Source: Bacteroidota bacterium (GTDB taxonomy: Bacteria > Bacteroidota > Ignavibacteria > Ignavibacteriales > Ignavibacteriaceae). From it: 32,525 bases of DNA. The position numbers and the translations under genes are program-made. Below the pieces are notes generated by a model, which did no database searches, was not told where the DNA came from, and saw nothing but the letters and a program-made list of their open reading frames with translations. The stretch spans positions 1 through 32,525 of the forward strand of contig JAJYSI010000002.1 in the NCBI GenBank assembly GCA_021793635.1, given 5' to 3'. Shown here piece by piece: positions 1 through 32,525 of this stretch. Numbering within the stretch: the first letter of the stretch is position 1; each line of letters begins with the position of its first letter.

Positions 1-1
1 T

Positions 2-844
2 GGACTACATCTAACCAATGCAATGCTTGCCGCTTTTACAAAGTATCCCAAGGAATCTCCCTCGCTAAAAGAAGTTGAATCTATGGAAATTAAAACATAT
101 AAGAAGTTTGGATTTTTCCAATCAGAGCGCGATATTTTTGTTGAGGTTGCGGAGAATGTGGGTTTGAACAGAAAAACTTCTGATAAAAATATTTTACAAT
201 ATATCAGACATCCTCTTGCATTTCTTGTTGAAGCGGCAGACGATATTTGCTATAGAATTATGGATCTCGAAGATGGATTTAGGCTTGGATTACTTTCATT
301 TAAGGACACCCAAAATCTTTTAATGCCATTTATTGAAAAGAATAAATTGAACAATTATAACCGCCGTGATACAAACGATAAGATCGGTTATTTGCGCGCT
401 AAAGTGATAAGTAATCTTGTTAATCAGTTATCGGAAATATTCTTAGACGAAGAAAACAATATAATGAGTGGGAAATTTGAAACTGATTTGATTTCAATTT
501 TACCTTCCATCAAATCTCTTCAGGCAATTGAAAGGATATCTATAAAAAAAATTTATTCTTATGAAAGCGTTGTAGAAAGAGAAGCCGCCGGTTATGAAGT
601 GCTTGGCGGTTTGCTAGAATCGTTTATTAGCTCGGTGAACGAGGCATCAAAAGGAAAAATTTCCCCAAAGAGTAAAACACTGCTTAAGCTGTTACCTGAA
701 CAATTTGGAGGAAGAGAAAGAAAACCGGAGAGAGAGCTTTATTCACGACTGCTAAGCGTAATTGATTTTGTTTCGGGTATGACGGATTCTTTTGCTGTAT
801 CTTTGTTCAGAAAAATAAAAGGAATTTCCTTGCCCGGAAAATAA
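2..844 (+). CDS. dgt: dGTP triphosphohydrolase, C-terminal part (5' end outside window)
   Basis: The reading frame is open from base 2, so the gene enters from upstream and only about 280 C-terminal residues are here (full bacterial members are roughly 400-500 residues). The first residues read GLHLTNAMLAAFTKYP, and further on RHPLAFLVEAADDICY is followed by MDLEDG. These are hallmark stretches of the dGTPase branch of the HD-domain phosphohydrolases; the Asp in EAADD is expected to be a metal ligand of the HD site. The N-terminal HD motif itself lies outside the window. The family hydrolyses dGTP to deoxyguanosine and triphosphate in the cytoplasm. The gene is followed by a 168-bp spacer before the sugar cluster and so is probably a separate transcription unit. 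Family assignment is confident; the substrate is inferred from the family. Confidence 0.9.
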   Translation, partial: GLHLTNAMLAAFTKYPKESPSLKEVESMEIKTYKKFGFFQSERDIFVEVAENVGLNRKTSDKNILQYIRHPLAFLVEAADDICYRIMDLEDGFRLGLLSFKDTQNLLMPFIEKNKLNNYNRRDTNDKIGYLRAKVISNLVNQLSEIFLDEENNIMSGKFETDLISILPSIKSLQAIERISIKKIYSYESVVEREAAGYEVLGGLLESFISSVNEASKGKISPKSKTLLKLLPEQFGGRERKPERELYSRLLSVIDFVSGMTDSFAVSLFRKIKGISLPGK

Positions 845-934
845 TTTTGAATTCATTTATTCAGTTTGCTATTTTTCGTTTGATTCAATGTAATTACTTT
901 TAATAATATAATCTTAACTCACATTACGCAAAAG

Positions 935-953
935 GTTATTATGAAATAATAAC
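935..953. repeat. Small perfect inverted repeat upstream of rfbA
   Basis: In the 168-bp spacer between dgt and rfbA, GTTATTA and TAATAAC (7 bp each) flank a 5-base TGAAA. It lies about 60 bases before the rfbA start, where an operator for the sugar cluster could sit. The spacer is very AT-rich, so a chance palindrome is quite possible. No convincing -35/-10 pair was found beside it. Confidence 0.25.
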
Positions 954-1012
954 TACCATTATATTTTAAATTACCTGCGTATTGTTAAATCTTAATTAAA
1001 TAAAAAGGTGTT

Positions 1013-1876
1013 ATGAAAGGCATAATTTTGGCGGGCGGTTCCGGATCTCGACTGTATCCGATTACAAAAATTTACAGTAAACAACTGACGGTTATTTACG
1101 ATAAACCTTTAATTTATTACCCACTATCAATTTTAATGCTCGGCGGGATTAGAGAAATACTAATTATTTCTAATGAAGAGACAATCCCATTTTACCGGCA
1201 GCTATTTGGAAATGGTTCGCATCTTGGATTAAAAATTGAATATGCTGTCCAACCTGCACCTAACGGAATTGCCGAAGCATTTATAATCGGAGAAAGATTT
1301 ATTAACGGTGAAAGTGTTGTCTTGATTCTTGGCGATAATATTTTCTACGGTTCATTAGAGTTTTTCTATCGGGGAATCAGAAATAATGAAGGTGCAACAA
1401 TTTTTGGATATCAAGTAAATGATCCCGAAAGATATGGCATTGTTGAGTTTGACAGAGACGGTAAAGCAATTTCGATTGAAGAAAAACCAAAAATACCTAA
1501 ATCAAATTATGCTGTTCCGGGGATTTATATTTACAACAAAGATATAGTGGCGATTTCAAAAAGCTTAAAGCCTTCAGCCCGGGGAGAACTTGAGATTACT
1601 GATGTGAACAAAGAATATTTAGCTAAAGGAAAATTAAAGGTTGAAAAGATCGGTCGCGGTATTGCATGGCTTGATACCGGTACTCCCGAGGCGCTGCTTC
1701 AAGCTTCGAATTTCTTTGGCGTAATTGAAGAACGCCAAGGTTTAAAGGTAGCGTGTATCGAAGAAATAGCATTTTATATGGACTATATTAGTAAAACTGA
1801 ATTTGAAATAGTAATTAATTCTATTCCGAATTCTCTTTACAGAAATTATCTTGAAAAAGTATTGAGAGAATCTTAA
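1013..1876 (+). CDS. rfbA: Glucose-1-phosphate thymidylyltransferase
   Basis: RfbA/RmlA makes dTDP-glucose and pyrophosphate from glucose-1-phosphate and dTTP, the entry step to dTDP-deoxysugars such as L-rhamnose. The 287 residues match the usual length of about 290. The N-terminal nucleotide-binding signature GGSGSRLYP is at residues 8-16, followed by ITKIYSKQLTVIYDKPLIYYP, a form of the conserved KQL-P-YDKP-IYYP block. A DNIFYG motif follows near residue 107, and EEKP and WLDTGTP occur later. The start is preceded by AAAAGGTG, a weak ribosome site. It opens a plus-strand run with rfbC, a DegT aminotransferase and fcl. The partner genes rfbB and rfbD for dTDP-rhamnose are not in the window, so the end product is uncertain. 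Confidence 0.95.
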   Translation: MKGIILAGGSGSRLYPITKIYSKQLTVIYDKPLIYYPLSILMLGGIREILIISNEETIPFYRQLFGNGSHLGLKIEYAVQPAPNGIAEAFIIGERFINGESVVLILGDNIFYGSLEFFYRGIRNNEGATIFGYQVNDPERYGIVEFDRDGKAISIEEKPKIPKSNYAVPGIYIYNKDIVAISKSLKPSARGELEITDVNKEYLAKGKLKVEKIGRGIAWLDTGTPEALLQASNFFGVIEERQGLKVACIEEIAFYMDYISKTEFEIVINSIPNSLYRNYLEKVLRES

Positions 1877-1907
1877 CACAACCTTTTTAATAAAGAATAA
1901 CTGTTAT

Positions 1908-2456
1908 ATGAAAATTATTAAACCAGAAATCACTGGACCGATAGTTATTGAACCGGATGTTTTTCCGGACGGACGCGGATATTTTTTCGAGTCTTTCAGT
2001 GCCAAAAAATATATGGAACATGGATTGAGTCTTAATTTTGTTCAAGATAATATTTCAAAATCAAAAAAAGGAACCGTTCGCGGTCTTCATTATCAAATCG
2101 GGGATAACGCGCAAGGAAAACTCTGCCAGGTAATTTTAGGCAATGTTTTAGATGTCGCGGTAGATATTAGATTTAATTCTCCATCATTTGGAAAATATTT
2201 TTCAGTTGAGTTATCGGAAGCAAACCATAAACAACTATGGATTCCTCACGGTTTTGCTCACGGTTTCTCAGTTTTATCAAGTGAAGCAATTTTTCACTAT
2301 AAATGTACTGCTTATTATAGTAAAGCTGATGAAAGATCTATCCGATATAACGATCCACAGTTAAACATAGAATGGCAAATTGAAAATCCTATTGTTTCTG
2401 AAAAAGATTTATCAGCAAAACTATTAAAAGATATTGAAATGGATTTTATTTTCTAA
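1908..2456 (+). CDS. rfbC: dTDP-4-dehydrorhamnose 3,5-epimerase
   Basis: RfbC/RmlC epimerises C3 and C5 of dTDP-4-keto-6-deoxyglucose. The protein is a single cupin of 182 residues, the usual family length. The catalytic His is in VRGLHYQ (His61), and the conserved WIPHGFAHGF block spans residues 111-120. The active-site Tyr is expected in CTAYYSKADE (about 136-137). A DGRGYFFE stretch near the N terminus is also typical. It starts 31 bases after rfbA stops, so the two are probably cotranscribed. Because it pairs with rfbA but no rfbB or rfbD is present here, it may serve rhamnose or another dTDP-deoxysugar. A 3-epimerase subtype cannot be excluded from sequence reading alone. Confidence 0.93.
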   Translation: MKIIKPEITGPIVIEPDVFPDGRGYFFESFSAKKYMEHGLSLNFVQDNISKSKKGTVRGLHYQIGDNAQGKLCQVILGNVLDVAVDIRFNSPSFGKYFSVELSEANHKQLWIPHGFAHGFSVLSSEAIFHYKCTAYYSKADERSIRYNDPQLNIEWQIENPIVSEKDLSAKLLKDIEMDFIF

Positions 2457-2537
2457 TTTTGTAAAAGAATAAGCGAAATTCTCCTTTCCATTACTTCTAA
2501 TTCTTTATTAAATTTGTTTTAAAATTATGGAGTATTT

Positions 2538-3704
2538 ATGCGCGTACCACTGTTAGACCTTAAACCGCAGTATCTTTCTTTAAAAAAAGAATTAGACGAA
2601 GCGATAATCAAGGTTGCAGAATCTCAGTATTTTATCCTTGGTCCCGAAGTTGATTCAATGGAAAAAATATTTTGTGATTATTTAAATTGTAAACATGCGC
2701 TTGGCGTTTCATCTGGTACCGACGCTTTGTTGATAGCTTTAATGGCTATAGGAATTCAACCGGGGGACGAAGTAATAGTTCCCACCTTTTCTTTTTTTGC
2801 AACCGCAGGTGTTGTTTCAAGATTAAATGCTACGCCGGTTTTTGTTGATATTAACCCGGTTACATTTAATATAGATCCAAAAGAATTTGAAAAGGAAATA
2901 ACTGTTAAGACAAAGGCGGTTATCCCTGTCCATCTTTATGGGCAAAGTTGCGAGATGGATGAGATAATTAAAATTGCAAAAAAGAACGGATTAAAAGTAA
3001 TTGAAGATGGCGCACAAGCTATCGGTGTTCAATATAAAGACGGAAGACATGTAGGAACTATCGGCGACATTGGTTGTTTTTCATTTTTTCCAAGTAAGAA
3101 TTTAGGAGGATACGGCGACGGTGGATTGGTTATTTCAAATGATGACAAACTCGCTGAAAGATTAAAAATTTTACGTGTTCACGGCGGGGAGCCTAAATAT
3201 TATCATAAAATTATCGGAGGAAATTTTAGGCTGGATGCAATTCAAGCCGCAGTTCTTAAAGTTAAACTTCCGTTTCTTGATGGATGGTCGCAAAAAAGAA
3301 GAGAAAACGCCGAAGATTACAATAAGTCATTCATCGCCGCCGGATTGGCTGAAGAAACGGGAAAGATTTATTTCAACGAAAAGAATAAAGTTCTTTTACC
3401 GAAGGCAATCTATAAATCAGACACAATAAAAAATTTCCATATATACAATCAATATATTATACGTATTGAAAAACGTGATGAACTGCGTCAATTTTTAGCG
3501 AAGAATGAAATCAGCACAGAAATTTATTATCCTGTTCCTTTTCATATGCAGGAATGTTTTGCAAATTTAGGATATAAGCGAGGCGATTTTCCACTGTCAG
3601 AAATGTCAGCGGATACTTCAATTGCGCTGCCAATCTATCCTGAACTGTCTAAAAATCAGATAGAATTTGTTGTAAAAACGATCAAAGAATTTACTCAAAA
3701 TTAA
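2538..3704 (+). CDS. DegT/DnrJ/EryC1/StrS-family sugar aminotransferase
   Basis: A fold-type I PLP enzyme of 388 residues that normally transfers an amino group from glutamate to a keto-sugar nucleotide. Visible landmarks are SSGTDALLIAL (phosphate-binding region, residues 58-68), EDGAQAIG with Asp157 for the pyridine nitrogen, and FFPSKNLGGYGDGG with the Schiff-base Lys at 187. The C-terminal PVPFHMQECF and ALPIYPELS blocks are also family-typical. A clear ribosome site (GGAG, 6 bases before ATG) marks the start. Its place next to rfbA and rfbC suggests a dTDP-keto-deoxyhexose substrate, as in dTDP-amino-sugar pathways (FdtB/QdtB type), but substrate and position of amination are inference. 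Confidence 0.92.
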   Translation: MRVPLLDLKPQYLSLKKELDEAIIKVAESQYFILGPEVDSMEKIFCDYLNCKHALGVSSGTDALLIALMAIGIQPGDEVIVPTFSFFATAGVVSRLNATPVFVDINPVTFNIDPKEFEKEITVKTKAVIPVHLYGQSCEMDEIIKIAKKNGLKVIEDGAQAIGVQYKDGRHVGTIGDIGCFSFFPSKNLGGYGDGGLVISNDDKLAERLKILRVHGGEPKYYHKIIGGNFRLDAIQAAVLKVKLPFLDGWSQKRRENAEDYNKSFIAAGLAEETGKIYFNEKNKVLLPKAIYKSDTIKNFHIYNQYIIRIEKRDELRQFLAKNEISTEIYYPVPFHMQECFANLGYKRGDFPLSEMSADTSIALPIYPELSKNQIEFVVKTIKEFTQN

Positions 3705-3722
3705 TTTTAATATGATTTGGGA

Positions 3723-4700
3723 ATGTTAGTGAAATCAACAGAAAAATTTATTCATAAGAAAATTTTCCTTGCCGGTCATCGCGGAATGGTTGGTTCGGCA
3801 ATAAAAAGAAATCTTGAACACAATGGTTATAATCATTTAATTACTCGTTCGCAGGCAGAATTAGATTTGATTAAACAAAATGAGGTCGATAATTTTTTTT
3901 CAAAAGAAAAACCTGAGTGTGTTATAATAGCCGCTGCAAAAGTAGGCGGAATTTGGGCTAATAATATTTATCGTGCAGATTTTATTTATAATAATTTGAT
4001 GATCGAAGCAAATATTATAAATGCAGCTTACAAAAGCGGAACTGAGAAATTAATTTTTCTTGGAAGCTCGTGCATATATCCAAAACTCGCTCCTCAGCCT
4101 TTGAAGGAAGAATATCTTTTATCCGATTATCTTGAATTTACTAATGAACCTTATGCCATCGCAAAAATAGCAGGCATTAAATTGTGCGAAAGTTTTTATC
4201 GCCAATACGGCGTTAATTTTTATTCAGCCATGCCGACAAACCTCTTTGGACCGTATGATAATTTTGATCTTGAAACTTCTCATGTCCTTCCTGCACTGAT
4301 TAGAAAAATTCACGAAGCAAAAAATCAAAAAGATATAAATAATTCCGTTACTCTTTGGGGAACGGGTAAACCCAGAAGAGAATTTCTTTATGTTGAAGAT
4401 TTAGCGGAAGCAATCCGCTATCTTCTTGAAAATGTTGAAGCCAAAGATTTATATGAAAACGGAATTTCTCAAATAAATATTGGCACCGGTGAAGATTTGT
4501 CAATAAATGAATTAGCCGGATTAATTTCTAAAGTTGTCGGTTTCAACGGAAATGTTGAATACGATAATTCCAAGCCGGACGGCACTCCGCGTAAGTTGAT
4601 GGACGTTTCAAGAATCCACAAACTCGGATGGAAGCATCAAACACAACTCAAAGAAGGCATCGAAAAAACTTACGACTGGTTTCTTTCAAGTAAAAATTAA
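3723..4700 (+). CDS. fcl: GDP-L-fucose synthase
   Basis: Fcl is the epimerase-reductase that turns GDP-4-keto-6-deoxymannose into GDP-L-fucose using NADPH. It is an extended short-chain dehydrogenase. The Rossmann motif GHRGMVGSAI lies near the N terminus, AAAKVGGIWAN follows, and SSCIYP holds the catalytic Ser with the neighbouring Cys typical of Fcl. The Tyr-Lys pair is in YAIAKIAG, and NLFGPYDNFD and GTGKPRREFLYV follow. I placed the start at the ATG at 3723; an in-frame TTG at 3717 and a GTG at 3729 are alternatives, and no strong ribosome site decides. It ends the plus-strand sugar run. Its pathway partner gmd lies about 5.1 kb downstream, beyond an accessory block. Confidence 0.94.
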   Translation: MLVKSTEKFIHKKIFLAGHRGMVGSAIKRNLEHNGYNHLITRSQAELDLIKQNEVDNFFSKEKPECVIIAAAKVGGIWANNIYRADFIYNNLMIEANIINAAYKSGTEKLIFLGSSCIYPKLAPQPLKEEYLLSDYLEFTNEPYAIAKIAGIKLCESFYRQYGVNFYSAMPTNLFGPYDNFDLETSHVLPALIRKIHEAKNQKDINNSVTLWGTGKPRREFLYVEDLAEAIRYLLENVEAKDLYENGISQINIGTGEDLSINELAGLISKVVGFNGNVEYDNSKPDGTPRKLMDVSRIHKLGWKHQTQLKEGIEKTYDWFLSSKN

Positions 4701-4705
4701 CGGCG

Positions 4706-4728
4706 TTGTGGCTAAGGCGCAGCCACAA
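4706..4728. terminator. Hairpin just after fcl, possible terminator or island edge
   Basis: TTGTGGCT and AGCCACAA form a perfect 8-bp stem around the 7-base loop AAGGCGC, starting five bases after the fcl stop codon. On the plus strand it is followed by ATTAC rather than a T-run, so it is not a classical intrinsic terminator. It sits exactly where the plus-strand sugar genes give way to the minus-strand accessory block. The 8-mer CGTTGTGG at its left edge recurs at 5549-5556 within the block. Confidence 0.45.
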
Positions 4729-4792
4729 ATTACAATACCGAACTTGTTAATTATATTTCTAAGAATATTTATTCGCCACAAAACGCTCCGGG

Positions 4793-5179
4793 TCAGGTGC
4801 GGCGCGTTTTAGCACCGCTGCCTTGCACCCTTGGTTCGGTCGGAGACTTCCTTGTGGCATTCTCGATTTCAGTCCTACGAGCCTGAAGCTCGTCCAGTCT
4901 CTTTTTCAGGTTGGCTATTTCTTTCTTGATCATGCGCAATTCTGTCTGGTTCTTTCCGTTCGATAAACAATCCGCGCCAAGCTCTTCAGCGTTGTACGGC
5001 TCGAGCTGACTCCTTAAGACCCTAAAATATGGATTGCCCCATATCACTCCGTCCCGGTATTCAAGTTTGCCATCACGGATACCCTTCACAATAAAGGCCT
5101 GGCTCACTCCATATTCCTTCTTGGCTGTTACGTCGCTAAGGGTTGCCCCTTTGCGATTCCATTCACCGTATTCCGCCAT
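4793..5179 (-). CDS. Hypothetical protein, DNA-binding-like N terminus and C-terminal coiled coil
   Basis: I do not recognise a named family with certainty. The 128-residue product starts MAEYGEWNRKGATLSD, then has a short region (residues about 15-55) that looks like a small helix-turn-helix/excisionase-type module, including KKEYGVSQAFIVKGIRDGKL. Then comes a heptad-like charged segment (MIKKEIANLKKRLDELQARR, about residues 83-102) that should form a coiled coil, and a basic tail ending KTRRT. Base composition is visibly GC-richer than its neighbours (about half G+C by eye against a third to two fifths around it), suggesting a different origin. A purine-rich GAGATGAGAT directly precedes the ATG. 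It lies 49 bases after the broken antitoxin gene on the same strand. A regulator role is only a guess. Confidence 0.6.
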   Translation of the reverse strand: MAEYGEWNRKGATLSDVTAKKEYGVSQAFIVKGIRDGKLEYRDGVIWGNPYFRVLRSQLEPYNAEELGADCLSNGKNQTELRMIKKEIANLKKRLDELQARRTEIENATRKSPTEPRVQGSGAKTRRT

Positions 5180-5228
5180 ATCTCATCTCTCTGATCGTTC
5201 TTGTCTTCTTTTTGTTGACTTCACTCAC

Positions 5229-5471
5229 CTATTCGCCAATTTCTTCCCACTCTTTTCTTCGTAAATTTTTTATCCATAAAGAGCTGTCTTTTAAATCTTC
5301 TCGATTTTCCCAAAGCTCCACAAATTTTTTATTAATAATAGATTCCCGTTCACGAGGTTTTTTACTTTTTGATTCATACCTTTTTTATAGGAAATCTATA
5401 AATGCCAACACTTGTTTCTGTGCTTCTATTGGGAGAGATTCGAACTTATTATAAAATACTTTGTTTTCCAT
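5229..5471 (-). pseudogene. DUF2281/VapB-like antitoxin gene interrupted by an in-frame stop
   Basis: Reading minus from the ATG at 5471 gives 28 codons (MENKVFYNKFESLPIEAQKQ, then VLAFIDFL), a TAA at 5387-5385, then 51 more codons in the same frame to a TAG at 5231-5229. The first part matches the DUF2281-type antitoxin start (LP-E-Q-VL-FI-FL). The part after the stop contains NREDLKDSSLWIKNLR and ends RRKEWEEIGE, resembling the C-terminal toxin-binding tail of VapB-like antitoxins. A GAGG ribosome site sits 9 bases before the ATG. One base change at codon 29 restores an 80-residue antitoxin of normal length, so this is best read as a nonsense-mutated gene. No PIN-domain VapC or other toxin follows; the next gene is an unrelated orphan. 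Confidence 0.7.
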
Positions 5472-5562
5472 TTGCTAATACCTCATCAATGAATTATTCT
5501 TCTTTTAATTTAATCCAATTTCAAGATAAAATAAACCGACTAAGCACACGTTGTGGTAGGAA

Positions 5563-5610
5563 TGCCTGTTACCAGACGTCCCTCACACACGGGTGGAAAA
5601 GCTGGTTAGG
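5563..5610. repeat. Imperfect palindrome 3' of the T9SS propeller gene (attC-like site 1)
   Basis: Directly beyond the stop of the T9SS gene, the plus strand reads AATGCCTGTTACCAG, then an inner CCC/GGG hairpin around CCCTCACACACGGG, then CTGGTTAGG. CCAG/CTGG and the flanking GCCT/AGG ends pair. On the minus strand the palindrome is followed by AGGCATT, echoing the TTAGGCATT at two of the leader modules. The size (about 48 bp) and the terminal heptamers recall integron attC sites, but the heptamers are not fully canonical, so the class is unproven. Confidence 0.4.
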
Positions 5611-5612
5611 AA

Positions 5613-6869
5613 TTATTTTAGCACAATTAATTTTTTCGTCTCTACAAAACTGCCCGCTTGCATTCTGTAAAAATAAACTCCGCTTGTAAGTTTGCTAGCA
5701 TTTAATTCAACACTATAATTTCCAGAACGCGTTTCATGGTTGACTAGAGTCGTTATTTCTTTTCCCAAAACATCATTAACTTTTAATGTAACAAAACTGG
5801 TTTTAGGAACGGAGTAGTTTATTGTTGTTGTTGGATTGAATGGGTTGGGATAGTTTTGCTGCAGGGAAAAACTTATTGGGAAATTATTTTGTTTATCTTC
5901 AATAGCGGTTATTATTTCAGATAACGGACACCGCCAAACACCATTACCAGCAGTACCCACAAAAATATTGGGCCCAATTATATCAAGTGAATTAACATTA
6001 ATATTTGTTGGTAATCCATTATTAACTTGGGACCACATTGCTCCATTATTAGTGGAAAGATAAACTTTATGATTATTAGTTGTCGCATCATACGTTCCAA
6101 TAAAAATATTTGTACCACTCACAGCAAAAGAAAAAATCCAAGAATTATTTGGTAAGCCATTATTAACTTGTAACCAACTTATTCCGTTATTTTGTGAAAG
6201 ATAAACTCCAGCACCACTAGTTCCTGCGAATATATTTTTTCCACTTAGGGCAAGAGAATTAACATAAGAATTTGGTAATCCGTTATTTACTTGTGTCCAA
6301 TTTGTACCGTTGTTAGTAGAAAGGAAGACGCCAACTTGAGTGCCAGCAAAAATCATAGTATCATTTGCGACAAGAGAAAGAATCCAAGAATTTGTTGGTA
6401 ATCCATTATTAACTTGTGACCAGTTTTTTCCGTTATTAGTGGAAAGATAAACTCCCCCCAGCAAAGCCCCTGCAAATATATTAGTGCCGCTAACGGCTAA
6501 CGAAGTAATATAAACGTTATTTGGCAAACCGTTATTTAATAAACTCCAACTTGTGCCGCTATTTGAAGAAAAAAAGACTCCACCACTATCCCCACCAGTA
6601 CCTATAAAAATTCTCTCTCCTACTACAGCAAATGCATTAATAGTAGAATCCGAAAGGCCAAAATTAACTTTAGCCCAGTTCTCCCCATTATTTGTAGAAA
6701 GATAAACGCCATTAACGTCAGTTCCTGCAAAGATATTTGTACCACTTGAGGCAAGACAATTTATAACATCACCATAAAGTCCATTAGTTTGTACCCACTG
6801 TGCAAATGAATATTGTGTAATTAAGAGAGTATAAACTATTGCGAAAATTGTAACACTAAATATTTTCAT
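5613..6869 (-). CDS. Secreted seven-repeat propeller protein with type IX sorting domain
   Basis: The start at 6869 follows TTAGGAG with proper spacing and gives a Sec signal peptide (MKIFSVTIFAIVYTLL, then Ala-Gln cleavage region YSFAQW). The 418-residue protein then has seven units of about 40-47 residues, each built on a pattern like G-NIFAGT--GVYLSTNNG--W-QVNNGLP. The STNNG--W part is an Asp-box/BNR-type turn, so a seven-bladed propeller is likely. After residue about 325 comes a Por/T9SS C-terminal domain: NYPNPFNPTTTINYSVP, then DVLGKEITTLV and SGVYFYRMQ. Such proteins are exported by the Sec and T9SS machineries to the surface or outside. Ligand or activity cannot be told. The gene carries the shared leader (6862-6952) and lies in the accessory block. 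Confidence 0.85.
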   Translation of the reverse strand: MKIFSVTIFAIVYTLLITQYSFAQWVQTNGLYGDVINCLASSGTNIFAGTDVNGVYLSTNNGENWAKVNFGLSDSTINAFAVVGERIFIGTGGDSGGVFFSSNSGTSWSLLNNGLPNNVYITSLAVSGTNIFAGALLGGVYLSTNNGKNWSQVNNGLPTNSWILSLVANDTMIFAGTQVGVFLSTNNGTNWTQVNNGLPNSYVNSLALSGKNIFAGTSGAGVYLSQNNGISWLQVNNGLPNNSWIFSFAVSGTNIFIGTYDATTNNHKVYLSTNNGAMWSQVNNGLPTNINVNSLDIIGPNIFVGTAGNGVWRCPLSEIITAIEDKQNNFPISFSLQQNYPNPFNPTTTINYSVPKTSFVTLKVNDVLGKEITTLVNHETRSGNYSVELNASKLTSGVYFYRMQAGSFVETKKLIVLK

Positions 6870-6952
6870 AAATACTCCTAAATTTAATTTGTCCATGCTT
6901 ATACATATTAAATTCAAGCAACCTGCTAATTGCATTTAAAACAGGCACCTAA
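6862..6952 (-). promoter_or_regulatory. Shared leader module, copy 1 (before T9SS gene)
   Basis: About 90 bp ending at the start codon of the T9SS gene. On the minus strand it begins TTAGGTGCC and ends AAATTAAATTTAGGAGTATT followed by TATG. It aligns over most of its length with copies 2 and 3, best over the last 35 bases, which hold the ribosome site TTAGGAGT. It is the most diverged of the three. It probably carries promoter, untranslated leader and ribosome site, but no clean -35/-10 pair was identified. Confidence 0.6.
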
Positions 6953-7012
6953 TTAGCTTACCAATCAGTAATCGATCGCTTGGAAAGGTATTCGGTTTGA
7001 AGAACGTTAGGC
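6947..7012. repeat. Imperfect palindrome between cassette-like units (attC-like site 2)
   Basis: Plus strand ACCTAAT (6947-6953) and GTTAGGC (7006-7012) form the outer arms. CTTACCAA (6957-6964) and TTGGAAAG (6980-6987) form an inner stem with one mismatch around a 15-base centre containing ATCGAT. Outer RYYYAAY/GTTRRRY-like boxes, an inner stem and a total of 66 bp resemble an integron attC site. The spacers are unequal (3 and 18 bases), which is atypical. It lies between the frameshifted membrane-protein gene and the T9SS gene and abuts leader copy 1. Confidence 0.4.
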
Positions 7013-7033
7013 ATTGTACAAAATAGAATTAGT

Positions 7034-7355
7034 TCACTCAGCAGACCTACCTTGTTTTTCTTCGTTGAGCCAATTAGTTCCTTTATAAATATTTCCTTCT
7101 TCATCAACTCTACCTTTTAGTTCTTCATTAAACCAATCTGTCCCCGAATAAATTTTCTTCCCTTTTAGTCCAGCGTAGTCAATTATATTTTCCTCTCGGT
7201 TACGCAAAACTCTATTCGGCTTAGCTGTACTTGGCTGAGTTGAACTATCCGAAGTTAATTTGAAATTTATCAACATTATTATCAACTACTTGATTATTTA
7301 ATAACGCAATAATAATTCCAATTATAAATGGCGAAAAAAGTATCAAATATTCCAT
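7034..7355 (-). pseudogene. Small membrane-anchored protein with tandem GTxW-NEE repeats, apparently frameshifted
   Basis: An ATG at 7355, preceded by AAAGGTGTTAAGT, starts a hydrophobic N terminus (MEYLILFSPFIIGIIIALLN) that runs to a TAG at 7247-7245. A second frame, open from about 7285 to the TGA at 7034, continues with a Ser/Thr/Pro linker. It then has two related units, KIYSGTDWFNEELKGR and NIYKGTNWLNEEKQGR. The second frame has no good start of its own (only a TTG inside the first frame). The two overlap by about 40 bases, so a single-base indel there would join them into one membrane-anchored protein of about 106 residues. Family not recognised; the repeats suggest a small beta-rich surface or periplasmic domain. 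Two overlapping genes remain an alternative. Confidence 0.5.
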
Positions 7356-7419
7356 ACTTAACACCTTTATAAAATGGGGAAATAAAATTATTCTATTCCT
7401 CCTACTGATAATAAAAAAA

Positions 7420-7704
7420 TTATTTTTCTGGCTCGGTCATTTTTAAACTGTCGCAACCAACTTTTACACAATTAACTTGGCGAACCATATCATCAGCATC
7501 GCATTCATAACAACCATTTGGTGTTTTTGCGTACCAAGAAACTGTGGAAACGCCTCTTTTTACATTATAAATTGTAACATCTTGCAACCTTGTATTTCCA
7601 ATCTGTTTGGCTGTTGCCCTTTGAAGGCTTTCGGTGGATGATGCACATGAAGCGAAAAAAAATGCGAAGGAAAAGAGGAAGAAAATTTTAAATAGAGTTT
7701 TCAT
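7420..7704 (-). CDS. Small lipoprotein, function unknown
   Basis: The start at 7704 lies 6 bases after TTAGGAGT and gives a 94-residue protein with a lipoprotein signal peptide: MKTLFKIFFLFSFAFFFASC, with the lipobox Cys at position 20. After it come TESLQRATAKQIG and a compact domain with DVTIYNVKRGVSTVSWYAKT, then four closely placed Cys-containing segments (NGCYECDADD and VNCVKVGCDS). Four cysteines in the C-terminal half could form disulfides or bind metal outside the cytoplasm. A longer in-frame reading to 7818 exists but would put the signal peptide inside the protein, so I reject it. The gene has leader copy 2. I do not recognise a named family. Confidence 0.75.
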   Translation of the reverse strand: MKTLFKIFFLFSFAFFFASCASSTESLQRATAKQIGNTRLQDVTIYNVKRGVSTVSWYAKTPNGCYECDADDMVRQVNCVKVGCDSLKMTEPEK

Positions 7705-7787
7705 AATGACTCCTAAATTTAATTTGGCAATGTTTTTATAAATTAAAGTCAGACACTGGCACATTGCCATTAAGCCAAAATGCCTAA
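7697..7787 (-). promoter_or_regulatory. Shared leader module, copy 2 (before lipoprotein gene)
   Basis: Minus strand: begins TTAGGCATTTTGGCTTAATG and ends TTGCCAAATTAAATTTAGGA, then GTCATTATGAAAAC. Against copy 3 about three quarters of positions match by eye, with small indels. The similarity begins at the TTAGGC heptamer and runs into the first codons. The bases 5' of the heptamer (GAAACG) differ from those at copy 3, so the heptamer marks a real boundary. This copy has the canonical integron-like GTTAGGC. Confidence 0.7.
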
Positions 7788-7813
7788 CGTTTCGTATAAC
7801 CGGCTGGCAATGT
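7761..7813. repeat. Inverted repeat centred on the TTAGGC boundary (site 3)
   Basis: ACATTGCC (7761-7768) pairs with GGCAATGT (7806-7813) and AGCC (7773-7776) with GGCT (7802-7805). The 25-base loop contains GCCTAACGTT and TTCGTATAACC. The palindrome spans the junction between the 3' end of the DUF5683-like gene and leader copy 2. The minus-strand end GTTATACGAAACGTTAGGC looks like the 3' half of an integron attC site, but its complementary 5' half (AATAACTTCACAC) is weak. Confidence 0.45.
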
Positions 7814-7833
7814 AGCACAGTGTGAAGTTATTT

Positions 7834-8424
7834 TTAAAGATTAATCTTAAACGATAAATTTGCACTGAACTTATTAGAAATATTTGTCCCGATTAAATGT
7901 GGTGAATTATTAAACATATTAATTTGAAAAGAAAAACCTTCTTCGGCATTAAGCTCTTTGGCCCGATTGCCCGCATCGATGATACTGTAAATGGAATTTC
8001 CAAGCATACCGATGAGTCCGACCCATAGTAAGGGATTAATGGCACTCGCTACGTTGACGTTAATGCTTGAATAGGTATTACTGACAGCGGGCTCACTGGG
8101 ATTAAGCGCGCCGACGATCATGAGAATAAAAAACCCGCCCTGCCCCACAGCCATAATCGTACCTTTGGTGGTCTCGGTCGGACCATTATAAAATTGTCCC
8201 AACCCAGGCCATACCGCCGACATAAGCATGGCATGACCCGGATCCCGTTTTTCAATCAATAAGGTTTTATTGAATTGAGTGGCAAATAAACTCATATTCT
8301 CTCCGGACACCTTACTGATATCGGCCGTTGACATGGCTTGAGAAAGGTTTTCATTCCGAAATTGAGCAGAGGCAAATCCGGACAAAGCAATGAACACTGC
8401 AAATAACAAATAATATGTTTTCAT
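7834..8424 (-). CDS. DUF5683-like integral membrane protein with signal peptide
   Basis: The start at 8424 follows GTTAGGAG with 5-base spacing and gives a 196-residue protein with a Sec signal (MKTYYLLFAVFIALSGFASA, then QF). The middle has MLMSAVWPGLGQFYNG, the turn typical of DUF5683/TM2-like proteins, then KGTIMAVGQGGFFILMIVGA, a membrane helix. A second hydrophobic stretch (INPLLWVGLIGMLGNSIYSI) leads into DAGNRAKELN, another family hallmark. The C terminus is a short beta-like tail ending FSANLSFKINL. The role of the family is not established; it is found in cell envelopes of Bacteroidota and relatives. The upstream in-frame extension to 8496 is rejected because it would bury the signal peptide. 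Parts are GC-richer than surrounding genes. Confidence 0.75.
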   Translation of the reverse strand: MKTYYLLFAVFIALSGFASAQFRNENLSQAMSTADISKVSGENMSLFATQFNKTLLIEKRDPGHAMLMSAVWPGLGQFYNGPTETTKGTIMAVGQGGFFILMIVGALNPSEPAVSNTYSSINVNVASAINPLLWVGLIGMLGNSIYSIIDAGNRAKELNAEEGFSFQINMFNNSPHLIGTNISNKFSANLSFKINL

Positions 8425-8505
8425 AATTACTCCTAACTTTAGTTTGGCAACGATTTTTAGATTAAAGTTAAGCATTGGTTCGCTGCCGTTAACCAAAATG
8501 CCTAA
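8417..8505 (-). promoter_or_regulatory. Shared leader module, copy 3 (before DUF5683-like gene)
   Basis: Minus strand: begins TTAGGCATTTTGGTTAACGG and ends TTGCCAAACTAAAGTTAGGA, then GTAATTATGAAAAC. It aligns end to end with copy 2. The base before the heptamer is A (ATTAGGC) rather than the G an active integron crossover point needs. The ribosome site GTTAGGAG is well placed. All three copies precede genes whose products start with a secretion signal. Confidence 0.7.
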
Positions 8506-8580
8506 TTATTTTTTTACAAATTTGCAATAAGTAACTAACTTTCTAACGAAAAAAATGATACCGAGTTTAAAACAAAAAAA

Positions 8581-8735
8581 GGACGCAACTTCCGTTACAT
8601 CCTTACACGAGGCACTGGTATGCCCATCACAAAGACATAAGAAAGTGCGTCCATTTCTGGACGCAACCTTCTTGCTTGTTCTTGTGATTTGAAAATTACC
8701 AGTTTTCGTGTAAGAACAACGCAATAGCTGCGTTA
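8581..8735. repeat. Long imperfect palindrome able to form a ~113-nt nested hairpin
   Basis: Nested arms, outside to inside: CTTACACGA 8602-8610 with 8706-8714 (9 bp); ACTGGTA 8614-8620 with 8697-8703 (7 bp); ATCACAA 8626-8632 with 8682-8688 (7 bp); AAGAAAG 8639-8645 with CCTTCTT 8667-8673 (6 bp plus a G-U if read from the minus strand); TGCGTCCA 8646-8653 with 8658-8665 (8 bp). The tip is TTTC on plus, GAAA (a GNRA loop) on minus. Weaker similarity continues outward to 8581 (GGACGCAAC) and 8735 (TGCGTT), and the whole is flanked by A7 and A6 runs. On minus it is followed by seven T, so it could end transcription of the ORF6N gene. A miniature transposable element or an unusual attC-like site are alternatives. 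Confidence 0.75.
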
Positions 8736-8765
8736 AAAAATTATGTTAAAAGTTTAGTTTATTGT

Positions 8766-9314
8766 TTAGCTCCTTTCAAAATATTTAACTTTTAGTTCTT
8801 TAACCCGAAAACCAATTTGCTGTTTAGGTTTTTCAGGTGGAGTAATTAGTTGGTTTATAGCTTCGAATATTGCCATAATTTGTTCATCATGAGATTCAAA
8901 CTTCAATTCGAGTTCTTTCAATTTTTGGGCAAGTTCTTTATGTGTGGACAGAATTTCTCTAAGTTTAACAAAAGCTCTCATAATTTGGATGTTAACTTGC
9001 ACTGCACTTTGGCTTTTCAGGACAGATGAAAGCATTGCTATACCTTGCTCGGTAAAGGCATAGGGAAGTTTGCGAATGCCTCCCCAACTTGAAGTCACAA
9101 TTTGTGACTTCAAGTTGGTCCATTCCTGATGATTGAACTGAAACATAAAGTCTTCAGGAAAACGTTCTAAGTTCCGTTTTATCGATTGCATTAATACCTT
9201 ATGTCCGACACCATAAAGTTCAGCAAGGTGAATACTAAGCATTACCTTTTGACTGCGAATGATAAATATTTTTTTTTCAACCACTTCAATAGGGAAAGGA
9301 TTAGGAATTACCAA
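8766..9314 (-). CDS. ORF6N-domain protein (phage-type DNA-binding)
   Basis: The 182-residue protein carries an ORF6N domain at residues about 10-95: IRSQKVMLSIHLAELYGV, then KRNLERFPEDFMFQF and the typical LPYAFTEQGIAMLSSVL. A following segment (VQVNIQIMRAFVKLREIL) and a charged coiled-coil region (about residues 120-160) complete the usual layout. ORF6N domains occur in phage antirepressor-like proteins and in mobile or island regions; most chromosomal copies have no known role. The start is a TTG at 9314 with a strong ribosome site (AAGGAG, 5 bases before); there is no ATG nearby in frame. It lies 14 bases after the nucleotidyltransferase remnant, and the long palindrome follows its stop. 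Confidence 0.85.
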   Translation of the reverse strand: MVIPNPFPIEVVEKKIFIIRSQKVMLSIHLAELYGVGHKVLMQSIKRNLERFPEDFMFQFNHQEWTNLKSQIVTSSWGGIRKLPYAFTEQGIAMLSSVLKSQSAVQVNIQIMRAFVKLREILSTHKELAQKLKELELKFESHDEQIMAIFEAINQLITPPEKPKQQIGFRVKELKVKYFERS

Positions 9315-9328
9315 CTTGACTCCTTACT

Positions 9329-9643
9329 TTATTTTGCCTGTAAATATTCCTGGTATAAATCTTCAGCCTCGTTCTGCCAGAACTCAAATGCATTTGAACT
9401 GGCAAATTGTGTATTCATAATTATGTCAGTTATATATTCATCCTCGGCCCTTTGTTCTTTAATTTCATCAAGAACGAAAGGAGAGTTTTCAAAGTCCTTT
9501 GTAGTAAATGGATGCGTTTCAATTCTCCGCTCCACTTTAATAGCCAGCGGTATCAAGCGTTTATTGTCTTTAAACCGGTGACCGCAAAAATTATCCGAGA
9601 CAAATGCAACGTCAATATCAGACCATTCAAGGTCTCCTCCATT
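9329..9643 (-). pseudogene. 5'-truncated nucleotidyltransferase (MNT/NTP_transf_2 family)
   Basis: Minus-strand frame open from 9664 (after a TAA) to the stop at 9329. From about 9643 it reads NGGDLEWSDIDVAFVSDNF, then RRIETHPFTTKDFENSPFV and DEIKEQ. This matches the second half of small MNT-type nucleotidyltransferases, with the catalytic SDIDV pair intact. The first 40-odd residues, including the GSY/GSF-type glycine-serine motif that holds the nucleotide, are absent, and no ATG or GTG lies in frame before the motif. A TTG at 9556 could only start after the catalytic site. The tail (FEFWQNEAEDLYQEYLQAK) does not look like the usual end of the family and may come from a fusion. The cut end faces gmd and probably marks the island edge. 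Confidence 0.65.
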
Positions 9644-9837
9644 TATACATTGGCGCTTTTTCTTTTACATTTTAACTTAAAAAAAGATTATCTTTATTAC
9701 AATAGAAATCTCAAAAATAATCTCTTGCGAGTAAATGGTGGGAACCCTGGATAAAGATTTCAGCAATAGATTATTTAAATTTGCTATAAATGTTATTAGA
9801 TTTTTAAAAGCAATTTAATCTTTAATTGGAGATTTGA

Positions 9838-10965
9838 ATGAAGCGAGTTTTAATTACCGGTATTACCGGACAAGATGGAAGTTATTTAACAGAGATTCTT
9901 ATCGAAAAAGGATATGAAGTTCACGGCATAATTAGAAGGAGCAGTTCCTTTAACACAGGCAGGCTTGAACATCTTTACTCTGACAAAGAAATTCTTAATA
10001 AAAAAATGTTCCTTCATTACGGTGATCTTGTAGACACAAGCAATCTTAATCGCTTACTTGAAAAAATTGAGCCGGACGAAATTTATAATCTTGCAGCACA
10101 AAGCCATGTTAAAGTATCTTTTGAAGTACCTGATTATACCGGGCAGGTTGACGCCCTGGGAACATTAAGATTTTTAGATGCAATAAGAGAAGTTGGATTA
10201 AAGCAGGTAAAATTTTATCAAGCTTCTACAAGCGAACTTTTTGGAAAAGTTCAGGAAGTTCCGCAATCGGAAACAACTCCGTTCTACCCCCGTTCGCCTT
10301 ATGGCGTTGCAAAACTGTATGGATACTGGATAATTGTGAACTACCGTGAGGCATATAATATTTTTGCGTGCAACGGGATTTTGTTTAATCACGAATCTCC
10401 GAGACGCGGTGAAACTTTTGTCACCAGAAAAATTACACGTGCCGCTTCGAAAATCGTAGCTGGTCTTCAATCTACTGTCGCGCTGGGAAATATGGATGCA
10501 AAACGGGATTGGGGCTTTGCACCTGAGTTTTGCGAAGGAATGTGGAAAATCCTTCAACAAGAAACTGCTGAAGATTTTGTTCTTGCTACCGGCGAAACGC
10601 ACACAGTTCGTGAATTTACCGAGCTGACATTTAAAGAGGTAGGAATTGAGATTGAGTGGTCAGGTAAAGAAGAGAATGAAAAGGGAGTGATTAAAAAGAT
10701 CAATATAGAAAAAGCAAAAAACTTAATTAGTTATGAGGATAATCCATCTAAATATAAATTTAATTTTAGCGATAATTTAAAACCAGGTAAAACTGTTGTG
10801 GTTATTGATCCAAATTATTACCGCCCGACGGAGGTGGAGTTACTTATCGGAAACCCCGCAAAAGCAGAAAAGATTCTCGGATGGAAAGCCAAAACCAAAT
10901 TTGACGAATTGGTGAAGCTAATGATAAAATCAGACCTTGATAAGGTTCTTCAGAGAGGTTATTAG
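9838..10965 (+). CDS. gmd: GDP-mannose 4,6-dehydratase
   Basis: Gmd converts GDP-D-mannose to GDP-4-keto-6-deoxymannose, the substrate of Fcl, in the cytoplasm with tightly bound NADP. Landmarks: [10 protein letters not shown] at residues 6-15 for NADP binding; [30 protein letters not shown]; the catalytic region [11 protein letters not shown]; and [15 protein letters not shown] with the Tyr-Lys pair. [17 protein letters not shown] follows. GGAGATTTGA before the ATG supports the start. At 375 residues it is slightly long: roughly 30 additional residues, rich in Lys and Asn, lie between EWSGK and [14 protein letters not shown]. It is separated from fcl by the accessory block, whereas the two are often adjacent. 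Confidence 0.95.
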
Positions 10966-10993
10966 ATTTATCTGATAGCTTAGAAAAAGATTT

Positions 10994-11866
10994 TCATTTT
11001 CTATTTACTAAAATTACTCCGACTGTAATTATCAATCCGCTCAGAATTATTGTCAAGGTTATGGTTTCGCTTAAAATAAGCCACGCTGACAAAACTGTAA
11101 CGAAAGGTTCGAGATATAAAAAAGAGCCTACTTTTGTTGCGTCAAGTTCCTTTAGTGATTTTGCCCAAAGAACATAAGCAATACCTGAACAGAAAATTCC
11201 AAGGAATAAGATAGAACCCCAGCCTATTAAAGAAAGATGAATTACCGCATTTATTGATTGCCTAGTTACCGTAAATGGCGAAATAATTACTGCCATCATT
11301 ATAAATAAAAAAAGGATTGTCATCATTGGCGGATATTTTAGACTAATCTTTTTATTTACCAGTGAATAAACACTCCAAGTAAATGCACTTGCAAGTACCA
11401 GCAAATCTCCTTTCTGTTCAATAAATTTAATATTTGACATATTGCTTCTGCTTACAAGAAGGATTAGCCCTGAAAATGCTACAATTATTCCGATAATTTT
11501 CGTTTTGCTGAGTTTTTCCTTAAAAAATATTATGCTTAGGATTGCCATAAATACCGGTGTGACTCCAACGATCCAGCCCGTACTTGCCGCCGAAGTATAC
11601 TCCAAACCCGTAACTTGAATCCAAAGATGAAAAACCGCAATAAGCGCTAAAATAAAAATTGCTCCGTGGTTTTTCAGATTTAAGGTAAAGTCTTTTTTGG
11701 TGTAAATAGCAAATACGGCAAGCAAAACAATTCCCAACAAAAGGCGAAGAAGAATTATCGTTTGTGGGTTTAACTCCCGTAGTGCAAGCTTAGTTGCAAT
11801 GAAAGAATTTCCCCATAAGATAACAGCTAAGAGCGGTTCCCAAAATCGGAGGAGTTTTTTTCTCAT
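10994..11866 (-). CDS. EamA/DMT-family transporter
   Basis: A 290-residue membrane protein with about ten hydrophobic helices in two homologous halves, the layout of EamA (DUF6) drug/metabolite transporters. The N-terminal half begins with WEPLLAVILWGNSFIATK, the usual first helix with a WG-NF/SF motif, then LRLLLGIVLLAVFAIY. The second half repeats the pattern at FTWSVYSLVNKKIS, and the last helices contain SGIAYVLWAKSLKEL, YLEPFVTVLSAWLIL and ILSGLIITVGVILVNRK. The family exports metabolites or amino acids; the substrate is unknown here. It follows the dCMP deaminase gene by 18 bases, so the three minus-strand genes back to 12925 are probably one transcript. It converges on gmd with only 28 bases between. 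Confidence 0.9.
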   Translation of the reverse strand: MRKKLLRFWEPLLAVILWGNSFIATKLALRELNPQTIILLRLLLGIVLLAVFAIYTKKDFTLNLKNHGAIFILALIAVFHLWIQVTGLEYTSAASTGWIVGVTPVFMAILSIIFFKEKLSKTKIIGIIVAFSGLILLVSRSNMSNIKFIEQKGDLLVLASAFTWSVYSLVNKKISLKYPPMMTILFLFIMMAVIISPFTVTRQSINAVIHLSLIGWGSILFLGIFCSGIAYVLWAKSLKELDATKVGSFLYLEPFVTVLSAWLILSETITLTIILSGLIITVGVILVNRK

Positions 11867-11884
11867 TAATTTACTGATATCAAA

Positions 11885-12382
11885 CTATTTAGATTTTTTT
11901 GTTTTTTTTGCCGATGAATATTTTTCAATCTCATAGTTGATCATTTTTTCAGGCATTTCAGTTTTTACTATCTCTACTCCGGAGGTGGTATAAAATTGTG
12001 TTGCAAGCGTGTCATGAAAATCCGAAAAAACAACCACACGGACTATACCCGCAGCTATCAAGGCTTTTGCGCAGGTTGTGCAGGACATGTTTGTAATATA
12101 TGCTGTAGCGCCTTTTAAGGTCACACCGTGAATTGCCGCCTGAGTAAGCGCATTCATCTCAGCATGATTTGTTCTTACGCAGTGATTATCTACAACTAAA
12201 CAACCTATATCTTCACAATGCGGATGCCCGGGCAAGGAGCCGTTATAACCTGTTGCCAACACAAATTTATCTCTTACAAATACACAGCCGCAATGCATTC
12301 GCGGGCAGGTTGATCTCTCAGAAGCAAGCATGGCAAGCTTCAAAAAATATTCATCCCACGATGGCCGTTTTTTTTTATTCAT
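11885..12382 (-). CDS. dCMP deaminase / ComE-type cytidylate deaminase
   Basis: A 165-residue zinc deaminase likely to turn dCMP into dUMP for dTTP synthesis. Zinc and catalytic motifs are clear: NHAEMNALTQAAIHG (His ligand and catalytic Glu), then MSCTTCAKALIAAGI with the two Cys ligands. The N-terminal WDEYFLKLAMLASERSTCPR and ATGYNGSLPGHPHCED, with further Cys and His residues, are characteristic of the dCMP deaminase branch rather than cytidine deaminase. The Lys/Ser-rich C terminus is ordinary. The gene starts 6 bases after the GNAT gene stops and precedes the EamA gene, an apparent three-gene operon with no obvious common pathway. Confidence 0.92.
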   Translation of the reverse strand: MNKKKRPSWDEYFLKLAMLASERSTCPRMHCGCVFVRDKFVLATGYNGSLPGHPHCEDIGCLVVDNHCVRTNHAEMNALTQAAIHGVTLKGATAYITNMSCTTCAKALIAAGIVRVVVFSDFHDTLATQFYTTSGVEIVKTEMPEKMINYEIEKYSSAKKTKKSK

Positions 12383-12388
12383 ATAATT

Positions 12389-12925
12389 TTATTTGCTCCA
12401 ATCTCTCTTTAGCATTGAATACACAAAAAGATCAACATACTTATTATATAGGTACTGTCCTTCTTTTTCAATTCCCTCAAAAGAAAAATTTAATTTTTGT
12501 GGAATTGCCTGACTCTTTTTATTTCCTTCGGCACATTTAATGGTAATTCTGTTTAAACCGGCATCATAAAAGGCGTAATTTATAAGTGCCTTGCATGACC
12601 TGGTCATCACCCCTTTCCCTTGAAACTCTTCACCAAGCCAATAACCTATCTCTGCCTTCTTGTTTAGACGATCACCGTTATGCACATCGATAAGTCCTGA
12701 TAATAAATTATTATACCATATTTCCATAACATACCGGCTGGAATACATGTCATGTTCGGACATTGCAAAAATATAGTTGATAGTATCCATAACATTCCTT
12801 GTTCCTTCTACCCAGCTCAACCACTCACCGAGAAAACCGCGATTTGCATCAATCAATCTATACAATGCATCCGAACTTGACATTTCTAGATCCATTAGTG
12901 TAATTTCAGAATCTACAACAATCAT
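12389..12925 (-). CDS. GNAT-family N-acetyltransferase (RimJ/RimL-like)
   Basis: A 178-residue acetyltransferase. The acetyl-CoA binding loop is visible as IGYWLGEEFQGKGVMTRSCK (a Q-GKG variant of the R/Q-x-x-G-x-G/A signature). It is followed by NRITIKCAEGNKKSQAIPQK and LNFSFEGIEKEGQYL, which are typical of RimJ/RimL-like enzymes that acetylate ribosomal protein N termini or small-molecule amines. The N-terminal part (LYRLIDANRGFLGEWLSWV) matches the same branch. Substrate cannot be told. It is the first gene of the minus-strand trio ending with the EamA transporter and is divergent from the prolyl oligopeptidase gene across a 269-bp spacer. Confidence 0.88.
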   Translation of the reverse strand: MIVVDSEITLMDLEMSSSDALYRLIDANRGFLGEWLSWVEGTRNVMDTINYIFAMSEHDMYSSRYVMEIWYNNLLSGLIDVHNGDRLNKKAEIGYWLGEEFQGKGVMTRSCKALINYAFYDAGLNRITIKCAEGNKKSQAIPQKLNFSFEGIEKEGQYLYNKYVDLFVYSMLKRDWSK

Positions 12926-13194
12926 AACCGTACATAAATAATCTTAGTTGAAAAAAATGAAGACCCCCTTTTGTAAATTCAAATTGTAAAACAATAAATT
13001 AAAATTACAGGGAATCTTAATGTCTCAAATGCAAAATAATAAAATCTTGATATAATTCACTAAAAAGAGTATTGATATTAAATAAATTAAACTGGAATTC
13101 AATCTAAGGACAAACTGCAAAAAAGTTCTTGCTGTTAACCGCCTCTTATTGTTATTATTATATTATAAAATTATAAATTCATTTTAGGTTTATT
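12926..13194. other. Divergent intergenic region between GNAT and prolyl oligopeptidase genes
   Basis: A 269-bp AT-rich spacer that should hold promoters in both directions. For the plus strand, TTGTTA (13149-13154), 17 bases, and TATAAA (13172-13177) could be a -35/-10 pair, but in DNA this AT-rich the match is weak evidence and leaves a very short leader. I see no gene, RNA or convincing repeat in it. Confidence 0.3.
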
Positions 13195-15312
13195 ATGAAA
13201 ACAAATCTGACGGCTATCATTATGTTATCACTTTTCATTTCTGCTGTAATTATTCCTCAGACAAAATTAAAATATCCGCTTACCAAAAAAGACGATGTTA
13301 AAGATAATTACTTTGGTACTATTGTTCCCGATCCATATCGCTGGCTTGAAGACGACACTGCTTCAGCTGTTAAGGAGTGGGTCAAAGAAGAAAACAAAGT
13401 TACTTTCAGCTATCTTGATAAAATCCCTTACCGGGAGAAAATTAAGGCAAGACTTGAAAAACTATGGAACTATCCGAAATATTCTGCTCCGTTCAAGGCG
13501 GGTAAGAACTATTTCTTTTTTAAGAATGACGGACTTCAAAATCAAGCAGTGCTTTATATCCAAGACGGGCTTAATGCGAAACCGGAAGTTTTCTTAGACC
13601 CAAATAAACTTTCAAAGGATGGAACTGTGTCGCTTTCTGCATACGCTCCATCAAAAGATGGAAAATATTTTGCTTATGGTACTGCTTCCGGCGGCTCTGA
13701 CTGGAATGAATTTCACGTTATGGATGTTGCGACAAAAAAAGTCTTAAGTGATGAGCTTAAATGGATAAAGTTTTCTGGTATTGCATGGTTTAAGGACGGT
13801 TTCTTTTATAGCCGTTATCCTACTCCGGCAAAGGGAGAAGAATTAACATCTAAAAATGAATATCATAAAGTATATTACCATAAACTTGGAACAGAACAGT
13901 CGAGCGACAGCCTGATATATGAGAATCTGTCCCAGCCTAAGTTAACGGTAGGCGCTCAGACGACTGAGGACGAGAGATTTTTAATCCTTTATCTTTCGAC
14001 TGGAACAAGCAATAATGCACTTTACGTTCAAAACTTAGAGAAGCCTGGTTCACCGGTGTTAAAAGTTATTGATAATTATGATCATAATTACAGTGTTGTT
14101 GATAATATTGGCGATAAGCTTTTAGTTCTAACTGATAAAAATGCTCCGAAGTATAAGTTAGTCCTTATTGATCCTAAAAATCCAGGTGAAACAAACTGGC
14201 AAACTATTATTCCCGAAAAGAATGATGTGCTTCAGTCTGTTTCCGTTATCGGCGGAAAGTTAATTGCAATCTATATGAAGGACGCCAGCAATAGGATGTT
14301 TATGTATAACCTTTCCGGTAATAATGAAGAAGAAATAAAATTACCTGTGCTCGGGACAATTGAAAGTTTAAGTGGAAAGAGAAATGATAATATTGCTTTT
14401 TATGATTTTACATCATTCACATTTCCCCCGACAATTTATGAGCTAAATGTAAAAGATAACTCTTCTACCATTTTCCGTAAACCAGAAATCAATTTTAACT
14501 TTGATAATTATATAACTAAGCAAGTATTTTACAATAGCAAAGACGGAACCAAGGTTCCTATGTTTATTGTTTATAAAAAAGGGCTGAAGAGAAACGGAAA
14601 CAACCCTGCTTTTCTTTATGCATACGGCGGTTTTGATATCAGTATAAATCCGGCGTTCAGTATTACACGATTAATTTTTCTCGAGAATGGCGGGGCGCTT
14701 GCAATTCCTAATATTCGAGGAGGGGGCGAATATGGCGAAGCATGGCACAAAGCAGGTATGCTTGGCACAAAGCAAAATGTGTTTGATGATTTTATTGCGG
14801 CAGCAGAATACTTAATTAAAGAAAAATATACTTCTTCCCAAAAGCTTGCTATAAACGGCGCTTCAAATGGTGGAATGCTAATCGGCGCTGTTACAAATCA
14901 ACGACCTGATTTATTTAGGGTTGCAATTCCTCAAGTAGGCGTACAGGATATGCTTCGGTTCCAGAAATTTACTATTGGTTGGGCATGGGTAAATGAATAC
15001 GGTTCAAGTGATGATTCGGCTCAGTTTCAATATTTATATAAATACTCGCCGCTTCAAAATATTAGGTCGGGTGTAGACTATCCTGCAATAATGGCAACTA
15101 CGGCGGATCACGATGACCGCGTGGTCCCTGCACATTCTTTTAAGTATATAGCAACACTTCAGGATAAGTATAAAGGAAATAATCCGATCTTAATTAGAAT
15201 TGAGACTCGTGCGGGACACGGCGCAGGTAAGCCTACTTCAAAAATTATTGATGAATGGACAGATATCTGGTCGTTTATATTTTATAATTTAGGTGTGAAG
15301 ACTATCTACTAA
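13195..15312 (+). CDS. Prolyl oligopeptidase (S9A), probably exported
   Basis: A serine peptidase that cleaves peptides after proline. The 705 residues include a likely signal peptide (MKTNLTAIIMLSLFISAVII), the S9 N-terminal segment DPYRWLEDDTASAVKEWV, a seven-bladed propeller region (about 70-420) and an alpha/beta-hydrolase domain. The catalytic triad is readable: Ser557 in NGASNGGM, Asp640 in ADHDDRVVP, His675 in RAGHGAGKP. These positions are close to pig POP (554, 641, 680), so the enzyme should be active. PNIRGGGEYGEAWHKAG before the Ser is also family-typical. Location is probably periplasmic. It is a single-gene unit facing P5C dehydrogenase, with a strong hairpin between. Free proline from its products could feed the adjacent P5CDH pathway, which is inference from neighbourhood. 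Confidence 0.95.
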   Translation: MKTNLTAIIMLSLFISAVIIPQTKLKYPLTKKDDVKDNYFGTIVPDPYRWLEDDTASAVKEWVKEENKVTFSYLDKIPYREKIKARLEKLWNYPKYSAPFKAGKNYFFFKNDGLQNQAVLYIQDGLNAKPEVFLDPNKLSKDGTVSLSAYAPSKDGKYFAYGTASGGSDWNEFHVMDVATKKVLSDELKWIKFSGIAWFKDGFFYSRYPTPAKGEELTSKNEYHKVYYHKLGTEQSSDSLIYENLSQPKLTVGAQTTEDERFLILYLSTGTSNNALYVQNLEKPGSPVLKVIDNYDHNYSVVDNIGDKLLVLTDKNAPKYKLVLIDPKNPGETNWQTIIPEKNDVLQSVSVIGGKLIAIYMKDASNRMFMYNLSGNNEEEIKLPVLGTIESLSGKRNDNIAFYDFTSFTFPPTIYELNVKDNSSTIFRKPEINFNFDNYITKQVFYNSKDGTKVPMFIVYKKGLKRNGNNPAFLYAYGGFDISINPAFSITRLIFLENGGALAIPNIRGGGEYGEAWHKAGMLGTKQNVFDDFIAAAEYLIKEKYTSSQKLAINGASNGGMLIGAVTNQRPDLFRVAIPQVGVQDMLRFQKFTIGWAWVNEYGSSDDSAQFQYLYKYSPLQNIRSGVDYPAIMATTADHDDRVVPAHSFKYIATLQDKYKGNNPILIRIETRAGHGAGKPTSKIIDEWTDIWSFIFYNLGVKTIY

Positions 15313-15350
15313 AGTTTTCCTATATGCCGAATGCCGAATAAAAGAGTTTT

Positions 15351-15409
15351 GGAGTAATGGAGTTTTGGAGTAATGGAGTTACCCCATTATTCCAAAACTC
15401 CATTACTCC
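15351..15409. terminator. Bidirectional terminator-like hairpin built of GGAGTAATGG repeats
   Basis: A 26-base arm (15351-15376), which contains GGAGTAATGG twice, pairs with 15384-15409 around a 7-base loop. The only non-Watson-Crick pair is a G-U in the plus-strand RNA. A flanking imperfect extension ends in CTTTTTG on the plus side and in CTCTTTT on the minus side. It lies between convergent genes (prolyl oligopeptidase and P5CDH), so it can end transcription from both. A related, less perfect element is at 17288-17355. Confidence 0.75.
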
Positions 15410-15442
15410 GGAGAACTTTTTGTATGTAATATGACGCTTTAA

Positions 15443-17074
15443 CTATTTCTCATTCATAAATGGATAACGCCAATCTTTTGGAGGAACAAATGTTTCTTTA
15501 ATCGAGCGTGCAGTCATCCACCGCATGATGTTCATTGCACTACCTGCTTTATCATTTGTACCTGATGAGCGACCGCCTCCGAATGGCTGTTGCCCGACAA
15601 CCGCTGCGGTTGGTTTATCGTTAATGTAAAAATTGCCGGCAGCATTGCGGAGTTTGTTCGACATTTTTACCAATACATTTCTATCTTGAGACCAGATAGC
15701 TCCAGTTAGTGCGTAAGGCGAAGTCGTGTCGCATAGATCAAGTGTCTCATCAAACTTATCGTCATCATAAACGAATATTGTAAATACAGGGCCAAATATT
15801 TCTTCTTCCATTGTTTTGAATCGGGGATTGGTAGTTACGATTGTAGTCGGCTCAATAAAAAAGCCTTTCGAGTCGTCGCACTTCCCGCCGGTAATAATTT
15901 CGGCTTCTTTCGATTCCTTTGCAAAATCAATATAGGATTTTATAGTATTGAAAGCTTCTTTATCAATTACCGCAGACATAAAGTTTGTAAAGTCTTCCGG
16001 GTTACCCATTTTCATTTTATTTACTTCAGTAACATATTTTTCTTTGAATTCCTGCCAGCGAGATTTTGGAATATACATACGTGAGGCGGCGGAACACTTT
16101 TGTCCTTGATATTCAAATGCACCACGGATAGCAGCAACAACAAGGGCATCCACGTCAGCTGTATTATGTGCAAAGATAAAATCCTTTCCACCGGTTTCTC
16201 CGACAATACGAGGATAATATTTTGCCTTATGAATATTTTCTCCTATGGTCTTCCACATACCTTGAAATACCGCTGTCGAACCTGTGAAATGAATACCTGC
16301 GAGATCGGGGCTTGCGAGGACAGGGTCGCCAACTTCGCCGCCGGAACCGGGTACAAAATTAATTACTCCTGCGGGTAATCCAGCTTCCTCCCAAAGCTTC
16401 ATTAAAAAGTATGCAACGTAAACTGCACTGGAGGCGGGTTTCCATAAGGAGACATTTCCAACGATAACAGGAGCTGTCGGTAAATTTCCGGCAATCGAAG
16501 TAAAGTTGAATGGAGTTACAGCAAACACGAATCCTTCAAGCGGGCGGTATTCTTCGCGGTTCCACATTCCTTTGGGTGAATAAGGTTGTTCTCCCATCAA
16601 TTGAGTCATATAGTAAGTATTGAAACGCCAGAAATCTATTAACTCGCAAGAAGAATCAATTTCAGCCTGGTAAATGGTCTTCGATTGACCGAGCATAGTA
16701 GCAGCGTTCAATGTAGATCGCCATGTGGTTGATAAAAGTTCGGCAGCTTTTTGAAAAACAGAGGCACGGTGTTCCCATGGCATATCAGCCCAGGATTTTC
16801 TTGCTTCAAGTGCGGCTTCAATTGCCATGTTAACTTCTTTAGTGCCGGTTTTGTGATAAACTCCTAATAGCTTTGAATGATCATGAGGTGTACGGATTTC
16901 GGCAGTTTTTCCGGTCTTAATTTCTTTGCCGCCTATGATAAGGGGGATTTCAATTTGTTTAGATTGAAGCTCTGCAAGCTTCTTTTTTAACTCAGCTTTT
17001 TCCGGTGTTCCCGGCGCATAAGTCAGAACCGGCTCGTTTACCGGTATCGGAAGTTTGAAATATGCATTGGACAT
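15443..17074 (-). CDS. pruA: L-glutamate gamma-semialdehyde (delta-1-pyrroline-5-carboxylate) dehydrogenase
   Basis: Oxidises glutamate semialdehyde to glutamate with NAD, the second step of proline breakdown. The 543-residue length and the opening (YFKLPIPVNEPVLTYAPGTP) match the stand-alone P5CDH type related to ALDH4A1 rather than a PutA fusion. Visible motifs are VTPFNFTSIAGNLPTAP, HFTGSTAVF for the cofactor fold, GETGGKDF with the catalytic Glu, and GQKCSAASR with the nucleophilic Cys. EEIFGPVF follows later. A good ribosome site (AAGGA, 8 bases before ATG) supports the start. No proline dehydrogenase gene is in the window. A 356-bp spacer upstream carries short repeats that may regulate it. 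Confidence 0.94.
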   Translation of the reverse strand: MSNAYFKLPIPVNEPVLTYAPGTPEKAELKKKLAELQSKQIEIPLIIGGKEIKTGKTAEIRTPHDHSKLLGVYHKTGTKEVNMAIEAALEARKSWADMPWEHRASVFQKAAELLSTTWRSTLNAATMLGQSKTIYQAEIDSSCELIDFWRFNTYYMTQLMGEQPYSPKGMWNREEYRPLEGFVFAVTPFNFTSIAGNLPTAPVIVGNVSLWKPASSAVYVAYFLMKLWEEAGLPAGVINFVPGSGGEVGDPVLASPDLAGIHFTGSTAVFQGMWKTIGENIHKAKYYPRIVGETGGKDFIFAHNTADVDALVVAAIRGAFEYQGQKCSAASRMYIPKSRWQEFKEKYVTEVNKMKMGNPEDFTNFMSAVIDKEAFNTIKSYIDFAKESKEAEIITGGKCDDSKGFFIEPTTIVTTNPRFKTMEEEIFGPVFTIFVYDDDKFDETLDLCDTTSPYALTGAIWSQDRNVLVKMSNKLRNAAGNFYINDKPTAAVVGQQPFGGGRSSGTNDKAGSAMNIMRWMTARSIKETFVPPKDWRYPFMNEK

Positions 17075-17213
17075 AAATGTTTTCCTTTAATTTTGTTTTG
17101 GATATTATGTATCCGTTTAATAATTAATTCAATATTTAAATTTATAATTGGCAGAATGGAAATGCAATTGTTAATTGATAGATCAGTGCGAGATGTGGGA
17201 ATGAGAAGTGTGT

Positions 17214-17246
17214 CAGAGTGTATTCACAGTGCATTCAGAGTGCATT
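17214..17246. repeat. Three tandem 11-bp direct repeats upstream of pruA
   Basis: Plus strand: CAGAGTGTATT, CACAGTGCATT, CAGAGTGCATT, head to tail with one or two differences each. The 11-bp period is about one DNA turn, placing each copy on the same helix face, as in cooperative protein-binding sites. They lie 140-172 bases upstream of the pruA start. A chance low-complexity expansion is the alternative. Confidence 0.5.
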
Positions 17247-17287
17247 TATAATTATTAGAGGGGTAATAATGTGAATCAATAATTTGT

Positions 17288-17355
17288 GGAGTGATGGAGT
17301 AATGAAGTAGTGGAATAGATTTGTTTTTTCCATTACTCCAACATTCCATTATTCC
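17288..17355. repeat. Second hairpin element of the GGAGTAATGG family
   Basis: Arms 17288-17315 and 17328-17355 (28 bases each) pair with many G-U pairs and a few mismatches around a 12-base loop. The left arm has GGAGTGATGGAGTAATG and the right arm CCATTACTCC and CCATTATTCC, the same words that build the hairpin at 15351-15409. No long T-run follows on either strand, so it reads as a dispersed repeat that may also act as a weak terminator for ychF. Confidence 0.65.
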
Positions 17356-17430
17356 AAAGGGAAATCCTGGGTAATGTTAATCAATTAGTAATTGGAGCAT
17401 AATTATTGACGATCGGGTGTCTATCGATTT

Positions 17431-18531
17431 TTATACATTAAACAGAAAGTGCATAACATCTCCGTCGTGGACAACGTAGTCTTTACCTTCCACACGCATA
17501 ACACCGGCAGATTTACAGGCGGATTCAGATTTATATGTAATATAATCATTATAGCCGATTACTTCTGCACGAATAAATCCTTTTTCAAAATCTGTATGAA
17601 TTACTCCTGCGGCTTCCGGAGCTTTCCAGCCGCGGTGAATCGTCCAAGCCCTTACTTCTTTAGGTCCGGCAGTAAAATAGCTGATTAAGCCAAGCGTATG
17701 GAAGCCTGTGCGGATAATTTTTTCAAGGCCGCTTTCTTTAACACCGTAAGATGCAAGAAATTCTTCGCGCTCTTCGTCTTCAAGTCCGACCAATTCTTCT
17801 TCAACTTTAGCAGATATTTTTACCCAATCGGCTCCCTTAGATTCGGCATAAGCTTTTAAGGATTTAACGTAATCATTATCTTCGGCTAAACTGCTCTCAT
17901 TAACATTGGCGCAGTAGATCATATTTTTTGCGGTCATTAAACGAAGTTCATTAAAAATTTCTTTTATAGATTCTTTATCTTTTTCGGGAAATGATGACGC
18001 AGGGTTCCTTTGATTCATAAAATTCATAAGGGCTTCGGCATCTTCGGCAGCAGCTTTAGCATTCTTATCTCCCTTAGCCATCTTTTGCAGTCGATCAATC
18101 TTTTTTTCAAGGGTTTGAACATCAGCAAGGATTAATTCCGTCTCAATTACTTCAATATCGCGAAGAGGGTTGATGCTGCCGTCAACGTGGACAATATCAT
18201 TATCCTCAAAACATCTTACCACATGCAAGATTGCTTCAGTTTCGCGGATGTTAGTTAGAAACTGATTGCCGAGTCCTTCGCCTTTGCTGGCTCCTTTAAC
18301 AAGTCCAGCAATATCAACAAAATCAACAGTTGAATTTACAAGGCGTGCAGGATTAACAAGGACAGCCAATTTATTTATCCGTTCATCAGGCACCGGAACT
18401 ATTGCCTTATTCGGTTCGATAGTGCAAAAAGGATAATTTGCTGCCTCCGCGTTTTGTGCTTTGGTAAGCGCATTAAATAAGGTGGACTTACCAACATTTG
18501 GCAGACCTACTATTCCGATACTTAGACCCAT
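17431..18531 (-). CDS. ychF: Redox-regulated Obg-like ATPase/GTPase YchF
   Basis: A conserved 366-residue ribosome-associated P-loop protein that prefers ATP over GTP. The Walker A motif GLPNVGKST is at residues 8-16 with the full [20 protein letters not shown] start. The G3 region reads [20 protein letters not shown], a near-invariant YchF stretch. The altered G4 (NVNES instead of NKxD) accounts for ATP use. The C-terminal TGS-like domain includes [14 protein letters not shown] (here [14 protein letters not shown]) and ends [16 protein letters not shown]. Length and ends are normal. It is transcribed on the minus strand upstream of pruA but separated by 356 bp, so probably its own unit. Confidence 0.96.
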
Positions 18532-18636
18532 TTGGAGGCTCCGGATAATTAATAAAAATAATTTTTTCTATGAAAATATTATAAGAATAGAAAATTACTT
18601 GCAAAAACTAAAGACAGGCATTTGCCCAACCTTCAG

Positions 18637-20655
18637 TCAATTTCTGTGTTGCAAAAATGAATATTTTTCGGCATAATAAAGCATCTGCTCAGTAAAGTCT
18701 TCAGGGTAACTTATGCCTATATTGACGATTTTTCCTTCTTGATATTCCGGTGTAAGAACCGGGTTAATAAATCCACGGTAAGGAGCAATATTTAATTTTG
18801 CATATCTCTCTTTAACTTCTTTGTGGAGTTCCGGGTCAACGTTTACGCCGTAAGTTTCAATCAAATACTTTGCTTTTTCATAATCTCCTTCAGAGGTTAT
18901 TCTTTGAATTTCTTTCAGAAGTTCGCCATAGATTATTCTAAGTTTATCAAAATCATTTATTACAAAAAAGGTTTTGCCGTTTCTAACTTTCTTTTCGATA
19001 ACATCCGTTTCAACTTGTTTATTAGACAAATTAGCGTCTGATATATTTTTACTTCTGCCTTTTTCGTAAGCCCATCTGGAAATAAGCTGGCGGTTGCGCA
19101 TGTGTGACTCTTCAATATTGTCTCCAAACTCAATTCTATAAAGCTGGAGCATCAAACCATTGCGGATATATTTTTCAATGCCTGCCTTCACCGCTTCAAA
19201 ATTAGGAATCAGTCCAAGATCGAGCAATTTTTTATCAGGTAGATAATAGAGGGCAACTAAGTCTGCGCGGGTTTCTTCAATTGCGGAAGCATAATTCTTT
19301 AGGGTTTGCTTCGGCGTTCCGACGCCGGGGTTTATTTGTCCGGAGCCATGCCCAATTACTTCATGCAAATCAGTGTGAATATTATCAGCAAGAGGAGCAT
19401 ACTTTTTTGCTCTCTCAATTTCTTCATCATCAAAACAAAATTCATGCAACAACTTTTCTGAAGCTGCTTTATCGTATGCATAAACAATATTACCGAGGTT
19501 AACTGATTTGGAACCGTATTCTTTGCGTATCCAATTAGCGTTGGGAAGATTTATACCAATTGGAGTAGAGGGAGAAGCATCTCCCGCTTCAACAACAACA
19601 GTAATTACCTTCGCTGAAATACCCACGCAATTTTTCTTTTTGAATCGATCATCTATAGGAGAATTATCCTCAAACCACTGAGCGTTATCGCTTATTGCTT
19701 TTATTCTTTTGGTTGCTTCAAGATCCTTTATCGAAACAATTCCCTCATAAGCGCCGCGATAACCGAGCGGGTCACCGTAAACTTCAATAAATCCACTAAC
19801 TATGTCGATATTACTTTCGGTGTCTTTAAGCCAGGCAATATTATATTCGTCAAACAACTTTAGATCACCAGTTCTATAAAACTCAACTAATTTATTTAAG
19901 GCTAATTTCTGGGATTCATCTTCGGAAATTCCACATGCCTTTTCCAACCAATAAATTATCTTCTCTATAGCCGGAGAATACATTCCACCGACTTTCCAGA
20001 CTTTTTCTTTAATCTCGTTAATTTCTTTTACAAGCTTTGAGTTTAATCCGTAGGAGATTGGTTTATCGGAATTTTTATTTTCAATTAACGAATAATATTT
20101 TTCAACCTCTTTTTGAGTTAACCCTTCATAATAATTATTTGCTGATGTTTTAATTACGTCTTTATTTGAATCAAGGTTTACTCTTTGTGCTTCTACGATA
20201 GGATCAAAAATTATGGGGGTTATTTCTTCAAGAAACTCTTTGATTGTTTGGTTTGGGGTTAAGGGAAATTTCTTGGTGTCTGAATTAAGAACCAGATACT
20301 TAAAATATTCTTGCGAGATTTCAGGAATGAATTTCTTAGTTGAATAGTGGTGATGAATACCGTTTGAAAACCAAACACGTTTAGTATAGATTAAGAAATT
20401 ATTGAACTCCGTGGATTTTCTATCACCAGCAAAGGACTTTACGATTGTATCAAGGGTTCTTTTAATTTTTATATTGTGCTTATAGTTTTGATCGTAAATT
20501 ATTTCTCTTCCAGATAGAGCAGCTTCATATAAATAATAGGCAAGAGTTTTTTCTTTCAACGAAAGCGTTTCAAATCCGGGAACTTGATAACGTAGAATTT
20601 CGATATCTGCAAATTTTTCAGTAGTGAACTTAAAATTATTTTCTTTATCAAGCAT
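18637..20655 (-). CDS. Dipeptidyl peptidase III family metallopeptidase (M49)
   Basis: A zinc aminopeptidase removing dipeptides from N termini of oligopeptides. The 672 residues match the bacterial M49 length. The family's unique six-residue zinc motif is HEVIGH at 431-436 (HELLGH in animals, HECLGH in some Bacteroidota) and the second motif is EETRAD at 460-465 (EECRAE in the classical form). All ligand and catalytic residues (His431, Glu432, His436, Glu461) are kept. No signal peptide is seen, so it is probably cytoplasmic. Neighbours on the same strand are a HAD hydrolase (20 bases upstream) and ychF (105 bases downstream). With the prolyl oligopeptidase and M16 genes nearby it fits a peptide-degrading neighbourhood; physiological substrates are unknown. 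Confidence 0.92.
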   Translation of the reverse strand: MLDKENNFKFTTEKFADIEILRYQVPGFETLSLKEKTLAYYLYEAALSGREIIYDQNYKHNIKIKRTLDTIVKSFAGDRKSTEFNNFLIYTKRVWFSNGIHHHYSTKKFIPEISQEYFKYLVLNSDTKKFPLTPNQTIKEFLEEITPIIFDPIVEAQRVNLDSNKDVIKTSANNYYEGLTQKEVEKYYSLIENKNSDKPISYGLNSKLVKEINEIKEKVWKVGGMYSPAIEKIIYWLEKACGISEDESQKLALNKLVEFYRTGDLKLFDEYNIAWLKDTESNIDIVSGFIEVYGDPLGYRGAYEGIVSIKDLEATKRIKAISDNAQWFEDNSPIDDRFKKKNCVGISAKVITVVVEAGDASPSTPIGINLPNANWIRKEYGSKSVNLGNIVYAYDKAASEKLLHEFCFDDEEIERAKKYAPLADNIHTDLHEVIGHGSGQINPGVGTPKQTLKNYASAIEETRADLVALYYLPDKKLLDLGLIPNFEAVKAGIEKYIRNGLMLQLYRIEFGDNIEESHMRNRQLISRWAYEKGRSKNISDANLSNKQVETDVIEKKVRNGKTFFVINDFDKLRIIYGELLKEIQRITSEGDYEKAKYLIETYGVNVDPELHKEVKERYAKLNIAPYRGFINPVLTPEYQEGKIVNIGISYPEDFTEQMLYYAEKYSFLQHRN

Positions 20656-20675
20656 AAGTTATTTTTAGAAATAAA

Positions 20676-21287
20676 TTAAATGATGTTTTTTTCTTTTAAA
20701 TCAGCAATAAGCTTTTCATAACCAAGAAACTGAGTCGCATCCCAGCCTGATTTTTGTGCTCCTTCAACGTATTCTGCTACATCATCAATAAAAATATGTT
20801 CTTCCGGAGGAAAATTTGTATATGCTTCTACAGAGCGATAGATTTTTTCTTCCGGTTTTACTGCATGAACTTCATAGGATAAGATTAGTTTATCGAAATA
20901 TTTTAAGAATTCATTATCCTTCCATCCGTATTCCCGATGAATCGAATTGGTATTAGAAAGTAAGACAAGCTTATATTTTTCTTTTAGCTTTGGAAGTAAC
21001 GCAGCAACATCATGGTTGATGGTGAATATTTGAGAATAATACTTGCAAAAAGTATCACCGTTAATTTTGTGTTCAAGGACATCAAGCATTTTTTGTATAA
21101 AATCTTGCTCTGATATATCACCCCGCTCAAATTGGCGATGAATATCATAATTGTTTTTATAGTAAGCGGCAAACTTATCGCCGAGCCCTGGTTTTATTGC
21201 GTTAAATCTTTCCGTCATTAAGCTATGATTGAAAGGAATAAGAACATTACCTAAATCAAAAACAATGGCAGAATACTTTTTCATCAA
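20676..21287 (-). CDS. HAD-superfamily hydrolase (YihX/glucose-1-phosphatase-like)
   Basis: A 203-residue haloacid dehalogenase-type hydrolase. Motif I is VFDLGNVLIPF: the nucleophile Asp is present, but the usual acid two residues on is Gly, as in the YihX-like and epoxide hydrolase N-terminal subgroup. Motif II is LLSNTNSIHREY, motif III includes the Lys in AVKPEEKIYRS, and motif IV is EHIFIDDVAEYVEGA. The cap is a small helical insert (about residues 20-85). Substrate is probably a phosphorylated sugar or related small molecule, but the sequence does not decide it. It sits 20 bases before the DPP III gene and 44 after the M16 pair on the same strand, so cotranscription is plausible. Confidence 0.85.
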   Translation of the reverse strand: MMKKYSAIVFDLGNVLIPFNHSLMTERFNAIKPGLGDKFAAYYKNNYDIHRQFERGDISEQDFIQKMLDVLEHKINGDTFCKYYSQIFTINHDVAALLPKLKEKYKLVLLSNTNSIHREYGWKDNEFLKYFDKLILSYEVHAVKPEEKIYRSVEAYTNFPPEEHIFIDDVAEYVEGAQKSGWDATQFLGYEKLIADLKEKNII

Positions 21288-21331
21288 TGGTCTTTCATCA
21301 TTTTTAAAAATCTGTTATTAACTGCAGTATT

Positions 21332-23395
21332 TTACTTTGGTTCAAAAATACTATCCTTCAAGCCGGTGTTCACCTTGATAGAAGTAACTATAAAATCAAG
21401 GTGTTGCGGTCCAAGAGTTTGCTTAAGAGAAAAGGGATACTTAACTCCGTCAACATCACGGTAGTCATCAAAAAAAGTATCCTGAGTAAAAGTACCCTGC
21501 GGAACAGTAATTGCTTTTGATTCTTTTACTTTTAACCACGTTTGTGTATCATAATATTGAATCCACTTTGTTCCGGAAGGCAGAATCATGTCAATTTTAT
21601 AAGCGTCTTTTCCATTAACTTTTTCAATGTCTTCTAATTTTAGTTTTATGCCTGATGTTCTGATATGGGTTAGTAAATCAAGCATCGATTCATATCTTAA
21701 TTTTTCAAGCTCGCTTCCTTTTACTTCTATTGACTTTCCTGATATTTTCATTAAACCAATTTTGCCATTAAAATAAATATCTTGTTTCATAGCTCCGGCA
21801 GACACTTCCTGCATCATTTTATCAGGAGCTTTCTGATATATCACCATAGAAACCGCCATGCCCTGAACGCTTCCGGTCATTTCTGTTGTTCTATCCTTTA
21901 CCTTTCGCAGGTTTTCTTTTCCACCGATTGCATCAATATAATTATCAATAATTTTTTCTGCAGTAAGACCCTCCGGTATAGAACTTTTAGTTGTATCTAC
22001 AATGTTTCCAAAAGTATCGTAATATTTAACCGGGCCAAACTGAGCCAAACCTTTAGCAACTTGATCCGCATTGCCCACTACAAGAACATATGAGTTATCC
22101 GGAAGTATATATTTATCTGCTTCTTTCTTGATATCTTCGGTTGATACATCTGCAATGTTTTTTAAATAATTTTGGTAATAGTCTAGTGGTAAATTATATT
22201 TTGCAATATTGATAGCGAATGCAGCGATTGTTTGGGGCTGTTCCAACGAAATTGCAAAATTTCCGGAGATGTAATTTTTTGCACGCTGTAGTTCATTTAT
22301 AGAAACCTTCTCCTTTTTGATGCGGTTCATTTCAAATAAAATTCGAGCAATAGAACTATCGGTTACATCATTTCTAACATTTGTATAAGCATCAAAAGAA
22401 CCAACTTGCTCATCTGAGGATAAACCGGAGTATGCGCCGTAAGTATATCCGTGATCTTCCCTTAAATCCTGAAACAATCTAAACGAATCGCCACCCAAAA
22501 TTGTATTCATTACACTGGCACTTATTATGTCTTTACTTCCCGGTTGTAACTGCACTGGATAAGTAATGTTTATTGCTGATTGAACGGCATTTGGCCTATC
22601 AACTATAACAACTTCCCTATGTGAGGGCGGCTCAGGGGTTTTATAAGTAAACTTTGGAATATTTCCTTTCTGCCAGTCACCAAAATATTTTTTAACCAAA
22701 GATTTCGCTTCGTCATTTGAAATATCTCCGACAACGGCAAGGTAAGAATCATTAGGATGAAAATATGTCGAATAATAATCTTCACATTTTTTAAGAGAAA
22801 TATTTTGAATCGTTTTCTCGGTCATCACTTCTCCGTACGGATAATTTTTCCCATACCTTAAGACATCGCCCACTACGCCAGAAATAGCGCCGGGATCGTC
22901 TTTGGAAGCTTCTAAGTCAGACTTCATCCTTAGCTTAATTTTATCTAATTCAGATTGTTTAAACACTGAATTCTTAACAATATCGGACATAAGATCAAGT
23001 AAAGTTGTTACATGATCTTTAAGCGCCATTGCAAAAACCCCTTTTGAAGAGGTTGATAACGAAGCACCCAGGAAATCTATCTGATTATCTATTTGGTCTT
23101 TTGTTCTTGTTTTCGTTCCGGTACCCAAAAGCTTTCCCACCGCAGAAATATAGCCGGTTTCATCACCCTGTATAATAGGTGTTCTATTGATAACTAAATA
23201 AAATGCTACTCGAGGAAGTTTATCGTTTTCAATAACAAAAACTTTCAAACCGTTCGGAAGTTCAAAGGTATCATATTTGCCAAGTTGAATTGCCGGCGCT
23301 GGTCCTGGTTTGGGAGGCTTTGAGCGATCTATCTGGGAAAAAGATGTTGAAGCAAACCCAGCCATAAGCATCATAAATAAAATTCTTCTTAACAT
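21332..23395 (-). CDS. M16-family peptidase subunit lacking the zinc motif, with C-terminal lipoprotein-sorting-like domain
   Basis: A 687-residue exported protein: signal peptide (MLRRILFMMLMAGFASTSFS), then two M16/insulinase-like domains (about 40-450). Where an active M16 enzyme has HxxEH, this protein has GYISAVGKLLGTG, so it cannot bind zinc and is a pseudo-subunit. It keeps the Arg/Tyr substrate-pocket region (GDSFRLFQDLREDHGYTYGA). After residue about 465 comes a domain of about 210 residues with repeated beta strands (KAPDKMMQEVSAGAMKQDIY, GTKWIQYYDTQTWLKVKES) resembling LolA/outer-membrane lipoprotein-sorting folds. Its ATG directly follows the TAA of the active M16 gene, after AGGAGGGAAAATAA, a strong ribosome site. 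The pair should form a periplasmic heterodimer. Confidence 0.9.
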   Translation of the reverse strand: MLRRILFMMLMAGFASTSFSQIDRSKPPKPGPAPAIQLGKYDTFELPNGLKVFVIENDKLPRVAFYLVINRTPIIQGDETGYISAVGKLLGTGTKTRTKDQIDNQIDFLGASLSTSSKGVFAMALKDHVTTLLDLMSDIVKNSVFKQSELDKIKLRMKSDLEASKDDPGAISGVVGDVLRYGKNYPYGEVMTEKTIQNISLKKCEDYYSTYFHPNDSYLAVVGDISNDEAKSLVKKYFGDWQKGNIPKFTYKTPEPPSHREVVIVDRPNAVQSAINITYPVQLQPGSKDIISASVMNTILGGDSFRLFQDLREDHGYTYGAYSGLSSDEQVGSFDAYTNVRNDVTDSSIARILFEMNRIKKEKVSINELQRAKNYISGNFAISLEQPQTIAAFAINIAKYNLPLDYYQNYLKNIADVSTEDIKKEADKYILPDNSYVLVVGNADQVAKGLAQFGPVKYYDTFGNIVDTTKSSIPEGLTAEKIIDNYIDAIGGKENLRKVKDRTTEMTGSVQGMAVSMVIYQKAPDKMMQEVSAGAMKQDIYFNGKIGLMKISGKSIEVKGSELEKLRYESMLDLLTHIRTSGIKLKLEDIEKVNGKDAYKIDMILPSGTKWIQYYDTQTWLKVKESKAITVPQGTFTQDTFFDDYRDVDGVKYPFSLKQTLGPQHLDFIVTSIKVNTGLKDSIFEPK

Positions 23396-24733
23396 TTATT
23401 TTCCCTCCTTATTCTGCAGAGCTTTTGGCAAATAAAACAGCACAACTCTATTTTCTTTTTTAAGATATTCGTTCGCAACCCTTTGTATATCCCGCTTGGT
23501 AACACCCAAGTAGCGTTGAATGTTCGAATTGATAAGATTTGTGTTTCCATAAATAACATGATACTCGGCAAGGTTTTCTGCAATTCCAGCATCAGTAGAA
23601 ACCGCACTAACAGCTCTTGACTCGATTAGGTTTTTTAATTTTTGTAGCTCTTCGTCTGTAATTAAAGTCTTTTTTACCTTTTCTATTTGAGCGTCGATTG
23701 AATTTTCTAAGTCGCTTGCATTTATTCCTGTGTTTGCAATACCAAGAGAGATAAATAATCCGGGGGCTTCAAGTCCGAATGAAAAAGCCTCCACGTCGAC
23801 TGCTTTCTGCTCGCTATCGACGACTGCTTTATAAAGGCGGGAGCTTTTTCCAACGGCAAGAAGAGTCGTAAGCATGTCGAGCGGATAAAAATCTTTTGTT
23901 CCTATTGCCGGGATATGATATGCTTCAATCACCGCCGGAAGCCTGATGTTATCATAGACAGTATCAACAATCTCCGCTGTTTGGGGCGGTTCTACAACAT
24001 CCGGGCGATAAATTTTTTTTGTTCCTTTCGGAATATCGCCGAAATATTCTTTAATTAATTCTTTTGTCTTTTCAATATTTATATCGCCGGAAATTGACAA
24101 AGTAGCATTTTGGGGCACATAGTATGTATGATAAAAATTTATAAATTCAGGCAGGGTAGCTTTGTCAATATATTGAACAGAGCCGATCGGCACCCATTTG
24201 TATGGATAGACTTTGTAGGCATACTTAAAAATATTTTCAAACACACTACCGTATGGTTGATTATCAAAGCGTTGTTTTCTTTCTTCTTTAACCACTTTGC
24301 GTTGAGTTTCTACGGATATGCTATCTATTTTTAGATGTAGCATTCGTTCAGATTCCATCCACAAACCAAGTGATAGCTGGTTAGACGGAAGAATTTCATA
24401 ATACAGGGTTCTATCTTGAGTGGTGTTCGCATTTAACTGACCGCCTGCATTTTGAATCATCTTATAGTATTCACCCCGGGGAATATATTTAGATCCAGAG
24501 AACATAAGATGCTCAAAAAAATGAGCGAAGCCGGTTCTATCAGGTTTTTCATTTTTTGATCCGACATGATATAAAACTGTAATAGCAACTATCGGAGTAG
24601 ACTTATCCTGATGAAGGATTACATGCAATCCATTGTCAAGATCATACTCTGTGAAATTTATTTTAACCTGGGAAAAGCCAGGAAAAATTAGAATTAAGGA
24701 CAAAAGAATTGTCCATGCAAATTTCCTATTCAT
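23396..24733 (-). CDS. M16-family zinc peptidase, catalytic subunit
   Basis: A 445-residue exported protease with signal peptide MNRKFAWTILLSLILIFPGF. The inverted zinc motif HFFEH is at residues 71-75, in the sequence RTGFAHFFEHLMFSGS. The third ligand should be Glu150 or Glu151 in VKEERKQRF, the expected distance. NAGGQLNANTTQDRTLYYE follows, a substrate-strand region typical of the family. These enzymes degrade short peptides or process precursors; the two-gene arrangement with a zinc-less partner is like the alpha/beta subunits of mitochondrial processing peptidase and known bacterial pairs. The downstream gene starts at the very next base, so translation is coupled. It follows gyrA by 57 bases on the same strand. 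Confidence 0.93.
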   Translation of the reverse strand: MNRKFAWTILLSLILIFPGFSQVKINFTEYDLDNGLHVILHQDKSTPIVAITVLYHVGSKNEKPDRTGFAHFFEHLMFSGSKYIPRGEYYKMIQNAGGQLNANTTQDRTLYYEILPSNQLSLGLWMESERMLHLKIDSISVETQRKVVKEERKQRFDNQPYGSVFENIFKYAYKVYPYKWVPIGSVQYIDKATLPEFINFYHTYYVPQNATLSISGDINIEKTKELIKEYFGDIPKGTKKIYRPDVVEPPQTAEIVDTVYDNIRLPAVIEAYHIPAIGTKDFYPLDMLTTLLAVGKSSRLYKAVVDSEQKAVDVEAFSFGLEAPGLFISLGIANTGINASDLENSIDAQIEKVKKTLITDEELQKLKNLIESRAVSAVSTDAGIAENLAEYHVIYGNTNLINSNIQRYLGVTKRDIQRVANEYLKKENRVVLFYLPKALQNKEGK

Positions 24734-24790
24734 TATGAAATCCTTGAGTTGATAAAATGTCTGATAAGTGTTTTAGCCAAGCTTAAATTA

Positions 24791-27244
24791 TTATTCAACC
24801 GGATTTATATCAACGTTATCTTCATCCGGTACAACCTTCGCGATATCGGCAATCATGTCGCCTTCGCTCAATCGAATTACTCTAACGCCCTGAGTATTTC
24901 TTCCCATTACCCGGATGTCTTTTACACTTTGTCTAATCACCATTCCTTTTGAGGAAATAATTACAAGCTCGTCGCCGTCGACAACATCCATTAAAGAAAT
25001 CATCTTACCGACTTTATCACTTGTTTTAACAGTGATAACGCCTTTGCCGCCGCGTTTTGTAATGCGATAATCATTAATGTCAGACCTTTTTCCGAAACCT
25101 TTTTCTGTAACAACTAAGATACTGTCATTTCTCTTAATAATAAGCAATCCGACAACTTTATCATCTTTGCTAAGTCTAACGCCTCTGACACCGGTAGCCG
25201 TTCTTCCCATATCCCGCACATCATTTTCGTGAAAGCGAATAGCGAATCCGCTTCGCGTACCAAGCACAATATCATTATTGCCCTCAGACATTTTAACGGC
25301 AATTAGTTTATCCCCTCCAGCAATATTTATTGCATTTATTCCACCCTTCCTAACATTTCCGTAAGCCGAGAGGACCGTTTTTTTAATGGTTCCTTTTTCG
25401 GTTGCCATTACAAGATAACTATCGTCTTTAAATTCTTTTACAGTCACGAACGCCGCAATGTTTTCATCTTTTTCTTTTTCAATAAGATTTAACATAGACC
25501 TTCCACGAGTAGCTCTTCCACCTTCCGGAAGTTCGTGAACTTTTATCCAGTAGCACTTTCCCTTATCTGTAAATAATAGAATGTAGTGATGTGTGGAAGC
25601 GACAAACATATGCTCGATAAAGTCATCGTCTTTGGTTCCTGCACCAGTGACACCCTTGCCACCTCGTCCTTGTTTACGGTAGCCACTTACGGGGAACCTT
25701 TTTATAAATCCACCATGGGTTATTGTAACAACAACATCTTCCTCTGCGATGATATCTTCAAGAGAAAACTCCTCGTAGTTGTAAATAATTTCGGTGCGTC
25801 TTGCATCGCCGTATTTTTCCTTAATTTCAAGTAACTCATCTTTGATAATTAAATATCTTTTTTCTTCGCTGGCAAGAATTCCCTTTAACTTTTCGATAAG
25901 CTTAATTATATCGCGGTATTCATCTTCTATTTTCTTTCTTTCCAGACCAGTTAATCTTTGCAGACGCATATCTAAAATTGCTTTAGCCTGAATTTCGCTA
26001 AGCTTAAAGCGCTTAATCAAATTAGCTTTAGCCGTTTCGACATCTTTAGACTTTTTGATGGTTTCGATTACCGCATCAATATTATCAAGCGCAATTATGT
26101 AACCTTCCAAAATATGTGCGCGTTTTTCGGCGGTATCTAATTCAAATTTTGTTCTTCTAATAAGAACATCCATTCGGTGGTTGATGAAATGCTGCATCAT
26201 TTCCTTAAGCACAAGAACCTTAGGCGCGCCGTTTACAAGAGCTAACATAATTACGCCGAAAGTAGTTTGCATTTGCGTATGCTTAAAAAGTTGATTAAGA
26301 ACCACCGGCGGTTGAGCATCGCGTTTTAATTCGATAACCACACGCATACCGTCACGGTCGGATTCGTCTCTGATATTTGAAATATCGCCAATTTTTCCTT
26401 CGTGAACCAGCTCTGCTATTTTTTCAATTAGATTTGCTTTATTTACCTGATACGGAAGCTCAGTTATAATGATATTATCTCTGCCGTTTTTTAAGCTTTC
26501 AATATTAGCTTTTGCACGAACTAAAATTCTTCCACGACCGGTTGTGTAAGCATCTTTTACACCACCGTAACCATAGATAATCCCGCCGGTTGGAAAATCG
26601 GGAGCTGTAACATATTTCATCAATTTTTCCGAAGTTAATTCGGGATTTTTAATAAGCGCAATCAAGCCATCAATGACTTCGGTTAAATTGTGCGGAGGAA
26701 TATTTGTAGCCATACCAACTGCGATTCCGCTGGAACCGTTAACAAGAAGATTGGGGAGATACGAGGGCATAACAGTTGGTTCTTGAAGCGAGTCGTCAAA
26801 GTTTGAGACAAAATTAACAGTGTTTTTATCCAAATCGCGAAGCATCTCTTCGGCAATTTTAGAAAGTCGTGCTTCTGTATAACGCATAGCCGCAGGTGAG
26901 TCGCCGTCGACAGAGCCAAAATTACCCTGCCCGTCGACCAAAGGATATCGAAGGGAAAAATCCTGCACCATTCTAACCATGGTATCATATACTGCCGTAT
27001 CGCCGTGGGGATGATATTTACCGAGAACCTCTCCGACAATTCTTGCCGACTTTTTATATGGTTTATTATAAGCAACTCCAAGTTCGTGCATCCCGTAAAG
27101 TACCCTCCTATGTACTGGCTTAAGTCCATCACGCACATCAGGCAAGGCACGAGCTACTATTACCGACATTGAATAATCTATGTAGGAAGATTTCATTTCA
27201 TCTTCGAGAGAAACGGGAATTATTTTTTCAAAAATTGTTGCCAT
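24791..27244 (-). CDS. gyrA: DNA gyrase subunit A
   Basis: Breaks and rejoins DNA in the gyrase A2B2 complex that adds negative supercoils. 817 residues, standard length. Catalytic Tyr122 lies in [10 protein letters not shown], with the same number as in E. coli. The quinolone region reads [11 protein letters not shown], with Thr83 where E. coli has Ser and Asp87 kept; Thr here is a common natural variant, though it can lower quinolone binding. The GyrA box is QGRGGKG, which marks gyrase rather than topoisomerase IV, and six DNA-wrapping blades follow. It ends with a modest acidic tail ([13 protein letters not shown]). It lies 143 bases after gyrB on the same strand, with only a weak ribosome site of its own. 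Confidence 0.97.
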
Positions 27245-27387
27245 GTTTTTTTCAATTAGTTTTTATGTTTAATATTCATTTTCTTCACATTGTGAATGCG
27301 AACCGAATAAAGTTATTTTCTTGGATTGAGTTTTTTCTAAATCGTTACCAATTATATTTTGAAACGTTTCTTTCGTTATAGTTAAAA

Positions 27388-29370
<1,983 letters not shown>

Positions 29371-29402
29371 CTAATTTATTTTAATTTTTCCGGATTCATA
29401 GT

Positions 29403-29693
29403 TCAAACAAACCGAATCCACTTTACTCTCTCTTCTTTGAAGTGATTATTTATCTTTTCAATTATTATCTGGTCTTTAAATTTTAATTCGCTTTTCCAAG
29501 CCGCACTTTCAGCAGATAGAAAAAGAGTTTTTTTTTCAACTTTAACTGCGGATACGACCATTCTTAAATCGGGAAATATTTTATAAAATGAGGCCACAAC
29601 TTCCGATTGTTTTAGCGAATTCCTAAAGGAGGACAATTCCGGATTATCGTTTACAATTTCGGCAAAACTGTGAAAATCTTTAGGCATAAACAA
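29403..29693 (-). CDS. dciA: DciA-like (DUF721) replication protein
   Basis: A 96-residue single-domain DUF721 protein. DciA proteins load or assist the replicative helicase DnaB in bacteria without DnaC/DnaI. The visible pattern is the C-terminal half LFLSAESAAWKSELKFKDQI followed by IEKINNHF and a final short strand (VKWIRFV), preceded by a helical part around LRMVVSAV. The start overlaps the last 14 bases of recF, so it is translationally coupled. The position between recF and gyrB is the common place for this family. Symbol given by family and context; function in this organism is inferred. Confidence 0.85.
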   Translation of the reverse strand: MFMPKDFHSFAEIVNDNPELSSFRNSLKQSEVVASFYKIFPDLRMVVSAVKVEKKTLFLSAESAAWKSELKFKDQIIIEKINNHFKEERVKWIRFV

Positions 29694-30795
29694 CCTGCCC
29701 GTTATTAAGTTTAATTACAAGATCATCATCTTCTTTTTTTAAGAAGGAAAAATCGGTAAAGTCCGTAAGTGTGATAAATGCTTGACCGACCTGGCGTAAA
29801 TACTCACTAATTCTAATCGATCTTTTTGCGTCAAGTTCTCCAAAAACATCATCAAGCAAAAATATCGGAGCCTTACCAGTAATTTCTTTAAGATAAAAAA
29901 ACTGAGCAAACCTTAAAACCACCTGAAAAGTTTTATGCTGACCTTGGGATCCATATGTTTTTAAATCAACATCATTTATTTTAAAAACAAAATCATCTCT
30001 GTGAGGACCGACTAGGTTTGATCCCCGGCGTATTTCATCATCTTTTCTTTTATGAAGAAGTTTAAAAAATATATCTTCAATGTTTTCTTCTTGGGAAAGC
30101 CCATCCAAGAACATATATTCTACGCCAGGAATTTCGTCATCGTTCAAAATTACTTTAAAAGAATCTTTTATAAAATCCTTAAATTTTCGAATAAATTTTA
30201 AGCGATGAATAATAATTTCTTTTCCGGAGGCAATCATCTTAGAATTCCACGCATCAAGTTCGTCGAATAAAGTTTTGTCTTTTGTTTCTTTAAGCTGCGC
30301 CAAGAGAGATGCTTTTTGACGAAGGGTTTTATTATAGTCCAATAGGTTTTTCAAATAAGTTTCACTTGCTTGTGAGATGACAGAATCAACAAACTTTCTA
30401 CGCTCTCCAGGAGCACCCTGTGTAATGGAGTGATCTATTGGCGTTAAAATAACCACCGGAAATTTCCCAATTATGTCAGCAGCTCTGGTTATATGCTTTC
30501 CGTTAAGAAAATAAATTTTCTTGTTAGAATTTAAGAAGTAAGAAATCCTTGCTTCACTGTTGCTGTAATCTTTAAATGAGCCAATTATTTCTAATTCGTT
30601 TTCGTTAAACCTTACCACTTCGCCGTCAAAATTTGAGTTGATACTTTTGGTTGTGCACAGATAATAAATAGATTCCAAAATAGATGTTTTGCCTTGTCCG
30701 TTGCCGCCAACAATATAATTTAATCTTTCTGAAAAAATCAGTTTGGTTTCTTTGTGGCTCCTAAAATTTTTTAATTTTACGGAGGATAAAATCAT
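29680..30795 (-). CDS. recF: DNA replication and repair protein RecF
   Basis: An SMC-like ATPase that helps RecO and RecR load RecA at gaps. 371 residues. Walker A is GGNGQGKTSILES near residue 31, after LKNFRSHKETKLIF. The ABC-type signature region is YGSQGQHKTFQVVLRFAQF, and Walker B with its catalytic acidic residue is FLLDDVFGELD. HITRAADIIGKFPVVILTP and APGERRKFVDSVISQ are also RecF hallmarks. Only one base separates its ATG from the dnaN stop, and its end overlaps dciA, so the three genes are tightly linked. Confidence 0.96.
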   Translation of the reverse strand: MILSSVKLKNFRSHKETKLIFSERLNYIVGGNGQGKTSILESIYYLCTTKSINSNFDGEVVRFNENELEIIGSFKDYSNSEARISYFLNSNKKIYFLNGKHITRAADIIGKFPVVILTPIDHSITQGAPGERRKFVDSVISQASETYLKNLLDYNKTLRQKASLLAQLKETKDKTLFDELDAWNSKMIASGKEIIIHRLKFIRKFKDFIKDSFKVILNDDEIPGVEYMFLDGLSQEENIEDIFFKLLHKRKDDEIRRGSNLVGPHRDDFVFKINDVDLKTYGSQGQHKTFQVVLRFAQFFYLKEITGKAPIFLLDDVFGELDAKRSIRISEYLRQVGQAFITLTDFTDFSFLKKEDDDLVIKLNNGQVVYA

Positions 30796-30796
30796 A

Positions 30797-31906
30797 TTAA
30801 TTATTTAGCCGAACCGGCATTAACAAAAGCATTAGATCTTCGTTGTCTTTCATTTTGGAAGGTTCAACAATACACGCTTTGGTTGGTGAATGAAGCTTAA
30901 AAATAACGTCTTCGTCCCCAACATGCGACAAAATATCGTTTACATATGACGTATTAAAACCAATATCCATTGATTCACCGGCATATTCACATAAAATTTT
31001 TTCTTTCGCGTTTGAACCGTGGTCAATATCTTCGGCGGATACTTCAAGCAAGTTTTTATTAATTGAAAATTTTACCTGTTTTGAATTTGAAGCTGAGAAT
31101 AACATCATTCTTTTAATGCTTGAGAGGAGATCGTTGGTTTTTACTTTTAAAATGTTTTCGTTTTCAATTGGAATAACACTGCTATATGAAGGATATTTTT
31201 CTCCTATTAGGCGTGTTATAAACTCCATATCATTTGTATGAAAAGAAATATTTGTTTTGCTAAGAAATATTCTGGCATCGTTTTCGTTTAATATTTTTGA
31301 CAGTACGGAAATCGCTCTTTCCGGCACAACATATTGATCTTCCTTGTTTGTCTTGATGTCCTTATTAATATATTTAACAAGACGGTGTCCGTCCGTAGTA
31401 ACAAACCTTAAACCTTGATCCGAAAATTCAAATAGTGTTCCAGTCATTGCGGGACGCATGTCTTCTTTGCTCATTGCGAACGCTGTTTGGTCAATAGCCT
31501 TTTTTAAGTCACTTCCGTTGATAACAACTTCAACTTCACCGGAAACATTTGGTATAGCTGGAAAATCTTCAGGAGAAGAATAGCCGATATTATAGACGCC
31601 GTTATCAGTTAATATTTTTATTTTTGAGTTTGATTCGGTTTCAAAATGAATTTGCGTGTCGTCTAGAGAACGAATTATATCGTACAAAAGTTTGGCGGGA
31701 ATAACCATTTTTGTATTTTCGTCAGCAGCAACATTTATTGATGAACGAAGTGATATTTCCAAATCCGTTGCACAAACAGTTAATGAGCCATCCTTAATTT
31801 CAAAAAGAAAATTTTCTAAAATGGGCATTGGTGTTCTGCTCGGAACTGCCGGAATAATTTTAGATAACAACTTTTCTAAAATTTTACTATTTACTTTGAA
31901 TTCCAT
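30797..31906 (-). CDS. dnaN: DNA polymerase III beta subunit (sliding clamp)
   Basis: The ring that tethers polymerase to DNA. 369 residues in the standard three-domain layout. The start MEFKVNSKILEKLLSKI and VPSRTPMPILENFLFEI are typical, followed by GTLFEFSDQGLRFVTTDGHR, the clamp's conserved domain-two block. The end reads MLLLMPVRLNN, matching the usual LMPVR(L) C terminus at the peptide-binding pocket. A GGAG ribosome site precedes the ATG by 11 bases. The gene heads the minus-strand replication block. A 108-bp spacer separates it from the lipoprotein gene and should contain its promoter. Confidence 0.97.
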   Translation of the reverse strand: MEFKVNSKILEKLLSKIIPAVPSRTPMPILENFLFEIKDGSLTVCATDLEISLRSSINVAADENTKMVIPAKLLYDIIRSLDDTQIHFETESNSKIKILTDNGVYNIGYSSPEDFPAIPNVSGEVEVVINGSDLKKAIDQTAFAMSKEDMRPAMTGTLFEFSDQGLRFVTTDGHRLVKYINKDIKTNKEDQYVVPERAISVLSKILNENDARIFLSKTNISFHTNDMEFITRLIGEKYPSYSSVIPIENENILKVKTNDLLSSIKRMMLFSASNSKQVKFSINKNLLEVSAEDIDHGSNAKEKILCEYAGESMDIGFNTSYVNDILSHVGDEDVIFKLHSPTKACIVEPSKMKDNEDLMLLLMPVRLNN

Positions 31907-32014
31907 TTGTTTTTTATCTCCTATAGAAGCATTGCAAATTACAAAAAATACTCTCCAATCTCAATAAAATTGATACTTGGAAATTTAATAAGGAAAAGAT
32001 AATCAACTAGTTTT

Positions 32015-32413
32015 TTATGGGCCTGTCACACTTGTTGAGTTCTGGTTGTCGCTGTTCGATACAGTTATGGAAATAACATAAACATTAGATTGTAGGGTGC
32101 TTGAATAAACAAAAAGAATTTTTGTTCCCGCTTTTATTACCAAAGAACCAGAAAAATTTCCAACTGAACTTGAACTTGTTGCACCGGCAGGAATAGAATA
32201 TGTTGTTGAATAATTATATGTGCCATTAGGAATTTTGTTGATTGAAGATGTTTGTCCGGCCGGAATAGTAATTAAGCTTCCTCTAAAATTCACATAAACA
32301 TCACCAGAGGCTAAGTTTTTGAATGTAATACTATTGTTTATTGTGCTTGAACATCCGGAAAGAAAAACAGGTATAAACAAAAGAAGAAAAAAATATGAAA
32401 TAAGCCGATTCAT
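32015..32413 (-). CDS. Small putative lipoprotein, function unknown
   Basis: A 132-residue product with a lipoprotein signal: MNRLISYFFLLLFIPVFLSG then Cys21 (lipobox LSGC). The mature part is rich in Ser, Thr, Asn and Gly and looks all-beta (YVNFRGSLITIPAGQTSSI, SGSLVIKAGTKILFVYSS), as in small Ig-like or carboxypeptidase-like surface modules, but no named family is recognised. It lies just upstream of dnaN on the same strand, where dnaA is found in many bacteria, and is separated from dnaN by 101 bases. The 112 bases after it to the window end are AT-rich with no gene. Confidence 0.7.
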   Translation of the reverse strand: MNRLISYFFLLLFIPVFLSGCSSTINNSITFKNLASGDVYVNFRGSLITIPAGQTSSINKIPNGTYNYSTTYSIPAGATSSSSVGNFSGSLVIKAGTKILFVYSSTLQSNVYVISITVSNSDNQNSTSVTGP

Positions 32414-32525
32414 TTTTAGCTCTAAAAATTGTATGTGATGTTTTAATAAGTAAAAATTAGTTTAAATCATTCTAATAATCAACAAAAAGAACATATATAC
32501 ACAACATTATTAAAAATTAAATAAA

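Follow-up and report, generated by a model that had tools for sequence, protein, structure and literature searches.

The minus strand of the window, the 32,525-nucleotide stretch of DNA analysed here, bears three leaders of about 85 nt, each of which begins at TTAGG, extends to the start codon and precedes a different gene for an exported protein. On balance, we favour the view that this leader is a cis-acting, pseudoknotted RNA element of the 5′ UTRs of envelope and secreted genes, most likely controlling translation, and that it is carried by integron cassettes.

Leaders and the genes behind them

Leader copy 3 (c3, TTAGGCATTTTGG...TTAGGAGTAATTATG) occupies positions 8422..8505, copy 2 (c2) 7702..7787 and copy 1 (c1, TTAGGTGCC...) 6867..6952, all on the minus strand, with scores of 87.9, 96.8 and 71.1 bits, respectively, in model R3. 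The alignment reported by the first-pass annotation is real: 67 of 84 aligned letters are identical between c2 and c3, 61 of 85 between c1 and c2, and 56 of 84 between c1 and c3. Its coordinates had placed the leaders rightly, apart from a few first codon bases included beyond the stretch from TTAGG to ATG. BLAST matches c2 to the copy of c3 in the nearest genome (G001) with 81% identity over 91 bp (E 1e-13). As model R2, built without G098, matches the leader in G098 (another family) at E 1.6e-13, the likeness of the window leaders is not due to chance. Computation directly yields a conserved leader with a sharp boundary: mean pairwise identity is 0.66 within it (16 leaders) versus 0.26–0.34 upstream of TTAGG (10-nt bins, 15 copies), which is near background, and similarity does stop at the heptamer, as had been claimed.

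The c1 product (5613..6869, minus strand) is a BNR/Sortilin propeller of 418 aa with a signal peptide and a T9SS C-terminal sorting domain (Por_Secre_tail), assigned by Pfam and by reading. The c2 product (7420..7704, minus strand), a lipoprotein of 94 aa, has no Pfam match, and its lipobox (..FASC) was read from the sequence; that of c3 (7834..8424, minus strand; 196 aa) carries a signal peptide and resembles DUF5683 weakly. The earlier labels of propeller and lipoprotein therefore hold, whereas DUF5683 stays below the Pfam cut-off (23.4 versus 26.7 bits). Secretion signals on all three products are borne out by reading and by a crude N-terminal hydrophobicity test, which each of them passes. 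BLASTP detects no mutual similarity among the products at E≤1e-3, in agreement with their description as unrelated.

Local duplication of one gene with subsequent divergence of its coding part would leave adjacent copies, as seen here. This explanation is nevertheless next to negligible and already largely refuted, as the products are unrelated by BLASTP, the likeness of leaders is not a simple reflection of that of their genes, and the leader precedes other families elsewhere. Of the 164 genomes of the order searched with covariance models, 13 carry it; the search of related genomes that had been suggested thus shows it in 12 other genomes of the order before other gene families, and it is not a local duplication occurring only here, a case the first-pass annotation had considered. 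Draws of class and phylum genomes yielded no leader beyond the order with the covariance models, and in the nearest genome models R2 and R3 confine it to the counterpart of the window locus. R2 contained the K pairs described below, so that its recruits are biased towards helix K; R3 was built without them. The leaders of G060, G021 and G064b were first found by BLAST, and those of G126, G132 and G110 by R3. Among 15 BLAST matches outside G001, three were confirmed by the models (G060 C136, G021 C20:164717 and G064 C46), and the remaining 12, not confirmed as leaders, were dropped; seven of ten sequence-pattern matches in genome contigs are not leaders at E≤1.

The link with exported products was likewise computed directly. 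All 17 readable products of leader genes have a hydrophobic N-terminus and look exported or membrane-bound, compared with 36% of control ORFs (n=109), a crude control that uses first-Met ORFs, keeps the leader genes in and includes both the window and its G001 counterpart. Since about a dozen families cover them, the 17 products are not 17 independent cases. The c3 leader is nearer to those of G028, before a propeller gene (0.82), and c2 (0.80) than to that of G098, whose gene belongs to the same family as c3 (0.77), and the c1 and c2 leaders share 0.72 versus 0.58 for c1 and G022, which precede the same gene family; a counterexample is the related pair G064b/G021, which keeps similar leaders (0.83). 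Judging from these identities, leader likeness does not simply track gene likeness, and leaders and genes appear to have been reassorted. Tandem modular units and a shared leader of envelope proteins, offered earlier as alternatives, both look right, together.

A probable pseudoknot beside the ribosome site

The leader seems to form a structured RNA in which hairpin H1 and loop helix K, both with compensatory changes, make up an H-type pseudoknot. In c2, H1 (7751..7785, minus strand) would pair AGGCATTTTGGC (7785-7774) with GCCAGTGTCT (7760-7751), and its loop contains the 5′ arm of K (7726..7768, minus strand), in which GGCAATGT (7768-7761) would pair with ACATTGCC (7733-7726); a Shine-Dalgarno motif, AGGAG, can be read at 7710..7714 on the same strand. 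In c1, K is degraded to three of eight pairs.

Covariation of H1 and K is a direct result. When 19 leaders are aligned by sequence alone with MAFFT, pairing extends to 84.1% of cells, and double-sided changes occur in 13 of the 18 pairs; none of 500 shuffles, which ignore relatedness, reaches any of five measures, and slid partners give 32–43%. Alignment-free duplex energies of H1 plus K have a mean z of −3.9 and are negative in 19 of 19 leaders. Individually, K fails to surpass its shuffles in c1, G028 and G132 and exceeds them only slightly in G043b; H1 fails likewise in G110, and the G028 sum is not significant. Minimum free energies of the six leaders folded singly lie modestly below those of shuffles (z −0.4 to −1.6). 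Rfam 15 holds no family that exceeds its gathering cut-off in the window; at E≤5, seven matches between 6800 and 8800, all below cut-off (E 0.54–4.6), come from unrelated families, with neither SAM-II nor preQ1 among them. SAM-II and preQ1 riboswitches are H-type pseudoknots of the order S1-L1-S2-S1′-L3-S2′ just upstream of the Shine-Dalgarno sequence. The leader shares this topology close upstream of its Shine-Dalgarno sequence, but unlike theirs its targets are envelope genes.

Alternatively, the conserved leader could be a DNA recombination site, an attI- or attC-like folded single strand, in which case the RNA structure would be illusory. Sites of the attC type covary too, as folded DNA; moreover, the leader starts at the integrase core, and H1 begins with TTAGGC and closes with GYYTRA, an inverted copy. 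A precedent is provided by class 1 integrons, whose 'aminoglycoside riboswitch' proved to be attI1. We nonetheless regard this explanation as unlikely. G·U outnumbers A·C by 53:15 over H1 and K in the 19 leaders (49:10 with the inner H1 pairs excluded; 40:10 and 38:6 in the first 16), an excess that indicates the mRNA strand, not the attC bottom strand, as the structured one. In addition, the leader sits within the cassette, downstream of the cut, at a conserved position beside the Shine-Dalgarno sequence and ATG, and exported products follow. It also occurs behind a second RNA element, RE, a long covarying hairpin that ends in an intrinsic terminator and lies upstream of c3 in the window (8570..8745, minus strand); Rfam 15 returned nothing over the gathering cut-off for 12 RE loci. 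The leader stands 3′ of RE in G028, G064, G098, G109 and G110 as well, and in these RE-leader stretches (L060, L061, L063, L064 and L074) the attC profile detects no site. The G110 leader is a weak copy, additional to those of the 13 genomes, and stands between RE and the start codon of a lipoprotein gene.

That the leader is a double-stranded DNA site instead, either a promoter or a palindrome bound by a protein, is very unlikely. Part of its sequence does resemble AT-rich promoter-like stretches, and G065, G050 and G038 have matches to half of the leader upstream of genes of housekeeping type (named by reading) on the opposite strand; interleaved helices that covary with G·U pairs would, however, be unnecessary for such a site.

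Read as an RNA element, the leader would comprise, in order, H1, a 5-nt loop (TTAAC), K, H1′, an A/U-rich loop of about 18 nt, K′, AAATTAAA, the Shine-Dalgarno sequence and ATG. Translation initiation would most likely be the controlled step. The H1 3′ strand (CYTRA) may have two alternative partners, the TTAGG at the leader start and the near-identical TTAGG of the ribosome site, so that formation or disruption of the pseudoknot would expose or mask the ribosome site. Around the c2 Shine-Dalgarno sequence, TTTAGG resembles the leader-start TTAGG, and either can pair with the H1 3′ strand (CTGA). We infer that the leader would act as RNA in the cell and would regulate, and that the switch may respond to some ligand or protein. 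A hairpin H2 sequestering the Shine-Dalgarno sequence was unsupported as a conserved helix (G·U 2 versus A·C 12), which makes the OFF state a conjecture; computed Shine-Dalgarno accessibility varies between 0.23 and 0.95.

The lack of support for H2 and the OFF state would suit a pseudoknot that does not switch at all but constitutively enhances translation or stabilizes the mRNA, retained for want of a good 5′ UTR in cassettes. The same conserved fold and strong Shine-Dalgarno sequence are in keeping with it, and no ligand is known. We consider this possible rather than probable, as it gives no evident reason for the restriction to exported or membrane products, nor for the presence of the leader in some cassettes only, the integrase-linked array of G001 giving no match with the leader models.

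Cassette borders and integron context

The first-pass annotation found that no element name fitted with certainty. One does: integron cassettes are the best reading of the units, and the TTAGGC heptamer corresponds to the R′ core of attC, cut point included. An attC is observed to adjoin the leader in 6 of 20 places (three copies in G043, and one each in G060, G022 and G132), where the leader's first base coincides with the cut point G^TTAGRC; all six leaders start exactly at TTAGGC or TTAGAC after G. In the window, c2 likewise follows G (GTTAGGC), whereas c1 and c3 follow A, and c3 lacks an attC upstream; altogether, an intact attC is absent immediately upstream of the leader in 14 of the 20 places.

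Comparison places an attC-like remnant before c1 (6947..7012, minus strand) with R″ GCCTAACGTTCTTCAAACCGA, a terminal ATTAGGT and a poor inner stem; the attC profiles do not detect it, and its R″ resembles an attC of the G001 integron. Behind the propeller gene, R″ (TCCTAAC; 5605..5611, minus strand) belongs to an attC of which about the first 20 nt are left and which is complete in the nearest genome (L009 9516-9720). The right half of another attC (...GGCTGCGCCTTAGCCACAACGCCGTTA; 4698..4770, minus strand), with a profile E of 2.5e-6 and of only 0.046 in a stricter, independent profile, may mark the far end of a decayed array.

The first profile was seeded with ten attC sites, and its matches to these prove nothing for that reason. 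The independent profile had four seeds, three attCs beside the G001 integrase and one of G060, none of which adjoins a leader. It finds the leader-adjoining sites of G060, G132 and one of three in G043, along with attCs 3′ of the leader genes G001 c1, G132 and G146, and loses the other two G043 sites and the G022 attC (partial, E 0.05). Scanning for attC by palindromes proved unspecific (34 sites versus 27.5 in shuffled sequence), and the profile search was used instead.

An integron integrase (IntI) is encoded in G001 (429 bits versus a cut-off of 265), on contig C111, with the array on C3; the contig ends may still join. IntI exceeds the cut-off in 24 of 80 family genomes and in 7 of the 11 other leader genomes queried, the G146 copy having an internal stop; no integrase was found at E≤1e-40 in G043, G021 and G109. 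A Pfam scan of 31 of the 42 listed window ORFs revealed neither an integrase nor a transposase domain, and between 4500 and 9900 no long inverted repeat stood out as bounding the units. The window locus looks like a decayed integron cassette array without an integrase in it. With cassettes and CALIN (attC clusters without integrase) it has in common the cut point G^TTRRRY, unrelated genes in a single orientation and an integrase elsewhere in the nearest genome; an attC at the 5′ end is seen in relatives, and remnants in the window.

A leader that may double as a cassette end

Cassettes are usually regarded as promoterless genes with short 5′ UTRs. The present ones differ from known integron cassettes in that unrelated members have a common structured 5′ leader of about 85 nt. 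Roth and Breaker reportedly treated the disputed aminoglycoside 'riboswitch' of class 1 integrons in 2013. Passages of PMC9410878 describe this proposal as disputed and then rejected by experiment, and both there and in PMC4670013 the 5′ UTRs of class 1 cassettes are described as generally short. The leader is like that element in being conserved before cassette genes, with sequestration of the Shine-Dalgarno sequence proposed. Unlike it, as these passages present it (mostly attI1, outside the cassette), the leader lies inside the cassette and also occurs away from any attC found, with G·U covariation indicating the mRNA strand. The cmlA cassette is described in part of PMC8876359 as using translational attenuation through a leader peptide and ribosome stalling; judged by that account, it resembles our cassettes in bringing its own translational control region, but it concerns a single gene, whereas the pseudoknot here is common to about a dozen gene families. 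Complete integrons have already been reported in Ignavibacteriae, according to a section of PMC9024848. Among the matches listed in a search of open PMC text, no title or abstract start pointed to the leader or RE.

Integron cassettes would carry genes along with their leaders, and the integrase cut point would be the leader's first base, the first stem strand serving as attC R′ core too. A covarying leader on unrelated exported-protein cassettes would show an integron placing mobile genes under common, self-carried RNA control. Tentatively, and with considerable doubt, we suggest a new RNA switch in which the opening strand of the first stem, TTAGGC, doubles as integrase core site and thereby offers a ready-made 5′ cassette end. 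If so, a chromosomal gene behind RE and leader could enter an integron via a cut at the leader's GTTAGRC, which would provide a concrete route for the origin of cassette 5′ ends; cassettes arriving in this way would come under common translational control, and the order's integron arrays would amount to a store from which surface and secreted proteins are reshuffled under one shared RNA regulator. The overlap of first stem and recombination core makes this origin directly testable. The apparent reassortment of leaders and genes counts in its favour. So do leaders without a detected attC that already read GTTAGGC (G028, G126) or GTTAGAC (G098), and the window itself, where RE is lined up with a leader that lacks an attC and with others bordered by attC-like sequence.

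A common leader in front of unrelated genes

The first-pass annotation claimed one leader for three secreted-protein genes, and this leader is real: in the window, it runs on the minus strand from TTAGG to ATG at 8505 to 8422 (copy c3), 7787 to 7702 (c2) and 6952 to 6867 (c1). The products are, respectively, a 196-residue protein that has a signal peptide and weakly matches DUF5683, a 94-residue lipoprotein and a 418-residue Sortilin/BNR propeller that ends in a T9SS sorting tail; by reading, all three carry the secretion signals ascribed to them, and BLASTP among them detected no relatedness, in line with the annotated lack of kinship. Within the leader, mean pairwise identity is 0.66 (16 leaders). 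Over 15 copies taken from several genomes it is 0.26–0.34 in the bins that immediately precede TTAGG, and past the start codon it drops from 0.56 to about 0.3; the leader is therefore a unit whose 5′ boundary is sharp.

The leader is also more than a local feature. In G001, the genome nearest to the window (35% shared words), our models match it at the equivalent locus only; BLAST over 80 family genomes yielded a relative in G060, located exactly at the border of an attC cassette recombination site. At E≤0.01, the covariance model R2 retrieved 13 copies from 7 of the 80 family genomes, and at E≤1e-4 it matched 10 of 164 genomes of the order; R3, which lacks the pairs of helix K described below, matched 13 of these 164 (E≤0.02). 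In draws of 391 genomes from the class and 395 from the phylum, searched under the strict filters of large runs, 8 and 7 genomes, respectively, gave matches (E≤5e-4), all of them from the same order. Hosts include a MAG labelled Melioribacter roseus FI88 and Ignavibacteria bacterium X2_MaxBin.003. The total is 20 places with 19 distinct sequences, taking the window's three copies and their G001 counterparts once and including a weak copy in G110. In the loci L022, L029 and L033, AT-rich stretches that precede housekeeping-type genes (named by reading) match the 3′ half of the leader on the opposite strand, perhaps a promoter-like motif of the lineage.

Leader likeness does not simply track the gene. 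The c3 protein is related to that of G098 (34%), yet the c3 leader resembles those of a propeller gene in G028 (0.82) and of c2 (0.80) more than that of G098 (0.77). The related propellers of c1 and G022 have leaders that are 0.58 alike, compared with 0.72 for c1 and c2; G064b and G021 encode proteins of 91% identity, and their leaders are alike too (0.83). A hydrophobic N-terminus is present in all 17 readable leader products, which do not include the three leaders of G043, versus 36% of 109 crude control ORFs. About a dozen families are represented in these 17, including YccF, Fib_succ_major, DUF4352, PEGA, GLUG, Lipoprotein_18 and a VWA protein with a T9SS tail.

A probable pseudoknot in the leader

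Helix H1 pairs TTAGGCATTYGGC with GCCAATGTCTGA, and helix K pairs GGCAATG, inside the H1 loop, with a downstream CATTGCC. Interleaved, they make an H-type pseudoknot with a first loop of 5 nt and an A/U-rich third loop of ~18 nt, in which the K 5′ and H1 3′ strands are contiguous without a gap. In a sequence-only alignment of the 19 leaders, 84.1% of cells pair (K 89.5%, H1 79.7%) and 13 of 18 pairs display both-sided changes; none of 500 shuffles reached any of the five measures, and sliding the partners lowered pairing to 32–43%. Another pairing analysis covered 16 leaders and included H2, a further hairpin that would hide the Shine-Dalgarno sequence. An alignment-free duplex test of H1 plus K gave a mean z of -3.9 against dinucleotide shuffles and was negative in 19 of 19 leaders, that of G028 without significance. 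Taken singly, K was at shuffle level in c1 (which retains 3 of 8 K pairs), G028 and G132, and H1 in G110. Because R2 contained the K pairs, its recruits lean to K. The leaders of G060, G021 and G064b initially came from BLAST, and those of G126, G132 and G110 from R3; in the latter group K is good in G126 and G110 and weak in G132. The common leader is probably a new RNA element.

There is precedent for being misled by a conserved leader at an integron site: the aminoglycoside 'riboswitch' of class 1 integrons was largely attI1 (PMC9410878). In H1 and K of the 19 leaders, we counted 53 G.U versus 15 A.C cells, or 49 versus 10 with the inner H1 pairs left out; the first 16 leaders gave 40:10 and 38:6, the latter with a nominal p of 9e-7 that ignores shared ancestry. 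A G.U pair in the mRNA strand is A.C in the opposite strand, which is the one integrases use for attC. The leader is also present at places where the attC search gave none.

The CYTRA motif of the H1 3′ strand is complementary to the TTAGG at the leader start and to that of the ribosome site alike, and the pseudoknot could therefore control ribosome-site opening: its formation would hold the site open and its loss would close it. H2, which would hide the site, has no covariation support (2 G.U, 12 A.C), and computed accessibility of the site varies widely. Cassettes and pseudoknot leaders are each already known kinds; their fusion at a recombination core was not found in the literature searched.

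attC sites and probable integron cassettes

Modular units or a shared regulatory leader had been proposed for the locus; integron cassettes are the best reading of the units, and the leader is the probable RNA element described above. G001 encodes an integron integrase (429 bits), after which come cassettes whose attC sites measure ~187 bp. These cassettes share the strand of the integrase gene (L021 8855-16677, G001:C111), and the leader models have no match in this interval. An attC of this type adjoins the leader in G043 (three copies), G060, G022 and G132, and the border is spanned by an R′ core, GTTAGGC or GTTAGAC. A stricter profile, built from four attCs of which none adjoins a leader, recovers the sites before the leaders of G060, one G043 copy and G132, and likewise the attCs that follow the leader genes in G001 (c1), G132 and G146; the G022 site and two G043 sites were not recovered. 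Of 11 further leader genomes queried for an integrase (G126 and G132 not among them), 7 had one over cut-off, with an internal stop in that of G146. The three attC–leader units of G043 (L057, G043:C1; 7155-7238, 9228-9311 and 11242-11325) have leaders 96–100% alike, which continue directly into pieces of T9SS C-terminal sorting domains without an in-frame start and look like deletion products whose gene bodies were lost.

In the window, c2 is preceded by GTTAGGC without a clear R′′, c1 by an attC-like GCCTAACGTTCTTC...ATTAGGT, and c3 by no attC. The attC that follows the propeller gene is complete in G001, and the window retains only about its first 20 nt; a right half attC was located at 4770-4698 by attC profile search and is weak with the four-seed profile. 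No integrase or transposase domain was found among the 31 of 42 window ORFs listed. We interpret the locus as a cassette array in decay.

A 30-nt imperfect inverted repeat (73%) at 7740-7834 crosses the c3/c2 border; there, the last part of the c3 unit looks like a stretch of the c2 leader in inverted form. The c2 unit differs in its second ORF region (7055-7262, versus 7543-8002 in L009), where the window is ~320 bp shorter than G001, with leader spacings of 835 and 1153, respectively, and overlapping BLAST pieces. The grouped minus-strand genes gyrA, gyrB, DciA, RecF-like and dnaN (24791-31906) place the array ~16 kb from a replication-origin-type gene block.

A second RNA element upstream of c3

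A further element, RE, precedes c3 at 8745-8570 on the minus strand and comprises ~175 nt with a terminator at its end. Of its 46 predicted pairs, 16 show double-sided changes in 29 copies (the window and the 28 of 30 fetched loci with a long match). RE occurs in 23 of 164 genomes of the order (44 matches listed) and in 13 of 395 drawn from the phylum, with two strong and three short weak matches outside the order; Rfam gave no match over cut-off for the window or for 12 RE loci. By a loose criterion, a same-strand ORF of at least 60 residues starts within 350 nt of RE in 28 of 29 copies, and the remaining copy runs off a contig end. By reading, the genes that follow encode lipoproteins, secreted proteins, response regulators and a chemoreceptor-like protein. 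The leader comes after RE in G001 and the window, G098, G064 and G109; G110 shows this weakly, and in G028 the pair spans two contigs with an exact common 47-nt end; this repeated order identifies the two elements as recurrent partners. In RE (the window copy and those in L067-L096), the 3′ arm of the intrinsic terminator (GTTGCGTCC) repeats the 5′ arm of an inner hairpin, an arrangement that suggests antitermination, and RE is a candidate riboswitch. Just upstream of RE, the window encodes an ORF6N-domain protein (8766-9314, minus strand; Pfam 2.6e-30), a neighbour found only in G001 among the 30 RE loci (flanks of about 1.5 kb).
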